Translations under genes and position numbers: made by a program
Notes under the pieces: model-generated
Told to the model about the DNA's origin: nothing
Databases searched by the model: none
What the model saw: the letters and a program-made list of their open reading frames with translations, nothing else
Assembly: GCA_937951345.1 (NCBI GenBank)
Contig: CALFCF010000009.1
Span: forward strand, 62,001 to 126,000
Reading direction: 5' to 3'
DNA: 64,000 nucleotides
Origin: an uncultured Granulosicoccaceae bacterium
GTDB lineage: Bacteria; Pseudomonadota; Gammaproteobacteria; Granulosicoccales; Granulosicoccaceae
In this document: piece after piece, positions 1 to 64,000 of the stretch
How the letters are laid out: the number at the start of each line of letters is the position of its first letter
Position numbering within the stretch: the stretch's first letter is position 1

Positions 1-1161
1 AAGTTGATGGTGTCAGATACGGCAAAAAGTCTGCGGCGAATTTTTTATATGACTGAACGGCTCAAGGGTATGGGCAAGGTCGACGGTCTCGATTTCGATG
101 TTAAGCGTGTGCATGTGGTCGGTGCCGGTGTCATGGGTGGTGATATCGCTGCATGGTGTGTTACGCAAGGCATGGACGTGACGTTGCAGGACCGTGAAAT
201 GAAATACATAGAACCTGCACTTAAGCGCGCTAAAAAACTTTTTCGTAGACGGCTTAAAACACGAGCTGCTTCAGGAGCGGCTGAAGCGCGGTTGGTGCCA
301 GATGTCGATGCGAAAGGAGTCGAGCGTGCAGACGTTGTGATCGAAGCCATTTATGAAGATCGCGATGCAAAACAAGCGTTGTACCGGGAGCTGGAGCCGC
401 GTATGGCACCACATGCCGTGCTGGCTACCAATACGTCGGCAATTCCACTTGAGGAACTTTCCACCGCGCTTGAAAACCCGGCGCGCCTGATAGGCCTGCA
501 TTTCTTTAACCCGGTCGCAAAGATGCAATTGGTCGAAGTGGTGCACGCACCAAACACAGATCAGTCTTTTATCGATAAAGGTACTGCCTTCTGCACGCAG
601 ATAAACCGCTTCCCGATCCCTACCAAGAGTTCGCCCGGGTTTCTGGTGAATCGCGTCCTGGCGCCGTACCTGATGGAAGCCATGACAATGTACCTTGAGG
701 GTGAAAGCAAAGAAACACTGGATGCAGCTGCGGTCGATTTCGGTATGCCAATGGGGCCGATAGAGCTGGCAGATGTTGTCGGTCTGGATGTTTGCAGTAA
801 AGTAGCCGAGACGCTGGCGGGTGACGGTGTTGAAAAGCAACGTGAAATGCTTGATGGCATGCTGGCGAAAAAACATTTTGGTAAAAAATCGGGCCAGGGA
901 TTCTACGAATGGAAAAACGGAAAACCGGTAAAAGCCACCACTGATGATGATCAGAATCGTTACCCGGCGCTTGCGGAACGTCTATTGAAACCTTTCCTCG
1001 ATGAATGCAAAAAGTGCTCGAACGAGAGCATTGTTGCTGATGACGATCTGCTGGATGCCGGCATTATCTTCGGTACCGGTTTCGCACCGTTTTACGGTGG
1101 TCCAATGAACTATCTAGAGAACTACAGCGGCCAAAGCAGTGCTGCCGGAGCCAAATCATGA
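1..1161 (+). CDS. 3-hydroxyacyl-CoA dehydrogenase, FadJ/FadB-type (5' end outside window)
   Basis: The frame is open from base 1, so the gene starts upstream and only the C-terminal 386 codons are here. The visible part begins with the linker typical of the trifunctional alpha subunit (SLRRIFYMTERLKG). Next comes a Rossmann NAD site (VVGAGVMGG), the NTSAIPLEEL segment, the catalytic-His region GLHFFNPVAKM, and the two helical 3HCDH C-terminal domains. The enzyme oxidises L-3-hydroxyacyl-CoA to 3-ketoacyl-CoA in beta-oxidation. If the missing N-terminus holds a crotonase domain, this is a full FadJ-like alpha subunit. That is inference from the linker and from the thiolase immediately downstream, which overlaps it by 4 bases (ATGA), as expected for a translationally coupled fad operon. 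Confidence 0.9.
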   Translation, partial: KLMVSDTAKSLRRIFYMTERLKGMGKVDGLDFDVKRVHVVGAGVMGGDIAAWCVTQGMDVTLQDREMKYIEPALKRAKKLFRRRLKTRAASGAAEARLVPDVDAKGVERADVVIEAIYEDRDAKQALYRELEPRMAPHAVLATNTSAIPLEELSTALENPARLIGLHFFNPVAKMQLVEVVHAPNTDQSFIDKGTAFCTQINRFPIPTKSSPGFLVNRVLAPYLMEAMTMYLEGESKETLDAAAVDFGMPMGPIELADVVGLDVCSKVAETLAGDGVEKQREMLDGMLAKKHFGKKSGQGFYEWKNGKPVKATTDDDQNRYPALAERLLKPFLDECKKCSNESIVADDDLLDAGIIFGTGFAPFYGGPMNYLENYSGQSSAAGAKS

Positions 1162-2438
1162 ATTCCAGTCAATCCCGCCCGGTTGCAATAGTTGGTGGTG
1201 TGCGCATACCGTTTTGTCGCTCCAACACCAGCTATGCTGATCAGACCAACTACACGATGTTGACCACCGTACTGCGTGGACTCGTGGATAAATACAACCT
1301 TCAGGGCGAGGTGATGGGTGAAGTGAATGCCGGCGCGGTGATGACTCACAGTGCTGACTGGAACCTTGCGCGTGAAATTGTACTTGGCACTGATTTGTCA
1401 CCGGCAACACCGGGCACCACGATGCAGCAGGCCTGCGGAACCAGCCTGCAGGGTGCGATGATATCTGCCGCAAAAATTGCAACCGGGCAAATCGACTGTG
1501 CCATTGCTGCAGGCTCTGACACGACCAGTGACGTGCCGATTGTTTTTGGAAAGAAGTTTTCCAAACGCCTTATCGGTCTGGGAAAAGCCCGTTCGATGTC
1601 TGCCAAACTGAAAATCTTCAAAGGTTTCTCTCCAAAAGAGCTGGCGCCCAATCCGCCTTCAGTGTCAGAACCGCGCACATTGTTGAGTATGGGGCAACAT
1701 TGCGAGTTGATGGCTCAGGAATGGCAAATCGAGCGCCAGGCGCAGGATCAGCTGGCGATGGAAAGTCATCTAAAAGCCGCAGCTGCTTACGATGAAGGAT
1801 TCTTTGATGATTTGTTGGTGCCTTGTGCCGGTGTAACGCGTGATAACAACATGCGGCCTGACAGCAATATGGAAGTTTTATCCGGTTTACGAAACGCCTA
1901 TGAACGATCAGAAAAAGGCACACTGTCCGCTGGTAACAGCACACCCCTCACTGACGGTGCAGCCGGAGTTTTATTGTGCAGTGAAGAATGGGCGCGCGAA
2001 CGAGGGCTGCCGGTGCTTGCCTATCTGACACATGCACAAACGGCTGCAGTTGATTTTGTTGCTGGTGATGGATTGCTGATGGGGCCAACGCTTGCCGTTG
2101 CCAATATGCTAAAAAAAGCGTCGATGTCGTTACAGGACTTTGATGTCTACGAAATTCACGAAGCCTTTGCCGCTCAAGTGCTTTGTACCTTGAAAGCCTG
2201 GGAGACGGATGCGTATTGCCGTGATCATCTTGGTCTCGACGGTGCTCTAGGCAGCATTGATCGGGAGCGAATGAACATCAAAGGCAGCAGTCTGGCAGTC
2301 GGTCACCCGTTTGCTGCGACCGGTGCCCGGATCGTCGGTACACTTGCTAAAATCCTGGAGCAGCGTGGCGGTGGCAAGGGGCTGATCTCTGTCTGTACTG
2401 CCGGTGGTATGGGAGTCTGCGCGACTTTGGAGCGATGA
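1158..2438 (+). CDS. fadI: Acetyl-CoA C-acyltransferase (thiolase), FadI-like
   Basis: A 426-residue thiolase that cleaves 3-ketoacyl-CoA to acetyl-CoA and a shortened acyl-CoA. The nucleophilic cysteine lies in QQACGTSLQGA (about residue 94). The EIHEAFA motif, the catalytic-His block SLAVGHPFAATGARI and the C-terminal CTAGGMGVCA cysteine are all present. The N-AREIVLGT and NSTPLTDGAA segments match the FadI (anaerobic/bacterial beta subunit) branch better than FadA. The ATG overlaps the stop of the dehydrogenase gene (ATGA), so the two subunits are probably co-translated as an alpha/beta complex. Length is normal for FadI (about 430 residues). Confidence 0.9.
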   Translation: MNSSQSRPVAIVGGVRIPFCRSNTSYADQTNYTMLTTVLRGLVDKYNLQGEVMGEVNAGAVMTHSADWNLAREIVLGTDLSPATPGTTMQQACGTSLQGAMISAAKIATGQIDCAIAAGSDTTSDVPIVFGKKFSKRLIGLGKARSMSAKLKIFKGFSPKELAPNPPSVSEPRTLLSMGQHCELMAQEWQIERQAQDQLAMESHLKAAAAYDEGFFDDLLVPCAGVTRDNNMRPDSNMEVLSGLRNAYERSEKGTLSAGNSTPLTDGAAGVLLCSEEWARERGLPVLAYLTHAQTAAVDFVAGDGLLMGPTLAVANMLKKASMSLQDFDVYEIHEAFAAQVLCTLKAWETDAYCRDHLGLDGALGSIDRERMNIKGSSLAVGHPFAATGARIVGTLAKILEQRGGGKGLISVCTAGGMGVCATLER

Positions 2439-2511
2439 CAATATGCGCCGGATGCCGGAACAGAGTTTGCGATGATCAGGGTTATTTGCATTTCGGGGAG
2501 CTCGCGAAAAC

Positions 2512-3321
2512 ATGCATTTTTTGACCTGTAAAAATAGTGTTCGCCTATCTGGAACACATCTGTTCTCTTTTGGTAATAGCTGGCGCTTACGCAGTTCTTG
2601 TGTGCGTTATGTAGGTTTACTGGCTGCTTTCCTGTATTTGCTGCCTGCAACTTTGTCGGCACACGAGGGGGCGGATAGTCAACCAACTTATGATCGATAC
2701 AGCGTCAGCGCATCTGCCAATGGTGAAGTCGCCAATGATCTGATGGCCGCATCCCTGGCAGTCGAGCATGAAGACCGGGATTCGGCAACGCTTGCCAATC
2801 GTGTTAATGCTGACATGGCCTGGGCACTGGAACAGGTACGCCAGTTTCCCGCGGTGAATGCCCGATCAGGTAATTACAGCACCTGGCCGCAGTATTCCAA
2901 AAAGCGTGATGACAACGGTCCTCGTATCATAGGCTGGCGTTCGCGACAGGTGTTGCAACTGGAAAGCGATGATTTTCCGGCGATGCGCAAGGCGATAAAG
3001 GCACTTCAGGAGAAACTGCAAATGCGCGGTTTATCGTTGCGCCCGAAACCGGAAACGCGTGACGCCCGCGAAGAAGACTTAATCGCTGATGCACTGAATG
3101 CGTTTCAGCAACGTGCCTCGTTGGTGCAGGCAACCATGGGCGCCAGTGGCTTTCGAGTGGTCAACGTGGATATCAACACAGATTCGCGTGGTGGCAGGCC
3201 ACCTGTTATGCATCGCATGGAGGCCGATGTTTCGTCTATGAAGGTTGCGACCGAGCCGGCGATCGCTGCAGGGACGAGCCGTATAACGGTGCACGTACAC
3301 GGACGAATTCAATTGCAGTAA
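2512..3321 (+). CDS. SIMPL-domain (DUF541) periplasmic protein
   Basis: A 269-residue exported protein. The first 45 or so residues hold a hydrophobic signal segment (VGLLAAFLYLLPATLSA) ending near an Ala-x-Ala-like cleavage site. The rest resembles the SIMPL/DUF541 family: YSVSASANGEV near the start, a central WRSRQVLQLES strand and a C-terminal ITVHVHGRIQL strand. The family's role is poorly defined (periplasmic, linked to oxidative stress in some bacteria). The N-terminal extension before the signal is long and basic; an internal start is possible but no better ribosome site stands out. It sits 73 bases after the thiolase with no sign that it is part of beta-oxidation. Confidence 0.75.
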   Translation: MHFLTCKNSVRLSGTHLFSFGNSWRLRSSCVRYVGLLAAFLYLLPATLSAHEGADSQPTYDRYSVSASANGEVANDLMAASLAVEHEDRDSATLANRVNADMAWALEQVRQFPAVNARSGNYSTWPQYSKKRDDNGPRIIGWRSRQVLQLESDDFPAMRKAIKALQEKLQMRGLSLRPKPETRDAREEDLIADALNAFQQRASLVQATMGASGFRVVNVDINTDSRGGRPPVMHRMEADVSSMKVATEPAIAAGTSRITVHVHGRIQLQ

Positions 3322-3436
3322 ATAAACCGGAACAGGCTATAGCACAGACTCGTAGCTGTGAGCTGCCTGAAGTTTTTTCGCAGGTTAAATATTTCGACCG
3401 GTGGTTCCAGCAATACCGGCTAGGCCGACAGTCACT

Positions 3437-3919
3437 ATGAACATAGAAATCCAACGGGTTGATTATCGGGATTCCAATGCCTGTGAAGAGCTGATCCAGT
3501 TACTTGACAACTACGCACGCGATCCAATGGGAGGCGGGCAACCACTCGGCGACTATGCACGTACAAATCTGGCGGCCAGACTCGCTCAAATAGATGGTGC
3601 GTTATCGTTGCTGGCTAGAATTGACGGGCAGGCGGTCGGCTTTTCCAACTGTTTTCAAGGTTTTTCCACGTTCGCCTGTGCACCGGTGCTCAATGTGCAC
3701 GACATCGCGGTTGAGCAGGCCAGTCGCGGCCGTGGAATCGCCGCACGATTGCTTGAGGAAATAGCGGCGATAGCCAGTGAGCGAGGATGTTGTAAAGTCA
3801 CACTGGAAGTTTTAAAAGGTAACGCTGCGGCCAAGAGCGTTTACCTTCGCGCCGGTTTCAGACCTGCAGGTGATGGCGAATCGCATGGTCCGTACGAGTT
3901 TTGGGATCGTCAACTGTAA
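3437..3919 (+). CDS. GNAT-family N-acetyltransferase
   Basis: A 160-residue acetyl-CoA-dependent acetyltransferase. The acetyl-CoA site is the Q-x-x-R-G-x-G/A block (ASRGRGIAARLLEEIAAIA). It is preceded by the core strand LNVHDIAVE and followed by the YLRAGFRP segment typical of motif B. The substrate cannot be read from the sequence. The ATG at 3437 was chosen over an in-frame GTG at 3401 because the fold begins directly after it (MNIEIQRVDY) and the 12 extra residues look random. It is a single gene with no clear operon partner. Confidence 0.85.
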   Translation: MNIEIQRVDYRDSNACEELIQLLDNYARDPMGGGQPLGDYARTNLAARLAQIDGALSLLARIDGQAVGFSNCFQGFSTFACAPVLNVHDIAVEQASRGRGIAARLLEEIAAIASERGCCKVTLEVLKGNAAAKSVYLRAGFRPAGDGESHGPYEFWDRQL

Positions 3920-3930
3920 TACAAGCCTTT

Positions 3931-3956
3931 AGTACAAGTTTTTAGTACAAGTTAAA
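3931..3956 (+). repeat. Short direct repeat, two copies of about 12 bp
   Basis: The 12-mer TTTAGTACAAGT occurs twice back to back just after the GNAT stop codon. It is one of several short tandem duplications that mark gene ends in this window. Confidence 0.6.
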
Positions 3957-4017
3957 ACGGCGAGCTCGATTTCCGATATCTTATCTGTGTTTTTGTTTTT
4001 AACGGGGTAGTCAGATC

Positions 4018-4470
4018 ATGCAACGTTCTGAACACGAGCCTTTCCTTCAGGCGGCCATCGAACAGGCTCGGGCCGGTCTCGGACAGAGAGGCATACCGAT
4101 TGGTTCTGTGCTGGTGCTGGACGGTGAGATTGTCGGGCGCGGACACAACCAGCGCGTCCAGCACGATAGTGCCATCCGCCATGCGGAAATGGACTGTCTG
4201 GAACAGGCTGGACGGCTAACAGCAACGGATTACCGACGCTCGGTGATTTACTCAACGCTGTCACCGTGCGATATGTGCAGTGGCGCCATACTCCTCTATG
4301 GCATCCCGCACGTGGTTGTTGGTGAGAATAAAACCTTTCGTGGTCCGGAAGACTACGTTCGCTCGCGGGGGGTGCGCGTTGATGTACTCGACGATGCTGA
4401 ATGTATTCAGTTAATGGAGGATTTTATCCGCGCACATCCAACACTCTGGAACGAAGATATCGGTGAATAG
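4018..4470 (+). CDS. Cytosine deaminase, fungal FCY1-like zinc type
   Basis: A 150-residue zinc-dependent deaminase predicted to convert cytosine to uracil and ammonia. Zinc ligands and the catalytic glutamate are H55-A-E57 and P83-C84-x-x-C87. The match is to the small yeast-type cytosine deaminase rather than to bacterial CodA (amidohydrolase fold) or TadA. It shares the GIPIG entry near residue 26, RGHN, STLSPCDMCSGAI, YGIPHVVVGEN, a long C-terminal tail and the ending EDIGE characteristic of FCY1. Yeast has HGE where this protein has HAE. It stands alone without a cytosine permease. Substrate assignment rests on family resemblance only; another small nucleobase deaminase is possible. Confidence 0.85.
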   Translation: MQRSEHEPFLQAAIEQARAGLGQRGIPIGSVLVLDGEIVGRGHNQRVQHDSAIRHAEMDCLEQAGRLTATDYRRSVIYSTLSPCDMCSGAILLYGIPHVVVGENKTFRGPEDYVRSRGVRVDVLDDAECIQLMEDFIRAHPTLWNEDIGE

Positions 4471-4745
4471 AGGCATATTGGTAGCGTATTGGTAGTGCAC
4501 GGGCAGTTAATCGCGGTGCAGCGAGCGTTCACAGCACCAAACTGGATGCACTAAGCCGAATCTCGGATACGGCTAAAGGTGCATGGATATGGATTCCAAA
4601 GCGACTGATAAGTCAGCGTATACGACCGATCTGTGATCACCGCACAACTATCAGTCTGGCTCAGGTATTACACTGCCCGACTGGCCGGGACAGGCTACAA
4701 TTCGAATATAACGAACACTGGATTAACAGGTAACGAGGGTTTTAA
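4471..4745. other. Intergenic, upstream of the ETF genes
   Basis: No gene or RNA is seen in these 275 bases. A TACAAT hexamer at about 4694 could be a -10 box for the ETF operon, but no convincing -35 lies at the right distance. GAGGG about 5 bases before the ATG at 4746 is the ribosome site. Confidence 0.4.
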
Positions 4746-5495
4746 ATGAAGGTTCTGGTAGCAGTCAAGCGAGTGCTTGATTACAACGTCAAAGCCCGTG
4801 TCAAAGCTGACAAATCAGGCATTGAGCTGGCCAACGTAAAAATGTCGATGAATCCGTTCGATGAAATAGCGATCGAGGAGGCATTGCGCATCAAGGAAGC
4901 CGGTAAGGCAGAAGAAGTTATCGCGGTTTCTATTGGCCCGAGCCAGAGTCAGGAAACTATTCGCACGGCGCTGGCCATGGGTGCAGACCGTGGCATTCTG
5001 ATCGAGACTGATGACGAGGTACAGCCACTGGCAGTAGCAAAGTTATTAAAGCATGTAGCCGAGAAAGAAGAGCCCGGGCTTCTGATTGTCGGTAAGCAGG
5101 CTATTGATGACGATGCCAACCAGACCGGTCAGATGTACTCGGCAATCACCGGCTGGCCGCAAGCTACGTTTGCATCAAAGGTTGAGTTTGAAGGTGACGG
5201 GCTGAAAGTAACACGTGAAGTGGACAGTGGTCTCGAATCGATCCAGGTAGCGATGCCGGCTGTTATCACGACCGATCTTCGGCTCAATGAACCACGATAT
5301 GCCAAGCTGCCGAATATTATGAAAGCAAAGAAAAAACCACTTGAAGTGATAGCACTTGCTGATACCGGTGTAAGTATAGAGACAGGTTTGAAAACGGTTG
5401 AAGTTAATGAGCCTGAAGAACGCGAAGCCGGCATCATCGTTAAAAGTGTTGATGAGCTGGTAGACAGGTTACGCAATGAAGCCAAGGTCATCTGA
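4746..5495 (+). CDS. etfB: Electron transfer flavoprotein beta subunit
   Basis: A 249-residue EtfB. It begins [16 protein letters not shown] and has the [13 protein letters not shown] segment. The ETF-beta signature [18 protein letters not shown] holds AMP/FAD contacts, and the IMKAKKKPL region contributes the dehydrogenase recognition loop. With EtfA it takes electrons from acyl-CoA dehydrogenases and gives them to ETF-QO (encoded at 10.6-12.3 kb here). Ribosome site GAGGG precedes the ATG. Length and motifs are those of the normal respiratory (group I) ETF, not the bifurcating type, as far as can be judged by eye. Confidence 0.95.
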
Positions 5496-5549
5496 TATCC
5501 GCGCGTTGGTCATTCCAGCAATTTGCGTGAAACTTCCAGGCCATACGAC

Positions 5550-5563
5550 CTGAATCGATTCAG
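5550..5563. promoter_or_regulatory. 14-bp perfect palindrome between etfB and etfA
   Basis: CTGAATCGATTCAG is a perfect dyad in the unusually long 169-base gap between the two ETF genes. It could be an operator or a processing/pausing site; the sequence does not say which. No terminator-like T run follows. Confidence 0.35.
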
Positions 5564-5664
5564 TCGAATATATCAAACAAACCGAACAGTTAAGGTTGAT
5601 ACAGTCATCTCAGCAAAAGATCTGAAACGTATCAGCCACTATAAAAATTTATGAGAGTCTTTTT

Positions 5665-6600
5665 ATGAGTACTTTGATTCTTGCCGAACACGAAGACGGT
5701 GCACTTCGACCGGCCACCCTGAACGTTGTCAGTGCTGCATCACAGATTGGCGGTGAAGTAACTCTTTTGGTCGCAGGGCAGGGGGTGGAAGCTGTTGCCA
5801 GCGCCGCCGCATCTGTAGCTGGTGTGGCGAAAGTTCTGCATGCTGATGACGCGGCCTATGCCAATGAGATAGCTGAAAATCTCGCTGATTTAGTACTGTC
5901 ACAAGCAGATAGTCATGAGCACATACTGTTTGCTGCTACCGCCAGTGGAAAAAATGTCATGCCAAGAGTTGCAGCGATGCTCGACGTTGCCGGTATTTCC
6001 GATGTCACTGAAGTTCGCTCAAGCGATACATTTGTTCGCCCCATTTACGCCGGTAATGCGATTGCAACGGTGCAATCGTCTGATGCAAAAAAAGTTGTAT
6101 CAGTGCGTACAACTTCTTTTGAAGCAGCAGCAGAAAGCGGTGGTAGTGCCGCGGTTGAATCGATCGCTACAACTGCAGCGTCCGACAAAGTCAGTTTTAT
6201 CGGACAGGAGCTGTCTCAGTCTGACCGTCCGGAACTGACCAGTGCCAAAATAGTCGTTTCCGGTGGTCGTGGTATGCAGGATGGCTCCAACTTCAAAATG
6301 CTGGATGACATTGCCGAGAAACTCAACGCAGCAGTGGGTGCATCGCGGGCTGCAGTGGATGCGGGCTTCGTGCCGAACGAGTACCAGGTGGGTCAGACGG
6401 GTAAAGTTGTGGCACCCGATCTCTATATTGCCGTCGGTATTTCCGGTGCAATACAGCATCTGGCCGGTATGAAAGATAGCAAGGTTATTGCAGCGATTAA
6501 CAAAGACGAAGAAGCACCGATTTTCCAGGTTGCCGACTATGGCCTCGTTGAAGATCTTTTCGATGCCTTGCCGGAGTTAAACAAAGCGCTGGATGGTTGA
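5665..6600 (+). CDS. etfA: Electron transfer flavoprotein alpha subunit
   Basis: A 311-residue EtfA. The N-terminal domain (residues 1-190) starts [12 protein letters not shown]. The C-terminal FAD domain carries [32 protein letters not shown] and the ETF-alpha signature [21 protein letters not shown], ending [22 protein letters not shown]. It binds FAD and docks with EtfB. The 169-base gap to etfB is longer than usual, so etfA may have its own promoter or leader. Confidence 0.95.
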
Positions 6601-6689
6601 ACCTGAATTGTTTTTCAACCGTTCGTATATTCACTATCCTAAGGAACGCTTTATTAATCAGGCCTGAAATTTAGGCCGGGAGTACAGGA

Positions 6690-8462
6690 TTGACCTATCA
6701 GGCGCCGGTTAGAGAAATTGAATTCATGTTGAACAAGGTTGTAGGCCTTGATCAGATAAATTCGTTGCCGGGATTCGAGGAAGCCACCGAAGATCTGGTC
6801 GGTGCGATCCTTGAGGAATCCTCGAAATTTTGCGGTGAAGTTCTTGCGCCACTGAATCGTGTAGGTGATGTACAGGGGAGTGTCTGGTCAGAGGACGGTG
6901 TAACAACACCTGATGGCTGGCAAGATGCTTACCAACAGTTCTGCGAGAATGGCTGGGGCGCATTGTCATTCCCTACGCAGTACGGTGGTCAGGGGCTGCC
7001 GATGAGTGTCTCTGCTGCAGTGCAGGAGATGTGGCATGCGTCGAACATGTCATTCGGTTTGTGTCCTTTACTCACTCAGGGTGCCGTTGATGCACTGCAC
7101 CACCATGCTTCAGACGAATTGAAGGATATCTACATTAGCAAAATGGTGGAGGGCACCTGGACCGGCACCATGAACCTGACTGAGCCGCAGGCCGGAACTG
7201 ACCTGGCCGCGGTTCGCACAAGTGCAGAACCCGATGGTGATCACTACCGGATTAAAGGCCAGAAGATCTACATTACCTACGGTGAACATGATCTGTCGGA
7301 GAACATAGTTCATCTGGTACTGGCCCGGCTGCCGGATGCACCTCCCGGTGTCAAAGGCATTTCGCTCTTTGTTGTTCCTAAATTCCTGGTCAATGCTGAT
7401 GGCAGCATCGGCGAGCGTAATGACGTTAAGTGTGTATCGATCGAACATAAGCTCGGTATCAACGCCAGCCCGACCTGTGTCATGTCATACGGCGATAATG
7501 ACGGTGCGATTGGTTACCTGGTCGGTAAAGAGCACCATGGATTGATGTACATGTTCACAATGATGAATCAGGCACGTCATGCGGTCGGTGTGGAAGGCTA
7601 TGCGATTGCATCCGGTGCTTATCAAAAAGCGTTGCAGTACGCCAAAGACCGCGAGCAGGGTAAAACGCTGCTTGGTAAGTCTGAGGATGATCAGGGCATC
7701 ATCAACCATCCGGATGTTCGACGTTTGCTGATGTCGATGCGATCCGGGATCGATGCGATGCGCGGGTTATCACTTGAATGCGCTGCCAGCTTCGACAAGG
7801 CAGCCAGCCATCCGGATCAGACGCAGCGCGAGTTCTTCCAGCGTCGAGGTGAGTTACTTACGCCATTGGTCAAAGGCTGGTCAACTGAATTTGGTTTGGC
7901 TCTGTGTTCATCCGGTGTGCAAATCCATGGCGGGATGGGTTTTGTTGAAGAGACCGGTGCTGCTCAGTACTATCGTGATGCGCGCATAACAACAATCTAT
8001 GAGGGCACCACTGCTATCCAGGCCAATGATTTAATCGGCCGTAAAACAGCGCGTGATGGTGGTCAGGGTATGAGCGAATTGATCGCTGATATTCGTGTAA
8101 CCATCGATGAGCTTGGTAAATCTAACCGGGTTGAGCTGCAAGTGATTGCGCGCAATCTGGCATCTGCGGTGGATGCGCTTGAAGAAACAACCCAGTGGAT
8201 GCTGGAACAGGAAAATGCGGTATTGCCCGCAGCCGGCTCTGTTGATTATCTGATGATGGGTGGACGCACAGTCGGCGGATGGTTGATGGCACGGAGCGCA
8301 CTGGCCGCGACCGGTATCACTGATGATACGGAATTTGCTGAAGCGCAAATAGCGCTGGCGCGTTTCTTTGCAGAGCACGAGCTGCCGATAGTTGATGCGG
8401 GTCGTCAGCTCGTCATCGAAGGTGGTGAGAGCACGGTCTCTGTACCGGTTCATATGCTGTAA
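6690..8462 (+). CDS. Acyl-CoA dehydrogenase, DmdC-like with C-terminal extension
   Basis: A 590-residue flavoprotein of the long acyl-CoA dehydrogenase subfamily that includes 3-methylmercaptopropionyl-CoA dehydrogenase (DmdC). It has the N-terminal helix bundle, a middle beta domain (MNLTEPQAGTDLA, KIYITYGEHD), and the C-terminal domain with the catalytic-Glu segment TIYEGTTAIQANDL. A further 120-residue C-terminal helical domain is typical of this subfamily. A TTG start was chosen because TYQAPVREIEFML matches the family's usual N-terminus and GGGAG lies about 8 bases upstream; the ATG at 6726 would remove conserved residues. It follows etfBA directly and presumably donates to that ETF. The chain-length or sulfur-substrate preference is not readable. 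Confidence 0.9.
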   Translation: MTYQAPVREIEFMLNKVVGLDQINSLPGFEEATEDLVGAILEESSKFCGEVLAPLNRVGDVQGSVWSEDGVTTPDGWQDAYQQFCENGWGALSFPTQYGGQGLPMSVSAAVQEMWHASNMSFGLCPLLTQGAVDALHHHASDELKDIYISKMVEGTWTGTMNLTEPQAGTDLAAVRTSAEPDGDHYRIKGQKIYITYGEHDLSENIVHLVLARLPDAPPGVKGISLFVVPKFLVNADGSIGERNDVKCVSIEHKLGINASPTCVMSYGDNDGAIGYLVGKEHHGLMYMFTMMNQARHAVGVEGYAIASGAYQKALQYAKDREQGKTLLGKSEDDQGIINHPDVRRLLMSMRSGIDAMRGLSLECAASFDKAASHPDQTQREFFQRRGELLTPLVKGWSTEFGLALCSSGVQIHGGMGFVEETGAAQYYRDARITTIYEGTTAIQANDLIGRKTARDGGQGMSELIADIRVTIDELGKSNRVELQVIARNLASAVDALEETTQWMLEQENAVLPAAGSVDYLMMGGRTVGGWLMARSALAATGITDDTEFAEAQIALARFFAEHELPIVDAGRQLVIEGGESTVSVPVHML

Positions 8463-8496
8463 GTGTAAAATTCAGCGATTCTGGTTCGCCGCTTAG

Positions 8497-8636
8497 GGGG
8501 CCTCTGATTTATTAGGCGAGGCAGGCAGGGCAAGGCGAAATTTGGCGAAAAAGCGGAGTGTATATGCGAATACATGGGCATTTTGAGCCGAATTTCAACG
8601 CAGCCCTGGCAACGCAGGCAATAAATCAGAGGTTCC
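8497..8636 (-). mobile_element. Element B copy 1 (140-bp MITE-like)
   Basis: A 140-bp element with 17-base inverted ends (GGAACCTCTGATTTATT at the right end read inward; the left end has GGGGCC instead of GGAACC). It is flanked by a TTAG target duplication (8493-8496 and 8637-8640). It is inverted relative to the two copies at 58.5 and 58.7 kb and nearly identical in sequence. It encodes no transposase. A 4-bp YTAR-type duplication is what IS5-group transposases leave, so it is probably moved in trans by such an enzyme (inference). It lies between the acyl-CoA dehydrogenase and enoyl-CoA hydratase genes. Confidence 0.88.
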
Positions 8637-8845
8637 TTAGATAAGTCGCGCTCGCGCAACTGGTTTGTTCGTGGATTTATGTGCTTGCACAGTACCGCCG
8701 ACCACAGCGATGTTTGCCTTGCAAGTGCTATCGCCGTAAAAATCGAGTGTAGTCTTCACAGGGTTTCGTGTTTTAATCTGCAATCGCAGCTCTCGGCATT
8801 ATCAGTGCGCAAACCTCATTTCTTTTGTTAGTTTCAGGTAAAGCC

Positions 8846-9622
8846 ATGTCATTTGAAAATATACAGATATCTGTTGATCAAGGTGTTGGTGTTATAACAC
8901 TGCATCGGCCAAAGGCCATGAATGCACTTTGCAGTCCCTTGATGGATGAACTGACCCAGGTACTGGATGACTGGGAACACAATTCGGATGTCCGTGCTGT
9001 TGTTGTCACTGGCAACGAAAAGGTGTTCGCCGCGGGTGCGGATATCAAGGAAATGCAAAGCAAGACGTTTGTCGATGTGCATACCGAGAATTTCATCACT
9101 GCGGGATGGGAACGGATTACGACCTTTAGAAAACCCGTTATTGCTGCGGTCGCAGGTTATGCGCTTGGCGGTGGTTGCGAGCTCGCGATGATGTGTGATT
9201 TTATAATCGCTGCCGATAACGCGCAGTTCGGTCAACCTGAAATCAAGCTGGGCATCATCCCCGGTGCGGGCGGTACCCAAAGGTTAACGCGTGCCATCGG
9301 AAAGGCTAAAGCCATGGATTTGTGTCTGACCGGTCGGAATATGGCTGTCGAGGAGGCGGAGCGCGCGGGATTGGTTGCCCGGGTAGTACCGGTGGACGAC
9401 CTTATGGATGAAGCGTTGAAGGCCGCACGCAGTATCGCGAGTTACTCGATGCCTTCCGTCATGCTGGCTAAAGACAGTATTAATTCAGCTTTGAACACAA
9501 GTTTGTCAGAGGGAATGATGATTGAGCGCCGCATGTTTCATTCGTTGTTTGCGACAGATGATCAAAAGGAAGGTATGCAGGCATTTGTCGACAAGCGCAA
9601 GCCGGCGTTCAAAGACAAATAA
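8846..9622 (+). CDS. Enoyl-CoA hydratase
   Basis: A 258-residue crotonase. The oxyanion-hole segments are AAGADIKEM and GYALGGGCELAM. The two catalytic glutamates are in GGGCELAM and FGQPEIKLGIIPGAGG, so it should be an active hydratase (trans-2-enoyl-CoA to L-3-hydroxyacyl-CoA). It closely resembles the short-chain EchA/ECHS1 type. The ATG at 8846 follows AGGTAAAG; the in-frame TTG at 8825 would add seven unrelated residues. It completes the beta-oxidation set with the neighbouring dehydrogenase, ETF and thiolase genes, but a 383-base gap containing element B separates it from the upstream gene. Confidence 0.92.
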   Translation: MSFENIQISVDQGVGVITLHRPKAMNALCSPLMDELTQVLDDWEHNSDVRAVVVTGNEKVFAAGADIKEMQSKTFVDVHTENFITAGWERITTFRKPVIAAVAGYALGGGCELAMMCDFIIAADNAQFGQPEIKLGIIPGAGGTQRLTRAIGKAKAMDLCLTGRNMAVEEAERAGLVARVVPVDDLMDEALKAARSIASYSMPSVMLAKDSINSALNTSLSEGMMIERRMFHSLFATDDQKEGMQAFVDKRKPAFKDK

Positions 9623-9664
9623 ACCGACGCGAGCATCAGACCGTAGTGCCAGCTTATTCTCATT

Positions 9665-9709
9665 GTTCGAAGTGTTCGAAGTGTTCGAAGTGTTCGAATT
9701 GTTCGAATT
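9665..9709. repeat. 9-bp tandem repeat, five units
   Basis: Five consecutive 9-mers: GTTCGAAGT three times, then GTTCGAATT twice. It begins 42 bases after the hydratase stop. It resembles a variable-number tandem repeat and is not a CRISPR (no spacers). Confidence 0.85.
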
Positions 9710-10136
9710 GGTACTAGTTCGGATAAGCTGGCAAAGAAACCAGTAAAGAATAGTTTAGCTAAAAAGCTCGGTCGGCATTATCAAGAAGAAATCATGAACG
9801 GTTCGATTTCTTTAACAACACCGGCGAGCTTTAGCTATTTCGTGATGACCGCTTGATGACCGCTTATTAGTTAGACAAAGTAAGACAAGCAAGTACAAGC
9901 AGTGCGTCAACCTGTTCGGTAACAAGTACCGCAACAAGTTCGAATTACCGCAACAAGTTCGACAACAATTACAGCTGGCTTTTTCCTCAATGTATCCCTG
10001 GCTAGCATTCGCAAGGCCGATACTTCCCTGACCAGCATATAGCCGTCGTCGCGACTTGATCGTTTCAGGGTAAACCGTTTCCGGAAAACAATCCTGCGTT
10101 AGTCGCTACGAATCAGTTGCCGGGAACCGTGATAGC
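9710..10136. other. Gene-free gap with further short repeats
   Basis: No gene is supported here. The 17-mer TACCGCAACAAGTTCGA occurs twice within about 9928-9963, and related ACAAGT/GTTCG words recur from 9880. The stretch looks like slippage-expanded non-coding DNA. Confidence 0.5.
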
Positions 10137-10265
10137 TTAACTGCCTGAATCGTTGTCTGTTCGAGTAGGTATATTGTGCTTTTTCTCTTTGACGAATTGC
10201 ACAATCTGATCCCAATACCGACCACATACCCAGCCGATAATCAGTGCAAGTAAAAATGAAGACAT
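10137..10265 (-). CDS. Small 42-residue membrane protein
   Basis: A short gene missed by length cut-offs. The ATG at 10265 is preceded by CAGGAGTTACATCT, an excellent AGGAG ribosome site at normal spacing. The product starts MSSFLLALIIGWVCGRYW (one hydrophobic membrane segment) and continues with a charged tail VQFVKEKKHN to a TAA. The layout fits a single-pass inner-membrane small protein with a cytoplasmic basic tail. No family is recognised. It lies about 325 bases downstream of ETF-QO on the same strand and may be a separate transcript. Confidence 0.6.
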   Translation of the reverse strand: MSSFLLALIIGWVCGRYWDQIVQFVKEKKHNIPTRTDNDSGS

Positions 10266-10590
10266 AGATGTAACTCCTGAATTATCTGTGGTGTTGCATC
10301 AAGCTGGTGAACGTCCCTGGCACATCGCATTTTTGTTTGAAACAACGCCGAAATCCAAACAGAAAAACTGCCTTGTAGATTGAACATAAGACACGCCTTG
10401 GCAGGAAAATTATCGCTCGCTGCAAATCACGTCAGGCACCTCGCGCTGACGTTTCCAGTTTTTATACTAATGGCCCGATGTCATCGATTCAACAGCAGTG
10501 TGTTGATCGACGCAGTTGTTTACACCGGAATTTGCAGATTTCGCCGGGTTGAAACCTTTTGCAAGTGTTTACAGATCAAAAGCTTTCGGC
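10266..10590. other. Gap between the small membrane protein and ETF-QO
   Basis: 325 bases with no supported gene. Frames here are short, lack ribosome sites and do not resemble known proteins. It probably holds the ETF-QO 3' end signals and the promoter of the small gene, but no strong hairpin is seen. Confidence 0.4.
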
Positions 10591-12258
10591 TTACATGTTG
10601 GGGTAATTCGGACCACCACCACCTTCAGGTGTACACCACGTAATGTTCTGGCTGGGGTCTTTGATATCACAGGTTTTACAGTGTACGCAGTTTTGTGCAT
10701 TAATCTGGAACCGTGGCGTACCCTTGTCGTCGACCACTTCATAGACGCCAGCCGGGCAGTAGCGTTGTGCTGGCTCATCCCATTTAGTCAGATTCACCTG
10801 TATCGGTACTTCAGGTTTGCCGAGCTGCAGATGCACCGGCTGATCGTCTTCGTGGGAGGTATTGGACAGGAACACAGATGACGGCTTGTCGAAGGTGAGT
10901 TTGCCGTCAGGTTTAGGGTAGTCAATCGCTTTGCAGTCAGCGGCAGGTTTCAATGTCGCATGGTCCGGTGTGTCGTCTTTTAACGTGAAAGGAAGGCGGC
11001 CTTTAAGAAAATTTACGTCCAGGAAGTTGAATGCACCACCTGCCCATGTGCCGAACTTGTGCACTGCTGGTCCAAAGTTGCGCGAAGCTTTGAGCTCTTC
11101 AAACGCCCAGGATGATTCGAATGCCGTTTTGTACTCTGTGAGTTCCTGATGACCTTCAGAGCGAGCGTCCGATCCGCTTAATGCGTCAAACAATACTTCT
11201 GCGGCCACCATGCCGGATTTCATGGCTGTGTGTGTGCCTTTGATTTTGGCAAAGTTTAGTGTGCCGGCATCACAACCGACCAACAGTCCACCGGGCATGG
11301 TCATTTTCGGCAATGAATTCAAGCCGCCTTTAGCGATGGCTCTGGCACCGTAGCTTATGCGTTCACCGCCTTCGAGCGTCTCTGCAATTTTCGGGTGAGT
11401 CTTGAAGCGCTGAAATTCATCGAAGGTACTGAGGTGGGGATTGCTGTAGTTCAAATCGATAATCAGTCCGACTACCACCTGATTGTCTTCCAGATGATAC
11501 AGAAAGGCGCCTCCGGTACTGCCGGATTCCGACAAAGGCCATCCCAACCCGTGAACAACCAATCCGGGCTGATGACGTGACGGATCCACCTGCCATAGTT
11601 CTTTGATACCGATACCGTAGTGCTGGGGCGAGACATCCTGATCGAGTGAGAACTGATTGATTAACTGTTTGCCGAGGCTGCCGCGGCAGCCTTCTGCAAA
11701 AACCGTATACTTGGCGTGCAGTTCCATGCCCGGTTCGAAGCCGTCTTTCGGTTCCCCGTCAGCACCCCGTCCCATGTCGCCGGTGGCTACGCCTTTAATG
11801 CTACCGTCGTCATTGAAAAGTACCTCGCTTGCGGCAAATCCGGGAAAAACCTCGACACCCAGTGCTTCTGCCTGCTCGCCAAGCCAGCGGGTCACATTCC
11901 CCAGACTAACGATATAATTTCCGTCGTTGTGCATGGTCTTGGGTACCAGGGCGTTCGGCATTTTCACCGCCTTCTCGGCGTTCATATAGAAATAGATTTC
12001 GTCACCGGTCACAGCCGTGTTCAGCGGTGCACCCTTTTCCTGCCAATCCGGAAATAACTCATTCAGGGCGGTTGGCTCCAGCACCGCACCAGAGAGTATG
12101 TGGGCTCCGATTTCCGAACCTTTCTCGATCACGACTACCGACAATTCATGCTCTTTTTCCGCAGCCAATTGCATCAGCTTGCAGGCGGTCGAAAGGCCTG
12201 AAGGACCACCACCAACGATGACTACATCGAATTCCATGGATTCGCGTTCTGCCGTCAT
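10591..12258 (-). CDS. Electron transfer flavoprotein-ubiquinone oxidoreductase
   Basis: A 555-residue ETF-QO that passes electrons from reduced ETF to ubiquinone at the inner membrane. FAD binds at MEFDVVIVGGGPSGLS near the N-terminus. The GLGWPL/GGAFLYHL and GLIIDLNYSNPHLSTFDEFQ blocks are typical of the quinone-binding domain. The C-terminal [4Fe-4S] domain has cysteines in CPAGVYEV, INAQNCVHCKTCDIKDPSQ and ITWCTPEGGGGP. The ATG at 12258 follows GGAGAAACCC and gives the usual N-terminus; a longer frame to 12360 adds 34 unrelated residues. Together with etfBA this completes the electron path from acyl-CoA oxidation. Confidence 0.95.
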   Translation of the reverse strand: MTAERESMEFDVVIVGGGPSGLSTACKLMQLAAEKEHELSVVVIEKGSEIGAHILSGAVLEPTALNELFPDWQEKGAPLNTAVTGDEIYFYMNAEKAVKMPNALVPKTMHNDGNYIVSLGNVTRWLGEQAEALGVEVFPGFAASEVLFNDDGSIKGVATGDMGRGADGEPKDGFEPGMELHAKYTVFAEGCRGSLGKQLINQFSLDQDVSPQHYGIGIKELWQVDPSRHQPGLVVHGLGWPLSESGSTGGAFLYHLEDNQVVVGLIIDLNYSNPHLSTFDEFQRFKTHPKIAETLEGGERISYGARAIAKGGLNSLPKMTMPGGLLVGCDAGTLNFAKIKGTHTAMKSGMVAAEVLFDALSGSDARSEGHQELTEYKTAFESSWAFEELKASRNFGPAVHKFGTWAGGAFNFLDVNFLKGRLPFTLKDDTPDHATLKPAADCKAIDYPKPDGKLTFDKPSSVFLSNTSHEDDQPVHLQLGKPEVPIQVNLTKWDEPAQRYCPAGVYEVVDDKGTPRFQINAQNCVHCKTCDIKDPSQNITWCTPEGGGGPNYPNM

Positions 12259-12472
12259 GGGTTTCTCCGGTTGATTTTGCTTCAAGAATACTGTGGTATA
12301 CGAAGGATAGTGAATTTCAGCGCCTTCGCCGTGTGCCTCTCGGGTGGCAACGCGCACCATGATGTGTCATTTTACATCGCCGGGTCATTGTAATGGTAAT
12401 TGCTGCCGGAAACAGTTGATCCCTAAGTGACTTATCAAAGTCCGAAAACGAACTTAAGCGGAATCCAATCTG

Positions 12473-13075
12473 ATGGTGTCTCATTCCAGTTTCTCTTCGG
12501 CGCTAGCCTGCTTGTTAACAACTGTGTTGATGGTGGGTGGCTGTGCTACCTCGCCCGCAACGGATGAAGACTCATCCCCATCGCTCGGGCCGGGAATTCG
12601 ATTGACCGGTGTCGATGCGCCGGATCGCCTGCTGGTACCTGCGATCAGTGGTGTTATCAGGCGGGAAGATGTTGCGGTGGCGGATGCCCGTGTGCTGATC
12701 GCCCGAAATCAGGGGGTGGATTCACGCTGTGAAGAGGCGTTAGCTGAGGTTTTGACCAATGCTGACGGAGAGTTCGTGTTTGATGCAATCACTGCAAAAC
12801 TGGAGATCGGGAAAGTAATAAAAAAACTGGATACGAGTTGGCAGGTGTGTGTCACCGAGAACAATGCTGCTGATGGCAACGAAACTGATGCAAAGCTTAT
12901 CTGGTACGACCAGCATACCGGCGTGTTGTTTAACCGTGAGCCAACCCGTCTGCTGTGTGATCTCGGTGCCAGCGGTACACGCGCGAAGCGATTTACCGGC
13001 GACACAGCAGACCTTGCTTGTCGTTCAACAACCGCTGTTAACGGGTCTCAGATTCAGCTTGATTCGATTAATTAA
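12473..13075 (+). CDS. Putative lipoprotein, carboxypeptidase-regulatory-like fold
   Basis: A 200-residue predicted lipoprotein: signal peptide with lipobox (LMVGGC, Cys about residue 24). The mature part has a segment (VISGVIRREDVAVADARVLIAR ... TNADGEFVFDAI) reminiscent of the transthyretin-like/carboxypeptidase-regulatory beta sandwich that binds surfaces or carbohydrates. No function can be assigned. It is convergent with sohB and its stop codon lies inside the terminator-like hairpin that follows. Confidence 0.7.
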   Translation: MVSHSSFSSALACLLTTVLMVGGCATSPATDEDSSPSLGPGIRLTGVDAPDRLLVPAISGVIRREDVAVADARVLIARNQGVDSRCEEALAEVLTNADGEFVFDAITAKLEIGKVIKKLDTSWQVCVTENNAADGNETDAKLIWYDQHTGVLFNREPTRLLCDLGASGTRAKRFTGDTADLACRSTTAVNGSQIQLDSIN

Positions 13076-13108
13076 GTATCCCACGGCAGAGCAGGGGGAT
13101 ACTTAATT
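13070..13108. terminator. 13-bp hairpin between convergent genes
   Basis: AATTAAGTATCCC (13070-13082) pairs perfectly with GGGATACTTAATT (13096-13108) around a 13-base loop. The lipoprotein stop codon is in the left arm, and sohB ends 57 bases further on the other strand. It probably ends transcription from both sides; the T-rich part is within the stem rather than after it. Confidence 0.65.
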
Positions 13109-13164
13109 CTGGTGAACCGTTGAACAACCATCTGCGTTGCATTAGCTGGCTGGCGTGATGCCGC

Positions 13165-14268
13165 TTACCCGGACAGATAGCGCGACTTTAACAAACGCTC
13201 CAGCCAGGTCATTAGGGTGTTGTCGATGGTTGTTTGAGCTGCCATACCGACTTTCTCGAGAAGATTTTTCTTTTCCTTGTATTTGATTTCAAAAACATCT
13301 GCAGTTTCACAGGCACGCATCAGGTATTCATCACTGGTCAGCAAGTCATCGACCATCGAGCGATTCACAGCGTCACTACCCGACCATGTCTCACCGGTGG
13401 CCACTTCTTCTATGTCAAGTACACTGCGGTGCTGTTTAACATGAGACTTGAACTGTTCATGGATGATTTCAATGTCTTCAAGGAATTTCTCACGAGCTTC
13501 ATCGGTATTCTCGCCGAACACAGTCAGTGTGCGCTTGAACTTGCCCGCAGTCAGTAATTCGAAATCCACGTTGTATTCTTTAAGCAGGCGATGGAAGTTT
13601 GGAATCTGTGCGACGACCCCGATAGATCCAACAACCGCAAAGGGTGCTGCGATGATTTTGTCTGCAACACAAGCCATCATATAGCCGCCACTGGCAGCAA
13701 CTTTGTCGATGCAGACAGTAAGTGGTATGCCTTTTTTGCTGACGCGCTCCAGTTGGGAGGCGCCCAGGCCATAGGATGTGACCATACCGCCGCCACTTTC
13801 CAGTCTGACCACAATTTCGTCCTCAGCTTTAGCAGTTGTCAGTATCGCCGAGATCTCCTTGCGTAGTGAATTCACCGCATTGCCTCGGATGTCTCCGTCA
13901 AAATCAACGACAAAAATAGATTTTCTACCTGGTTCGCTGATACGTGTTTCGCCGTCGCCACGTCGTTTGTCCGCCTCTTTGGCTGCTTTCTTTTCTTCTT
14001 TGGCCTTGGCTTTTTTCTCTGCTTTTTCCTGCTTCAGGATCAACTTCAGTTGTGCAGTGTCCAGATTCATTTTTTGTAGTGCATCGCTCATGTCATCGAG
14101 CGATTCATTCATGTTGGTGATCTCGATATGACCACCGGATGATCCGCTGCGATGTCTGCCGCCGCCACGCGACAACATAAATATCACTGCAACGACCGCG
14201 ACAATAGCGATAACGAATGTGAGTAATTTCAGTAGAAAAAGGCCGTATTCAGCCAGCAGACCTGTCAA
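13165..14268 (-). CDS. sohB: SohB-type inner-membrane serine peptidase
   Basis: A 367-residue peptidase of the SppA/SohB (S49) family. An N-terminal membrane helix (residues 8-33) is followed by a basic, coiled-coil-like Lys/Ala-rich stretch (70-105) and the peptidase domain. The likely nucleophile is Ser193 in KVAASGGYMMAC; the general-base lysine is probably Lys245 in TAGKFKRT. The SohB_N domain precedes the catalytic domain, which distinguishes it from SppA. The start is TTG with CCGGAG six bases upstream. It follows rlmKL on the same strand after 52 bases, so the two may be co-transcribed. Confidence 0.92.
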   Translation of the reverse strand: MTGLLAEYGLFLLKLLTFVIAIVAVVAVIFMLSRGGGRHRSGSSGGHIEITNMNESLDDMSDALQKMNLDTAQLKLILKQEKAEKKAKAKEEKKAAKEADKRRGDGETRISEPGRKSIFVVDFDGDIRGNAVNSLRKEISAILTTAKAEDEIVVRLESGGGMVTSYGLGASQLERVSKKGIPLTVCIDKVAASGGYMMACVADKIIAAPFAVVGSIGVVAQIPNFHRLLKEYNVDFELLTAGKFKRTLTVFGENTDEAREKFLEDIEIIHEQFKSHVKQHRSVLDIEEVATGETWSGSDAVNRSMVDDLLTSDEYLMRACETADVFEIKYKEKKNLLEKVGMAAQTTIDNTLMTWLERLLKSRYLSG

Positions 14269-14320
14269 TTTAAACTCCGGATTTTTAAGGCAACCTAATG
14301 TGAACTGGAAGTATGCCTTT

Positions 14321-16714
14321 TTACATCGAAGTCTGCCGGTGTTTTATGAACCAGCAGCGATGGATTTTGCGATTGCTCGAATAGTCGGGGCCGATAGACC
14401 AGTCAGAACGCTCCTCGACAGTGGTCCGATCAGCCAGATCGTCATTCATACGGAACCGCTTGAAATTGGTAGAAAAGATTATCAATCCATCTGCGCTGAG
14501 ATGACGCAGGCACTCGCGGATACAATCACCGTGATGACGCTGAACATCCCAATCATGCTCGTTACGGTTGGAGTTAGAGAAAGTCGGCGGGTCAAGTAGT
14601 ATCAGATCGAATGTTTCCCTGTTCTGCTTGAGCCAGGTCATCACATCCTCTCTGACCAGTTGATGATTTGTCGACTGGCAATCGTTGAGTGACAGGTTGT
14701 CCGCTGCCCAATACAGATAGCGTTTTGATGTGTCAACACTGACGCTGCGGGTGGCTCCTCCCTGAATTGCGTGGGCTGTTGCGCTGGCTGTATAGCAAAA
14801 CAGGTTCAGGAATCGTTTGCCGTCACTGTGCTTCTGTATGTAGTGTCTGACTTTTCTATGATCGGTAAACAGACCGGTATCCAGATAATCTGATGGATTG
14901 ATCAATAGTTTGCAGCCATATTCCTCGACAAGCAGGCGCTGATTATTCTGTTGCCGGCGGGTGTATTGCTGCGAGCCTTTTTGCTTTTCACGCAGCTTGA
15001 CATGGAGGTGCGCGTCATTCAGATCAAGAACAGCTTTGGTATGGCCAAGTGCTGTTGTCAGGCGTGCGGCGGCAGTTTGCGAATCGATGGTTGATGGTGC
15101 CCGGTACTCCTGCAAGACAGCATGTAGCTCTTTGGCAGCAGAAAAAGCGCTCGTAGATTCGTTTTTTTTCTTCGGCGTTTTCGCGCTGGATGCGTGGCGG
15201 TTGTTTTGAGTGCTGTTTTGGCCACTTTCGGTTTTGATGCCGCGAGGGTCTATGCTCTCGTGCCAGCGTTGACCACCTGACCAGTCGGGACTTACCGGCA
15301 CACCATTGTAAAGATCAATCGCGACTGCGTATGCCGGTATGTCTGCATCGTAGAGTCTGTACGCGGCTATCGATTCGCGTTTTAACCAGGCGTTCAGCCG
15401 TTTTCTGTTTTTCTTCAATCGATTGGCAAAGTCGAGGCCATCGTTCTCTGAAACGGCCGGTTGCTTTGGCAGCTGAGGCTGAGCTTTTGGCGCTGTTGTC
15501 GATTGGTTTTTTGTGCCGTGTTGTTGGCGCGCTGTCAACGCACCAGTGACAACACGACAGGCAATACCGCCATTGGAGAACCGCAGAGGTTCAGGTGCCT
15601 TATCGTTAGATGTGGCGTTGGATTCCCGGGTTTTGCCGAGGCGCAGCAAATGATGTGGTGATTTATCAGGTATTACCAGTGCTGCTTGCCAGTCTCTGAA
15701 ACCGTCGTGCAGGATGCGGCTACAATCGCGAAAGAACTGTGTTGGTGTGCGTTTTGAGGACAGTCGTTCACCATACGGCGGGTTGAATACCACCAACCCG
15801 GTATTGCCCGTCGGTGCATGCTTTTCAAAAAAATCGCTTTGCCCGATATTAACCAGATGTGTCAGTTCAGCAGCCTGTAGATTCTCGTGAGCGGCTGTCA
15901 GCACACTCGGATGGATGTCTGCCCCGCTGATTTGGCATTCACTTTTCTGAAGCAATTCCTTGCCTCGCCGGGCACGATGTTCCACCTCGTTCCTGACTTC
16001 CTGCCAGAGTGTCTGGTCGTACTGACGCCAGCCATGGAATCCAAATCGATCCCGAAACAGCCCGGGTGCAACGTCGGCGGCAATCATTGCCGCTTCGATC
16101 ACAAATGTGCCTGAGCCGCACATGGGGTCATGAAGCGCTTGTCCTTGCCTGGCAAGATCCGGCCAGCCACAGGCGATCAGTGTCGCAGCGGCGAGATTTT
16201 CCTTTAACGGTGCAGCCCCCTCACTAAGGCGATAACCACGTTGATGCAAACTACGTCCAGACCAGTCTATCGCCAGACGCAGATTGTCACGAAACAGGTA
16301 GGCGTTTATGCGTAGATCGGGGGCCTTACGGTCAACAGAGGGGCGTTCGCCCTGAGACTCTCGAAATTGATCGACAATGGCGTCTTTGGTTTTCTGTGCG
16401 CCAAAACCTGAGTGCGTTATCGCTGACCGATCACAGAAAAAATCAATAGAAAAAGTCGTTTCAAGGCTCATGTGACTGGCCCAGTCAACCTCCCTGACAC
16501 GTTTGTAGAGGTTGTCGGGAGTATCTGCTTGACCACGGTGTATGGGCAGCAATACACGGTTCGCCACCCGTGACTCCAGACAGATTCGGTAGGCGTTGCT
16601 GTGGCTGCAGTGAAAGCGCACACCGGCGCCCGCAACCTTTATATCGGTGGCGCCAAGTTGCCCAAGCTCGTCAGCAAGGAGGAATTGCAGACCATGTGGT
16701 GCCGTTGCATACAT
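14321..16714 (-). CDS. rlmL: Bifunctional 23S rRNA methyltransferase RlmKL
   Basis: A fusion of two SAM-dependent methyltransferases that make m2G2445 and m7G2069 in 23S rRNA. Order: N-terminal THUMP region, RlmL domain with DPMCGSGTFVIEAA (about residue 196) and NPPYGERL (about 311), then RlmK domain with LFCYTASATAHA and LDPPTFSNS. At 797 residues it is about 100 longer than E. coli RlmKL. The extra length lies in two Gln/Lys/Ser-rich linkers around residues 385-425 and 490-550. The ATG at 16714 matches the E. coli N-terminus (M-x-A-T/S-A-x-x-G-L). A TTG at 16750 in frame would add 12 residues. No strong ribosome site marks either. Confidence 0.93.
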   Translation of the reverse strand: MYATAPHGLQFLLADELGQLGATDIKVAGAGVRFHCSHSNAYRICLESRVANRVLLPIHRGQADTPDNLYKRVREVDWASHMSLETTFSIDFFCDRSAITHSGFGAQKTKDAIVDQFRESQGERPSVDRKAPDLRINAYLFRDNLRLAIDWSGRSLHQRGYRLSEGAAPLKENLAAATLIACGWPDLARQGQALHDPMCGSGTFVIEAAMIAADVAPGLFRDRFGFHGWRQYDQTLWQEVRNEVEHRARRGKELLQKSECQISGADIHPSVLTAAHENLQAAELTHLVNIGQSDFFEKHAPTGNTGLVVFNPPYGERLSSKRTPTQFFRDCSRILHDGFRDWQAALVIPDKSPHHLLRLGKTRESNATSNDKAPEPLRFSNGGIACRVVTGALTARQQHGTKNQSTTAPKAQPQLPKQPAVSENDGLDFANRLKKNRKRLNAWLKRESIAAYRLYDADIPAYAVAIDLYNGVPVSPDWSGGQRWHESIDPRGIKTESGQNSTQNNRHASSAKTPKKKNESTSAFSAAKELHAVLQEYRAPSTIDSQTAAARLTTALGHTKAVLDLNDAHLHVKLREKQKGSQQYTRRQQNNQRLLVEEYGCKLLINPSDYLDTGLFTDHRKVRHYIQKHSDGKRFLNLFCYTASATAHAIQGGATRSVSVDTSKRYLYWAADNLSLNDCQSTNHQLVREDVMTWLKQNRETFDLILLDPPTFSNSNRNEHDWDVQRHHGDCIRECLRHLSADGLIIFSTNFKRFRMNDDLADRTTVEERSDWSIGPDYSSNRKIHRCWFIKHRQTSM

Positions 16715-17021
16715 GGCCTGCTGCGTGTCCTGTGGGGTCGGATTTGGCAAGTAACGCTCGCAGGGCTTGGGCGGTGAAATAGCGCTTACGTGAGCACATG
16801 GCGCACGTAGTGACGATACAATACAGTAAACTGGCTTATGATCGGTAACCGATGCTTGTGATCAACCGCTGATTATCGGCTAACAGCGTAAATGCGCGGT
16901 TAACCGGTTGTACGTTGTCAGTCGGTAAAAACGGGTTGTTCGCAAAAAGCGGATAGATACCTGTGCGTACAATTTGTCGTTCCCGAATTATCTCAAGTAT
17001 CAAGCAAGTATTGTATAAGTT

Positions 17022-18434
17022 ATGAAACTTACCAGTTACGGCGCTGCAGAAGAAGTCACGGGTTCCTGCCACTTGGTGGAAGTTGGTGACAAAAAGATTT
17101 TACTTGATTGCGGGCTCATCCAGGGGCGTGCCAAGGATGAGCGCAGGAATCGGGATCCTTTTCCGTTCGACCCGTCCTCGCTGGATGCTGTTGTGTTGAG
17201 TCATGCCCACATCGACCATAGCGGGCGTCTGCCGATTTTGTTCAATCAGGGTTACGAAGGTAAGATTTTCACTCACCCGGCAAGCGCTGACTTGTGCAGC
17301 ACGTTGCTGAAGGATTCTGCTTATCTGCATCAGCGTGACACCGAATATCGTAACAAACGACGCGCCCGCAAAGGCCGGGCACCGCTCGAGCCCATGTACA
17401 CGATCGAGGATGTTGAGCGGACAATTAAATGTTTTAAAACAGTGGACTTTGGCGTACCGACCGCTATAACCGGAAATTGCGAAATAACATTGAACGACGC
17501 TGGACATATTCTCGGCTCGGCGATGGTCACGCTAAAGCTCGAAGAGAAAGATCAGCGACGAACGCTGGTTTTTTCCGGGGACCTGGGGCATAGAGGTGCG
17601 CCGATTCTGCGTGATTTTCATTTGCTCGATGAGGCAGATCTGGTGCTGGTCGAGAGCACCTATGGCAATCGTCTGCATCGGGATTGGAGTGAAACGTTTG
17701 ACGAGGTCAGTGACATTGTCCGCGAGGTAAAAGGCAGTAAAGGTAACGTGTTGATACCGGCATTTGCGGTTGGCAGAAGCCAGATGATTCTGTACATGTT
17801 TGCACGCTATTTTGACCAGTGGGATCTTGGCCAGTGGAAGATTTTCCTGGATAGCCCGATGGCGATTGAAGCGACAAAAACGTACCTGAAACATGTTGAT
17901 CTATACGATGAAACGGCTGCTGCCTTCTGGAAAGAACATGGACCGGATCTGTCTATGCCGAACTTTTCGTTTTCGCGTACGGCTGCCGAATCGCAGAAAA
18001 TCAACCAGATGAAATCGGGTGCAATTGTTATTGCCGGCAGTGGCATGTGTACAGGGGGACGAATAAAGCATCATCTGAAACACAATCTCTGGCGCAAGGA
18101 ATCTCATGTGGTGATTTCCGGGTATCAATCATATGGATCTTTGGGACGAAAGCTGGTTGATGGTGCCAAGTCCGTCAAGCTATGGGGTGATAAAATCAAG
18201 GTGCAGGCCAGCATACATACTGTCGGCGGCCTGTCTGCGCATGCAGATCAGCAGGGTATTATGGACTGGTACGCCAATTTCAAAGGCAGGCCGCCGGCGC
18301 TTATGGTGCACGGCGAGACAGATGCCATGCAGGTGCTTGCCGGTAGAATACGTAGTGAGCTGGGTGGTCATGCGCATATCGCAAAACCCGGAAAGTCGAC
18401 TGACCTGCTGAAGCTTGATCGGCTTAAAGCGTAG
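17022..18434 (+). CDS. Beta-CASP metallo-beta-lactamase-fold RNA nuclease
   Basis: A 470-residue MBL-fold protein with beta-CASP insertion, the family of CPSF73-like and Ysh1-like RNA nucleases. Metal site H61-x-H63-x-D65-H66, later His in DAGHILGSAM and Asp in VFSGDLGHRG. Beta-CASP motif A/B region is VESTYGNRLH, PAFAVGRSQMILY and SGMCTGGR. The terminal HTVGGLSAHADQQGI and PPALMVHGE give motif C. Members act on RNA as endo- or 5'-exonucleases; the precise bacterial substrate of this branch is not established. It overlaps the following TerB-like frame by 20 bases if that gene starts at 18415. Confidence 0.9.
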   Translation: MKLTSYGAAEEVTGSCHLVEVGDKKILLDCGLIQGRAKDERRNRDPFPFDPSSLDAVVLSHAHIDHSGRLPILFNQGYEGKIFTHPASADLCSTLLKDSAYLHQRDTEYRNKRRARKGRAPLEPMYTIEDVERTIKCFKTVDFGVPTAITGNCEITLNDAGHILGSAMVTLKLEEKDQRRTLVFSGDLGHRGAPILRDFHLLDEADLVLVESTYGNRLHRDWSETFDEVSDIVREVKGSKGNVLIPAFAVGRSQMILYMFARYFDQWDLGQWKIFLDSPMAIEATKTYLKHVDLYDETAAAFWKEHGPDLSMPNFSFSRTAAESQKINQMKSGAIVIAGSGMCTGGRIKHHLKHNLWRKESHVVISGYQSYGSLGRKLVDGAKSVKLWGDKIKVQASIHTVGGLSAHADQQGIMDWYANFKGRPPALMVHGETDAMQVLAGRIRSELGGHAHIAKPGKSTDLLKLDRLKA

Positions 18435-18900
18435 TCTGGCTGACCGTACCGTGATTAAAACATGGTTGGAAAATCTGGCGTCATCTGACAGCGAATCTGT
18501 TCTACCTGAGCTGGATGTCGATAGAATAACCGTACACCTGCTGATCGAAGTTGCCCGTGCGGACTTTGCAATTGAAGAAGGGGAGCTGGCCGCAGTTGCT
18601 GATGCCGCCAGTCAGGCATCTTCACTATCGCGCACTGAGATTGACCAGATTGTTGATAATGCTGTGGCTGAGGTTGGCGATAATGTGTCCTATCACGAAC
18701 ATATCGCGTTTATTAATGACAAATTTTCGTTTGATCAAAAACGGGAGTTGCTTGAAAAAATGTGGCAAATTGCGTTTGCGGATGATCAGCTTGATAAATA
18801 CGAGGAAGCGTTTGTCCGGCGTTTTTCTGATCTGATCTATATGAAGCATCGCGACTTCATACAAGCTAAACATCGTGTGCTCAATACATTGCGTAGTTAA
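18415..18900 (+). CDS. TerB-family protein
   Basis: A 161-residue all-helical protein resembling the TerB/TerB-like fold. It contains HLLIEVARADFAIEEGEL, LSRTEIDQI, the FSFDQKRELLEKMWQIAFADDQLDKYEE block and the ending RDFIQAKHR, which are the family's acidic helix pairs thought to bind metal. Start is uncertain: TTG at 18415 overlaps the upstream gene by 20 bases, while GTG at 18451 gives MIKTWLENLAS. Neither has a clear ribosome site. Most stand-alone homologues are not linked to tellurite resistance; no ter operon is present. Confidence 0.8.
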   Translation: MIGLKRSLADRTVIKTWLENLASSDSESVLPELDVDRITVHLLIEVARADFAIEEGELAAVADAASQASSLSRTEIDQIVDNAVAEVGDNVSYHEHIAFINDKFSFDQKRELLEKMWQIAFADDQLDKYEEAFVRRFSDLIYMKHRDFIQAKHRVLNTLRS

Positions 18901-19036
18901 TAGCCATTTTTTTTGCTTTAAAGGAATTATCTACTTAGACGGAATGGGTTTTATGGTTGGCATATTTGCTCGGATGGCATTAATGCTGTTACCAGGGACT
19001 TTTAATTCATACATACATGTATCTTAGAGAAAACAT

Positions 19037-20338
19037 ATGCCAGTGGATTACGTAAAAAAAGCCGCGAGAACATCATCAAGTGATGTGACAGATGTGCGTG
19101 CTACCGTGCAGGAAATGCTCGACGAAATTGAAGCGAATGGCGAAGATGCTGCGCGCGAGTACGCTAAGAAGCTGGATAAGTACACTGGCAATATGATCCT
19201 GACTGATGAGGAAATTGCTCAGGCTTGTGACAAGGTTTCTGACAGACTTAAATCCGATATTCAGTTCGCTCACGACAATGTCAAACGCTTTGCTGAAGTG
19301 CAAAAAGACACACTGCGAGATACTGAAGTGGAAATCGTGCCTGGACTTATAGCAGGTCAAAAAACTATTCCATGTCGTGCTGCCGGTTGTTACGTGCCTG
19401 GTGGTCGTTACAGTCATATCGCGTCTGCGATTATGACCGTGACTACTGCAAAGGTAGCGGATGTTGGTCACATTGTTGCGTGCTCACCACCTCGGCCGGA
19501 TACGGGTATCGCGCCGGCAATTGTTTACGCTGCCCACATTGCAGGTGCAGACACAATATTAGCCATGGGAGGTGTGCAAGCGGTGGCCAGCATGGCGTTT
19601 GGACTGTTCGGTTTACCAAAGTCGGACATATTAGTTGGCCCAGGAAATCAATATGTTGCCGAAGCCAAGCGTATTCTTTTCGGTCGTGTGGGCATCGATA
19701 TGTTCGCTGGTCCGACTGACAGTCTGATACTTGCAGACGAGACGGCTGATGCTGAGATAGTTGCTGCTGATCTTGTGGGTCAGGCAGAGCATGGATATAA
19801 CTCACCGGTATGGCTGGTGACCAATGACCGGTCACTTGCGGAGACCGTGATGAAGCGTGTGCCACAACTGATCGATGATTTGCCGGATACCAATAAAACC
19901 AATGCGGCAGCCGCCTGGGCTGACTACGCTGAAGTGATTGTTTGCGATACCCGCGAAGAGATGGCGCAAACATCTGATGATACAGCGCCGGAACATTTAA
20001 CCGTGCAGGCGAACGATCTTGACTGGTGGCTGAGTCGTTTAAGTTGTTACGGGTCGTTGTTTCTCGGTGAAGAAACTACAGTTGCCTATGGTGATAAAGC
20101 GTCCGGACCCAACCATGTACTGCCAACATCGGGGGCAGCTAAGTACACAGGTGGTTTGTCAGTCCACAAGTACATGAAGGTTGTTACCTGGCAGCGTGCA
20201 ACCCGTGAGGGTGCCAAATCTGTCGCCGAAGCAACTGCTCGTATATCCCGCCTTGAAGGTATGGAAGGGCATGCACGAACTGCCGATATTCGGCTGAAAA
20301 AATACTTTCCTGATGAAAAGTTTGATCTGTCTGTCTGA
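19037..20338 (+). CDS. HpsN-like dehydrogenase (histidinol dehydrogenase family)
   Basis: A 433-residue zinc- and NAD-dependent dehydrogenase of the HisD fold. The segments GCYVPGGRYSHIASAIMT, VGPGNQYVAEAKR, FAGPTDSLILAD and GQAEHG are present, with catalytic E-H in APEHLTV. Metal-ligand positions are in YGDKASGPNH and EGMEGHARTADI. The sequence tracks HpsN (R-2,3-dihydroxypropane-1-sulfonate to sulfolactate) more than true HisD: it has the long AQ/RRFAE-VQK helix and the YTGGLSVHKYMKVVT ending, and there are no his genes nearby. Substrate is inferred. The hpsO/hpsP partners are not in the window, so a different polyol substrate is possible. Confidence 0.85.
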   Translation: MPVDYVKKAARTSSSDVTDVRATVQEMLDEIEANGEDAAREYAKKLDKYTGNMILTDEEIAQACDKVSDRLKSDIQFAHDNVKRFAEVQKDTLRDTEVEIVPGLIAGQKTIPCRAAGCYVPGGRYSHIASAIMTVTTAKVADVGHIVACSPPRPDTGIAPAIVYAAHIAGADTILAMGGVQAVASMAFGLFGLPKSDILVGPGNQYVAEAKRILFGRVGIDMFAGPTDSLILADETADAEIVAADLVGQAEHGYNSPVWLVTNDRSLAETVMKRVPQLIDDLPDTNKTNAAAAWADYAEVIVCDTREEMAQTSDDTAPEHLTVQANDLDWWLSRLSCYGSLFLGEETTVAYGDKASGPNHVLPTSGAAKYTGGLSVHKYMKVVTWQRATREGAKSVAEATARISRLEGMEGHARTADIRLKKYFPDEKFDLSV

Positions 20339-20349
20339 GCAGGCGGCAA

Positions 20350-20631
20350 TCATGGATTAAAAATCAAATAGTTTTTTTCTGAATCCGGAACTGCTCTTGA
20401 GAGTGAAAAAACATTGCCCGATGATTTTGTGTCGGTCGCGCTATCCGCAATTGCGTTTTCCTGTAACCATTGGCGGGCAATGTCCCATTTCTCAATGCAA
20501 CCTACACTGTGATCGCAACCCGGTGTTACCTGAGCCAGCGCAGCATATAGCGCTGTTGACTTGTCCTGACGAAATTGTGTAGCACAGCCGGAGATTCCGA
20601 TGCAGAGTGAGAGTAACAGCAGTTTTTTCAC
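20350..20631 (-). CDS. Small putative lipoprotein
   Basis: A 93-residue predicted lipoprotein starting with GTG. The signal peptide MKKLLLLSLCIGISGC ends in a lipobox with Cys at residue 16. The mature part has two cysteines (PGCDHSVGCIEKW) that could form a disulfide. It resembles no family I can name. It is convergent with the HpsN-like gene, with only 11 bases between the stops. The ribosome site is weak. Confidence 0.65.
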   Translation of the reverse strand: MKKLLLLSLCIGISGCATQFRQDKSTALYAALAQVTPGCDHSVGCIEKWDIARQWLQENAIADSATDTKSSGNVFSLSRAVPDSEKNYLIFNP

Positions 20632-20758
20632 GGGTAGCTCGCAAATAGAATGAGTATTAATCCATTGGTGTCAGATTGATTGAATTCGTTGCATGTTTTT
20701 TGACGAGAAAAATCTATCGTGATCAGTAAATTCAGCTATTGGACATTTTGTTGTCAGC

Positions 20759-21667
20759 CTATTTCTTGCTATTAATAAAACGAGCAATCTCCTGCAACGA
20801 TTCACTGGCTTCCGGGTACTTATCGTAATACTCGAACACGTGCCATAGGCCATCCCAGACACGGCATTCGGCTTCAACACCGCTACGCAGTAGTTGACGG
20901 TGCAGTCGTAAACACATACCTAGCAGCAAATCACGCGTACCCGTTGTAATGAATGTGGGTGGTATATTTTGCAATGTGCCGAACAACGGTGACAGAGCCG
21001 GTTCAGCCAGATCCCGCCCCGGTGCATAGACAGCGGCGATTTCGGCAATGCGTTCGGGGTGTAATGTCGGGTCTGCGTTAGTTGTAGGTTCAAATAATTG
21101 GGTATCGGTTCGCAGGTCCACAGCAGGTGAAAGCAATGCCAGTGCTTTGGCTGGAGGAAGTTGTCGGGCTGCACTTTGTTGTGCGATCAGAAGTGCCAGG
21201 TTACCGCCGGCGGATTCACCTGCCAGAAAGAGTGCCTGTGTTTGTTCCTGTGCCAGATGTTCGTACACAGTCATACAGTCGTCGGCAGCAGCAGGCGCAG
21301 GATGTTCCGGCGCCAGCCGGTACCAGGGTGCGATAACTTCAAGCGAACAATATTCAGCCAGTGCGCCGATTATCGGTAAATCATCGTACGGACTGCCGCT
21401 GATAAAACCGCCGCCGAAAAAATATAACAGGATGCCTGCCGGATCGGTGTTATCGGACGCTACCACTCGATCACATCTGATTCCGTTTATTGTCCATTCT
21501 TCGCGTTTCAGGCGATGGCGCTTTATCGCACGTTCTGCAGCCGGGCTCTGGACAGCTGTAATTTTCTCGCGAATTTTTTCTATGGACGAAAAATCGGTGG
21601 GCGTGATGTCCGATACCCAGGACGAAAGAAATTCTTTTGCTTCTGGTGAAAGGTCTGGTCCAGACAC
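20759..21667 (-). CDS. Alpha/beta-hydrolase esterase, hormone-sensitive-lipase family
   Basis: A 302-residue esterase. Catalytic triad: Ser152 in GESAGG, Asp246 in TTGTRDLLL and His276 in LWHVFEYY. The oxyanion-hole motif is normally HGGG but here reads F84-G-G-G (YFFGGGFISGSP), an unusual replacement of the histidine. DYRLAPEHP-type motif is present as YRLAPEHPAPAA. It probably hydrolyses short-chain or aromatic esters. The start is GTG preceded by GAGGTAACC. It lies next to an ABC ATPase gene on the same strand (57-base gap). Confidence 0.88.
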   Translation of the reverse strand: MSGPDLSPEAKEFLSSWVSDITPTDFSSIEKIREKITAVQSPAAERAIKRHRLKREEWTINGIRCDRVVASDNTDPAGILLYFFGGGFISGSPYDDLPIIGALAEYCSLEVIAPWYRLAPEHPAPAAADDCMTVYEHLAQEQTQALFLAGESAGGNLALLIAQQSAARQLPPAKALALLSPAVDLRTDTQLFEPTTNADPTLHPERIAEIAAVYAPGRDLAEPALSPLFGTLQNIPPTFITTGTRDLLLGMCLRLHRQLLRSGVEAECRVWDGLWHVFEYYDKYPEASESLQEIARFINSKK

Positions 21668-21724
21668 GGTTACCTCGGGCGTAAATGAGTTCGCTACATT
21701 GCTGTCAAATCTGATGTACTTGTA

Positions 21725-22927
21725 CTAATGATGAATCAGGTTGCCATCGGATTTTGCAAACAACAGACAATCTGCGCCATCGATACCCAGCGCCACAGGG
21801 TCACCGATATGTAGAGATTGAAGTGCTGGCGGCAGTTCGTCAAAAGGTTTGTTGACGGCAATACGAATAGTTACCCCCGGTGTGTCAGCCATATTTTCGA
21901 ACAGTGTGGTCGACTGCTGCAGGTCTGCGTTGCTCGTGTTGTTATTCGCATTATTTGGTGAGGATGCATTTACTGCATCGCCTTCATTTGTCGTGTTCAA
22001 TTTGACGGTGATTTGTGTGGTCTCACCGAGATTTTCAATTGCGAACACCGATGCGCAAAGGTTTTGGGCAGGTTGATCGCCGGATTCACATCGCACATGA
22101 CTGGCACGAAATCCCAGCGTCACCTGTCCTGTGTGCGTCTGGGGTAGGCCGGTTACACGTAAACCTGATCCACTGAAGACACCGCCGGAAACATAGCCGT
22201 TAACCAGATTCATCGGTGGTGAGCCAATAAACCCGGCGACGAATGTATTGGCGGGACGTCTGTACACCGCCTCGGGTGTATCGTGTTGTTGTATGACGCC
22301 ATCGTTAATCACTACAACGCGATCTGCAAGCGTCATCGCTTCTTGCTGGTCGTGCGTTACGTAGATGGTCGTAGTGCCAAGTTGATGTTGCAGATTTCTG
22401 ATCTCTGCTCGCATGGAAAGGCGAAGTTGTGCGTCGAGGCTCGAAAGAGGTTCGTCCATAAGAAACAACCGAGGCTCTCTGACCATAGCGCGTGCCAGCG
22501 CGACGCGTTGTTGCTGCCCGCCGGAAAGTTGCGACGGCCGCCTGTCAAGAAGTTCTGTCAATTGAACCCGGCTTGCAGCCTGCTGTATACGGGCATGTTG
22601 TTTATTCGTTGGAATCTTGCGAACTTTAAGCGGGAAGCAAATATTTTCATAGACTGTCATGCTCGGGTACAAGCCATAGTCCTGGAATACCATTGCGATA
22701 TCGCGTTCTGCTGGCTGCAGGTGATCGATTCGCTTGCCATCGATGCAGATCTCGCCGGCTGAAAGTGGCTCTAGCCCGGCAATCATACGTAGAGTGGTCG
22801 ATTTTCCACATCCGGAGGGGCCGACGAAAACGACAAATTCACCTGCCTCTACAGACAGGTTGAGGTTATTAACAGCGGTAAGCTGCCCCCAGAATTTAGT
22901 GACGCCATTTAGCGATAGACTTGCCAT
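21725..22927 (-). CDS. MalK/UgpC-type ABC transporter ATPase (orphan)
   Basis: A 400-residue ATPase of the carbohydrate-uptake CUT1 class. Walker A is GPSGCGKST (36-44), Q-loop [11 protein letters not shown], signature LSGGQ (134-138), Walker B FLMDEP (155-160) and the switch His in [10 protein letters not shown]-terminal TOBE/OB regulatory domain follows from about residue 240, with an Asn/Ala-rich stretch ([15 protein letters not shown]) around residue 320. No permease or binding-protein gene is adjacent, so it may energise a transporter encoded elsewhere, as MsiK does in some bacteria. Confidence 0.9.
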
Positions 22928-22983
22928 GCGTCTTAGGGGATGCGGTTGCTTCGTGGATGAAACAGCTTGATAAACACAACAGC

Positions 22984-24636
22984 TTAAAGGCTGCCAAGTG
23001 CTTTTGCCTGCTCTCGCAGTTTAAATTTCTGAATTTTACCTGTTGAGGTTTTCGGAAGGTCAGTAAAGATTACTGTTTTAGGGCATTTAAAATGGGCCAT
23101 GCGCTCCCGACAGTACGCAATGATTGCCTGCTCGTCTGTTTCGGCACCGCTACGCAAACCAACAAATGCACAGGGTGTTTCACCCCATTTATCGTCCGGT
23201 CGGGCTGCCACTGCTGCCTCGGCGATATCCGGATGTGTGTAGAGCAGGTCCTCTATCTCTATTGACGAAATATTTTCGCCACCAGAGATAATGATATCTT
23301 TTGAGCGATCGAGTATACGCAGGTAATTGTCGTTATCAATAACGCCAAGGTCACCGCTGTGAAACCATCCACCGTTAAATGCCGCGTCCGTCGCTTCCGG
23401 ATTTTGCAGGTATCCGCGCATCACAATATTGCCACGAAACATAATCTCGCCAATGGTTTCGCCATCGCGAGGGACTGGTTTCAGGGTTTCCGGGTCCAGT
23501 ACGTCAAGCCCTTCAAGTAATTGATACCGAACCCCTTGCCGTGCTTTGAGACGGGCACGCTCTGCTGCCGGTAGGATGTCCCATTCTTTTCGCCATGCAC
23601 AGATAACCGCAGGCCCGTAAGTCTCAGTCAGTCCATAGACATGCGTTACATTGAAGCCGATGGATTCAATTTTCTCCAGCACTGCTGCCGGTGGTGGCGC
23701 TGCTGCTGTCATCATATGAACTGTATGCTCGAGTGGCTGTTGCTCTGCCTTGGTAGCATTGCAAATCATACTCATAATAATTGGCGCACCGCACAGGTGC
23801 GTGACTCGATGTTCGGCCAGCGCTTTATAAATGTTTGCTGCGCAGATGTCGCGCAGGCAAATGCTGGTGCCGGCTATTGCGGCCAGCGACCACGGAAAAC
23901 ACCACCCGTTGCAGTGGAACATTGGAAGCGTCCAAAGATAGACGCTTTCGTGCGGCATGGTCCAGCCACTGATATTGCTAACGGCATTGAGATAAGCGCC
24001 GCGATGATGATAGACCACGCCTTTAGGATTTCCGGTCGTGCCTGATGTGTAGTTCAGCGAGATCGCCTGCCATTCATCAACCGGTAGCGACCATTTAAAC
24101 TGACTGTCTCCTTCTGCTAGCAGGTCCTCATAGCTAACGCTACCAACAGGTTTTGTTGATAGCACATTGCTCATCTCGGAGTCTTCAATATCTATAACCA
24201 GAATTTCATCTTCATCGGATGCACGCTCGATCAACGCGAGTGCGTTTACCGCCACTTCAGAGAATTCTCTGTCAACGATCAGAACGCGACAACCGCCATG
24301 TTGCAGAATGTGTGCGATAGTCTTGGCATCGAGGCGGGTATTGATCGTGTTCAACACTGCATCACACATCGGTATTGCATAGTGAACTTCGAACATTTCC
24401 GGGATGTTGGGTGCGATAACTGATACTGTGTCACCCATGCCAACGCCACGCGAGGCTAGTGCGCTGGCCAGTCGGGTACAGCGGTTCAGTGTCTCAGCCC
24501 AGGTATACCGTCGGGCACCGTGTATTATCGACGGCAAATCCGGGTACACGTCAGCGGCACGCTGCAGGAAGCTGAGCGGGCTTAACGGCGTATAGTTGGC
24601 CTGATTTTTATCAAGGTGCGCTTCGTAGCGATTCAT
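22984..24636 (-). CDS. Acyl-CoA synthetase (AMP-forming)
   Basis: A 550-residue adenylate-forming ligase. The P-loop-like motif is YTSGTTGNPKGV (about 190), the A5 motif is YGLTETYGPA, A7 is GWFHSGDLG, A8 DRSKDIIISGGENISSIE, and the catalytic lysine is in PKTSTGKIQKFKLR. It matches the medium-chain/3-methylmercaptopropionate-CoA ligase (DmdB-like) group rather than the long-chain FadD group. GGAGG precedes the ATG by nine bases. It could feed the DmdC-like dehydrogenase encoded at 6.7 kb, but that link is inference. Confidence 0.92.
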   Translation of the reverse strand: MNRYEAHLDKNQANYTPLSPLSFLQRAADVYPDLPSIIHGARRYTWAETLNRCTRLASALASRGVGMGDTVSVIAPNIPEMFEVHYAIPMCDAVLNTINTRLDAKTIAHILQHGGCRVLIVDREFSEVAVNALALIERASDEDEILVIDIEDSEMSNVLSTKPVGSVSYEDLLAEGDSQFKWSLPVDEWQAISLNYTSGTTGNPKGVVYHHRGAYLNAVSNISGWTMPHESVYLWTLPMFHCNGWCFPWSLAAIAGTSICLRDICAANIYKALAEHRVTHLCGAPIIMSMICNATKAEQQPLEHTVHMMTAAAPPPAAVLEKIESIGFNVTHVYGLTETYGPAVICAWRKEWDILPAAERARLKARQGVRYQLLEGLDVLDPETLKPVPRDGETIGEIMFRGNIVMRGYLQNPEATDAAFNGGWFHSGDLGVIDNDNYLRILDRSKDIIISGGENISSIEIEDLLYTHPDIAEAAVAARPDDKWGETPCAFVGLRSGAETDEQAIIAYCRERMAHFKCPKTVIFTDLPKTSTGKIQKFKLREQAKALGSL

Positions 24637-24778
24637 CGAATCCAGCCTCCGGTTACAGGGTATTTTAGCATTCGAACGGCTGTATTTTGTTTTCGTACAA
24701 TCACATTTTTTACATCAGCAGGACGCGTTACTTCTTTTTGGCAACCCGTTGACCTGAATGCATCAAATAAATCAGTAA

Positions 24779-26038
24779 ATGAATAAAGAGCTAAACCATG
24801 GGCCGTTGGCTGGTGTCACGGTGATTGAAATGGGGCAACTGATTGCCGGACCTTTTTGTGGCCAGATGCTGGCCTGGTTTGGTGCAACTGTTATCAAGAT
24901 TGAACCTCCGCGCAAGGGGGATCCGTTACGCAGCTGGCGGGCACTTGATTCCGACGGTACGTCCTATTGGTGGCGTAGTCATGCGCGCAACAAGTTTTCC
25001 GTCACCTTAGATCTGAATAAACAGGCTGGTCGTGACCTGGTTACCCAACTATTGATCAAAGCTGATGTACTTGTAGAAAATTTCCGCCCAGGCAAACTTG
25101 AATCTTGGGGGCTGGGCCCTGAAGATTTAAAGGTTCACAATCCGGCGCTCGTTATCACGCGGGTATCCGGTTATGGACAGGACGGTCCGTATCGATCGCA
25201 ACCGGGGTTTGCATCAGCGTGCGAGGCTATTGGTGGCCTTCGATATATCAATGGCTATCCGGATCGTCCACCGGTTCGACCCAACCTCAGTCTCGGAGAT
25301 ACCCTTGCCGGTATGCATGCTGTCATCGGTACTCTGCTTGCGCTTTATAATCGCAATCAATCGGGTGAAGGTAAAGGGCAGGTTGTGGATGTGTCGATAA
25401 TGGAGTCTGTCTTTAATATGCTCGAAGGTGTTGTGCCGGAATACTCAGGTGCAGGTCTTGTGCGTGAGCCATCGGGGTCCACGTTGACAGGTATTGTGCC
25501 GACCAATACATACAAGTGTCGGGATGGCAAGTATGTTGTTATCGGCGGCAACGGGGATTCCATTTTTAAACGATTAATGGTTGCCGTCGGTCGCGTCGAC
25601 ATGGCGGAAGATGAGCGGCTCAGTACAAATCCGGGACGGGTCGCAAACGAAGCGGAGATCGATAATGCATTGCAAGCCTGGGCATCGTTACATAACAGTG
25701 CTGACTTGCTTTCGATACTGGCAGATGCTGAGGTACCGGCAGGTCCTATCTATTCGGTTGCTGATATGTTTGAAGACGAGCATTACCGGGCACGAGGGTT
25801 ATTTGAAAAAGTCAGCTACGAAAAAGAAACAACTGGTGAGTCTGTTAATCACGATACAACGGCTACCGATACCGCGACACTGGAAATCCCGGCGTTACAT
25901 CCGCGTTTAAGTGATACGCCCGGCCGAACTGAATGGGCAGGTCCACAGTTGGGTGCAGATACCGATTCAATACTCACTTCCATGCTAGGTCTTTCACAAG
26001 AAGAACTGCAGAATCTTAAGACGACCGGAGTCATATGA
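24779..26038 (+). CDS. CaiB/BaiF family CoA-transferase
   Basis: A 419-residue class III CoA-transferase. The N-terminal GVTVIEMGQLIAGPFCGQMLAWFGATVIKIEPP and the segment VLVENFRPGKLESWGLGPEDL carry the CoA-binding core. The catalytic Asp region is around PVRPNLSLGDTLAGMHAVIG. It moves CoA between carboxylic acids. It is followed one base later by a CHMI-like gene, so the two are almost certainly co-translated. The acid substrate is not readable. Confidence 0.92.
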   Translation: MNKELNHGPLAGVTVIEMGQLIAGPFCGQMLAWFGATVIKIEPPRKGDPLRSWRALDSDGTSYWWRSHARNKFSVTLDLNKQAGRDLVTQLLIKADVLVENFRPGKLESWGLGPEDLKVHNPALVITRVSGYGQDGPYRSQPGFASACEAIGGLRYINGYPDRPPVRPNLSLGDTLAGMHAVIGTLLALYNRNQSGEGKGQVVDVSIMESVFNMLEGVVPEYSGAGLVREPSGSTLTGIVPTNTYKCRDGKYVVIGGNGDSIFKRLMVAVGRVDMAEDERLSTNPGRVANEAEIDNALQAWASLHNSADLLSILADAEVPAGPIYSVADMFEDEHYRARGLFEKVSYEKETTGESVNHDTTATDTATLEIPALHPRLSDTPGRTEWAGPQLGADTDSILTSMLGLSQEELQNLKTTGVI

Positions 26039-26039
26039 T

Positions 26040-26432
26040 ATGCCGCATCTGACCATTCAATACTCAGCCAATGTTGAGGATTCGCTTGATGTTGGCGATT
26101 TCTGTCGTGAGATGCACCGTGCCATGCTCTCGACGGATGCATTTCCTCTGGCTGGCATGAGAGTTCGGGCTTTTCGAGCCGACTATTCAGAATTAGGTGA
26201 TCAGTTGTCGCAAAACGGATTTATCGACATGGTGTTGCGAATCGGTGAAGGCAGAAGCGCGGAAAAGAAACAACAAGTAGGCGAACTGGTTTTTCAAAGT
26301 GCAGAGGCTTTTTGCGAACAAGTGCTTAATGCACCTCATTTCGCATTGTCACTTGAAATCGTGGAGATAAATAAAGCGTACAGCTGGAAGAAAAACAGTA
26401 TGCATCCACGGTTAGTTGCAAAGTCTGGCTGA
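26040..26432 (+). CDS. CHMI-like tautomerase (5-carboxymethyl-2-hydroxymuconate isomerase family)
   Basis: A 130-residue protein of the tautomerase superfamily. After removal of the initiator Met, the catalytic Pro1 begins PHLTIQYSANVE, the hallmark start of HpaF/CHMI. The family isomerises unsaturated keto-acids in homoprotocatechuate breakdown, but no other hpa gene is nearby. It sits one base after the CaiB-type gene. The pairing suggests an uncharacterised route in which a CoA-linked unsaturated acid is tautomerised. Confidence 0.85.
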   Translation: MPHLTIQYSANVEDSLDVGDFCREMHRAMLSTDAFPLAGMRVRAFRADYSELGDQLSQNGFIDMVLRIGEGRSAEKKQQVGELVFQSAEAFCEQVLNAPHFALSLEIVEINKAYSWKKNSMHPRLVAKSG

Positions 26433-26880
26433 AAAGTCTTGATTGCAGGTTAGCGGATGGCGAGGTTCAAAACTTATCAGGTCGGTGCCTGATCAATGCG
26501 GAGTCTCTATCCGGAATCGTTGTCCGTTGTATCGACTTTGTATCAATGAAAATAAACAGCAATCAAAAACAGAACCGGAGCGAGCCGCTAGCGTAGCACT
26601 GGCATGTCAACAATAGTGCGCTACTGATAATGACCGCGACTGCAGCTCGCGTTCGATAGAGCGAGATGCGTCGGTTGTCTGATGGATGGAATAATTTGCT
26701 ACGATCAGAATGTGAATTAATCGTGACACAATGTTTTACCTGAAGCGGTTTGCGATAAGCTGGCTTTGGTGTAACTTCTGTATTGAGATAAAGGTTGGCC
26801 TGCTGCCTGACCGGCAAAATAGCGTCAAAAAGCATGCGCACAGTATTCACAGCACTTCCTATTCAAAGTACTTCCTTATC

Positions 26881-26919
26881 AACTGATAATTTTCCGGATT
26901 TCAGCTCCGGAAAACAGTT
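26881..26919. other. Two-step hairpin
   Basis: TTTTCCGGA (26890-26898) pairs with TCCGGAAAA (26906-26914). AACTG (26881-26885) and CAGTT (26915-26919) extend the stem around a one-sided bulge. No T tract follows on either strand, so a terminator role is doubtful. Confidence 0.45.
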
Positions 26920-27442
26920 GATATGGGTAATGTAAATACACATCAGGCGCAACTAACACTAAATAACCGACAATTAACCAGTTTATGGTTACATACACTT
27001 GGTTACATCAACTGTCCGTTAACCGTTCCATATTGCCAATCACTCAAGGTACGGGTATACAACAATCACAACTACCCACAACATACCTTATCGGGACACA
27101 GCAAATACAACTCCCGAGACTTGTGAACCTCTGGCAAACCACCCGATTTATCAGTTCCGGCAATAGCCGGGTAGATTCAATCAAGAGTGGTTACTACATT
27201 GTCTTCCCTGCTTCCCTCACTCTGGAACAACCCTACCTGAGTCATATCAGGATCCAGGACTTCATAAGAAAGTGGCAACAGGCCTGCGTTGAGTATACAC
27301 ACAAAGTCGCCAACTGCCACGATTCAGTCGCTTGTAGTAATATTAGGTGATATATCGTATTGACAGCCGTCAGCAATCCTGAAGTGATGGGCGCTCAGGC
27401 AGTTGTTCGAAAATTCTTTGTAAATCAAGTGTTTCAAAGAAT

Positions 27443-27458
27443 TGACACCTTGGTGTCA
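27443..27458. promoter_or_regulatory. TGACACC-TT-GGTGTCA dyad
   Basis: A perfect 7+2+7 inverted repeat whose left arm overlaps a TTGACA -35-like hexamer (27442-27447). This is the arrangement of an operator on a promoter. No gene is seen directly downstream, so its target is unknown. Confidence 0.35.
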
Positions 27459-27715
27459 GCGAATTTAGTGCTGCCCCGAGGGTTCGGCAATGGCTCAAGC
27501 CAACCAAAGTGACTGCATAGACTGTTGCAAGTGCTCGACTAACACACTGATTGGCTTCGGAAAAGGCGGTGCTCTGGCAGGCAGCCGCTTGAAATGACCT
27601 TTGTTAGGGTGAAAAAAGGCTTGTTGTTCGTGCATCCCTTCATCTTCGCAAACAAGGTGCAACAGTCTATGCACCCAGTTTGGAAGCCAATCCGGGTTGA
27701 TTTTTCCTCGAAATA

Positions 27716-27744
27716 CACAAGAGCGGGCAAATACCGCTCTTGTG
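27716..27744 (-). terminator. Hairpin after the large lipoprotein gene
   Basis: CACAAGAGCGG and CCGCTCTTGTG form a perfect 11-bp stem with a 7-base loop, 51 bases beyond the stop of the minus-strand lipoprotein gene. The following minus-strand bases (TATTTCG) are only weakly T-rich. Confidence 0.6.
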
Positions 27745-27794
27745 CTTATCTATTCAGCCGTGACAACACGGCATGTACTTCAGTCTGATGAAGG

Positions 27795-29462
27795 CTACTG
27801 TACGTTTGCTGGATTCACTTGAACTGTGAATGAATCGTCCGGGCCGGTATCAACAGTCCAGTTGTCGAACTGCGTGTTGGATACCGCACCGCCGCGCACC
27901 GCACCAATGTGCGTCAGATCATAGCCAAAAGTATCAGCAGCCACATCCTGGTTAAATCCACCGGCACCGTCGTCGGCGATAATAAACGGAGAATTGGTGT
28001 CGTTACCGTCTACAACACCATCACGGTTGGTATCGCCGTCGAGGAAACCGTTCAGGAACGCGGAATTGCCGACGAGGCCGTTACCCAGCCCGAGTATGTT
28101 GTTCAGATACCAGCCTGCTGTGAAGTTGTCAGTGCGATCGACAAGCTCGCCTGTGAAGTTGATGCCGCCTGCTGGCGAGTTGAAGTCTGTATTGGCAGCG
28201 GGTAGGGCATTACCTGCACCGTTGTAGTAAACAATACCGTCGCCATTGGAATTGTTGGCTGCGACAACATTTGTAGCAAAACCAACAGCATCATCGCGAA
28301 CGACACCGAAGTTGCCATTCGGGCCGGCTTCGTTGGCACAATGGATTCCGTCGATGTAATTCGGTCCCGGTACGCTGATATCGATCTGACTTAAGTCGGC
28401 GCCGTCATCAGCTTCAAAACAACCGTTTCGAAAGTTGGCGATCAGCACGTTTGCCATTCGAATCTGATCAGTGTTGTCGGCAAACAAAATTCCGAATTCG
28501 TTATCGTCGTCGCCAGCCGATTCGCTGCTTGAGTCGCGACCAATTAGAGACGCGTTAACAATACGGGGGTTGGAATTACCGTTAGTTGTTTCACTGGCGT
28601 AGATGCCTGAGCGCCCGCTGGACCCATCGTTGTCCCGGTTGTGAATGACCATAAGATCTTTGATCAAACCGGAGAAATCGCGATACCAGATGCCGTCGCG
28701 CTGGGCACCGGTGACTAGTATCCAGGACATGCGTGCATCGCTATTTAGAATATGAATTCCGTCACGCGCTGAGTTGTGCGATTGTACGAATGTGAGTCTG
28801 GTATTGGCGTCAACACCGTTTATCACAAGATTGTCGGAATATGTGGTTTCACGGCCTGCGACTGTGACTGTGGTGCTGGCCCCTGCTTCGCTGATGACCA
28901 CATAGTCGAGGACGTTCTCACCCTGTTCTGCGCCTGCGTTATCTGAGCCAATGAATCCGCGTATGAAAACGCCGCCCCACTCACCGCTTCCGTCTACATC
29001 TTCGTCATCAGACAGAAAATACACCGGGTTGGCACCAGTGCCATTGGCAAAAAGTGACGAGCCCGGATTGACGAGAAGATGGTCAGTAGCATCCACATTG
29101 TCGCCACGAATGCGTGTACCCGGTTCTATGTTTAGTGCGGCACTGACTGTATCGCTGCCGACTACGAGTCCACCCTCAAGGAACCATTCGATATCAGAGG
29201 ACAAAGTTGCGTCTTCGAGCAGTACGCCACTGATCTGACATTGATCGGCGCCAAGTTCCAACGCGGTCAGATTTCCAATTGAAGGGCAGTCTGCCTGCAC
29301 CAGCGTGTCGACGGGTACGACCGGATCCACTGGATTATTTGCTTCTACCGGTGCATTTAACTCTGCGCTGTCACCGTTATTGTCATTATTGTCGCTACAG
29401 GCTGTGATTGCGACAGCTGTCGCTGCTGTCAGCAGGTAAGTTGTACTTCTGGAAAATTTCAT
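27795..29462 (-). CDS. Large putative surface lipoprotein, beta-helix-like
   Basis: A 555-residue predicted lipoprotein: MKFSRSTTYLLTAATAVAITAC is a signal peptide with lipobox (Cys22), then a low-complexity Asp/Asn and Pro/Val spacer. The rest is acidic and Asn/Gly-rich, with repeated short strands (NLVINGVDANTRLTFVQSHNSARDGIHIL, NPRIVNASLIG) like a right-handed beta-helix. There is a GDTNRDGVVDGNDTNS calcium-binding-like loop near residue 480. Function is unknown; similar proteins are surface-exposed. The ATG at 29462 was chosen because the signal peptide begins there; a frame reaching 29516 adds 18 residues. Confidence 0.75.
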   Translation of the reverse strand: MKFSRSTTYLLTAATAVAITACSDNNDNNGDSAELNAPVEANNPVDPVVPVDTLVQADCPSIGNLTALELGADQCQISGVLLEDATLSSDIEWFLEGGLVVGSDTVSAALNIEPGTRIRGDNVDATDHLLVNPGSSLFANGTGANPVYFLSDDEDVDGSGEWGGVFIRGFIGSDNAGAEQGENVLDYVVISEAGASTTVTVAGRETTYSDNLVINGVDANTRLTFVQSHNSARDGIHILNSDARMSWILVTGAQRDGIWYRDFSGLIKDLMVIHNRDNDGSSGRSGIYASETTNGNSNPRIVNASLIGRDSSSESAGDDDNEFGILFADNTDQIRMANVLIANFRNGCFEADDGADLSQIDISVPGPNYIDGIHCANEAGPNGNFGVVRDDAVGFATNVVAANNSNGDGIVYYNGAGNALPAANTDFNSPAGGINFTGELVDRTDNFTAGWYLNNILGLGNGLVGNSAFLNGFLDGDTNRDGVVDGNDTNSPFIIADDGAGGFNQDVAADTFGYDLTHIGAVRGGAVSNTQFDNWTVDTGPDDSFTVQVNPANVQ

Positions 29463-30079
29463 CTGGAACTGTTTCCTCGTTGTGAAAATACGAAAGAGAT
29501 CATTTCTTAAAAACACCAGACACTCCGAGCGTAAAAATTGGTTTAAGTTTGCTCTGATAGTGCGAATAAATCTGAAGATCTATATTCGAATTTTTCGTGG
29601 AATAAAATCGAGGGTAGTGACCAAATGTGTTTGCCGTCGATAGACGGTTCGTTGTCGCAAACGGGTGTGACGGTTGCCGTGTGAAGTCTTGTAGATCGAT
29701 GAATGCTAATTGTGGCGCACAAGTGGTTGTGGTCGTGATATTGCTGTTCTCAGAACCACCTTCCGTGCAGATGTATGTCAATTTGTTAAGTTACTGCAGA
29801 TGGGTTGTCTATCGCGTACAAGTCTTTGGTTTTAACTCCTTTGTCGCCGATCGGGTCGATCTTTATGGCTCCATTTGCATAGTGTTCGCCCCGTCAACCG
29901 GGGTCGTTGAGCAGCATCGACTAAGAACAGCTGAATAGTATTATTGGTATTTATTAACAGGTATTGTGATCTACCGGATTAATGGCAGGGAACAACTGTC
30001 GATTAGCAACCGGTTTGCAACTGCGTTACCGACTGCGTTGGGGGGGCTTATTTGTAAGCGATCTACTGCTGATCAATGA
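29463..30079. other. 617-base gap between two minus-strand genes
   Basis: No supported gene. It should hold the promoter of the large lipoprotein gene and the 3' end of the hybrid kinase. A run of G (GGGGGGG) occurs near 30042-30048. Confidence 0.4.
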
Positions 30080-32410
30080 TCAGGCTGCTTGATCGAATCT
30101 ATCAGCGCGGCGGGTGGCAATAAGCTGTCGAATCATGGCGCGCAGTTTTTCCGGTTCAAACGGTTTTGGCATGTAATCGTCCATACCTGCCTCGGCACAT
30201 TTCTGTTCGTCACCCTGCATAGCATTTGCCGTTAGTGCGATTATCGGAATATCCCGGTATTCGTCTTCACGAGCGCGAATCGATTTTGTTGTTTGGTAAC
30301 CATCCATAACCGGCATTTGACAATCCATCAGCACCAGGTCGCAGTGCGTACTTTCAAGATAGGTGATGGCATCCCGACCATTGTCAACACATTGCACGGT
30401 GAATCCCATGGATTCAAGTAAACCTTCAGCCACCATTTGGTTTACGTGATTATCTTCGGCGATAAGAATATGGCAATCGCTGTTGTCAAATTCGTAGCCA
30501 TCGGATAAATCGTCTGCTCCATGCGAGTTCAATGCGGTCACAGTTGCTACGTCTGTCTCGATGTCATTTCCTGTATTGACTTCAACCAAACGCTGGTAGA
30601 ACGATGAAATTCGAAGTGGCTTTACGATTCCAGCGATACTGGAACCGGCAACACCCGTACGTATGTCCGTTATGTACTGCATCTCGATTACTTTCTGCAT
30701 CAAGTCCGCGTGATCCGGCTCCAGCAGTTCCATAAATCGAGAGCTGGTTCCATCACCTGTAATGGAATTGACAATTATCATGTCGAACGGTTGTTGGTCA
30801 TTTCCCGCTTGATCGAGAAGCTCAAGTGCTTCCTTTCCGGATGAAGCCATTGCGAATTGCGCGCGATACATCGAAAGCAGGTTTGCGACGGCATCCTGCG
30901 ATATTTCAGTAGGGTCGACCACAAGAATGTTCAAGCCCTGCAAATCATAACCAGGCACGGCATCACCACGCTCGGCGAGTGAGTGTTGCAGTGGAACCAC
31001 CAAATGGAAAATGCTGCCGACACCACTTTGTGACTCAACATCTACTGTTCCACCCATGCCCTCAGACAGTTGTTTACAGATCGCCAAACCCAGTCCTGTG
31101 CCACCGAACCGGCGGGTAGTGGAGCCGTCTGCCTGAGCAAATGAGTCGAACACTTTGCCGATAGCTGATTCGTGCATGCCAATGCCGGTGTCAGAAACGT
31201 CAAACGCTATCTTGAATCCGTCATCGGTATCTGTTGCACTTACATTTACGGCGACGTGACCTACTTCAGTGAACTTGATTGCGTTACTCACCAGGTTGGT
31301 CAGTATCTGGCGGATACGCGTTGGATCGCCGCGTAGATAACGGGGTACAGTTGTTTCAATAATCAATGCCAGTTCTAGCTTTTTACGGTGCGCAGACTCT
31401 GCTTGTGCTGCGCAGCATTGCTCCACTAATTCGTGCAGATCGAAATCAATAGATTCGAACTGCATTCGACCTGCTTCAATTTTCGAAAAATCGAGGATGT
31501 CGTTTATCAGTTCAAGCAGGCTTCTTCCGGAACTGGCAGCAGTTTGTAAATATTCGTGCTGATTTGCGGACAGGTTTGTTGTTTCGAGTAGTCCCAACAT
31601 ACCCAGTACACCATTTAGTGGCGTCCGTAGTTCGTGACTCATATTGGCAAGAAAGTCGGATTTTGCATCGGCTGTATCGCGTAACTCCATTTCCCGTTTG
31701 GTTCGAAACTTCATCAATAAGCCAAACTCGTTCGACCTCTTTGCCAGATTTCTTAGTTCTTTAGCTGCGTTAATTTCCAGCGGTGATACTGATATATTGT
31801 CATGAACCAACCGCATGTGACGCTGAATCCGTTCTATTGGATTCAGCACAATGGTATTGAGAATCACGGCGAAAAAAATACCGAGTATTGCGAGTAAACC
31901 GAATAACATCAGGTATGTATTGTTCAGGAGCTGCTTAACACGAATTTCTGCCCAGGATGCGTCCCAGACAAGTACTAGTTCTCCCAGATATTCTTTTTTC
32001 AGTTCAATTCGTGAGGTTGTAGTAACGATACTCTTTGCGTACTCAAGTCCTTTTAAATCTGATCGACCAGTCTGCTCTATAGCAAGGGGTACATTGATAT
32101 AAGTTGCGATGATGTTTCCAAGCGGATCATAGAAAGTTGCACCCATGATCTTGTTGTAACTTTCTATGAGAAGGTCAAGCGATGCCTGAATCGCCGCCTC
32201 ATCCTGTTGCTTCACGGCGGGAGCGGCTATGCTGGATACCAGTTGTGAAAGTTTTCTTGCTTCGTCGCGAATGGTATCGCGTGACTCGGTTGACTCAACG
32301 CGTTGCAAAGCATGGGTTGTGAGTACTGCAGCCGAAGCGAACGCCAGACACAGCGCGACAAGCAGTTGTGTCCTCAGTTTTAGATTATTTGAATATTGCT
32401 TGAAAGCCAT
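30080..32410 (-). CDS. Hybrid sensor histidine kinase with one degenerate and one intact receiver
   Basis: A 776-residue BarA-like kinase. Membrane helices at 15-35 and 165-188 flank a periplasmic sensor of about 125 residues. HisKA follows with phospho-His259 in FLANMSHELRTPLNG, then the ATPase domain (N-box around 374, DTGIGM at 407, G-boxes at 436-442). Receiver 1 (about 492-610) has lost the phosphoacceptor: the aligned residue is Asn548 in DMIIVNSITGDG. Receiver 2 (645-765) is intact with E652-D653, Asp696 in VLMDCQMPVMDG and Lys749. There is no C-terminal Hpt domain. The divergent operon at 32.7 kb supplies a separate Hpt protein, so the relay is likely His259 to Asp696 to that Hpt. Confidence 0.92.
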   Translation of the reverse strand: MAFKQYSNNLKLRTQLLVALCLAFASAAVLTTHALQRVESTESRDTIRDEARKLSQLVSSIAAPAVKQQDEAAIQASLDLLIESYNKIMGATFYDPLGNIIATYINVPLAIEQTGRSDLKGLEYAKSIVTTTSRIELKKEYLGELVLVWDASWAEIRVKQLLNNTYLMLFGLLAILGIFFAVILNTIVLNPIERIQRHMRLVHDNISVSPLEINAAKELRNLAKRSNEFGLLMKFRTKREMELRDTADAKSDFLANMSHELRTPLNGVLGMLGLLETTNLSANQHEYLQTAASSGRSLLELINDILDFSKIEAGRMQFESIDFDLHELVEQCCAAQAESAHRKKLELALIIETTVPRYLRGDPTRIRQILTNLVSNAIKFTEVGHVAVNVSATDTDDGFKIAFDVSDTGIGMHESAIGKVFDSFAQADGSTTRRFGGTGLGLAICKQLSEGMGGTVDVESQSGVGSIFHLVVPLQHSLAERGDAVPGYDLQGLNILVVDPTEISQDAVANLLSMYRAQFAMASSGKEALELLDQAGNDQQPFDMIIVNSITGDGTSSRFMELLEPDHADLMQKVIEMQYITDIRTGVAGSSIAGIVKPLRISSFYQRLVEVNTGNDIETDVATVTALNSHGADDLSDGYEFDNSDCHILIAEDNHVNQMVAEGLLESMGFTVQCVDNGRDAITYLESTHCDLVLMDCQMPVMDGYQTTKSIRAREDEYRDIPIIALTANAMQGDEQKCAEAGMDDYMPKPFEPEKLRAMIRQLIATRRADRFDQAA

Positions 32411-32702
32411 CTATCTGGCCGGAAGTTCCACTCAAAGTTAACGCTGTGTTTTTTTGGTGCGCTGCCTTATTAACTGCGCATAGTAGTATTAGCGTCCTCA
32501 CAGCGAATTTATGCAGCTTTTCCACTAATTTTTCATGAACTTCCGTGCTGGATGCTCAACTGGCTACGATGTGAAAATTTGACATCAAAATGTTGAACTG
32601 ATGCACATTACCCCCTCAGTAATCTACAGAGTTATGGCAGAACAGGGTAGTTGGTAAAGGCACGCAGAGCGGTGCCGATAGCAATATTGAGCATGTCGGA
32701 TT
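32411..32702. promoter_or_regulatory. Divergent promoter region of the phosphorelay genes
   Basis: 292 bases separate the start of the hybrid kinase (minus strand) from the membrane protein/Hpt operon (plus strand). Both promoters must lie here. No specific operator was recognised. Confidence 0.4.
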
Positions 32703-33203
32703 ATGGCAGTTGTAAATATGACGCAGTTAAATTCAGAGTCTTTAGTGCATAAAAGCGCGTTGACGGAACAAAGTGACAACGCTCGAGAGATGTGGAGTCT
32801 TTCTCTTCTCTATTTGTCGGGTGGTGTAGGGTTTGTTTTGTGGGCAAAGTCCGGTGCTGGCAACTGGATAGGTGCCGCAGTGGTTTGCGTGTTTATCGTG
32901 CTGGTTGGATCAATGTCACTCCGGTTGACCTATGTAGAAAGATCTCAGAACAAACGAGCAGATCAACAAGCGAGTGACGGTAGTTTGATAGCAACTGATA
33001 TGGTGGACGTGTCCAGCGGTCAAATGACAGAAACAGGTGAAATTTGTACAGACACAAATGAATCTATTGCTGATGAAAAAGCTCATTTGGAACAAGTGGC
33101 TGGTGAGCTAAACAATCTTGAAGATCAGTTGCTGACGGAAAAAGACGGTAAAAAAAATAAGGCGAATGCCGTATGGATACCGCCTGAAAACCAGGGAGGA
33201 TAA
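32703..33203 (+). CDS. Two-helix membrane protein preceding an Hpt gene
   Basis: A 166-residue protein of no family I recognise. Two hydrophobic segments (SLSLLYLSGGVGFVLWA, about 33-49, and GAAVVCVFIVLVGSMSL, about 57-73) are joined by a short loop. A hydrophilic cytoplasmic tail follows, with a coiled-coil-like stretch (ADEKAHLEQVAGELNNLEDQLL, about 123-144). The stop is two bases before the Hpt gene's start codon, so the two are co-translated. It may anchor the Hpt protein or tune the adjacent hybrid kinase (inference). Confidence 0.7.
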   Translation: MAVVNMTQLNSESLVHKSALTEQSDNAREMWSLSLLYLSGGVGFVLWAKSGAGNWIGAAVVCVFIVLVGSMSLRLTYVERSQNKRADQQASDGSLIATDMVDVSSGQMTETGEICTDTNESIADEKAHLEQVAGELNNLEDQLLTEKDGKKNKANAVWIPPENQGG

Positions 33204-33205
33204 AT

Positions 33206-33580
33206 ATGCTTACACTTGACGAAACTGCGTTGCTAACGCTGCTGTCGCTTGGAAATACGGGTTCACCTGATTTGTTTAACAAAATATTCAAGTTGTTTGA
33301 GGACAATTCGCCGGATCTAATCAAAAAAATTCAAAGTGCTTATGCCTCAGGTGACAATGAATCTGTCAGAGCCGCTACTCACAGCCTGAAGTCAAGCGCA
33401 GCCTATCTCGGCGGTACTGATTTGTCAGATCATTGTAGAGATATAGAGAAGGCGGCTAAAAATGATAGATTGCAAGAGCTACACGAAGTAATTGTAGGGC
33501 TGGATAGCTGTTTCGAACAAACACGATTGTCAATTAACGCATTCGTCGAATTGCACGCTAAGCAGAACAAAGCGGCCTGA
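33206..33580 (+). CDS. Hpt-domain phosphotransfer protein
   Basis: A 124-residue histidine phosphotransfer protein. The phosphorylatable His59 lies in AATHSLKSSAAYLGG, the classic Hpt motif. The rest is a four-helix bundle. A strong GGGAGGA site overlaps the upstream stop region. It is the natural phosphate acceptor for the intact receiver of the divergently encoded hybrid kinase, which lacks its own Hpt. The final response regulator is not in the window. Confidence 0.9.
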   Translation: MLTLDETALLTLLSLGNTGSPDLFNKIFKLFEDNSPDLIKKIQSAYASGDNESVRAATHSLKSSAAYLGGTDLSDHCRDIEKAAKNDRLQELHEVIVGLDSCFEQTRLSINAFVELHAKQNKAA

Positions 33581-33590
33581 CAAGCAGTCG

Positions 33591-34427
33591 CTAGTTTTCC
33601 CTGTCGTCTGTTGTATCTGGGGTTTTCCGCTGCCACGTTGGTGTGCGCTTTTCAATAAACGCATCAATTCCCTCGCGCGTGTCATCTGCCATCATATTAC
33701 AGGCCATTGTATCACCCGCAAATGTGTATGCATCACTTACCTGTTTTTCCAACTGCGCATAAAACATTTGTTTTCCTGTTGAAACCGCAACGCGTGGTTT
33801 TTTACAAATTCGCTCACAAAGCACGCTGATTCGTGCATCTAATTCATCATCCGGCACAACATCATTGATCAAGCCCCAGTCTTTAGCTGTGTGCGCGTCA
33901 ATGAAGTCCCCGGTGAATAACATTTCGAGTGCGCGTTTGCGGCTGACGTTACGTGAGAGAGCTACAGCGGGTGTACTACAGAATAATCCCAGGTTTATAC
34001 CGGAAACTGCAAATTTCGTACTTTCTGCGGCGACCGCAAGATCACAAGTAGCAACCAGCTGACAGCCTGCAGCAGTTGCCATGCCCTGTACGCGAGCGAT
34101 TACCGGCTGAGGAATTGATGTGATTGTTTGCATGAACTGACTGCAGCTGGCAAACAGCTGTTTGTAATACGATTCATCGTAAGACTCTCGCATTTCGCGT
34201 AAATCGTGCCCGGCGCAATAAGCTTTTCCAGTGGCGGCTAGCACGACAACACGTACGCTTTCGTCGTTTGCAAGTGTGTCGAACTTTGCCTGCAGCGCGG
34301 AAAGTAGTTCTTCGTTCAGGGTATTGAATTTCTCAGGGCGATTCAAAGTAACTGTTGCAACGCTGTTGCTGACTTCACACAGTAAGACGGGTTCGGCGAA
34401 ATTTTCGCTTGAAGATTTATTCGGCAT
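33591..34427 (-). CDS. Enoyl-CoA hydratase/isomerase family protein, ECHDC3-like
   Basis: A 278-residue crotonase-fold protein. The oxyanion segments YCAGHDLREM and GMATAAGCQLVATCDL are present. Both catalytic glutamates of true hydratases are missing: the first position is Gln (AGCQL) and the second region reads SGINLGLFCSTPAVAL. This matches the ECHDC3-like branch, whose reaction is not established; simple enoyl-CoA hydration is unlikely. It is convergent with the Hpt gene, 10 bases apart. Confidence 0.88.
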   Translation of the reverse strand: MPNKSSSENFAEPVLLCEVSNSVATVTLNRPEKFNTLNEELLSALQAKFDTLANDESVRVVVLAATGKAYCAGHDLREMRESYDESYYKQLFASCSQFMQTITSIPQPVIARVQGMATAAGCQLVATCDLAVAAESTKFAVSGINLGLFCSTPAVALSRNVSRKRALEMLFTGDFIDAHTAKDWGLINDVVPDDELDARISVLCERICKKPRVAVSTGKQMFYAQLEKQVSDAYTFAGDTMACNMMADDTREGIDAFIEKRTPTWQRKTPDTTDDREN

Positions 34428-34520
34428 GGATATCTCTGGTTGGTTTTCCGTACATAGAAGTCAGTTCTGAATATACTTCAAATGTCAGTTACATCGTACT
34501 AAGCCATAATAGGGGGCAGT

Positions 34521-34572
34521 GAATCTCGCCAATGATTCTCTCCAACGATTCTGTCCAATGAATCTCGCTATT
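34521..34572. repeat. 13-bp tandem repeat, four units
   Basis: Four consecutive 13-mers of the form GAWTCTSKCCAAY (the last unit diverges at its end). It lies in the 345-base divergent gap between the ECHDC3-like and hotdog genes, which otherwise shows no gene. Confidence 0.8.
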
Positions 34573-34772
34573 AAGTTCCGTTAAATATGCCTTGAATATC
34601 GCTATTGAAGCACGGGGCGAAAAACTGACAACAACAAGCCACTGTTGCTGTAATAGCTCCGATAGTCCTTTCTACCATCTTGCTAGCCAACTTCCAGCTG
34701 ACTGGCGACGAATTTCGTCCCAAAATGTTAGCATGAGTCAGGTAATTATGGTTAGGTGCTAACGCTTGAACT

Positions 34773-35207
34773 ATGAATGGATCAACGATAAAACTCTCGC
34801 ACGCGCAATTTGATGAGATTATGCAGGAGCGATTGCCTTTTGCGGACATGCTCGGGCTTAGACTCGACAGTATTGCAGAAGATCATATTGTTATGCGCTC
34901 TTGTGTGGAGCAGCAGCATTTGCGACCTGGAGGCACGGTTGCCGGGCCCGTTATGATGGGACTGGCTGATGCAGCGATTTACGCGTTAATTCTCAGCCGA
35001 ATAGGTCCGGTGGAGTTAGCTGTAACGACCAATCTATCAATTAATTTTTTGCGCAAGCCTGAACCTGCAGATTTGCTGGCGCGAGCCACCATGCTCAAGT
35101 TGGGTAAGCGGCTGGCTATTGCGGAAACGTCCATATACTCGATAACACTCGATTCCGATCCGGTAGCGCATGCAGTTGCTACCTATTCGATACCTCCTGC
35201 TGCATAA
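34773..35207 (+). CDS. PaaI-type hotdog thioesterase
   Basis: A 144-residue hotdog-fold protein. The central segment HLRPGGTVAGPVMMGLADAAIYALI corresponds to the long hotdog helix with the catalytic Asp/Gly region. VTTNLSINFLRKPEPADLLARATMLKLGKRLAIAE is the conserved second half. It probably hydrolyses an acyl-CoA. It is followed 41 bases later by a HAD hydrolase gene on the same strand. Confidence 0.85.
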   Translation: MNGSTIKLSHAQFDEIMQERLPFADMLGLRLDSIAEDHIVMRSCVEQQHLRPGGTVAGPVMMGLADAAIYALILSRIGPVELAVTTNLSINFLRKPEPADLLARATMLKLGKRLAIAETSIYSITLDSDPVAHAVATYSIPPAA

Positions 35208-35248
35208 TATCAGTTAGTTGATGTATCAGAAGATAGCGAGAAAACGCC

Positions 35249-35950
35249 ATGGACAATAAACTGATTCATCTTGACGGCATAAAAGCCTGCGTATTTGATG
35301 CTTATGGAACGCTGTTTGATGTGCATTCAGCCGTCGGTCGGCACAGGCAGCGCCTGGGTGAACATGCCGACACAGTATCGGCCACCTGGCGTGTGAAGCA
35401 GCTTGAATATACATGGCTGCGAAGTCTTATGCGCGAGTATACGGATTTCTGGGCGGTAACCGGAGACGCGCTCGACTACGCGCTTGATACTGCTTCGATT
35501 AACGATAAAAACTTACGCGATGATTTGATGCAGGCCTATCTTCAACTTGAACCTTACCCGGAAGTAAAAGGAGTTCTGCAGCAATTGCAGGAGGCAGGTT
35601 TACCCTGCGCCATCCTGACCAATGGATCGCCGGATATGATAGATGCAGCTATCAATAGCGCCGGATTGAACGACTTGCTTCAGCATGCGCTTTCAGTTGA
35701 AAGTGTGCGCATCTTCAAACCTGATCCGTCGGTTTATCAGTTGGCTGTCGACGCGCTACAGGTCAAACCTCAGGAAATCTGTTTTCAATCTTCTAATTCG
35801 TGGGATGCTGTGGGGGCTGCAAATTTCGGATTCCGTGTGGCCTGGATTAATCGATTCGGACAGCGACGAGAACGATTACCGGCTCAACCTGATACAGAAC
35901 TGGATTCACTGCTACCGCTACCCGGACTTGTGGCAGGTGGTGCGACTTAG
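35249..35950 (+). CDS. Haloacid dehalogenase type II (HAD superfamily)
   Basis: A 233-residue HAD hydrolase. The nucleophile is Asp17 in VFDAYGTLFD, motif II is ILTNGSP, motif III Lys is in RIFKPDPSVY, and the SSNSWDAVGAANFG block with Asn/Asp is characteristic of L-2-haloacid dehalogenases (the SSN/D-W-D-x-x-G-A motif). It would convert L-2-haloacids to D-2-hydroxyacids. Physiological substrate in this organism is not shown. Confidence 0.9.
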   Translation: MDNKLIHLDGIKACVFDAYGTLFDVHSAVGRHRQRLGEHADTVSATWRVKQLEYTWLRSLMREYTDFWAVTGDALDYALDTASINDKNLRDDLMQAYLQLEPYPEVKGVLQQLQEAGLPCAILTNGSPDMIDAAINSAGLNDLLQHALSVESVRIFKPDPSVYQLAVDALQVKPQEICFQSSNSWDAVGAANFGFRVAWINRFGQRRERLPAQPDTELDSLLPLPGLVAGGAT

Positions 35951-36070
35951 CGCATCGCGTGGTATTCATCGAAAATTCTGTGCAATGTAACTCTGCGGAA
36001 GATACATCCACGCAAAGTACGTTTTTACAAAATAACGATGTTACTGAATTGCACGTGCAACACAGCGATT

Positions 36071-36115
36071 GACTAGTTCGGTTACTTCGGTTACTTCGGC
36101 TAGCTCGGCTAGTTT
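36071..36115. repeat. 9-bp tandem repeat, about five units
   Basis: Units GACTAGTTC, GGTTACTTC twice, GGCTAGCTC and GGCTAGTTT run in register in the gap between the dehalogenase and HMG-CoA lyase stops. The same period (9) is seen at 9665-9709. Confidence 0.75.
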
Positions 36116-36195
36116 GACCAGTGCATACATGGGTTTTTTCTTGTTTTATTTCTTGACTCTGCCGATTCTCCGCGTCGTTCGATTTTCCGTTTCGA

Positions 36196-37119
36196 TTAAT
36201 GTTCCTGAGCAGATAACAACGCGTTTGCAGTACGTGAACTGCCAGGTCTACCGAGTCGTTTGCTGATAAAACGATTGGCATCGAGTAAACGTTGCATATC
36301 GATTCCCGTGTTTAACTGCATCCCGTGCAGCATATAAACGACGTCCTCTGTCGCTACGTTTCCAGTGGCACCTTTAGCATAGGGGCAACCTCCCAAGCCT
36401 GCGACTGCTGTATCGATGACTGTTACGCCAAGTGGTAGTACGGCATGAATGTTGGCTAATGCCTGACCGTATGTATCGTGAAAATGTACTGCAATCTGTG
36501 ACACTGAAATTACATCAGCCACTTGTTTTACCAGGTTGTATGCTGCAGCCGATGTGCCCACTCCTATAGTATCGCCTAGTGAGACTTCGTAGCAGCCCAT
36601 ATCGATGAGCTGTTTCGACATACTGGCAACAGTCGACGGATTTATTTCACCGGCATAGGGGCAACCGAGCACACAGGAAAGGTAGCCGCGTACCTTAATC
36701 CCTTTTTCGAGAGCTGCTGACACTACCGGTTGAACCCGCGTAATACTTTCAGCCATTGTGCAATTGATATTCTTCTGACTGAATGCGTCGCTGACCGCCA
36801 GAAAAACTGCGATTTCTTCAACCTGCGATGCAACTGCGCCTTCAAGACCCTTGAGATTAGGTACCAATGCCGTATACGTGACACCGTCGTGCCGATCGAT
36901 ATCTCGAAACACTGCATCAGTGTTAGCCATTTGCGGAACCCAGCGGGGCGCGACAAAACTTCCACTTTCTATGGTTCTTAAACCAGCTTCTGATAGCAGA
37001 TTAATGAGCGTGACCTTGTCGTCAACTGAAACCGGTTCAGACTCGTTTTGCAGACCGTCGCGTGGACCGACCTCCACCAATCGGATCTGTGGTGCCTGGT
37101 TGTTTGCTTTTTCATTCAT
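36196..37119 (-). CDS. mvaB: Hydroxymethylglutaryl-CoA lyase
   Basis: A 307-residue HMG-CoA lyase that splits HMG-CoA into acetyl-CoA and acetoacetate, the last step of leucine breakdown. It has the EVGPRDGLQNE start of the TIM barrel, SLGDTIGVGT, the metal ligands in VHFHDTYGQALANI, and the signature AGLGGCPYAKGATGNVATEDVVYML with the catalytic cysteine. Element A copy 1 ends 22 bases before the ATG, so any promoter must be inside or beyond the element. The other leucine-pathway genes are not adjacent. Confidence 0.95.
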   Translation of the reverse strand: MNEKANNQAPQIRLVEVGPRDGLQNESEPVSVDDKVTLINLLSEAGLRTIESGSFVAPRWVPQMANTDAVFRDIDRHDGVTYTALVPNLKGLEGAVASQVEEIAVFLAVSDAFSQKNINCTMAESITRVQPVVSAALEKGIKVRGYLSCVLGCPYAGEINPSTVASMSKQLIDMGCYEVSLGDTIGVGTSAAAYNLVKQVADVISVSQIAVHFHDTYGQALANIHAVLPLGVTVIDTAVAGLGGCPYAKGATGNVATEDVVYMLHGMQLNTGIDMQRLLDANRFISKRLGRPGSSRTANALLSAQEH

Positions 37120-37141
37120 AGCAATATTATCGACTGTCTAG

Positions 37142-37382
37142 CCTGCTTTATTCATGAAGGGTTCGCCACCAGAGTCTGGCTACCTAAGCAGGTCGCACGA
37201 TTCAGCGACATTCGTAGAAATCTACGGGTTGAGCTCAATCGAGTGAGCTGCGACGGTAGACGGGCACTGGTGGTGAATAGAAAACAGTGTGCGAATACCC
37301 ACAGCGACGCTAACACTGCTTTTCTAACTGGAAATGGCTTAGTTTTCATTGTCACTGTTTTCGCCTTCGTGAATAGAGCAGG
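37142..37382 (-). mobile_element. Element A copy 1 (241-bp MITE-like)
   Basis: Ends are 19-base inverted repeats CCTGCTYTATTCAYGAAGG. Flanking target duplication is CTAG (37138-37141) and CTAA (37383-37386), one mismatch. It is oriented opposite to copy 3. It is a few per cent different from the other copies and carries the same open 67-codon frame, but no transposase. It lies just upstream of the HMG-CoA lyase start. Confidence 0.9.
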
Positions 37383-37577
37383 CTAAGCAAGATAAATTTT
37401 TGCGCGGTTGCCGTGCGTAAGCAGGATATTCTACGATTTGATCCGACACCACTCGCAAACTCAAACTCAGGTATTTCAGAATACGTAGCTATTTTGACAT
37501 TGAACGATTGTCAGTTAGGTAACTGGTGATCGAAGCGTCGCAAATAGTACCAATCGCTTCTGATATTATCGCACCTG

Positions 37578-38537
37578 ATGACGGCACTTATACTAGATAC
37601 CGACCCGGGAGTTGATGATGCGATGGCCATTGCCATGGCCTGTGCACACCCTGAACTTGACCTGCTGGGGCTGACTACCGTATTTGGTAATGTCCCTGTA
37701 GAGCAAGCGACTGTCAATACACTAAGTTTACTGGAGCAGTTCGGTCACCCGGAAGTTCCTGTTATTCCCGGTGCTGCGCAACCTCTTGTTAACGACCCTC
37801 TGCCATTTCCAGAATTTGTACACGGCAAAGACGGTTTAGGTAACATCGCTTTGCCGGCTCCATCGTTGCAATCGCGCGACATGACAGCGGCGGAGTTTAT
37901 TGTCGAAACTAGCCGAACACTGCATGGCAAGGTGACATTGGTAGCGATAGGGCCGTTAACTAATATAGCCATGGCATTACAGTTGGAGCCGGATCTACCA
38001 TCAATGGTAGCCGGACTCGTTGTAATGGGTGGTGCGCTGGACGAACCGGGAAATGTATCTCCTGTAGCGGAGGCAAATTTTCTGGCAGATCCTCATGCTG
38101 CTGATTTGGTATTTGAACGGGACTGGCCGGCAACAATTGTTGGGCTTGATGTCACTCACCGCGTAATGTTGTACGAATCCGACCTGAGCGTTATAGCTCA
38201 ACGTGGTGGTAGTTATGGATCGCTGCTGCATTCAGCGAGTGGATTTTATATTGACTACTACACATCGACTGGTGCTGCGCGCAATCAACCGGAGCCCGGA
38301 TGTGCCATGCATGATGCAACTGCACTTGTCTATCTGATCAAGCCGCAACTATTTTCCACAGTTAAGGGGCCTGTTCGAATAGCCCGTGAAGGTATAGCTG
38401 CCGGGCAACTGATAATGGATCGAAAAGGCTATACCTATTTGCTGCCACACTGGAAAAACCGCACTCCGACAGCCGTTTGTACGTCTGTTGACGCCGATCG
38501 TGCCAAGCAGACCTTCCTGGATGCAGTAACCCGATAA
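37578..38537 (+). CDS. Inosine-uridine preferring nucleoside hydrolase
   Basis: A 319-residue nucleoside N-ribohydrolase. The calcium/ribose site DTDPGVDDAMA (Asp7, Asp9, Asp13, Asp14) is intact. The VTLVAIGPLTNIAMAL and the GNVSPVAEANFLADPHAAD block (substrate Asn/Glu/Asn) are present, as is the C-terminal MHDATALVYLI Asp. It frees the base from ribonucleosides for salvage. It stands alone between element A copy 1 and a cadherin-like gene. Confidence 0.93.
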   Translation: MTALILDTDPGVDDAMAIAMACAHPELDLLGLTTVFGNVPVEQATVNTLSLLEQFGHPEVPVIPGAAQPLVNDPLPFPEFVHGKDGLGNIALPAPSLQSRDMTAAEFIVETSRTLHGKVTLVAIGPLTNIAMALQLEPDLPSMVAGLVVMGGALDEPGNVSPVAEANFLADPHAADLVFERDWPATIVGLDVTHRVMLYESDLSVIAQRGGSYGSLLHSASGFYIDYYTSTGAARNQPEPGCAMHDATALVYLIKPQLFSTVKGPVRIAREGIAAGQLIMDRKGYTYLLPHWKNRTPTAVCTSVDADRAKQTFLDAVTR

Positions 38538-38729
38538 CTCTGCCTGACAGTGCGCAGGATCTTTAGCATTTTGCAATGTTTTCTCGGTGTCGGTGTTGCG
38601 GCGGTGTATCATTGAGAGCGTCTGTCGATCGCGTTGCAAAATTTAACCTCGGCAGTTTGGCTAGTGTCTACAAGAAGGTTCGCTAGACACTAATTTTCAC
38701 TAGTTATTAAATCATTCTCATAAACGACG

Positions 38730-40772
38730 ATGACGCGCCCTCTGATCAGCGTTACCCACCGATTGAAATCCGCAACTTTATGGTTTGTTCTTGTTGCGTG
38801 CATGGGTCTGGTTGGCTGCGGCTGGGTCGACTCCACCGGGGCTCAAAGTCGTGACCTTCCGGTAGTGACGTTTGAAGCAAATACCGTTGTTGACCTGATC
38901 GAGAATGAACCGATGCTGATCGACCCAACAACCCGGTTGGACCCTGATGGCGAGATCCAGGTGTGGCGTTGGTCGGACGAACCCGTCAGTGCCGGTAACT
39001 TGTCAGTTTGTCTGGGTACAAACGGTTTCAATCAACAGTTTGTTGCCGACACACTCGAGGATGCATGTGTAGCAGGTAGTTCCTGTAGTGTGCAGTTCAC
39101 AGAGGAAGTTCGTGAAGTTGGCGGGTTGCCGCGTAGTCAGTTTGTTTTGCTACCACCGGTACTTCGTGCGCCGGTAGGTGTTTCCTACGAGCTTTTTGGT
39201 GTGGATGCCAATGGTGTGGAGACATCGAATGAATTTACATTTTGTCTAATCGCAGTTAACGAAGCGCCGGATGCCGTTGATGACGGATTTACGGTGACAG
39301 AAAATGAAACACTTGTTGTATCAAGCAGTGGACCCAATCTATTAAGCAATGATACTGACGATGACGATGTCAGTAACCTGCCGCTAAGCGTCATCGTTGA
39401 ACCGCAGGATGCACCATCCTTCGCAGCTGAATTCACATTGTTCGCTGACGGTGGATTTCGCTATCGACCGCAGACTGGTTTTACTGGTACAGATGATTTC
39501 ACTTACCTGGTAAGTGACGGGTTCGCTACGAATGATGCGACCGTGACTTTGGTAGTGCGTGCATCAAATCAACCACCTGAATTACTGAGCGATCTACCGG
39601 CACTGGAAATTATTGAAGGGGTGCCTGTTGATATCTCGCTCGGTGATTTTTTTGTTGATCCGGAGGGAGCAAATATTTCGTTTAGTGCGACAGATCTCCC
39701 CGAAGAATTGTCACTGTCTGAAGCGGGTGACCTTAGCGGTACGGTCAGTGAAGGCCAGACCGGTGATTTTTCGTTCGATATAGAAGTTACCGACGGCTTT
39801 GGCGAAATTCTAGTACCGGTCAGTGGGGATATTGAAGTGAATCGTCCACCGGTCGCTCTGGATTTACCGGATTTGATTGTTGACGCTGGAGATACAGTGC
39901 GCCTTGATACAGCACGATTTTTTTCTGATCCGGAACAGCAACCACTCTTGTATACGTTACGCGCACCGGTCGGACTGACGTTCAGTATCAACCGTACAAC
40001 TGGTGTGTTGAGTGGCGTAGCCGCAGATGCAGGTGAAATCATATTAACTATCGCTGCCAGTGATGGTTTCAATGACGAGGTTAGAGCTGAACAACAGCTT
40101 GTTGTAACCGCTCCAGTGGTAGTGAATCGACGCCCCACGTATACAGGTTCTCTCGGTAATCAAACCCTTGAAGTAGGGGAGTTGATCACGCCGGTGGTGC
40201 CACGCTTTACCGATCCGGACGGCGATAGGCTGAGGTTCTCGCTCGTAGGCACGCGTCCTGCCGGTCTGGCGTTCAATGTAAACACGGGGCGGCTCACTGG
40301 CCGTCCGACAGCACCCGGTATATTTCGTAATCTTGCCATTCGCGCGACTGACCCTGACGGGTTGTTTACAACATCTGATCCTTTTACTCTGATAGTCGAA
40401 CCCGCACCCGATGACGAGTCGGATACGGACGACGAAACAGATGCAGTCTCTGAAGACGACGAAGATGATACTGATGCATCGTCGGGCACTGCACCACTTG
40501 CCAATCGCGCTCCCGTTGCAGTTGATATTCCAAACGTAGTTTTTGACGACGACTTTACTTACAACGTAAGCGTGTTTTTCGACGACCCCGACGACGATGA
40601 GTTGACCTTCTCGGCAGTCAATTTACCTCCTCGTGTGACCATTTCATTGACCGGTGTCATATCGGGTACCGCCAGTGCTGCTAACGACGGTAATCACTTA
40701 ATCGTGGTGACCGCCAGTGATGGTCGTGGTGGCTTGGTTTCTGACGGTTTCAGATTGACAATAGATAACTGA
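38730..40772 (+). CDS. Lipoprotein with cadherin-like/Ig-like repeats
   Basis: A 680-residue predicted lipoprotein: signal with lipobox (CMGLVGC, Cys about residue 29). Then follow a unique domain with two cysteine pairs (residues 60-170) and a tandem-95/cadherin-like repeat (EAPDAVDDGFTVTENETLVV ... DDFTYLVSDGF). At least four putative-Ig (He_PIG-like) repeats follow, each starting RPP/NQPP and ending ITVTASDG-type. An acidic run (DDESDTDDETDAVSEDDEDD, about 560-580) separates the last repeats. It is likely a cell-surface adhesion or scaffold protein. Its stop codon is directly before element A copy 2. Confidence 0.85.
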   Translation: MTRPLISVTHRLKSATLWFVLVACMGLVGCGWVDSTGAQSRDLPVVTFEANTVVDLIENEPMLIDPTTRLDPDGEIQVWRWSDEPVSAGNLSVCLGTNGFNQQFVADTLEDACVAGSSCSVQFTEEVREVGGLPRSQFVLLPPVLRAPVGVSYELFGVDANGVETSNEFTFCLIAVNEAPDAVDDGFTVTENETLVVSSSGPNLLSNDTDDDDVSNLPLSVIVEPQDAPSFAAEFTLFADGGFRYRPQTGFTGTDDFTYLVSDGFATNDATVTLVVRASNQPPELLSDLPALEIIEGVPVDISLGDFFVDPEGANISFSATDLPEELSLSEAGDLSGTVSEGQTGDFSFDIEVTDGFGEILVPVSGDIEVNRPPVALDLPDLIVDAGDTVRLDTARFFSDPEQQPLLYTLRAPVGLTFSINRTTGVLSGVAADAGEIILTIAASDGFNDEVRAEQQLVVTAPVVVNRRPTYTGSLGNQTLEVGELITPVVPRFTDPDGDRLRFSLVGTRPAGLAFNVNTGRLTGRPTAPGIFRNLAIRATDPDGLFTTSDPFTLIVEPAPDDESDTDDETDAVSEDDEDDTDASSGTAPLANRAPVAVDIPNVVFDDDFTYNVSVFFDDPDDDELTFSAVNLPPRVTISLTGVISGTASAANDGNHLIVVTASDGRGGLVSDGFRLTIDN

Positions 40773-40776
40773 CTAG

Positions 40777-41017
40777 CCTGCTTTATTCATGAAGGGTTCG
40801 CCACCAGAGTCTGGCTACCTAAGCAGGTCGCACGATTGAGCGACATTCGTAGAAATCTACGGGTTGAGCTCAATCGAGTGAGCTGCGACGGCAGACGGGG
40901 ACTGGGGGTGAATAGAAAACAGTGTGCGAACACCCACAGCGACGCTAAAACTGCTTTTCTAACTGGAAATTGCTTAGTTTTCATTGTCACTGTTTTCGCC
41001 TTCGTGAATAGAGCAGG
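40777..41017 (-). mobile_element. Element A copy 2 (241-bp MITE-like)
   Basis: Same 241 bp and same orientation as copy 1. Target duplication is CTAG (40773-40776) and CTGG (41018-41021), one mismatch. It begins four bases after the cadherin-like gene's stop codon. Eleven bases directly after the right-hand duplication (41022-41032, CCTGCTTTATT) repeat the element's own left end, suggesting a remnant of a second element. Confidence 0.9.
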
Positions 41018-41301
41018 CTGGCCTGCTTTATTTTTGTTCTTGCGAGTCACTCCCTCGGAACGCTACGTGTTGTCAATTGCCGTCTGCAACGACCGACAGG
41101 CTCGCTTTTATCCTGTGGCAATATGCCCGTTGATATGTGTAAGGCTGGATAACCGAATAATGTATCGGATTCGAGCCTTTCCGCTGGTGATAATCAGCAT
41201 GAAATCTGTTTCGATTCAGGTTATTTAATCTTTGCCGCTCAGTTCAGGGTGAACGCAATATGCCATCAGTATGACCTACTGACGGTTCGCCTTGAGGAAT
41301 A

Positions 41302-42087
41302 ATGCCGGCTAGAATGACAGATATGTCGTCAACTCAACGGAGTTTTTCTCAACCGGTGGCCGAAGACCAGCAAGCTTTACCCCGGTTTCTACTCGTTAAG
41401 CATTCCACGGGCTGGAATGTGGACCGTTGTAGTGCCTGGATGCAAGAGAACGGTGTATCTGCTGACTGGTGTTATCCTGCTAGCGGCGATACTTTTCCTG
41501 ATCCTACCGGATACACAGGCGTGATCTCATTTGGTGGTGCTGTTAGCGCCAATGATGATAAAACCGAGGACTGGATTCGCCGGGAGCTTGATTTCATCGA
41601 ATCGTGTATGAAACACGATTTACGGTTTTTCGGTATTTGTCTGGGTGCGCAACTGCTTGCGCGCGTTATGGGTGCGCGTGTAACGCCACATGCTGACGCT
41701 ATCAGAGAGGTGGGTTTTTGCCGTGTCGATCCTACACCGGCATCCGGCGGGTTTCTGACTGAACCTCTGACTGTTATGCAATGGCATTCAGAGGGTTTCG
41801 ATATGCCGTCGGGTGCCGTGCATACGGCCAGTGGTGATGTGTTTCCGAATCAGGCTTACCATTTATCGGAACACGTGTTCGGCGTGCAGTTTCATCCGGA
41901 GGTGAATCCTGCAACGCTTGCAATCTGGCACGAACGCAATAAAACGCGGCCTGTTAATGTGCTGACCGAACAGCAGCGTCAAAGCCAAATGCAGGATGCG
42001 CATCGTTATGATCAATCCATCACGCGCTGGCTCGACTCAGTGCTATCGAACTGGACAGCCAACCCGCTCAGCAATCGGGCCGATTAG
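41302..42087 (+). CDS. Class I glutamine amidotransferase-like protein
   Basis: A 261-residue GATase with the nucleophile Cys in FFGICLGAQLLARVMGA and the His-Glu pair in VFGVQFHPEVNP. It resembles stand-alone GMP-synthase-like/YfeJ-type amidotransferases. The acceptor is unknown. GAGGAAT lies five bases before the ATG. Confidence 0.88.
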   Translation: MPARMTDMSSTQRSFSQPVAEDQQALPRFLLVKHSTGWNVDRCSAWMQENGVSADWCYPASGDTFPDPTGYTGVISFGGAVSANDDKTEDWIRRELDFIESCMKHDLRFFGICLGAQLLARVMGARVTPHADAIREVGFCRVDPTPASGGFLTEPLTVMQWHSEGFDMPSGAVHTASGDVFPNQAYHLSEHVFGVQFHPEVNPATLAIWHERNKTRPVNVLTEQQRQSQMQDAHRYDQSITRWLDSVLSNWTANPLSNRAD

Positions 42088-42326
42088 CGCTGATCTTGTT
42101 TGCTTGCGGTATTACGTCACCTCCCGATAAGACTGCCGGAACAGCAGACAACCGCGGATTTGTAACCCGCGTTGAATGTTGCTGAAATCACTTTGAAATT
42201 TTGGTCCCGGATACTCCAATAGCTCCGCTGCTTTTCGCGCCGGAATTTGCCGGGTTACGTTTGCCGTGCGGTAATTAAGCACCGCAACTCTAGGTTGTCG
42301 GTACCGTATCCTTTATCCTGTCGTAC

Positions 42327-44231
42327 ATGAACTTTGATCAATCGCTGCTTCTGACTTTATTTGTTTGCCTACTGGCAGCAGCGCTCGCCGTTCCGGGCGC
42401 GCAACGCCTCGGGCTCGGCCGGGCAGTCGGATTTTTAGCAGGTGGCTTCCTGGTCGGACCCTGGGGACTGGCGCTGGTGCGTGAACCGGATGAGTTACGG
42501 GTTCTCGCCGAATTTGCGACTGGTGTGTTGCTGTTTCTGATTGGATTCGAACTACAGCCGGCGTTGTTACAGCGCCTGAAGCACACAATGTTGACACGTG
42601 GGCTGCCATTTTGGGTTATTTCGACTCTGGTGTTCACAATGGTCGGGCTTACCAGCGGGCTTGGCTGGGCAAAGGCTGTTGCGGTTGCAATGGCACTTGC
42701 GTTGTCTTCTCACGCACTGGTTGCCGAGTTTATTGAATCAAAAAATTTGACTGGTTCGAGCCGGGGTGAATATGTGCTCGCGATGACCACCGCGCATGCA
42801 CTGCTGTTTCTTCCTCTGTTGATTTTATTGCCTCTACTTGGCTTTGGTAATCCGCTGGCCGAACCCGTCGGGCTTCATAATGTCCTCATTGATATTGTTT
42901 TGACTGTGCTTGTCGTGGCCGGTGGCCACTGGGTTTCGAAACACGTGCTGCGCTACATAACCGCGACGCAAGCGCCCGAGATGTTTCTAGCAGCAGTGTT
43001 GTTGTTGGTGTTCGGTGTGCTCTTGCTGTTTATTCAATTCGGTTCTTCCGCGCTGCTTGGAGCCTATCTGGCGGGTTGTGTGATGGCCGCTTCTGAATTT
43101 CGTCAGGAGCTTGCATCAACCTTACGACCGTGGCGAGGTTTGTTATTGGGTTTTTTCTTTTTCTCTCTGGGATTATCTGTTGATTTCGGTTTATTGTTGC
43201 GCTACCCGATGATTGTACTTGCCGTGTTGATCGTGATGTTATCCGTCAAGGTCTTAGTTGCTTTGGCGCTTGGGTATTTACAGGGGCACGGAAGCTCGCG
43301 GCCGCACTGGTTAAGTGTTTCTTTGTTGGCGCCTGCCGGGGAGTTATCGTTTGTAGCACTGTCTATCGCAATTGCTTTTCAAGCTGTTGATCGAGAGTTG
43401 GGCAGTGGGCTGGTTGTTGTGATTGTACTATCCATGATATTGATGCCGATTGTGCAGATCCTATACAACCGGCGGCGCGCTAGTGCTGTCAGCTTACTGC
43501 AGGATATCGAGGAAAACACCGAACCTAATAAGGTCGATGGGCCAAATACCGACCTTCAGGCTTCAGCGGCTGTTTATCCGAATGCCAGGGAGGTACCGTT
43601 ACTGATTGCGGGGTTCGGTCGTATCGGTCAGACCGTTTGTCGTCTGATGGTTTCAGCCGGTATGGAGCCTGTGCTGGTAGACCATGATCCTGAGAGACTG
43701 GCAGACGTTTCCCAAATGGGTTTTCGTACCTACTGTGGTGACGCACTGCGCCCTGAATTACTTGAATTGGCGGGTCTTGGTGGGATGACTGCTATGGTGA
43801 TTGCGATCGAGAATCACCGACGGTCGATGCAGCTGGTATCAATGGTGAGAGAGCATTTTCCGCATGTGCGTCTGGTTGTACGTAGTTCAGATCGTTACCA
43901 TCAGGTGGAACTGGCCAGCGCTGGTGTCATTGCATGCCATCGGGAGAATTATGAATCTGCTGTTCTGATGGGCGAGGACGCGTTGTCTGCCATCGGAATT
44001 GACTGGGAAGAGTCTGAGCGTATTTCAGAGGCATTTCGTGATCATGAAGCAAGACTGATTGAAACTGAAATCGAAATCGGGCGCTTGAAACTGGAGTCTG
44101 GTGAGCCGGTGTATAACCCATCGCTCGCGCTTGGATATACGCAGGTGGAGGCACAACTGAGCACGTTATTGTCACTCGACAATGATGCGTTCGAGCGGGA
44201 ACTGAAGCTTAAAACAGATCAGGATGACTAG
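42327..44231 (+). CDS. KefB/KefC-type CPA2 cation:proton antiporter
   Basis: A 634-residue CPA2 transporter with 12 or so membrane segments in the first 380 residues. A C-terminal RCK/TrkA-N domain follows, with the nucleotide site VPLLIAGFGRIGQTVCRLM (about 425-443). It resembles glutathione-gated K+ efflux proteins KefB/KefC. The TAG stop lies inside the CTAG target duplication of element A copy 3, so the transposon landed exactly at the stop codon without changing the protein. Confidence 0.92.
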   Translation: MNFDQSLLLTLFVCLLAAALAVPGAQRLGLGRAVGFLAGGFLVGPWGLALVREPDELRVLAEFATGVLLFLIGFELQPALLQRLKHTMLTRGLPFWVISTLVFTMVGLTSGLGWAKAVAVAMALALSSHALVAEFIESKNLTGSSRGEYVLAMTTAHALLFLPLLILLPLLGFGNPLAEPVGLHNVLIDIVLTVLVVAGGHWVSKHVLRYITATQAPEMFLAAVLLLVFGVLLLFIQFGSSALLGAYLAGCVMAASEFRQELASTLRPWRGLLLGFFFFSLGLSVDFGLLLRYPMIVLAVLIVMLSVKVLVALALGYLQGHGSSRPHWLSVSLLAPAGELSFVALSIAIAFQAVDRELGSGLVVVIVLSMILMPIVQILYNRRRASAVSLLQDIEENTEPNKVDGPNTDLQASAAVYPNAREVPLLIAGFGRIGQTVCRLMVSAGMEPVLVDHDPERLADVSQMGFRTYCGDALRPELLELAGLGGMTAMVIAIENHRRSMQLVSMVREHFPHVRLVVRSSDRYHQVELASAGVIACHRENYESAVLMGEDALSAIGIDWEESERISEAFRDHEARLIETEIEIGRLKLESGEPVYNPSLALGYTQVEAQLSTLLSLDNDAFERELKLKTDQDD

Positions 44232-44472
44232 CCTGCTCTATTCACGAAGGCGAAAACAGTGACAATGAAAACTAAGCAATTTGCAGTTAGAAAAGCAGTT
44301 TTAGCGTCGCTGTGGGTGTTCGCACACTGTTTTCTATTCACCCCCAGTGCCCGTCTGCCGTCGCAGCTCACTCGATTGAGCTCAACCCGTAGATTTCTAC
44401 GAATGTCGCTCAATCGTGCGACCTGCTTAGGTAGCCAGACTCTGGTGGCGAACCCTTCATGAATAGAGCAGG
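44232..44472 (+). mobile_element. Element A copy 3 (241-bp MITE-like)
   Basis: Forward-oriented copy with a perfect CTAG duplication on both sides (44228-44231 and 44473-44476). It follows directly on the antiporter stop codon. The 67-codon frame MTMKTKQFAVRKAVLASLW... seen in all three copies is on the plus strand here. Near-perfect ends and duplication suggest a recent insertion. Confidence 0.92.
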
Positions 44473-44569
44473 CTAGAGGGTCCGAAAATTACATCGGCTA
44501 TAAAATGATGTTGTAACCTGTGACGGATTGCGAGTGATTGCGGGTTTATAGACGTAAAAATATTTATGC

Positions 44570-44905
44570 ATGAGCACTAACATGGAAACCAATTCAAAAA
44601 CAGCGACAAAATCTGTAGGCGATGGACCGACGTCTTCCCTTACGGATCTTCTAAAGCAACACAATGTACCTTTATCGACCGTAAAGGCGAACAAGATTCT
44701 GCTTGAACTCGGGTTTTTGGCTGAAGCAGAACGCAAGAGCAGTGTTTCAGATAAAACCAAGAAGTACAAAGTTCTCACAGAATCTGGATTGAATTACGGA
44801 ATCAATCGTGAAAGCCGTCATTCTGATCAGACTTCACCCTACTATTTTGATAACAGTTTTGCTGAGCTGGCCCGGCTACTACTGAACGCTGTTGAGTCTA
44901 AATAA
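44570..44905 (+). CDS. Small conserved-looking protein upstream of selU
   Basis: A 111-residue protein. The N-terminus contains a helix-turn-helix-like stretch (SLTDLLKQHNVPLSTVKANKILLELGFL, about 25-52). The C-terminus has LTESGLNYGINRESRHSDQTSPYYF, a pattern seen in short phage-antirepressor-like and orphan bacterial proteins. It may bind DNA or RNA. An in-frame ATG at 44582 is an alternative start. selU begins about 20 bases after its stop, so they may be co-transcribed. Confidence 0.6.
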   Translation: MSTNMETNSKTATKSVGDGPTSSLTDLLKQHNVPLSTVKANKILLELGFLAEAERKSSVSDKTKKYKVLTESGLNYGINRESRHSDQTSPYYFDNSFAELARLLLNAVESK

Positions 44906-44924
44906 CTCTTACCTCCTCAGCAGT

Positions 44925-46073
44925 ATGGATGATACATATAAAAAGCTGCTGTTACGCAAGACACCGATAATCGATGTGCGTTCACCCGCTGAGTTTTTTC
45001 AGGGGAGTTTGCCTGCTTCAACAAATTTGCCGCTGCTTGATGATAAACAACGACAGCAAGTAGGTACCTGCTACAGAAAGCAAGGTCAGGAAAAGGCCGT
45101 TGAACTCGGTCACAGGCTTCTGACTCCAACCATTCGACAACAGCGGTTAGCCGAGTGGATTGCATTTGCGAAGAATCATCCTGATTGTCATTTGATGTGT
45201 TTTCGTGGCGGTTTGCGTTCACAATCAGTGCAGGAGGTTCTGGCTGACAACGGTATTAATCTGCCGTTTATATCAGGAGGGTACAAATCAATCCGCAGAG
45301 ATCTTCTTGATGTAATGCAGCACACGGTGTCTTCGCTTGAAATCATGGTCCTTGCGGGTCGCACAGGAAGTGGAAAAACTCGCTTGTTACATCAACTGCC
45401 GTTTACTGTAGATCTGGAGGGTTTGGCACGTCACCGGGGTTCAACCTTCGGAAGGATGCTAACAGATCAACCGTCAACCGCCACTTTTGAGAATGTATTA
45501 ACCGTCGAATTGGTGGCTGCATTGCAACAACAGAAACAGACCGGGGGTACACGCAAACCACTGGTGCTCGAAGACGAAGCCCGTTTAATCGGGCGTGTTG
45601 CTATACCGGAGGTCCTTAAGGATAGACTCGCCATGTCACCGGCCGTAGTACTTGAAGAGCCTCTTGACGTTCGGGTGGCCGTTGCTAGAACAGACTATGT
45701 TGATGAACTGTCTCGTCTATATTGTGAACAGGCAATTGATTGCTCCGCTGATCCTGTTGATGTTCATTTGTGCAGGCAAGAAGGACTGGTGGCGTTTGCA
45801 GAATGCCACCGCAAGTCGTTGCACAAAATTCGAAAGCGATTGGGTGGTGATCGCTATGCCACGGCGTTGACATTGTTTGACAAAGGATTTGTCCGGCATA
45901 CTGATACCAATGAAACGGATGGCTACGATGAGTTTATTCGCTACTTGCTGAAGAACTATTACGACCCGATGTATGATTACCAGATGACACGAAAGAATCG
46001 CAAAGTGGTATTTCGTGGTGATGCCGATTCGATTAAAGACTGGTTTTCAAGTGACGGATATCAAGCCTGTTAG
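44925..46073 (+). CDS. selU: tRNA 2-selenouridine synthase
   Basis: A 382-residue SelU (MnmH, YbbB). The rhodanese domain begins IIDVRSPAEFFQGSLPASTNLPLL and carries the catalytic Cys92 in MCFRGGLRSQSV. The P-loop domain has GRTGSGKT (145-152). It geranylates then selenates 2-thiouridine at tRNA wobble position 34, using selenophosphate. The ATG at 44925 was preferred to a TTG at 44892 inside the previous gene; no strong ribosome site marks it. The selenophosphate source, a SelD fusion, is the next gene. Confidence 0.94.
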   Translation: MDDTYKKLLLRKTPIIDVRSPAEFFQGSLPASTNLPLLDDKQRQQVGTCYRKQGQEKAVELGHRLLTPTIRQQRLAEWIAFAKNHPDCHLMCFRGGLRSQSVQEVLADNGINLPFISGGYKSIRRDLLDVMQHTVSSLEIMVLAGRTGSGKTRLLHQLPFTVDLEGLARHRGSTFGRMLTDQPSTATFENVLTVELVAALQQQKQTGGTRKPLVLEDEARLIGRVAIPEVLKDRLAMSPAVVLEEPLDVRVAVARTDYVDELSRLYCEQAIDCSADPVDVHLCRQEGLVAFAECHRKSLHKIRKRLGGDRYATALTLFDKGFVRHTDTNETDGYDEFIRYLLKNYYDPMYDYQMTRKNRKVVFRGDADSIKDWFSSDGYQAC

Positions 46074-46132
46074 AATGCTTTTCCACCTCGCAACACACTC
46101 TTTGTAATCTAAGGCGACACTATTGTATTTCG

Positions 46133-48487
46133 ATGCAACACGTTCCCATTCTTAAAGACATAATTCTACTTGGTGGTGGTCATACCCATACGCTAGTTGT
46201 AAAAAAATGGGGTATGAATCCGTTGCCGGGGGTACGGCTCACGCTGGTATCTCGTGATGTTCTAACCCCATACTCGGGCATGTTGCCCGGTTATATAGCG
46301 GGTCATTACACACGGGAGGAGACACATATTGATCTATCCCGATTGTGTCGTTGGTCGGGTGTGCGTTTTATAGAATCGACAGGGTCAGGTGTTGATCCGA
46401 CGGGTAAAAACCTGCTTCTTGAGGGGCGACCGACGCTTGCCTACGACGTGCTTTCAATTGACACCGGATCAACACCGGATATCGATTCAATACCGGGCGC
46501 TGCCGACTACACAGTGCCGGTTAAGCCGGTACACCGATTTGAAGAGAAATGGCTTGGATTGCTTGAGCGTATTGAATCGGAAGGTACACAGACGACTGTC
46601 CAGATTGGTGTAGTCGGGGCCGGTGTAGGTGGCCTTGAACTCCTGCTGGCGCTACATCATTCGTTTAGTCAACGATCAGCCCGTATACAACTGCATTGGT
46701 TTGTGCGTGGGGACCAACCGTTACGTGCGCAGCCGGAAAGTGTTTCAAAACGCGTGCTTGGGACTTGCCGTGACGCTGGTATCGAAGTTCACATGAACTT
46801 TGATGTCGCAGAAGTTAAACCCGATAGCGTCGTGTCGGTGGACGGGAAACAAATATCGCTGGACGAAGTACTGTGGGTCACTGCAGCCCGGGCGCCGGCA
46901 TGGCCCGCTAAATCAGGTTTTCAAACAGATAAAGCCGGTTTTATCTGCGTCAATCAAAGTCTGCAGTCGTTGTCGCACCCAAACGTTTTTGCCGCAGGTG
47001 ATATCGCTTCGCTGCCGGCACCAGGTGTGGCTAAGGCCGGTGTCTTTGCAGTACGTCAGGCTCCGGTACTTTTTGAAAACCTTCGGCGTGCAGTTTGTGG
47101 GAAACCGTTACGTGATTACCGCCCTCAAAAACACTTTTTGACGCTCATTTCATTGGGTAAACAGGAAGCTATTGCCACTAGAAATGGCTTTGCACTGCAT
47201 GGCGCATGGGCTTGGCGCTGGAAAGACTGGATCGACAGGCAATTCATGTACAAATTCAGCCGGCTGCCTGAGCGCACGATGAGATCACCGTCGTCCGACG
47301 ATGTGCCGCGTGAATTGCGTGTGCCAGCCAGCCACAAGACTACCGTAGTCAACAGCACTAACACACACGATCTGATGTTTTGCGGTGGTTGTGGTGCCAA
47401 GGTTGGCGCGCAGGTACTTGCAGATGTCATACATCAGTTGCAACCGGTGGTGAACCCATCGGTATCCAGCGACGGGTTGGCTGGTGACACTTGTTTAATA
47501 GATCCGGGCAGCAGACGAATCGTGCAATCGGTGGATCAATTTCGCGCCAGCTTTGATGATGGATATTTATTCGGGCGGGTCGCTGCGCTACATGCGTTAA
47601 GTGATCTTTATGCCAGTGGGGCGATCCCCGACTCAGCACTGGCGCTGGCTACTTTGCCATTCTCAGATTCGGAAATTCAGAAACGCGATCTCTATCAGAT
47701 GATGGCTGGTGCTGTAGAAGAACTGAACGCTGCTGGATGCATGCTGGCAGGTGGCCACACGGGTGTTGCTGCAGAAGCCATGTTGGGTTTTACGGTTAAC
47801 GGGTTTGAGCAGGTAAATAGTCTATCGGGTGATGATTCTGAAGACGATTTGACAGCGAGGCAAGGTGATGTGCTAGTTCTGACTAAAGCGCTGGGCACAG
47901 GCGTGGTCATGGCTGCGGATATGCGTAGTCGGGCCAGCGGTGAACAGGTGCGCACAACCTTGCACTCCATGCTTCTCGGAAATCGTGAGGCTGCGTCTGT
48001 TGTTGATCGATATCGGGCCCTACTTGCTACTGACATAACCGGGTTCGGTCTGCTCGGTCATCTACAAAACCTGTTGTTGCGTGCCAATCTCGCTGATGAG
48101 TTGTATGCCGAGTTGTACCTGAACCGCATTCCCTTTTTGCCCGGTGCATTAGCCCACGCTAAAGACGGTGTTACCAGTAGTCTCTATGTACAAAATGCAT
48201 TGGCACTTGATTCAACATTGATAGCTGAGGCGGTGCGTGTGGATTACAAAGCGCAATGTGATCTGCTTGTGGATCCGCAAACAAACGGAGGATTGCTGGT
48301 ATTGTTGCCGGGTGATCAGGCGTCAGAGTGTCTGCAGGAACTTCAGCAACATTACTCTGAAGCCGCGATTATAGGGAGGTTAGTGTCTCGCTCTGATCCG
48401 GAGTCACTGCGTTCAATGAGCGGTCGGGTCTCTTTAACAGTAGATAATACAGAGATCCAGAAAAATCGAAACCAAGCGAAAAAATGA
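46133..48487 (+). CDS. selD: Flavoprotein-SelD fusion (selenide, water dikinase)
   Basis: A 784-residue fusion. Residues 1-400 are a pyridine-nucleotide-disulfide/NDH-2-like flavoprotein (LLGGGHTHT at 13-19, VGVVGAGVGGLELLLAL, and FAAGDIASLP for FAD). Residues 415-760 are SelD: C417-G-G-C420-G-A-K423 holds the catalytic Cys (420) and Lys (423), so this is the cysteine form and needs no UGA recoding. The ATP/metal residues in SSDGLAGDTCLID and GHTGVAAEAML follow. It makes selenophosphate from selenide and ATP. The N-terminal domain may reduce the selenium substrate (inference). selA, selB and selC are not in the window; here the partner is SelU. Confidence 0.94.
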   Translation: MQHVPILKDIILLGGGHTHTLVVKKWGMNPLPGVRLTLVSRDVLTPYSGMLPGYIAGHYTREETHIDLSRLCRWSGVRFIESTGSGVDPTGKNLLLEGRPTLAYDVLSIDTGSTPDIDSIPGAADYTVPVKPVHRFEEKWLGLLERIESEGTQTTVQIGVVGAGVGGLELLLALHHSFSQRSARIQLHWFVRGDQPLRAQPESVSKRVLGTCRDAGIEVHMNFDVAEVKPDSVVSVDGKQISLDEVLWVTAARAPAWPAKSGFQTDKAGFICVNQSLQSLSHPNVFAAGDIASLPAPGVAKAGVFAVRQAPVLFENLRRAVCGKPLRDYRPQKHFLTLISLGKQEAIATRNGFALHGAWAWRWKDWIDRQFMYKFSRLPERTMRSPSSDDVPRELRVPASHKTTVVNSTNTHDLMFCGGCGAKVGAQVLADVIHQLQPVVNPSVSSDGLAGDTCLIDPGSRRIVQSVDQFRASFDDGYLFGRVAALHALSDLYASGAIPDSALALATLPFSDSEIQKRDLYQMMAGAVEELNAAGCMLAGGHTGVAAEAMLGFTVNGFEQVNSLSGDDSEDDLTARQGDVLVLTKALGTGVVMAADMRSRASGEQVRTTLHSMLLGNREAASVVDRYRALLATDITGFGLLGHLQNLLLRANLADELYAELYLNRIPFLPGALAHAKDGVTSSLYVQNALALDSTLIAEAVRVDYKAQCDLLVDPQTNGGLLVLLPGDQASECLQELQQHYSEAAIIGRLVSRSDPESLRSMSGRVSLTVDNTEIQKNRNQAKK

Positions 48488-48488
48488 A

Positions 48489-48517
48489 AACACCCCCGCC
48501 AGAGCGGCGGGGATGTT
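48489..48517 (-). terminator. Terminator between convergent genes
   Basis: AACACCCCCGCC and GGCGGGGATGTT form a 12-bp stem with one mismatch and a 5-base loop. On the minus strand it is followed by TTTTCATTTTTTCG, so it ends the LruC/lipoprotein operon by the Rho-independent route. The left base of the stem is two bases after the SelD stop, so it probably serves that gene too. Confidence 0.8.
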
Positions 48518-48529
48518 AGTAAGGCAGAA

Positions 48530-49048
48530 TTATCGCCACACAAGAGAGGGTTTTGAACCTTTGCTACGTGTTGCGTTATCGACAAAAAACTCCTGATACA
48601 TGGGTTCAGTACCGGGATCCAGGAACCAAACCACTGCCACTACTGAATCGAACTCGTGAGTCACGTCCATCGAATGGCTGAACTTTCCGTCGAACATGTC
48701 TGCAGTGACTGTACAGCTGTCATAGTTTACGTCAAATGCGCTACCACCCTGAGCATAGTCGGTGCAAATCGATACAGAAGCATGTGTGCCTTCTGCGTCT
48801 GCAATATCAAAGTCGACATCGATGCTTCTGGATGATGCCAGATTAAAGTCGACATCAACTTCTATATCGCTTGTATTTAGTGGTGCCGCAGCAAGTGGTG
48901 CTGCGGCAAGTGGTGTTGTATTTGCCGGTGCCTGTGCTTCGTTTGCCGCGCCGAGTTCCGGCTGATCGAGACCGCCTGTTGACTCACCGCCGCCGCCACA
49001 GGCTGCCAGAACCAGTGAAACCCCTGCTGTTAGTATTAACTTTTTCAT
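48530..49048 (-). CDS. Small secreted lipoprotein downstream of LruC gene
   Basis: A 172-residue predicted lipoprotein: MKKLILTAGVSLVLAACGGGG is a signal peptide with lipobox (Cys17). A Gly spacer and a duplicated LAAAP stretch (48-55) come next. The beta-rich mature domain has EVDVDFNLASSRSIDVDFDI and two cysteines. Function unknown. It follows the LruC gene by 10 bases with a perfect AAGGAG ribosome site, so they form one operon. Confidence 0.8.
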   Translation of the reverse strand: MKKLILTAGVSLVLAACGGGGESTGGLDQPELGAANEAQAPANTTPLAAAPLAAAPLNTSDIEVDVDFNLASSRSIDVDFDIADAEGTHASVSICTDYAQGGSAFDVNYDSCTVTADMFDGKFSHSMDVTHEFDSVVAVVWFLDPGTEPMYQEFFVDNATRSKGSKPSLVWR

Positions 49049-49058
49049 TTTGTTCTCC

Positions 49059-50738
49059 TTAGTTTTTGAAGATCAGTTCGGGGTTGGATTGATTCCGGTC
49101 ATACCAGAAACTGTTCTGCTGTCCGTTCGACTGTGCAAAACCCTGAAACAGTGAGTACGCATGGTTGATATCGTGATATTCGATCGGATAATCCCAGCGA
49201 GTACCGATCTCAAGTGCCCAGGGCATGCCTTTAGCTGTCTGGAAGTAATGGCCTTCCTCCGGCATTGAGGCGTCGTCTCCTTCCATCTCGAAAAGAGCAG
49301 TATCGAAGGCTTCAGTTGGTTCCTGGTTTTTCAGGTGTATCTCGTAAGATCGTCCCGGTGCTGTGAAGAAATGACCACCGTGCCATGCACCCGGTGTTGC
49401 GAACAGGAATGGATCCAACAGCGAACCAACTTCAGCTTGTACCGGCTCATTAAACGGGATTGAAGCCTTGAAGTTCATTTGAATATCGGATCCGCACTCA
49501 GGTTCGGTGCGATAGAACATGCACAGCTCGCCGGCACCGACATAGTCCCACATGTTGTATGAAACGATAACGATGGCTTCGTCGCGGCCTTCTTCCAGTG
49601 GTTGAAAAGCAGTCACTGGTTTGCCGTTGATTTGCAGTTCCATTTTGTCAAGATTCACTTGCGAGCGCTTGACACCCGGTAGTCGTATTGCGAAACCGTT
49701 GTGATAGGCAGCACCAACCGCAGCAATTTCAGCTTTGATATCAACACGGGTAAGTCCGGCATCTTTACGATGTTGAGCGGTACGCATATAGACAACCAGG
49801 TCGTTCATATCGTAGTCGCCCTCGATCGGCCAGTTATCTTCGAATGCCAGCGTTGTCCAGCCATCTGCACCGGGATAGTAGGTAACCGTTGCCGCCTGCT
49901 CAACCAATTTGACCGGGTGATCTTCTACTTCACCGTCAGGCACACCACCGGTTGGACCGACGTTCGGAATAGATGAGACTCGAAAACGTGACCACGAGTC
50001 ACCTTCTACTACACCACCCGGGATGAACATGTGAAGTGACTGTTTGCCTTGATTCAAATAGTAGTTGTAGGAAACCTGCTCATCGTCGTCGAACTGACCA
50101 TTACGATCCAGATCTATCCATGCGTTGAGAAACCCAGGCTTCGATGCTTCAACGATTACTACTGTGTTCTGACCTTCGACGACATTGGTGGCAAACTGCA
50201 CACCATCATCATCGTCCAGTTTATCGGCGGCATCGTCTGACAACGGGTGAGCGAATGCATCTGATTCACCATCGACAGCGGCGCCAAGGAATAAACCGGG
50301 GTCAGCGTCCAGACCGTGTCGTGCACCGTTATCATCCAAGGCTGTGCCGTAAGAGTTTGGTGCATCTCCAAAATCGACTTTAGTTTCAGCGATCATTTCA
50401 ACCGGGGCGGTGGCGCAGCGCCAGCCATCGTTCACACCGGATGCCGGACCAACAGCAAACTCCTTTAGTTGGTAGTCGCCTGCACCAACCGCAACTCTGA
50501 ATATGCGACCGTCGTGATTACGGCCAAGATACAAGTTTCCGTTCGGATCAAAATAACCTGCGCCGTAACCGCCACCGCCAACGTTTGACTGGCTTAAGTG
50601 TTGCGCAGTGCCGTTCTCAAGATCGATTTCATATAAATTAGCATTGCTGTCCGCTGTGTAGGCTTTGCCGCTTTGTGGGTCTATGGATATATCAGCGACA
50701 TGCAGGCGCATGGTATCGCCATCGACTATCCTGATCAT
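49059..50738 (-). CDS. LruC-domain protein, C-terminal part of a frameshifted gene
   Basis: 559 codons from the first ATG, but the open frame continues upstream of it (reading ...SISVDPESPDYLKM), so it has no true start. It begins with a beta-propeller-like part (YTADSNANLYEIDLENG, GGGYGAGYFDPNGNLYLGR). A DxxPxxYGTxxxxxGARH segment (FGDAPNSYGTALDDNGARH) with acidic linkers follows, then the LruC domain (GDYDMNDLVVYMRTAQ, LPGVKRSQV) to the end. LruC proteins are exported, often with calcium sites. Its N-terminal half, including the signal peptide, is encoded in another frame just upstream (50771-51169). A one-base deletion near 50783-50797 separates them. Confidence 0.8.
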   Translation of the reverse strand: MIRIVDGDTMRLHVADISIDPQSGKAYTADSNANLYEIDLENGTAQHLSQSNVGGGGYGAGYFDPNGNLYLGRNHDGRIFRVAVGAGDYQLKEFAVGPASGVNDGWRCATAPVEMIAETKVDFGDAPNSYGTALDDNGARHGLDADPGLFLGAAVDGESDAFAHPLSDDAADKLDDDDGVQFATNVVEGQNTVVIVEASKPGFLNAWIDLDRNGQFDDDEQVSYNYYLNQGKQSLHMFIPGGVVEGDSWSRFRVSSIPNVGPTGGVPDGEVEDHPVKLVEQAATVTYYPGADGWTTLAFEDNWPIEGDYDMNDLVVYMRTAQHRKDAGLTRVDIKAEIAAVGAAYHNGFAIRLPGVKRSQVNLDKMELQINGKPVTAFQPLEEGRDEAIVIVSYNMWDYVGAGELCMFYRTEPECGSDIQMNFKASIPFNEPVQAEVGSLLDPFLFATPGAWHGGHFFTAPGRSYEIHLKNQEPTEAFDTALFEMEGDDASMPEEGHYFQTAKGMPWALEIGTRWDYPIEYHDINHAYSLFQGFAQSNGQQNSFWYDRNQSNPELIFKN

Positions 50739-50770
50739 TTTCAGATAGTCGGGTGATTCCGGGTCGACAC

Positions 50771-51169
50771 TTATTGAGAATAACCCGTGGCAGAACCTGT
50801 TCTATAGATGTAGTACTTACCGTTTGACGGATGCATATCGCCAACATAGAAACTGGATGTTCCAGAAATGTTTTCTACCTTAAGCGGTTCGACACTCATA
50901 TCGGAATGTATGCGCACAACAGTGTCGTGCTCATAACTCCAGCCGTATCCGAAACGGTCGACTGGGTTAAAACCGATACCATTGACAGATTCTGACACTC
51001 CCATGTCGTCTGCCAGAATTTTGTAGTCCCCGGTTACGAGATCTACCCCGTAGGTAACCGGCACGGATCCTTGTGTTAAAAATGCTTCTGCCGGGCATTC
51101 ATTGAATGCCTCGGCTTTCAGCCCCTGCGACAACAGCAAAGCAGGTAGTAGTAGTAGCGATCTTTTCAT
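50771..51169 (-). CDS. LruC-domain protein, N-terminal part (signal peptide, frameshifted)
   Basis: A 132-residue fragment with a signal peptide (MKRSLLLLPALLLSQGLKAEA), then the propeller-like domain start (AFNECPAEAFLTQG, VTYGVDLVTGDY, NGIGFNPVDRFGYGWSYEHDTVVRI, FYVGDMHP). It stops at GYSQ. Reading the following bases one frame over gives GLFSISVDPESPDYLKM, which continues exactly as homologues do. So the two frames were one gene. The ATG at 51169 starts the signal peptide; an upstream ATG at 51181 adds four residues. If not a sequencing error, the gene is a pseudogene or phase-variable. Confidence 0.8.
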   Translation of the reverse strand: MKRSLLLLPALLLSQGLKAEAFNECPAEAFLTQGSVPVTYGVDLVTGDYKILADDMGVSESVNGIGFNPVDRFGYGWSYEHDTVVRIHSDMSVEPLKVENISGTSSFYVGDMHPSNGKYYIYRTGSATGYSQ

Positions 51170-51509
51170 GGCTCTATCCATAAGTTCGAATAACTCGACA
51201 GGTTGTGCTTAACCGACATGCAATATATCGACGACTGAATGAGGCAAATACAGAGTGAATCCGGACTGAGGTCACTAATTAACAATCTGGAGAAAATTCA
51301 TTTATGTGCGATCGAACACAAAATCAGTAGCCTGATAAAGTGACAGACTTAAAATCTTGTGATCGCGATGAAACGTCTGGTTAGCCCGGACGACAAGCGG
51401 TCTGAGCGGAGAAGTGATGGAAAATTGTCAGGCTCTACCTACCGTCGATGAACAGCAGTAAGATTGGCCTGGGTCATTGTTTTTTTAGTCACAGCTAGCT
51501 CGACGCATT
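51170..51509. promoter_or_regulatory. Divergent upstream region of the LruC and DUF1989 genes
   Basis: 340 bases with no gene. Promoters for both directions must lie here. No operator or RNA element was recognised. Confidence 0.4.
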
Positions 51510-52379
51510 ATGAAATTATCTGAACCCCTGCACAGTCCGCCGGCCGATTCATCCGATAGGCGGCGTGTACCTCCCGTCGTGTGTTACCCGGCGGACTCAT
51601 TGCGAGCCCCACCACTGGATCACTATCGATTACTTCGAGAACAATCGTTGCCATCGCATCAGATAGTTGTGCCGCCACGCGAGGCGCGTTGCTTTGAAGT
51701 ACCGTTCGGTAGCTTCTTCAGAATAAGCAGCGTTGAGGGTTCGCAGGTTGGTGATCTGAATCTATGGAGTCGGAAAGATCCATCCGAGTGTTTTTATGCC
51801 GGCAAAACCCGGGCCTTGCATGGAACACATTTAAGTACCGGGGACAGTCTTTGGTCGACTTTTCCGAATCTGCGTCGAATGGCGACTATTGTTGCTGATA
51901 CGCTCGACTGGTATGGCTTCGATGAGTACGGAGGCTCCGTACATGATGTTATCGGTACGCGCTGCGATCCTTATACCCACAATTTGTTAAGCGATGGCGG
52001 GCAGTACCATCATTGCTGTCATTCCAATTTGACACGAGCACTTTCTGACTATCTGGGGCAAACACATGATCTGTCCGAACAACTGGTTCACGATGTGTTG
52101 AATGTATTTATGTGTACGGGCTTTATGCGTGAAACCGGTCAGTATTTCATGAAAGCAAGTCCGGTCAGACCGGGCGATTACATCGAATTCTTTGCTTGCA
52201 TTGATCTGGTAGGCGGACTTAGCGCTTGTCCCGGTGGCGATTGCTCTTCAACGCATTCCAGTGATGTTGCACGATGTTACCCGTTACAAGTGGATATATT
52301 TACCCCACCTGCCGACATAATTGCCCCACTGGTTTGTGAGCAACCCAACGGGTACGATCGCACCCACGGAATGGATTGA
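51510..52379 (+). CDS. DUF1989 (urea carboxylase-associated) family protein
   Basis: A 289-residue protein of the DUF1989 family. The core reads RISSVEGSQVGDLNLWSR, then FYAGKTRALHGTHLSTGDSLWS. A Cys/His-rich segment (GTRCDPYTH, YHHCCHSNLTRAL) and GDYIEFFACIDLVGGLSACPGGD with the conserved cysteine follow. Members occur beside urea carboxylase, but also elsewhere; the reaction is unknown. The first 45 residues are a Pro-rich extension. It overlaps nothing but is seven bases before a KDGal kinase gene, so it forms an operon with sugar-acid genes, an unusual partner. Confidence 0.88.
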   Translation: MKLSEPLHSPPADSSDRRRVPPVVCYPADSLRAPPLDHYRLLREQSLPSHQIVVPPREARCFEVPFGSFFRISSVEGSQVGDLNLWSRKDPSECFYAGKTRALHGTHLSTGDSLWSTFPNLRRMATIVADTLDWYGFDEYGGSVHDVIGTRCDPYTHNLLSDGGQYHHCCHSNLTRALSDYLGQTHDLSEQLVHDVLNVFMCTGFMRETGQYFMKASPVRPGDYIEFFACIDLVGGLSACPGGDCSSTHSSDVARCYPLQVDIFTPPADIIAPLVCEQPNGYDRTHGMD

Positions 52380-52386
52380 AACCGAA

Positions 52387-53427
52387 ATGTCTGTTGCGAT
52401 TGACTGGGGTTCGACATCGTTTCGTGCCTATCACTTCTCAGCTGACAATCAGTTGTTAGGCAAGCGTGTTGCTGGTTGCGGTATAAAAGAGGCGAGTGGA
52501 CTTTCCGGTGCTGCGCGGGAACGCTGGTTCGAAGAACGTCTGCAGGAACACTGCCGGGACTGGATAGATCATGATCGTCAAGCCGGTGATGCAAGTGCTG
52601 CAGTGCGTCCGGCTCTGATCTTCTCAGGCATGATAACCAGTCGCAACGGCTGGTTTGAAACGCCTTATGTGAATTGCCCGGTTAGTGTACGTCGCCTGTT
52701 TGAGAATGCGCTCAAGTATTCGGTAGCAGGAGTTGAAGCGTTCTTTCTACCGGGTGTTGCTGTGGACGACGGCAGACACTGTGATGTTATGCGTGGCGAA
52801 GAGCTACAGCTCATCGGGGTGACAGCCAAAAAAAGGGGCACAGTGTTTGTTTTGCCAGGTACGCATTCGAAATGGGTGCGCTATGACGGTGACACGTTGG
52901 CAGGTTTCCAGACACTACCAACAGGTGAACTCTATGCCACTGTACTTGACCACACATTGATAGGTGCATTGGCTGCAGTGTCATCTGAACAACGACCTGA
53001 TGGTGATGCCGGTGCCATAATTTCCAACGCGCACCCGGAGTTATTCAGGGATACGGTGTTGCTTGGTTTTCAGTCTGAACAGTTCCTCAATGATCTATTC
53101 AGTACACGATCCAGAGTATTACTTGAAAAAATGCAGCCAGCTGAGGTTCGAAGGTTTTTATCAGCATTGTTGATAGGACGGGAGTTTCGTGAAGCTACCC
53201 GCGCAGTTCTCAAATCAGATTCTATCGACTTGAATAGTAAAATTTCAGATGACTCTATATGGCAGCAACATCTGAATAGCCTGAAAATTCAATTGATCGG
53301 TGAACCAACACTTTGTGAGTTGTATGCACAGGCCGCACAGGTGCTGGGAATCGATTCCGCTATTGAAACTGACGATACGGCAGCATCTGGCTTTGCGGAG
53401 TTGCTGCGTACGGGTCTCACGAAATGA
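52387..53427 (+). CDS. dgoK: 2-Dehydro-3-deoxygalactonokinase
   Basis: A 346-residue DgoK that phosphorylates 2-keto-3-deoxygalactonate. The ATP site IDWGSTSFRAY at the N-terminus, FSGMITSRNGWFE, and GTHSKWVRYDG with TLPTGELYATV are typical. The ATG at 52387 starts directly at the fold (MSVAIDWGS); a frame beginning at 52321 lies inside the DUF1989 gene. The stop overlaps the aldolase gene's ATG (ATGA), so they are translated together. Confidence 0.93.
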   Translation: MSVAIDWGSTSFRAYHFSADNQLLGKRVAGCGIKEASGLSGAARERWFEERLQEHCRDWIDHDRQAGDASAAVRPALIFSGMITSRNGWFETPYVNCPVSVRRLFENALKYSVAGVEAFFLPGVAVDDGRHCDVMRGEELQLIGVTAKKRGTVFVLPGTHSKWVRYDGDTLAGFQTLPTGELYATVLDHTLIGALAAVSSEQRPDGDAGAIISNAHPELFRDTVLLGFQSEQFLNDLFSTRSRVLLEKMQPAEVRRFLSALLIGREFREATRAVLKSDSIDLNSKISDDSIWQQHLNSLKIQLIGEPTLCELYAQAAQVLGIDSAIETDDTAASGFAELLRTGLTK

Positions 53428-54062
53428 GTACGCTCGAGAAATGGCAGAGTCGAATAGACGCACTGGGCTTGATCGCTATTCTGCGGGGTTTAAAGCCTCA
53501 ACAGGCTGTCGAAATTGGCAATGCGCTGGCAGATTGTGGCTTTGGCATTGTCGAAGTGCCATTGAATTCGCCGCAACCCCTGGAAAGTATCAAGCTGCTG
53601 AGTCGAAGCTTTGGTGACAAATTGATAGTTGGTGCGGGTACCGTTTTGACAGAGCGTCAGGCTGATGAGGCGGTCGCTGCAGGGGCGGAATTAATTGTTG
53701 CTCCGAATTTTGATAAACAAGTGGCTAAGCGATCCGTGCAGGCTGGTGCTATCTACTGCCCGGGTGTGGTCACGCCGACGGAAGCATTTGACGCGCTGTC
53801 CACCGGCGCTCTTGCCTTAAAACTTTTTCCGGCAGAAATGATAACGCCTGCTGTTGTCAAAGCGCTGCATGCAGTTTTGCCTGCGGACACTTTGACAATA
53901 CCGGTAGGCGGCATCGATAAAGACAATATCGCGTCTTACCTGCAGGCAGGTGCCGGTGCATTTGGTATCGGTTCTTCATTGTTCAAGCCGGATCGCTCAA
54001 CCAGCGACATAAAAGTCAGGGCTGAAGATCTGGTAGCAGCGTTTAATACAGCTCGAAAATGA
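53424..54062 (+). CDS. dgoA: 2-Dehydro-3-deoxy-6-phosphogalactonate aldolase
   Basis: A 212-residue class I aldolase of the KDPG/KDPGal family. The catalytic Glu44 is in GIVEVPLNSP and the Schiff-base Lys133 in LALKLFPAEMI. VGAGTVLTERQADEA and YCPGVVTPTEAFDA complete the barrel. It splits KDPGal into pyruvate and glyceraldehyde-3-phosphate. dgoD, the transporter and a regulator are not adjacent, so the pathway is only partly encoded here. Confidence 0.93.
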   Translation: MSTLEKWQSRIDALGLIAILRGLKPQQAVEIGNALADCGFGIVEVPLNSPQPLESIKLLSRSFGDKLIVGAGTVLTERQADEAVAAGAELIVAPNFDKQVAKRSVQAGAIYCPGVVTPTEAFDALSTGALALKLFPAEMITPAVVKALHAVLPADTLTIPVGGIDKDNIASYLQAGAGAFGIGSSLFKPDRSTSDIKVRAEDLVAAFNTARK

Positions 54063-54067
54063 CCCGT

Positions 54068-54745
54068 CTACAGTTCAAGTGTCGAACTGGCTGCTTCAAG
54101 CGTAGCCCCACCTTGTCCACTTTCATGTATAAACGCACCTGACACGGTTTCAAGCAGTGGGAATTCATCGAAGGCCTTCAGGGTCACCTGCTCTACAGGG
54201 CCGGCACAGTTGAATTCGTACACAATGTGAAACTCTGAATGGGTTTCGCTCTCACCTTCATGGTCATGTTCTTCATGATCGTGCCCGTCATCATCCTTGT
54301 GTTCGTCGTGGTCATGCCCGTCGTCGTCCTTGTGTTCGTCATGATCATGTCCGTCGCCATCCGTGTGCTCGTCATGCTCGTGTTCGTGGCTATCGCCATG
54401 GTCATCGGCAGTCCATTCAATGTCTGTGGCAACGTTTTTACACGCACTTGCTGCCGGCAAGCTAATCACCTTCTGCCAGTCGCTAAGAACAGATAACACT
54501 CTGTCTCTTTCAGCTTTTTGTTCGTCTGTCGATGGCAAATGCTCGAAACCCAACATGTTAAAGGCAGGCGATTCGAACTCGACAACCAGAAGGCTGCCTT
54601 CCTTCGCTACCAATATCTGAGCTGCACCGTGCTCGTGTGCGTCAAGGCCTGACTTTCGATCTGTGTCGCTGGCGATAACCGACACACTCATCAGACTCAG
54701 TAGCAGAGCTACAGGCTTAACATGATGGTGTAGGGGATATTTCAT
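54068..54745 (-). CDS. DUF2796/ZrgA-like periplasmic zinc-binding protein
   Basis: A 225-residue exported protein (signal peptide to about residue 26) of the ZrgA/DUF2796 family. AHEHGAAQILVAKEGSLLVVEFESPAFNMLGFEHLP is the family core. Residues 115-165 are a His/Asp metal-chelating tail with GHDHDEHKDDD repeated in tandem. ZrgA assists zinc uptake in Vibrio under zinc limitation. No Zur box or znu gene is seen here. It is convergent with dgoA, five bases apart. Confidence 0.9.
   Translation of the reverse strand: MKYPLHHHVKPVALLLSLMSVSVIASDTDRKSGLDAHEHGAAQILVAKEGSLLVVEFESPAFNMLGFEHLPSTDEQKAERDRVLSVLSDWQKVISLPAASACKNVATDIEWTADDHGDSHEHEHDEHTDGDGHDHDEHKDDDGHDHDEHKDDDGHDHEEHDHEGESETHSEFHIVYEFNCAGPVEQVTLKAFDEFPLLETVSGAFIHESGQGGATLEAASSTLEL
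54330..54395 (-). repeat. His/Asp-coding 33-bp tandem repeat inside the ZrgA-like gene
   Basis: The 11-residue unit GHDHDEHKDDD occurs twice in a row with partial copies on both sides, each encoded by about 33 bases. Such repeats expand by slippage and would alter metal-binding capacity. Borders are approximate. Confidence 0.6.
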
Positions 54746-54823
54746 AGTGCGGTACCAAGGTAGATGTTGTGTTGTCGATCTGCTGCGATGCCATAAACGT
54801 CATCATCGTATTACTTTTCTTAA

Positions 54824-54853
54824 TCAGTCGATCAAGCAGTCGATCAAGCAGTC
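54824..54853. repeat. 12-bp direct repeat at the end of the RND gene
   Basis: CAGTCGATCAAG is repeated twice with a third partial copy, spanning the stop codon of the RND permease gene. Confidence 0.55.
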
Positions 54854-57249
54854 GAGGATGCAGGCGGACTGTTTAAGCTATCCGTAATCGGTTTTGTGTC
54901 GTCGACTTTCTTTCCCTTTCGGTCCTTATCAACGAATATTAGTAGGGCCGGTAAAAATAGAAAATCGACGATCAACGCAATAACAATGGTGACGGCAGTG
55001 AGCGCACCCATTTGAGAGTTAACCAGAAAATTCGACTGCGAAATAACCAGAAAACCTGCCATCAATACTATGGTTGTTACGGTAAGCGCAACGCCAACCG
55101 TACTGAATGCATAGCGCACGGCATCTTCAGCATCCATGCCACGTTCACGTCGAGCCCGCAGATACTTGGATAAAAAATGGATCGTGTCGTCCACGACTAT
55201 GCCTAGTGTCATGGCAACCACAACTGAAACCGCTAGTCCTACCTGACCGACAAACACGGCCCACAGGCCGAAAGCCATTAGTGCAGGGGCGATGTTTGGT
55301 ATCAGGCTTATCAGTCCGAATTTGACAGAACGCAGTGCGAATACCAAAAGTAGCGAGATAAGAACGAGTGCGATCGATGTGCCGGAGAGCATGCTGATGA
55401 TATTGCGACGGCTGATGTGAGAGAACATGACGGTGGGGCTGGCACCGGCGGTTGCAATTGCTGGTGTGTTGTCTTGCATCCACTGGGTAATGCGATTCTC
55501 GAACGCAAGTAGTTCGTTGGTCGACATTGTGTCCAGTGTTGCCGATACGCGTGTGGCAGATTTATCGAATGTTGTTTGATTGTTTAAGTCCAGTCCATAA
55601 GGTAGCGACATTTCATACAACAGCGTGTACTGCGCTGCCAGCTCGCGCTCCTCGGGTAACTTGTACCAGTCCTGATTGTCACCGTGCATACTGCGATTCA
55701 GGCGGCGCATGGTTTCCGTGAAGGCTGACACATTGCGTACCTCCGGTTGCTCCTCCAGATAGGTTTCGAATCGTTCCACTTGCTGCAGAAACGCAGGATC
55801 GCTTACGCCATCAGCTGATCCACTCTCAAGTGAATAGTCGATGAAATACATACCGGTCATCTTTTCGGCGATGCGATCCGTTTCCACCCGGAACGGTATG
55901 GTGGTATCGAAGTACTCGACAAACACATCATTCAATTCGTTTCGCGGGGTCATGATAGCTGTGCCAACCATGATAAATAACATTCCCCAGAACAATGGTT
56001 TACGGAACTTGATAACGAAGTCGGCGAGGCTGTCCATGATGCGGCTGGAGCGCGATACGCCGACTTTGGTTTTAGCCGGCAGTACGGCAACCAGGGCTGG
56101 AAGGATTGTGACGGATAGTAGAAACGCCAGTACAACACCTACAGCCGTGATATTGCCTAAATCGCGAAACGGAGGCGCATCGCTCGCATTCATACTTAGA
56201 AATCCAATTGCAGTGGTAATGGATGTCAGCATGATAGGTACAAAATTTATGCGTAGGCTTTCGACGATTGCTGTGTGTTTTTCGCTGCCATTCCTGAGCC
56301 CATGATAAAAAGTCACCAAAAAGTGTACGCAGTCAGCCACTGCAAGCGTCAGTATTAGAGTCGGCGCACTCATCGCTGGAGGTGTTAGCGTGATGCCCGC
56401 CCAACCTGCAGTTCCCATGGCGCCGAGAATTGACAGAAATACCACGATAACTGTCGAGAGCATGGCAACCGGGCTACGCAGAAACAACAGCACGCCGATG
56501 ATAATGACCGCGAAGGCTGCAGGTATTAGTGTCGACATGTCTTTAATCGACGCTTCCGGAAACGCCTGATTCATCATTATTACACCGGTTGTCGAATATC
56601 GGACGTGCGGGTTTTGCTTTCGCATTTCAGCGAGTAATTCGCGTACAGCATCTACCGTTACTGCTGTGGCAATCTGGGGATCGCGAGCTTCAAGTTCTTC
56701 GACTGATAAGGTTGCGCGCTCTTCATCGGTCAGTTCCGGAGGTAGCTGTATGGTTATATTTATGCCGGTCGCGTCGCCACCCTCTGATAGCAATCGGTTC
56801 ATCAATTGTGGTTGCGCGAACGCTATCTGTTGGATGGCATCGAGTGTCTCAGCGTCAAGGTCTCCGGCTTCCTCGACAAGATCAGAGACAATCAGGTCAT
56901 CTTCTTCACCGTAGATGTGCTGATAGTTGGTAAGAGAATCAACGCGAACCGTGAAAGGCAGCTGCCATGCAGCTTCGGTAAATGCATGAACAGCCTCCAG
57001 TGTTTGGTTGGTGAACACATTGCCGGACGCTGGTTCGAGCATAACCAGCACGTTATCGCTGCGCGTATAGGATTCCTGTAGTGCTTCAAATGCGACCAGC
57101 TGTGGATTGTCAGGGCTGAACCAGACACGGTAGTCATTGGTGAAGCCAAGGAACCGTCCGCCGGAGGCGAGCATCAGAATACCCGCCAGACTTGCAAACA
57201 GGACCAGCCAGCGGAGTTTTATCAGGAGTTTTGCATAACCAACTATCAT
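54844..57249 (-). CDS. RND-family permease (MMPL/HpnN-like)
   Basis: An 801-residue RND transporter with about 12 membrane helices. A helix near residue 15 precedes a periplasmic loop (40-230), a block of helices (about 245-400), a second loop (440-610) and a final block (630-785) containing VVVAMTLGIVVDDTIHFLSKY. The charged residues in the helices (DDTIHF, VADCVHF) are the proton relay of this superfamily. It resembles MMPL/hopanoid-exporter permeases (no MFP or OMP partner adjacent). Substrate unknown. Confidence 0.88.
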   Translation of the reverse strand: MIVGYAKLLIKLRWLVLFASLAGILMLASGGRFLGFTNDYRVWFSPDNPQLVAFEALQESYTRSDNVLVMLEPASGNVFTNQTLEAVHAFTEAAWQLPFTVRVDSLTNYQHIYGEEDDLIVSDLVEEAGDLDAETLDAIQQIAFAQPQLMNRLLSEGGDATGINITIQLPPELTDEERATLSVEELEARDPQIATAVTVDAVRELLAEMRKQNPHVRYSTTGVIMMNQAFPEASIKDMSTLIPAAFAVIIIGVLLFLRSPVAMLSTVIVVFLSILGAMGTAGWAGITLTPPAMSAPTLILTLAVADCVHFLVTFYHGLRNGSEKHTAIVESLRINFVPIMLTSITTAIGFLSMNASDAPPFRDLGNITAVGVVLAFLLSVTILPALVAVLPAKTKVGVSRSSRIMDSLADFVIKFRKPLFWGMLFIMVGTAIMTPRNELNDVFVEYFDTTIPFRVETDRIAEKMTGMYFIDYSLESGSADGVSDPAFLQQVERFETYLEEQPEVRNVSAFTETMRRLNRSMHGDNQDWYKLPEERELAAQYTLLYEMSLPYGLDLNNQTTFDKSATRVSATLDTMSTNELLAFENRITQWMQDNTPAIATAGASPTVMFSHISRRNIISMLSGTSIALVLISLLLVFALRSVKFGLISLIPNIAPALMAFGLWAVFVGQVGLAVSVVVAMTLGIVVDDTIHFLSKYLRARRERGMDAEDAVRYAFSTVGVALTVTTIVLMAGFLVISQSNFLVNSQMGALTAVTIVIALIVDFLFLPALLIFVDKDRKGKKVDDTKPITDSLNSPPASSTA

Positions 57250-57615
57250 GCGCGGGTTCCTTCAATCCATCGATGTGAGACAACAGGTTCTGTCTGAACG
57301 TGAAACGCGCTGGTGGCTGGAACGGATGAATGTACCGGCAAACGGTGAGTATCCACTGTAAAAGTGTTGTTCATAAAACGGGAATCGCGATGACGGAGCA
57401 AGGACGGAGGACACCCGTTAAAACCTCTGAACCTTGATTTTATTCAATTTGTCGAAAAATGACAACTTGTCAAAAAGTGCAGTCGAATGTCGATTTATGC
57501 TGGTACAGCTGTGGATTGTGGATGAAATAGCCGCAGTTTTTATCCTGTCGCTACTATTGAATTGTGTTGCTGGCGTAGCAGGTTAAAATTCCGGCTGTTG
57601 AGAAAAGGTGTCAGC
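57250..57615. promoter_or_regulatory. Divergent gap between the RND permease and a small peptidoglycan-binding protein
   Basis: 366 bases without a supported gene. TTGTC-GAAAAAT-GACAA (about 57450-57466), followed by another TTGTCA, gives a short dyad that could be an operator. AAAGGTG before 57616 is the ribosome site. Confidence 0.4.
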
Positions 57616-57870
57616 ATGTGGTCTGAAAAAAAAGAGGATCAATCCGATCAACCGAAAGTTGTCGGGCGTGGATCGCCGCCGGTGAGTACCGCCGATGTTA
57701 TGTTGATACAGGAAACCTTGCAGGTCAGGGGGCTATACAAGGGCGAAGTAGACGGTATACCGGGGGCGAAAACACTAGGTGCTGTCCGTTCATTCAAAAA
57801 GCTGAGTAATATCCCTGTCAACAACAATCTCGATGAAGAGTTTGTCAGATTTGTTCGCCGGGAACTCTAA
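57616..57870 (+). CDS. Small peptidoglycan-binding-like protein
   Basis: An 84-residue protein: a charged 25-residue start, then a PG_binding_1-type three-helix motif (VMLIQETLQVRGLYKGEVDGIPGAKTLGAVRSF). There is no signal peptide, so it may be cytoplasmic or the motif may serve another role. The ATG at 57616 follows AAAGGTG. It is convergent with the DUF3429 gene. Confidence 0.7.
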   Translation: MWSEKKEDQSDQPKVVGRGSPPVSTADVMLIQETLQVRGLYKGEVDGIPGAKTLGAVRSFKKLSNIPVNNNLDEEFVRFVRREL

Positions 57871-57932
57871 TCTCCCGACCTGCATGACTGTCTCCGGTTG
57901 TTTAAGCAAAAAGATTGGCGATCGGCAATCTG

Positions 57933-58442
57933 TCAGGTAATCAACAGGTGAACAAGACCTGCGAGCAACGACAAAATCGCTCCGCAACTTAAATAGAAGC
58001 GAAGTCGGGCAAACCATCGGTCAATCCTGCCATTGAGCATGGCCTGTCGATCACGATGGTATTGCAGAACGAATCCGCCTAGCAGCAGTATCAGGGCAAT
58101 CGGCTGGTTGATCAGCCAATGGAGCAGCAGTGCTGCCCAACCGATCAAGCTGGGCAGAACTGAAAAGTTAAGCTCAGTCCAGTTAATGCGATGATCGTTT
58201 GGATGAACGCACAAGCCCCAACGTATGCCGCCGAGAAAACTGAGGATAACGGCGCCATAAGCAACCAGTGCAGTTGCCAATTCAAACTGGTATTGGCCGG
58301 ATAGGATCCAGAGAGTCGCTGCGGGTACGACAAACGGAATAAGTCCCGCAAACCCTAGTACTGCTGCCGGCAGCGGAATCGTTGATGGCCCGGTGGTTTT
58401 AATGCCTGGCGACTTTGACAGATTGGACGGTTGATCGATCAT
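57933..58442 (-). CDS. DUF3429 membrane protein
   Basis: A 169-residue integral membrane protein with four to five helices (28-48, 56-73, 93-123, 146-167). The conserved SFLGGIRWGL motif between helices two and three is typical of DUF3429. Function unknown. Two element B copies lie upstream of its start, the nearer one 47 bases away. Confidence 0.85.
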   Translation of the reverse strand: MIDQPSNLSKSPGIKTTGPSTIPLPAAVLGFAGLIPFVVPAATLWILSGQYQFELATALVAYGAVILSFLGGIRWGLCVHPNDHRINWTELNFSVLPSLIGWAALLLHWLINQPIALILLLGGFVLQYHRDRQAMLNGRIDRWFARLRFYLSCGAILSLLAGLVHLLIT

Positions 58443-58489
58443 GATGCGCGTTACGAACTAATTAAAAGTTTAAAAGATTAAAAGGTTAA

Positions 58490-58629
58490 GGAACCTCTGA
58501 TTTATCGCCTGCGTTGCCAGGGCTGTGTTGAAATTCGGCTCAAAATGCTCATGTATTTGCATATACACTCCGCTTTTTCGCCAAATTTCGCCTTGCCCTG
58601 CCTGCCTCGCCTAATAAATCAGAGGTTCC
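58490..58629 (+). mobile_element. Element B copy 2 (140-bp MITE-like)
   Basis: 140 bp with perfect inverted ends GGAACCTCTGATTTAT and a perfect TTAA target duplication (58486-58489 and 58630-58633). It is in the same orientation as copy 3. It stands in the divergent promoter region between the DUF3429 and FAN1-like genes. Confidence 0.92.
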
Positions 58630-58735
58630 TTAACTTATTGACTGACCGAAGTGTTTAATCGGTTTTAACAATGAAGGTTCTGTTATAAATTCTGTTTTAA
58701 AAAAGTCAGCTTTAAATGGATCTGAACTAACCTGG

Positions 58736-58875
58736 GGAACCTCTGATTTATTGCCTGCGTTGCCAGGGCTGCGTTGAAATTCGGCTCAAAATGCTCATGT
58801 ATTCGCATATACACTCCGCTTTTTCGCCAAATTTCGTCTTGCCCTGCCTGCCTCGTCTAATAAATCAGAGGTTCC
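58736..58875 (+). mobile_element. Element B copy 3 (140-bp MITE-like)
   Basis: 140 bp with 17-base perfect inverted ends (GGAACCTCTGATTTATT). The target duplication is CTGG (58732-58735) and CTAG (58876-58879), one mismatch. It is 106 bases from copy 2 in the same direction and 98 bases before the FAN1-like start codon. Confidence 0.9.
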
Positions 58876-58973
58876 CTAGATTGTAAAAGGTTAGCCTTCC
58901 CGGATAATCCGGATCATAGCTGTATCGACCTGGGTTGCGGCGACTAGTGTAGCCTGCCGACACGCACGAGTAC

Positions 58974-60836
58974 ATGATGAAACAGGCAGTGCAGTCTGAT
59001 AAGCCACAACGCATGCAATCCAATGCCGTACAGAATAATCAGGAACTGCCGGTTGATTATTATCTGATCAATTTCCAGCAACTTATACACTTTGTGCTAG
59101 AGGCGTATGACGATCTGCTGAGTGCTGACGAAAAATCTTTTGCTGGTGATTTTCTTGCTCTCTCTGCACCGGCGCGCATGCTTTATGTTCGCCTGCTTTG
59201 CCGAAAACACAATGCCTTTCGACTGGATAAGTTGCAGTATTCTGAGATTGGTAACCTCAATGATGCATCAGCCGAACTCGAGTCAGCAGGTTTCGTTATC
59301 TTGAATCCGCTTTTTTCGGTAGATCAGGCATCTCGTCTATTCACCAAGCCGGAGCTAATACAACACATACAATCTCATGCGGAGTTTTCACGGGGTTCAC
59401 CGGAGTCACCACGCATCTCTGGCTTGAAGCAATTAAAGCGCGATGAACTTGAGAACATCTGGCAAAGCATGCAAAGCCCTGTCACCGATGTGTTGAAAAA
59501 ATCCGAATCCGGTGTTCGTGACCAAGCGCTTGACCAGGCATGGCTGCGTTCGATTGATCCGCAACAGGAAAATCTGTGTGGCACTGCGTTAGTGGATATT
59601 TCGAAGATTGCAACGACGGTTGTCGTTAACCGGTCGGAACACTTTGACGTGTTCAGGCTTTGCTTCTTCGGTAATCTTTATCAGGATATGACAGATTTTG
59701 TTCTGCGCGATCTGGGTCTGATGCGATACGAAAGTTATGTTATCGATCAGAATAATCGTCCTTTTGAAACGCGAAAGCAGTTAATAGCTCATCTGGATTA
59801 TTTCAGGATATCAGCGGTTGTATCTGGTGTGAACGAACTAACAACAAACGACATTCTGGTCGTGGAGGCATTGTTACCGGAATCCACTGACAACCATTTG
59901 GAACGACGGCTGGACCGGCTACGTATTGCCTTTGCGCGCCAGCTTGAACGTTTGGATGAGTTTGAGCATGCAGAAAAACTGTACAACAAATGTACCCGTG
60001 CGCCTGCACGCGAACGTCGGGTTCGTATGTTGATGAAACAGGAGCAATGGCAGAGCGCTTTTGCACTTTGCCAGGACGTGCTGAATTGCGTGGTGAGTGA
60101 CGAAGAAGCTCAGATTCTATCCGGGCTGGCAGCAAGGATTGCACGCAAGTGCGATATACCGTTTGCTGATCCATGGGCGTATAAACCGCCGCTTGAGCAC
60201 GCAAAGCTGATTAACGCTGGCGACTCTGTAGAGCAACAAGCTGCAGAACACTATCGGCAGTGTGGTTCTTGTTTTTATACTGAGAATACACTTATCGATG
60301 GTGTTTTTGGGTTGGCTTTCTGGGATGTTATTTTTGCACCGGTACGCGGTGCGTTTTTTAATCCTTTTCAGGTCGGACCGGCAGATTTCCATCAGTTGGA
60401 ATTCAGCCTCTTACGTCGCGACCTGATTGATGAGAAATTCCATCAACTTGAACAGCCGGGTGAATTGAAGCGTCAGGTTGATCTGTTCTTTCAGCAAAAG
60501 CAGGGCATTGTGAACCCTATGGTGAACTGGCGTTACCTTTCAGAGGAATTGCTACAGCTAGCGATTGATCGTATTCCGGTAGTTGATTGGTTAGCCATTT
60601 TTAGACGGTTTCTACTCGATACTCGTTCCAATCGCAGTGGTTTGCCGGACTTGATCGTATTTCCGGATAAACCCTCTATGGACGGATGCCGTTACCGTCT
60701 GGTGGAGGTTAAAGGCCCTGGGGATTCGCTTCAGAAAAATCAGATTCGCTGGATGCGTTTCTTTGCCGAGCAGGGGATTGATCACGCTGTTTGCCACGTA
60801 AGCTGGTCCGATGAAAAATCTCCAGACCATGAATGA
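58974..60836 (+). CDS. FAN1-like VRR-NUC structure-specific nuclease
   Basis: A 620-residue bacterial FAN1 homologue. The N-terminal part (about 85-130) is SAP/DNA-binding-like. The middle is a TPR-like helical section (ERLDEFEHAEKLYNK, about 325). The C-terminal VRR-NUC nuclease has Asp559 in GLPDLIVF and Glu578-Val-Lys580 in RLVEVKGPGD, with a distal Gln in KNQIRWM. FAN1 cuts flaps and unhooks DNA interstrand crosslinks. It overlaps the next helicase gene by eight bases, a pairing seen in other bacteria. Two MITE copies sit in its promoter region. Confidence 0.93.
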   Translation: MMKQAVQSDKPQRMQSNAVQNNQELPVDYYLINFQQLIHFVLEAYDDLLSADEKSFAGDFLALSAPARMLYVRLLCRKHNAFRLDKLQYSEIGNLNDASAELESAGFVILNPLFSVDQASRLFTKPELIQHIQSHAEFSRGSPESPRISGLKQLKRDELENIWQSMQSPVTDVLKKSESGVRDQALDQAWLRSIDPQQENLCGTALVDISKIATTVVVNRSEHFDVFRLCFFGNLYQDMTDFVLRDLGLMRYESYVIDQNNRPFETRKQLIAHLDYFRISAVVSGVNELTTNDILVVEALLPESTDNHLERRLDRLRIAFARQLERLDEFEHAEKLYNKCTRAPARERRVRMLMKQEQWQSAFALCQDVLNCVVSDEEAQILSGLAARIARKCDIPFADPWAYKPPLEHAKLINAGDSVEQQAAEHYRQCGSCFYTENTLIDGVFGLAFWDVIFAPVRGAFFNPFQVGPADFHQLEFSLLRRDLIDEKFHQLEQPGELKRQVDLFFQQKQGIVNPMVNWRYLSEELLQLAIDRIPVVDWLAIFRRFLLDTRSNRSGLPDLIVFPDKPSMDGCRYRLVEVKGPGDSLQKNQIRWMRFFAEQGIDHAVCHVSWSDEKSPDHE

Positions 60837-63231
60837 GACGTTGTCGGTCGGTGTAAAAGAGCTGATTCAGTTCGCTTGCAGCACGGGTGACTTGGTTCGT
60901 GAGGGCCCTGCAGGCCCGACCGCACGGGAAGGGATTGCTGCGCACAAAAGAATACAGGCTGAGCGTCACAAGGACGAGGAGGTTGAAGTTGCATTGAGTA
61001 CGCATTACATCAAGGATGATGTTTCCATAAAAATCAGTGGTCGTGTAGATCTGATAAACAAGACTGACACTCCACCGATACTCACGGAAATAAAAAGTAC
61101 CTATGTGGCGCTGGAACATCTGTCTGAATCGGTGGTGACTCAATACTGGAATCAGTTGAGAATCTATGCCGCATTGTTTCTGCTCAACCGCGATAACGAT
61201 GAAGATGTGACTTTGGATGCGCAAAGCGACGATTGTCATCTGCGGTTGTTGATCATCAATCTGCGTAACAGCGAGGTACAAACGGCATTTTTGAAGGAAT
61301 CTCGTGCGCAGCTTATAGCCTTTCTGGATGATGCGATAACCACCTGGCTTGCCTGGCAAAAGCGTCTTGCCAGACACCGTGAAGCCATGCGGTTGTCAGC
61401 TACAACTCTGAAATTTCCGTTTCCGGATTATCGACAGGGTCAGTACCAAATGGCTGCAAATGTTTATCGCAGTCTGCGCGATGGCGATCATTTAATGTGC
61501 GAAGCACCAACGGGTACCGGAAAATCGATCTCAGCCGTCTTCCCGGCATGCAAGGCTCTGGCTGAACAGCATGTGCAGCAGATTTGTTATCTGACCGCTA
61601 AAAATTCCGGTAAACAAGCTGCTGCTGCGGCGTTGGCACTGTTGCGACAATCTGGCTTTGATGTTGTTGCGTTGACGATCTCGTCGAAACGGCTGACATG
61701 TCACTGTCAAAATTCCACTTGTGAGCTGATGCCTGATGGCCGTTGCCCGCGTACAGTCGGGTTTTATGATCGATTACCTGAAGCCAGAGAAGATCTGCTG
61801 GATCGCCGCTTACTGGATGGGGATACGATTGATCGGGTAGCTCACCAGCACAATGTCTGTCCGTTTGAATTGTCGCTGCAGATGGTTCGTTATGCAGATT
61901 TTGTAATTTGTGATTACAACTATGTTTTCGATCCGTTGGTTAAACTTATTTCATTAATCGATAACGCTGACACTATCGGATTTCTGGTAGATGAAGCGCA
62001 TAATCTGGCGGACCGTTCCAGAGCGATGTATTCCGCCAGATTAAACACTGCTCAGCTGCGAGAGATCGTGGCGATATGTGAAAACGAGCTAGCCAGTATC
62101 GCCAGTGCCGCAAAATCGTTAGATCGAAAGCTCTCGTCAATTGCCTCATCGTTTGAGTCTTTACCTGCATCCACCAACGAACTGCCTGGCGGATTGATGA
62201 AACAGCTTGATAAAGCTGTCCAGGCAATTCTGGAAAGCGAAGTAGCAGCTGCTTCTCTGCCCAGTGAGCAAAAGTTCAAAGTCTGGGAAGTTTTAAGAGA
62301 GTTGATGCGTAGTCAGGTTATCGGGACTATGTTTGATCACCAGCATCGTTTGTTTGTTGACGAATTCAAGTCCGGTCGACGAAGAAATATCCAGCTCGAT
62401 TTATCCTGTATTGATGCGAGTAGATTCGTCGGCAAAACATTTGAGCAACTACACGCCGCTGTCGTCTTTTCAGCTACTTTGCGTCCATACCATTTTCATA
62501 TGGACATGCTGGGCTTGCCCGAAACGGTTACAGCATTGTCTTTACCGCCAGTTTACAAGCCGGAGCAGACGGGGTGTTATCTTTGTACCTGGATTGATAC
62601 ACGATTCCATTCGCGCCAGAAATCCGGAGAGGATCTTGTGCAACTGATTCATTCAGTGATTAATGCTCGATCGGGTAACTATCTTGTGTTCTTTCCGTCC
62701 TACCAGTACATGCAAACCATTGCCGCGGCTTTTGGCACACGTTTTCCGGGGACTAGAATCCTCGTTCAGGACAGAGATTCCAGCTCAAGTGAGCGGGAAT
62801 CATTTCTGAAAAATTTTGAAAAAGCAGGCTGCACATTGGGTTTTGCAATCATGGCAGGCGTCTATGGCGAAGGGCTTGACTATCAGGGTGATGCATTGAT
62901 CGGAACGATCATCGTGGGAACGGGTTTACCTGGCTATGATCTTAAAATGCAGGAGCGTAAAGACAGTCTTGATACTGAGGGATACAATGGCTTCGACTAT
63001 GCATACCGGTTTCCCGGGTTTGTGCGTGTGCTACAGGCAGCGGGCCGCGTAATCCGCTCAGAGTCTGATAAGGGTGTTGTGATACTGGTTGATCCTAGAT
63101 TCAATACTCAGTTTTACAGGCGAATGTTTCCATCCAACTGGCAAGCCACCCAGTGCGATCAGCAGGACGCTCTGGATCATCAGCTCTGTGAGTTTTGGTG
63201 CGGCTCGAAACGTGAATCCGCAATCACCTAA
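60829..63231 (+). CDS. XPD/DinG-like Fe-S helicase with N-terminal nuclease domain
   Basis: An 800-residue helicase. Residues 1-170 are a RecB/Cas4-like PD-(D/E)XK domain with Asp74 (GRVDL) and Glu87-Ile-Lys89 (LTEIKST). Walker A is APTGTGKS (226-233). The Fe-S cysteines are a cluster at 291, 293, 298 and 306 plus Cys344. The DEAH box is at 388-391, and motif VI is in LQAAGRVIRSES. This is a 5'-3' helicase fold of the XPD group fused to a nuclease. It should act with the FAN1-like nuclease encoded just upstream. ATG 60811 is an alternative start 18 bases earlier. Confidence 0.93.
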   Translation: MNETLSVGVKELIQFACSTGDLVREGPAGPTAREGIAAHKRIQAERHKDEEVEVALSTHYIKDDVSIKISGRVDLINKTDTPPILTEIKSTYVALEHLSESVVTQYWNQLRIYAALFLLNRDNDEDVTLDAQSDDCHLRLLIINLRNSEVQTAFLKESRAQLIAFLDDAITTWLAWQKRLARHREAMRLSATTLKFPFPDYRQGQYQMAANVYRSLRDGDHLMCEAPTGTGKSISAVFPACKALAEQHVQQICYLTAKNSGKQAAAAALALLRQSGFDVVALTISSKRLTCHCQNSTCELMPDGRCPRTVGFYDRLPEAREDLLDRRLLDGDTIDRVAHQHNVCPFELSLQMVRYADFVICDYNYVFDPLVKLISLIDNADTIGFLVDEAHNLADRSRAMYSARLNTAQLREIVAICENELASIASAAKSLDRKLSSIASSFESLPASTNELPGGLMKQLDKAVQAILESEVAAASLPSEQKFKVWEVLRELMRSQVIGTMFDHQHRLFVDEFKSGRRRNIQLDLSCIDASRFVGKTFEQLHAAVVFSATLRPYHFHMDMLGLPETVTALSLPPVYKPEQTGCYLCTWIDTRFHSRQKSGEDLVQLIHSVINARSGNYLVFFPSYQYMQTIAAAFGTRFPGTRILVQDRDSSSSERESFLKNFEKAGCTLGFAIMAGVYGEGLDYQGDALIGTIIVGTGLPGYDLKMQERKDSLDTEGYNGFDYAYRFPGFVRVLQAAGRVIRSESDKGVVILVDPRFNTQFYRRMFPSNWQATQCDQQDALDHQLCEFWCGSKRESAIT

Positions 63232-63288
63232 TTAAAACTACTGCCGTTGCCAATTTAAAAATCGATTGAAAAAACGAGCGAATAACGA

Positions 63289-63314
63289 ACAAAGGCGGCA
63301 TTGGCCGCCTTTGT
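63289..63314. terminator. Hairpin between convergent genes
   Basis: ACAAAGGCGGC and GCCGCCTTTGT form a perfect 11-bp stem with a 4-base loop. It lies between the helicase stop and the minus-strand H1-like gene and is GC-rich at the loop end, as expected for a bidirectional terminator. No T tract directly follows on either side. Confidence 0.65.
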
Positions 63315-63371
63315 CGCCTAACCGGTTATCCGGTTTGCGCTACAGATAAATCTGTGTAGAGATCTACCTTG

Positions 63372-63812
63372 CTATTTGCGAGTAGATCGCGTTCTGCGTG
63401 AAACCGGCTTACGTCGTGTAGTCGCCTTGCGAACCGGTTTTTTAGTAGCAGCCTTACGCTTGGTAGCGGTCTTCTTGCGAGCAACAGTCTTCTTGGCAGC
63501 CTTGCGAACCGGCTTTTTGGTAGCAGCCTTACGTTTGGTAGCGGTCTTTTTGCGTGCAACAGTCTTCTTGGCAGCCTTGCGAACTGGCTTTTTAGTAGCA
63601 GCCTTACGCTTGGTAGCGGTCTTTTTGCGTGCAACAGTCTTTTTGGTAGCAGACTTACGGACCGGCTTCTTCTTGGTGGTCGCCTTTTTCTTTGTGGCAG
63701 AGCGTTTCTTAGCGGCTGCCTTTCCAGCTGCTTTCTTTTTTCCTACTGTACGCCGCGTTGTCGATTTAGGAGACTTTCGCGTAACAGTCTTTTTGGAAAT
63801 TTTTGATTTCAC
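63372..63812 (-). CDS. Histone-H1-like Lys/Ala-rich repeat protein
   Basis: A 146-residue, extremely basic protein of Lys, Ala, Thr, Arg and Pro. Three nearly identical 25-residue repeats (AKKTVARKKTATKRKAATKK-PVRKA) fill residues 60-135, after a KKKAAGKAAAKKRSATKKK stretch. It is like the H1-type proteins AlgP/Hc1-like of Gammaproteobacteria, which bind DNA non-specifically. The GTG at 63812 has TGAGGAACACCTC before it; an upstream frame to 63857 adds 15 residues with no ribosome site. Confidence 0.88.
   Translation of the reverse strand: MKSKISKKTVTRKSPKSTTRRTVGKKKAAGKAAAKKRSATKKKATTKKKPVRKSATKKTVARKKTATKRKAATKKPVRKAAKKTVARKKTATKRKAATKKPVRKAAKKTVARKKTATKRKAATKKPVRKATTRRKPVSRRTRSTRK
63396..63640 (-). 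repeat. 75-bp tandem repeat within the H1-like gene
   Basis: Three copies of a 75-base unit encode the 25-residue Lys/Ala repeats. The units are nearly identical in DNA, so copy number may vary between strains. Borders are approximate. Confidence 0.75.
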
Positions 63813-64000
63813 GAGGTGTTCCTCAATTGTCTGTTCAAGTGCCGAAGCACAAAGCAAATATCGTACACATAAGCAAAAAAGTTTAGAAAAAAGTGTGAAC
63901 GCGTGTGCTTTTTGGTTTACGTGTTTACCACTCAGAAAACTTCCCGGAGCAATACAAATGCCTGGACACGATCAACTGTGTGATTGTTCGAGGTCTTTTT
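63813..64000. other. Upstream region of the H1-like gene
   Basis: 188 bases with no gene visible to the window edge. The promoter of the H1-like gene must lie here; none is certain. Confidence 0.35.

Follow-up and report, generated by a model that had tools for sequence, protein, structure and literature searches.

What kind of mobile element is the 140-bp sequence that recurs at this locus, what moves it, and what is its interior for? The window, the whole 64-kb stretch of DNA analysed here, is C9:62001-126000 of a 4.49-Mb draft assembly of 115 contigs (G000). A preliminary description had reported three exact 140-bp copies of a MITE, element B, bounded by 17-bp inverted ends, and we re-found both the copies and the ends in the window (Table 1). 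The 17-base end had six matches there against 0.09 expected. Copy 1 lies in the opposite orientation to copies 2 and 3, as had been described. Each copy had also been assigned a 4-base duplication; those of copies 1 and 2 are perfect, and the third is imperfect. The 140-mer, for which one long hairpin had been considered, folds as a single long imperfect hairpin (RNA z = -7.1 and -9.5, DNA z = -6.6). Elsewhere in the window (63424-63650), three tandem 75-bp repeats lie in a minus-strand ORF whose product resembles a lysine/alanine-rich histone-H1-like protein.

Table 1. Positions of element B, its target duplications and hairpin cores, with related sites; coordinates are those of the window unless a contig is named.
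Feature	Position	Strand	Basis
Target duplication TTAG, left of copy 1	8493..8496	.	
Element B copy 1, 140 bp	8497..8636	+	
Hairpin core, copy 1	8522..8611	-	model R1, 91.8 bits, E 1.5e-27
Target duplication TTAG, right of copy 1	8637..8640	.	
Empty site within element A copy, GGAAATTGCTTAGTTTTCATTGTCACTG	40965..40992	+	comparison with L004, L005
Target duplication TTAA, left of copy 2	58486..58489	.	
Element B copy 2, 140 bp, orientation opposite to copy 1	58490..58629	-	
Hairpin core, copy 2	58515..58604	+	model R1, 93.8 bits, E 3.3e-28
Target duplication TTAA, right of copy 2	58630..58633	.	
CTGG, imperfect duplication, left of copy 3	58732..58735	.	
Element B copy 3, 140 bp, orientation opposite to copy 1	58736..58875	-	
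Hairpin core, copy 3	58761..58850	+	model R1, 93.1 bits, E 5.4e-28
CTAG, pairing imperfectly with CTGG, right of copy 3	58876..58879	.	
Cores of second family, ends TAGAAGCCATCTCAAAA (none in the window)	C1:39098-39186; C90:11633-11721; about 26 more (L281-L300)		

The claim that element B was transposed, not locally duplicated, held when the whole genome was searched. With up to 3 mismatches allowed, the 17-base end gave 146 matches, compared to 2 with a control pattern. Near-identical copies of element B listed by blastn numbered 41, and the core model gave 57 matches above 60 bits, a count in which the same copy may appear twice as some matches sit at contig ends. Of the 41 distinct copies for which both flanks are available, 36 measure 140 bp. 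The predicted YTAR bias was borne out: 73 of the 82 flanking 4-mers are YTAR, and 28 of the 41 copies have identical 4-mers on both sides, 27 of them YTAR (TTAA, CTAG, CTAA or TTAG) and one CTTT. Where the flanks are unequal, they are mostly YTAR at either side even so, as expected if element B copies had recombined with each other. Element A copies in the window retain an uninterrupted GCTTAGTTTTCATTG; at two loci elsewhere in the genome (L004 and L005) element B is inserted there, at the TTAG of element A, with TTAG duplicated on both sides. The uninterrupted site is a direct empty site for the insertion of element B. The element is short and multicopy, carries terminal inverted repeats and lacks a transposase gene, as is typical of MITEs. 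Several loci (L004:1505-1644, L005:1505-1644, L045, L058, L063) have element B or a B2 variant nested at one and the same site of element A, which suggests that A+B composites moved together. In four B copies (L011, L029, L034, L040) element A sequence adjoins just one side and the YTAR flanks are unequal, a pattern that copy-copy recombination, or misassembly at repeats, would produce.

The interior of element B carries an ~89-nt hairpin core, which in copy 1 reads GGCAAGGC..GCGGAG-stem-TGAGC..AACGC on the plus strand. With element B as query, relatives matched in the middle part alone; these matches lay in other families and under other ends. The reading of element B as a MITE with YTAR duplications stands, and the wider point is an interior hairpin core common to many MITE families. 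When 53 cores were aligned with MAFFT, pairing was seen in 89.4% of helix cells compared to 69.8% after shuffling, and both-side changes numbered 301 against 94.6 in shuffled and 47-69 in slid controls. RNAalifold recovered the fold unaided, with both-side changes in 20 of 27 predicted pairs. The asymmetric internal loops, GCGTT/GCCTT and TCA/CT[C/G]C, are nearly invariant. Since retrieval by exact motif biases the conservation of the motif letters, the analysis was repeated on cores fetched by the model. Among 62 such cores less than 80% identical, where some bias remains as the model was built from motif-selected cores, the loop letters were conserved at 0.95-1.00 for TCA, 0.82-0.97 for CT.C and 0.97 for the G of GCGTT, and the flanking helices varied while these letters held. 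In two core alignments (A1, A2), the first stem pair is T-A or C-G in almost every core, although its neighbour varies freely. The paired helix changes together with the near-invariant loops suggest that selection acts on one particular strand in folded, single-stranded form, either RNA or DNA. When non-standard helix cells were read as CTCAAAATGCTCA..CTCCGC, A.C exceeded G.T (75 vs 47, a modest difference alone) and pyrimidine pairs were far above purine pairs, with part of this strand inequality coming from a few columns. On this reading, the excess of A.C and pyrimidine pairs implies that the opposite strand carries tolerated G.U and G.A pairs, which points indirectly to that strand as the one that folds.

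Element boundaries, located by inverted-repeat search, place the core inside MITEs with about ten end types, which differ by lineage. Target habits follow the end type: YTAR for GGAACCTCTGAT and CAGGCTGTTGAAAAA, and TTA/TAA for some GAACCTGTTC elements. Ends of one type can be joined to more than one inner arm, two in the case of GGAACCTCTGAT and three in that of CAGGCTGTTGAAAAA, and a single inner arm can lie under several ends, with some of these combinations resting on one element. Such mixing of ends and arms is hard to explain without exchange of ends. The source genome itself holds a second family of core MITEs, of ~155 bp and about 28 copies, with the same architecture as element B. Elements with CTGTGTCACAAAG ends (L076, L079, L105, L152, L187) have flanks that are complementary from one side to the other (TCCTA/TAGGA, ATTTTA/TAAAAT), a pattern resembling insertion at TA within palindromic targets.

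At least 117 stretches from named genomes contained the exact motif CTCAAAATGCTCA-N8..24-CTCCGCTTTTTCG, and the matches listed include Pseudomonas, Halomonadaceae, Marinomonas, Nitrosomonadales, Gallionella, Magnetococcales, Chromobacterium and many Alistipes/Rikenellaceae MAGs. The core model, a covariance model (R1), matched 107 of 229 sampled genomes of the class Gammaproteobacteria (95 of 196 genera), 113 of 299 genomes of the phylum sample, other classes included, and 7 of the 40 genomes from the family to which the window belongs. Cores often occur in tens of copies per genome: Salinicola tamaricis has 66, P. chengduensis 74 and two Rikenellaceae MAGs 58 and 70, with a maximum of 79 among named genomes; a 2.4-Mb genome (G246, L326) has at least 146 in a compact form of about 68 nt. 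The presence of the core in Bacteroidota rests on the named Alistipes/Rikenellaceae MAGs. Contamination of the Alistipes MAGs is unlikely because proteins adjoining the cores fit Bacteroidota, for example a SecA of 1099 aa that exceeds the cut-off for PRK12901, which we take to be the long SecA type typical of that phylum, and a weak match to the BT3442 family. Blastn gave no match in phage records or in E. coli, and the exact 26-base pattern was found in 2 viral contigs. At the gathering threshold of Rfam 15 the window had no match, and seven loci searched at E<=10 gave only weak, chance matches below the gathering score.

A core conserved merely through recent or repeated horizontal transfer, with no selection on its fold, would account for this patchiness, as seen within the window's own family, and for the copies found on plasmids. 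However, cores below 80% identity retain their loops while their helices change in pairs, and end types differ by lineage; we consider transfer by itself an unlikely explanation.

To what mobiliser do the ends of element B point? A genome of another genus in this class, assembled as one contig (G157), contains an IS of 1191 bp (L333:1304-2494) with one end identical to that of element B over 17 of 17 bases. The opposite end of this IS is GGAAGGTCTGATCTATT, and it is flanked by CTAA on both sides as a target duplication. The 318-aa protein of this IS scored 370 bits against NF033581 IS5_4 (cut-off 140) and matched PF01609 and DUF772. A related IS of 1187 bp has CTAG at either side, and the ends of a Salinicola IS resemble those of Salinicola's MITEs. 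From these sequence matches, an IS5-family transposase is the likely mobiliser of element B. The candidate is taken from another genome because no relative of the matching transposase was found in the 95.5%-complete source assembly, possibly owing to loss or an assembly gap; a PF01609 search of the source genome gave two matches, neither with B-type ends nearby. Three solo ends (L046, L048, L053) were considered as autonomous copies and rejected, as they are only decayed ends beside host genes. A matching transposase in the same genome is not strictly defining for a MITE, and MITEs can outlive their partner. The suggestion that two related transposases serve elements A and B is plausible, as the ends of element B match an IS5-family IS of another genus; the transposase of that IS was nevertheless not found in the source assembly, and no mobiliser was identified for element A.

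Ends shared with an IS5-family IS are also what would be seen if element B were an ordinary IS deletion derivative, the usual view of MITE origin (PMC10969869), with the interior an IS leftover and the hairpin incidental. The IS ends examined (L333, L342, L347, L334, L339) lack the core, however, and the ends of the 1191-bp and 1187-bp ISs do not contain the interior of element B. Moreover, in two phyla the core turns up again beneath ends that are unrelated, with paired changes, and a deletion origin of this kind appears rather improbable. About as improbable is a core with a host function, whether in termination, mRNA stability or regulation. The hairpin is stable and there are copies downstream of genes such as tuf or secA (L312, L113), but a host cis-regulatory role is disfavoured because the orientation of the core is unbiased relative to flanking genes, with 6 vs 7 in the source genome and 24 vs 22 elsewhere by crude ORF calls.

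One strand of the core's inner loop reads GGAG, a small stem and then ATG or GTG in 60 of 62 diverse cores (ATG 52, GTG 8), as a translation start carried by the core would. The internal loop accounts for those letters, however, and the arm contains a stop in 16 of the 62 cores. Translation initiation is thus very unlikely, and the peptide reading was rejected on these stops and on the missing coding pattern of the peptides. A REP/REPIN-type element moved by a RAYT, which a hairpin with GGAG beside the stem might recall, is scarcely credible, since such elements lack long terminal inverted repeats and target duplications, and the long terminal inverted repeats, 4-bp YTAR duplications and IS5 match of element B indicate a DDE enzyme.

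We propose, with a probability of roughly 0.78, that element B is a non-autonomous, IS5-mobilised MITE belonging to a superfamily with a selected hairpin core and exchangeable ends. An IS5-family DDE transposase supplied in trans would recognise the ~17-bp inverted ends and insert the element at YTAR, duplicating 4 bp. The superfamily would be built on a single conserved core, about 89 nt as modelled, whose terminal repeats could be exchanged to match different IS5-type elements and whose fold would be kept through paired helix changes around nearly invariant asymmetric loops. The core may most plausibly act as a cis signal aiding the spread of the element; we put such a selfish role, in the form of RNA or single-stranded DNA, at about even odds. 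Three B forms of 47-61 bp (L047:190-250, L054:1989-2035, L059:1985-2045), which have lost internal sequence but retain intact ends and the duplications, are each singletons, which is compatible with a need for the core in amplification and lends it slight weight. The core is not required for every MITE in the source genome, because element A amplified there without one. There is an even chance, in our estimation, that the core is an ancient selfish module of Pseudomonadota and Bacteroidota, a bacterial analogue of the CORE-SINEs, that survived by swapping ends to use successive IS5-type transposases, with some conserved factor, of the host or of transposition, reading its folded strand.

The common view of bacterial MITEs is that each is debris of its own insertion sequence, unrelated to the others. 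If the proposal is correct, a structured core found under different ends in several families and phyla would make many MITEs one lineage, MITEs could be found by fold instead of by ends, and what recognises the core would become a testable question. The core is widespread, yet it was found neither in Rfam nor in the literature searched, which hints at a large undescribed family of bacterial selfish DNA. No relevant paper was found for the letters of the core or ends, most subscription literature lying outside the search. Single MITE families are described in the accessible portions of PMC10969869, PMC3189936 (MITEPsy1), PMC5896051 (Coxiella QMITEs) and PMC4133298 (TIMEs); a core common to families with different ends is unreported in those portions, and an earlier description may exist.

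Among known systems, MITEPsy1 of Pseudomonas syringae is reported to be a short MITE of 100 nt with a 4-nt duplication at CTAG or YTAA, ends resembling the IS5-family IS ISPsy2, and demonstrated transposition (PMC3189936). MITEPsy1 is like element B in its small size, its 4-nt duplication and its IS5-like ends, but those ends are of the GGAAGGTCTGAAAAAGCC type and differ from those of element B. An element with MITEPsy1-type inner ends (L371), used as a stand-in for MITEPsy1, is ~99 nt long with YTAR-like flanks and did not match the core model. TIMEs, Tn3-derived MITEs, are likewise non-autonomous, with conserved core stretches and stable predicted transcripts, but differ in their Tn3-type ends, 262-bp length and 5-6 bp duplications (PMC4133298). 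The IS5 family (NCBIfam IS5_4) shares the 17-bp B end, in the IS at L333, and the YTAR duplication; in contrast, element B has no transposase gene and the IS ends have no core. Eukaryotic CORE-SINEs also join a conserved centre to different, partner-specific ends. They are retroelements, and we claim no evolutionary relation, but a conserved centre under varied ends is common to both.

Follow-up and report, generated by a model that had tools for sequence, protein, structure and literature searches.

Copies of a YTAR-targeting MITE lie on stop codons and at gene 3' ends in a Granulosicoccaceae genome

In the stretch of DNA analysed here (the window, 64,000 nucleotides from an uncultured Granulosicoccaceae bacterium), a forward-strand ORF at 42327-44231 encodes a KefC-like monovalent cation:proton antiporter of 634 aa. 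The product is of the CPA2 type, with the Pfam domains Na_H_Exchanger and TrkA_N, and its top NCBIfam match is KefC, with a score under the family cut-off. The ORF closes with the codons GAC-TAG, and this TAG (44229-44231) belongs to a CTAG (44228-44231) that is found again at 44473-44476. Between the two CTAGs stands a 241-bp MITE (element A copy 3, 44232-44472, forward strand), with its left end toward the antiporter. Its TIR has the form CCTGCTCTATTCA[CT]GAAGG; the ends of this copy, CCTGCTCTATTCACGAAGG and CCTTCATGAATAGAGCAGG, are inverted over 19 bp and flanked each by CTAG, and the repeats 44228-44250 and 44454-44476 are 96% complementary. The left CTAG of the 4-bp target duplication thus provides the antiporter stop codon, as a first-pass annotation of this DNA had proposed. 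Downstream lie a forward-strand ORF of 111 aa with no family assigned (orf111, 44570-44905) and then MnmH and SelD, all of them intact. The window also contains two reverse-strand copies of the element, one intergenic at 37142-37382 (copy 1, flanks CTAG/CTAA) and one at 40777-41017 (copy 2, flanks CTAG/CTGG), whose left CTAG abuts a TGA stop with 0 nt between them.

The antiporter orthologues of two species of the same genus, G002 (L174, 56% identity) and G001 (L175, 49% identity), close with TCC-TAG and GAC-TAG, respectively, at the position aligned to the antiporter stop, and carry no element; in both, orf111 follows kef. These stops are empty CTAG sites, demonstrated in two species, and the stop codon predates the element. 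Because the target duplication keeps an xxC-TAG stop in place, the antiporter protein is unchanged, in agreement with the first-pass annotation. The same annotation held that the downstream region had been replaced by the element, and this has to be corrected: that region was displaced by 245 bp, with its ORFs intact and in the gene order of the sister species.

The TIR of element A occurs six times in the window (at most 3 mismatches, 0.01 expected) and 222 times in the source genome (G000, 4.49 Mb in 115 contigs; at most 2 mismatches), with 0 matches for a reversed control, and an oriented left-end probe gave 92 genome matches. In the stretches examined we placed 118 units: 76 TIR pairs, and 42 lone TIRs of which many lie where a contig ends. 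Most pairs measure 238-242 bp, several owe a length of 385 bp to a second MITE (element B) that they harbour, and eight span 37-43 bp. CTAG is present on both sides in 51 of the 76 pairs, and two pairs bear matching TTAA/TTAA or TTAG/TTAG flanks, so that the 4 bp must be the duplicated target, of the type YTAR; these two copies rule out an IS630-type duplication of TA with the G and C as element ends. On the basis of its length, its 19-bp TIR, the presence of only 61- and 67-aa ORFs, its many copies with target duplications and the empty kef sites, we class element A as a non-autonomous MITE; its insertion sites are YTAR, for the most part CTAG, and these 4 bp are duplicated. CTAG is a rare sequence in this DNA, with 55 sites in positions 1-64000 versus 125 expected from dinucleotide shuffles. 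Lone TIRs inside contigs, considered as candidates for an autonomous copy, are truncated copies, and no convincing far TIR was seen in the stretches examined.

The eight 37-43 bp versions look like two ends placed back to back (C1:36190-36232 in L091, C9:137813-137855, C4:138490, C5:31045, C43:33814, C48:37128, C83:1842 and C107:36369), and their junctions at short GGCGAA/CGAA repeats suggest a stepwise internal deletion. In a relative of element A from G001 (L158, 1501-1747) both ends are altered alike (CCGGAACAATTCATGAAGG). Among the G001 relatives the internal stems vary between copies and are still complementary by eye, hinting at a kept or copied symmetry; in the alignment of the source-genome copies, the stem changes of the internal hairpin look independent, again by eye and with no count.

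To judge from its ends and flanks, element A is probably an IS1380-type MITE. In G027 (L205), a genome of the same bacterial family, an IS1380 transposase ORF stands between the ends TAGCCTGATCTATTCATGA and TAGCCTGGATTATTCATGA, each flanked by CTAG; compared with the element A end over 19 positions, the two have 1 and 2 mismatches. Two more IS1380 copies come from genomes of this family: the ends of the one in G022 are more diverged and have TTAG/TTAG flanks, and the one in G034 has CTAG/CTAA flanks. These elements have in common with element A the terminal repeats of CC[TC]G..TATTCATGA type and the YTAR flanks, but they are about 1.7 kb in length and carry a transposase, whereas element A has only 241 bp and none. 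Matches to the transposase family (PF13701, E <= 0.001) are present in 11 of the 57 genomes searched and in none of G000, G001 and G002; the G000 assembly being 95.5% complete, absence there is not certain. As ends and flanks match those of element A, IS1380 is the likely source, and since its transposase was not found in the source genome itself, we infer the mobiliser from the shared TIR and target duplication. The TIR of IS5 differs from that of element A.

Tabulating the insertions against stop codons genome-wide, a check that the first-pass annotation had proposed, disclosed an excess over the CTAG of non-coding DNA, and the lack of enrichment named there as a refutation was thus not observed. 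Gene calling used a simple ORF finder based on codon usage, for which 21 stretches of the source genome (464 kb) served as the training set. We classed, with the element removed, the sites of 62 copies having at least 304 nt on each side (the two-flank set, which leaves out 14 of the 76 pairs, with shorter flanks, and all lone TIRs), and identically, as background, the 339 CTAGs lying outside copies in the same 464 kb. The copies fell into 19 stop, 39 intergenic and 4 coding sites, and the background into 17 stop, 120 intergenic and 202 coding ones. Among non-coding sites, in-frame stops accounted for 19/58 copies versus 17/137 background CTAGs (OR 3.4, p 0.002), and the excess was found with a stricter gene-calling threshold (15/60 versus 12/158, p 0.001), with a looser one (20/58 versus 18/124, p 0.003) and with only those copies bearing CTAG on both sides (15/40 on stop, p 0.0008). 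As a local control, other CTAGs in the same flanks were on a stop in 3/33 cases (p 0.012). The outside base adjoining CTAG was A in 41% of the flanks versus 20% of the background (p 1.5e-6; 58 of the 62 two-flank copies, 116 flanks), and therefore targeting does not depend on CTAG only: the preference of element A is wider, around TCTAGA. The stop excess holds after stratifying on this neighbouring base (OR 4.7, p 0.0003).

Copies with a single usable flank, from which a coding site is unrecognisable, agreed with this result (11/56 sides on a stop versus 17/274 background sides, p 0.003); three of these sides, at C29, C58 and C62, have their flank in common with a member of the two-flank set, and the one at C58 is a counted stop. 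The genes ending at element A stops are real genes, 29 of the 30 having a Pfam domain, and they include DnaG, NusB, HscB, HisG and IlvD, to which RelA/SpoT and NusA are added when all sets are considered. Genes such as these are commonly essential, and their presence in the list means that insertion at the ends of such genes is tolerated.

The pattern extends to related genomes and to a second element. For relatives of element A in G001, G003 and G031, 8 of 21 YTAR sides coincided with a stop (p 8e-5 with the source-genome background as reference; for elements A and B alike, counts in relatives are restricted to sides that have a YTAR 4-mer and flanks of at least 304 nt), and 7 of the 8 genes concerned have a Pfam domain. 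Element B, a MITE of 135-140 bp with ends GGARCCTCTGATTTATT, is found in the window at 8497-8636 and 58490-58875 (70497-70636 and 120490-120875 of contig C9); it makes YTAR duplications, has 113 end matches in the genome and has a TIR unlike that of element A. It lies on TAA or TAG stops in 11/26 cases versus 103/1043 YTAR sites (p 2e-5; one copy nested in element A omitted), and all 11 genes have a Pfam domain. In relatives, however, only 1/15 element B sides was on a stop, and the source-genome pattern was not replicated. A coincidence, by which an element targeting CTAG would meet CTAG stops at the background rate, could account for the Kef case taken alone, but it is contradicted by enrichment in four non-identical sets (p 0.003 to 2e-5) and we hold it to be extremely improbable.

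The first-pass annotation also supposed that the elements are drawn to in-frame TAG stops, which the counts do not support. For element A, the ratio of sites on a stop to sites within 50 nt after it was 19:16, versus 17:16 in the background (OR 1.1, p 1.0), whereas both zones together were enriched over the remaining intergenic sites (OR 4.8, p 2.6e-6) and the coding CTAGs, which make up 202/339 of the background, were nearly unoccupied (4/62). Since the two zones are equally used, we read the pattern chiefly as a bias towards gene 3' ends, with the stop as its extreme case, combined with an avoidance of genes; selection, or a 3'-end bias of any kind, accounts for it better than recognition of the stop codon. 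For element B the stop did exceed the 50-nt zone (11:7 versus 103:180, p 0.045), but not when both elements were pooled (CMH p 0.15).

We believe that selection acting on the insertions of a YTAR MITE moved by IS1380 is the probable explanation for these results. An IS1380-family transposase would insert element A at YTAR, duplicating 4 bp; at a gene ending in xxC-TAG the stop would be retained after duplication and the protein would be the same, and insertions within genes, upstream of them or in other regulatory DNA would mostly be lost. The survivors would be those on the stop or in the first 50 nt or so beyond it, and copies would amass at 3' ends, the stop itself holding about one third. 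Such purging would explain both the 3'-end bias and the scarcity of coding insertions, and the non-coding stop excess backs the suggestion of the first-pass annotation that copies build up at gene ends without harm. Counting against this explanation are the 1/15 of element B in relatives, its preference for the stop over the following 50 nt (lost on pooling with element A), the flanking-base preference of element A, the negative search for a transposase in G000, and the lack of an age trend: older copies were not more 3'-biased than young ones (divergence of stop and near copies versus far ones, p 0.68), and slow purging might predict such a trend.

The main rival to selection is that the transposase itself prefers gene 3' ends, be it because DNA near terminators is melted, supercoiled or forms hairpins, or because access is linked to transcription, with stops being hit because YTAR contains TAA and TAG. 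The equal enrichment on and just after the stop, the missing age trend and the flanking-base preference would all agree with it, as would the finding, in the available text of PMC5493358, that in E. coli IS5 inserts preferentially at YTAR sites that melt easily. Nevertheless, targeting alone leaves the near absence from coding CTAGs unaccounted for, the GC content of the flanks was only slightly lower (0.434 versus 0.458), and the melted regions described for IS5 in that text are mostly promoter or other upstream ones, where the present elements are not enriched. We therefore regard it as a serious but rather unlikely account, and infer that selection and not targeting causes the 3'-end pattern.

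A third explanation is that copies are kept because they are helpful: a stop codon set into the base of a long element hairpin would stabilise or end the mRNA. Once transcribed, the element A stem would carry the stop codon at its foot, and each strand folds strongly (z -8.0 and -10.4), although this is expected for any inverted-repeat element. Of 25 copies on stops, 19 have their left end toward the gene (12:2 and 7:4, p 0.015), but in the 50-nt zone that follows a stop the orientation is 7:7. Similarly, five of the eight shrunken 37-43 bp copies, which hold little beyond the hairpin, are on stops, but the comparison with the rest gave p 0.10. Against this explanation, a search for terminator-like sites was negative; neither a terminator nor a promoter was detected in or beside element A, and the only Rfam match was a sub-threshold microRNA (18.9 versus 92 bits). 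We consider this retention improbable.

Elements of this type are already known. MITEPsy1 of Pseudomonas syringae, an IS5-type MITE of 100 bp and 6 copies, shares with element A its MITE nature and a 4-nt duplication of CTAG or YTAA, although its TIR is unlike that of element A and it is nearer to element B, whose target resembles that of MITEPsy1 and IS5; the available text describes no stop-codon pattern (PMC3189936). IS5 follows the same 4-bp target rule (Py-T-A-Pu, CTAG most frequent), but it is a full IS and is discussed, in the portion of the source consulted, for gene activation and DNA melting and not for stop codons (PMC5493358). In Coxiella, a QMITE2 copy at the 3' end of enhC also interacts with a stop, as a single in-frame case that lengthens the protein in one strain, and the available text contains no stop-preserving duplication or enrichment (PMC5896051). 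No report of a stop-codon excess was found in the literature searched, including the available texts of PMC3189936, PMC3281130, PMC4133298, PMC5896051, PMC4853749, PMC6382973 and PMC5493358. What is new here is the stop-codon landing pattern.

About one third of the element A copies that can be judged sit on stops, gene ends being most likely the least harmful place. Target specificity alone can make a harmless niche, as a 4-bp duplication that contains the stop admits the element to the ends of even essential genes, and the counts yield a simple rule that can be checked in any genome with YTAR-target elements. Because YTAR holds in-frame TAA and TAG and is duplicated, such MITEs might even constitute a class of stop-codon elements, setting the stop in a hairpin base, leaving proteins unaltered, spreading over a sizeable share of the suitable gene ends and being retained in some cases as mRNA structures at 3' ends, a generalization that we view as doubtful; element A was seen on the stops of 30 genes versus an estimated 164 or so free CTAG-ending genes.

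In exploratory counts, the copies at 5' sides also showed an orientation bias (13:2 within 150 nt). Finally, at C1:36186-36236 of the source genome (L091), two convergent genes called with the loose threshold, one of them scoring marginally, apparently use a single palindromic CTAG for the stops of both, and the insertion gives each gene its own CTAG.

Follow-up and report, generated by a model that had tools for sequence, protein, structure and literature searches.

Within a 64,000-nucleotide stretch of DNA from an uncultured Granulosicoccaceae bacterium (hereafter the window), two overlapping genes on the same strand had been read, in an earlier note on this DNA, as a minimal bacterial machine for unhooking interstrand crosslinks. 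This raises the question of what both products are, whether their genes belong together beyond this genome, and whether both proteins would act on the same lesion. The features on which the analysis relies are collected in Table 1.

Table 1. Features of the FAN1–helicase locus (positions are those of the window; domain and motif assignments are predictions)
Feature	Position	Strand	Basis
FAN1-type structure-specific nuclease gene, 620 aa	58974..60836	+	Pfam VRR_NUC and FAN1_HTH; PaFAN1 (4r89/5y7g) E 1.6e-78
FAN1 HTH/N-terminal DNA-binding domain, aa 29–108	59058..59297	+	PF21315, 84.2 bits (cut-off 27)
VRR-Nuc catalytic domain, aa 506–611, with D559, E578, K580	60489..60806	+	PF08774, 98.5 bits (cut-off 23.8); PaFAN1 alignment
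FAN1 stop/helicase start overlap, 8 bp	60829..60836	+	Sequence; equal 8-bp overlap in L004
DinG-type Fe-S helicase gene with N-terminal PD-(D/E)XK nuclease, 800 aa	60829..63231	+	Pfam PDDEXK_1, DEAD_2, Helicase_C_2; 9kqh match; AF2 model
PD-(D/E)XK (RecB-type) nuclease domain, ~aa 1–187	60829..61389	+	PF12705, 26.1 bits (cut-off 22)
Nuclease motifs H39, D74, E87-x-K89, Q109-x3-Y113	within 60829..61389	+	Residues invariant in 47 homologues
Walker A, aa 226–233 (APTGTGKS)	61504..61527	+	K232 invariant
Fe-S cluster insertion, ligands C291, C298 (or C293), C306, C344	61699..61860	+	Invariant alignment columns; C293/C298 exchange in relatives
Walker B DEAH box, aa 388–391	61990..62001	+	D388-E389-A390-H391 present
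Helicase_C_2 motor domain, aa 607–773	62647..63147	+	PF13307, 133 bits

Overlapping genes predicted to encode a FAN1 orthologue and a DinG-type helicase-nuclease

Judging from its sequence, the product of the upstream gene is a FAN1 orthologue and not a stand-alone VRR-Nuc protein, since it combines VRR_NUC and FAN1_HTH domains (Pfam E-values of 3e-28 and 6e-24, respectively), aligns to both PaFAN1 (in two stretches, i.e., residues 20–136 and 225–612 of the window protein) and human FAN1 (E ~1e-29), and carries a matching catalytic triad. Specifically, D559, E578 and K580, previously noted as intact, indeed align with D507, E522 and K524, which are given as the active-site residues of PaFAN1 (PMC9635880). 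As in the FAN1 (KIAA1018) group, the VRR-Nuc domain with its PD...ExK triad is located at the C-terminus, and the N-terminal HTH/SAP and central TPR-like regions are discernible from PF21315 and the PaFAN1 alignment, a TPR_14 match having remained below its cut-off. PaFAN1 (PA1865; PDB 4R89 and 5Y7G) and the window FAN1 thus have the HTH, TPR-like and VRR-Nuc regions and the triad in common, but are only about a third identical. By analogy with PaFAN1, the window FAN1 should incise 5′-flapped or forked DNA, placing the cut a few nucleotides beyond the junction, and should nibble its way across a crosslink.

The product of the downstream gene is, by sequence and by its structural model, a DinG-type protein closest to the DinG of Finegoldia magna and not an orthologue of XPD or FANCJ, the helicases to which the earlier note had compared it. 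XPD and FANCJ are helicases without a nuclease domain. The closest solved structure, 9KQH (“Crystal structure of Finegoldia magna DinG in complex with ssDNA and ADPNP”, released 2025-12-03), has the same PD-(D/E)XK and Fe-S helicase architecture and was matched over its full length (E 6e-98 by sequence), albeit at an identity of ~29%. Moreover, an AlphaFold (AF2) model of the window helicase with 47 homologues as input (mean pLDDT of 90) matched the fold of 9KQH with an E-value of 2.4e-64 and TM-scores of 0.82 and 0.89. The NCBIfam equivalog cut-offs for YoaA (139.6 of 680 bits) and DinG (97.5 of 598 bits) were missed.

Both enzymatic halves appear to be complete, with SF2 motors containing Walker A, DEAH and Helicase_C_2 elements, and a RecB-type nuclease displaying the H, D, ExK and QxxxY motifs. 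The nuclease residues D74, E87 and K89, Walker A K232 and the DEAH box, all of which had been pointed out before, were found to be invariant in 14 diverse helicase homologues and, with the exception of A390, in the larger set of 47; the nuclease residues H39, Q109 and Y113 were likewise invariant in 47/47. Unwinding in the 5′–3′ direction is predicted from the family to which the protein belongs.

The five cysteines previously assigned to an Fe-S cluster (C291, C293, C298, C306 and C344) are all present, but conservation singles out only four of them as the usual ligands. While C291, C298, C306 and C344 were invariant in the 47 homologues, C293 was not, and five closer relatives of the helicase have C293 and lack C298. 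The insertion in motor 1 therefore resembles the four-cysteine insertion of DinG/XPD-type helicases and is predicted to hold a cluster with four ligands, for which C293 and C298 would probably be alternatives; a cluster with five ligands is ruled out by the conservation in both sets of sequences.

The extent of the gene overlap depends on the start codon of the helicase, as ATG 60811 would yield a protein of 806 aa and an overlap of 26 bp, and ATG 60829 one of 800 aa and an overlap of 8 bp. The latter start is preferred because the orthologue at locus L004 begins at the equivalent site, again with an 8-bp overlap, and with this start the eight-base overlap reported earlier is confirmed. In most FAN1–helicase pairs the stop and start codons overlap by 4 bp (ATGA, GTGA or TTGA). 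A third gene in the operon could be ruled out, since a lysine-rich histone-H1-like gene follows on the opposite strand and a DUF3429 gene precedes the pair on the other strand.

FAN1 and the helicase-nuclease are inherited as a unit

Among 398 Pseudomonadota genomes, FAN1 was present in 55, the helicase in 43 and both in 36, with FAN1 directly upstream of the helicase on the same strand in 35 of the latter. The corresponding Fisher p-value for co-occurrence was 3e-30, which overstates independence as the genomes are related. In a draw of 369 Gammaproteobacteria, partly overlapping with this set, 13 genomes carry the helicase, and in 12 of these it immediately follows FAN1. In the window's own family both genes were present in 10 of 13 genomes and neither in the other three. 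Moreover, the distances between FAN1 proteins closely followed those between the helicases across 38 pairs (Mantel r of 0.94, with a highest permuted value of 0.47; L004 and L104 in this comparison are one and the same contig), and 22 of 35 splits were common to both trees. The adjacency is not due to chance, and both genes are inherited as a unit.

The pairing is nevertheless favoured rather than obligatory. In the 398 Pseudomonadota, 19 genomes had FAN1 without the helicase and seven the helicase without FAN1, and in one genome (G599) both were present but apart. When genomes lacking FAN1 beside the helicase were sampled, nearly all of them non-proteobacterial, 45/46 contained no FAN1 anywhere, indicating that the helicase-nuclease works without FAN1 in those genomes. 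Likewise, Bacillota with an F. magna-type helicase are almost always devoid of FAN1, unlike the window. Where the genes are paired, both nuclease sites tend to be kept: the PD-(D/E)XK triad was retained in all paired helicases examined except that of G365, in which the nuclease region was lost, and the FAN1 triad in all paired FAN1 proteins examined except that of G162, in which the catalytic E is replaced by K.

LexA-type boxes precede several FAN1–helicase pairs, and PaFAN1 has a close relative in such an operon

LexA-type boxes were found before FAN1 in 7 of 48 distinct upstream regions, compared with 0.16 expected, and lay 35–101 bp ahead of the position at which the FAN1 match begins. No such boxes occurred in gene-internal control sequences, and six of the seven preceded FAN1–helicase pairs. 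For the FAN1 of the window itself, SOS control was rejected, as no CTGTN8ACAG is present upstream.

A FAN1 that is 93% identical to PaFAN1 (in genome G756) is, like the window FAN1, followed by the helicase in an overlapping frame. PaFAN1 itself corresponds to PA1865, and the expression of both PA1865 and PA1866 shifts after UV-C exposure, outside the known LexA, Prt and Alp regulons, with ciprofloxacin also inducing PA1865 (PMC12796719). We infer that PA1866 is the partner helicase of PaFAN1. PaFAN1 has so far served, on its own, as a model for human FAN1, and the presence of an overlapping, conserved partner gene points to a natural setting to which a helicase with a second nuclease also belongs. 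Both the FAN1 and the DinG-type helicase families are already known, and it is the conserved operon that appears to be little described: no description of a FAN1–DinG operon was found in a literature search that covered part of the key FAN1 papers, and an earlier mention is possible.

Possible joint action on crosslinked DNA

A role of the pair in DNA repair is well grounded, and both proteins probably repair crosslinked DNA jointly. The reading that we favour, and consider on balance probable, is that of a two-gene repair operon with coupled translation, in which the helicase makes the flap for FAN1 at a blocked fork or crosslink. More specifically, the helicase would open or displace a strand at such a site and thereby create a flap, FAN1 would incise this flap, and the helicase's own RecB-type nuclease would trim the unwound strand. 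FAN1 requires a flap or fork, and such a structure could be laid bare when a 5′–3′ helicase stalls at a crosslink. The combination of a flap-making helicase with a trimming nuclease is reasonable because the fused DinG of Staphylococcus aureus (SaDinG) needs both its helicase and its nuclease for resistance to mitomycin C and formaldehyde (PMC12345164), although this crosslink phenotype is known only for SaDinG, which belongs to a DinG subfamily different from that of the window helicase. That both enzymes meet at the same lesion, that this lesion is an interstrand crosslink, and that the steps follow this order is what we infer.

In a more far-reaching version, FAN1 and the DinG-type helicase-nuclease would assemble physically into a complex of two proteins and two nucleases, which would unhook interstrand crosslinks and be the prokaryotic equivalent of the Fanconi incision step; this we entertain only tentatively, as somewhat doubtful. 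The crosslink-unhooking machine of the earlier note finds partial support in the coupled and co-inherited unit, the conservation of both nuclease sites, the SOS boxes in several lineages and the PaFAN1 relative in the same operon; the idea that both proteins constitute one “minimal” machine, in contrast, is weakened by the genomes in which either gene does without the other. If the physical complex were true, the much-studied PaFAN1 would have been missing its natural partner, and if joint action were true, bacteria would offer a simple system for the loading and targeting of FAN1 at crosslinks.

Since FAN1 and the helicase are each found alone, they might alternatively be co-regulated repair enzymes that handle different lesions or steps and form no joint machine, with FAN1 working at flaps or crosslinks and the helicase-nuclease, like other DinGs, at R-loops, G-quadruplexes or stalled forks. 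We regard this as rather unlikely, as the strict gene order, the stop/start overlap and the tree congruence exceed what a shared regulon would need, and as both genes are gained or lost jointly in the window's family. Less plausible still is an excision pathway for monoadducts or intrastrand crosslinks, akin to MrfAB or SaDinG, in place of interstrand-crosslink unhooking. Bacillus subtilis MrfAB is likewise a pair of helicase and nuclease genes and is specific for mitomycin C damage (PMC11194089), but its families are unrelated to those of the window pair, with MrfA having the opposite (3′–5′) polarity and MrfB being a DEDDh exonuclease where the window has a VRR-Nuc partner; moreover, a close relative of the interstrand-crosslink-unhooking PaFAN1 is found in the same operon type, making the excision pathway improbable. 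Finally, a phage-defence module is hardly credible: although the helicase scored 353 bits against the PADLOC type IV DinG model, such matches are generic for DinG, the window FAN1 had no PADLOC match, the scanned neighbours are ordinary genes without defence genes (apart from a sugar hydrolase with a single weak match), inheritance appears vertical, and a type IV CRISPR Csf4/CasDinG was excluded by an NCBIfam Csf4 score of 40.2 bits (cut-off 400) and the lack of CRISPR type IV genes among the scanned neighbours.

Relation to other helicase–nuclease systems

The favoured flap-making operon has partial parallels in other systems. SaDinG (PDB 8ZEF and 9II8) is a DinG helicase of 5′–3′ polarity, as is also predicted for the window helicase, and like the latter carries a nuclease at its N-terminus, but this nuclease is a 3′–5′ exonuclease of another type instead of PD-(D/E)XK, and no FAN1 partner has been described for it. 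Eukaryotic FAN1 and XPD/FANCJ are homologous to the window proteins in fold and sequence, yet share no operon, unlike the window pair; human FAN1 has a UBZ domain (PMC9635880).

The genome from which the window derives also encodes a second Helicase_C_2 protein, i.e., a 670-aa frame on contig C42 that is possibly a YoaA or DinG, and some redundancy is therefore likely.

Variation in the paired genes and their neighbourhood

Among relatives, natural active-site variants of the pair were found, as the paired helicase of genome G365 (locus L116) has lost its PD-(D/E)XK region and the paired FAN1 of genome G162 (L111/L092) carries a lysine in place of the catalytic glutamate. Moreover, comparison with the window helicase, in which both C293 and C298 are present, revealed that the Fe-S ligand position has moved from C298 to C293 in loci L106, L108, L109, L110 and L115.

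In genome G435, the pair is preceded by a gene for a UmuC-type translesion polymerase (impB/mucB/samB family; L192, 2722-3990), which is another damage-response neighbour of the pair.

The two repeat copies beside FAN1 are 96% alike and have inverted ends (GGAACCTCTGATTTAT...ATAAATCAGAGGTTCC), with no match in Rfam. The 16-mer repeat end occurs ca. 125 times genome-wide (62 forward and 63 reverse; 0 for the reversed 16-mer as control), frequently in facing pairs and close to contig ends, which marks a MITE- or REP-like family. Downstream of the pair, the HC2 resemblance of the Lys/Ala-rich tandem-repeat protein scores below the Pfam cut-off.

Features flanking the pair and a further repeat copy (window positions)
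Feature	Position	Strand	Remark
143-bp repeat, copy 1	58490-58632		just upstream of FAN1
143-bp repeat, copy 2	58736-58878		just upstream of FAN1
Further repeat copy	about 8497-8636		
Lys/Ala-rich tandem-repeat protein gene	63372-63857	(-)	resembles histone H1-like HC2
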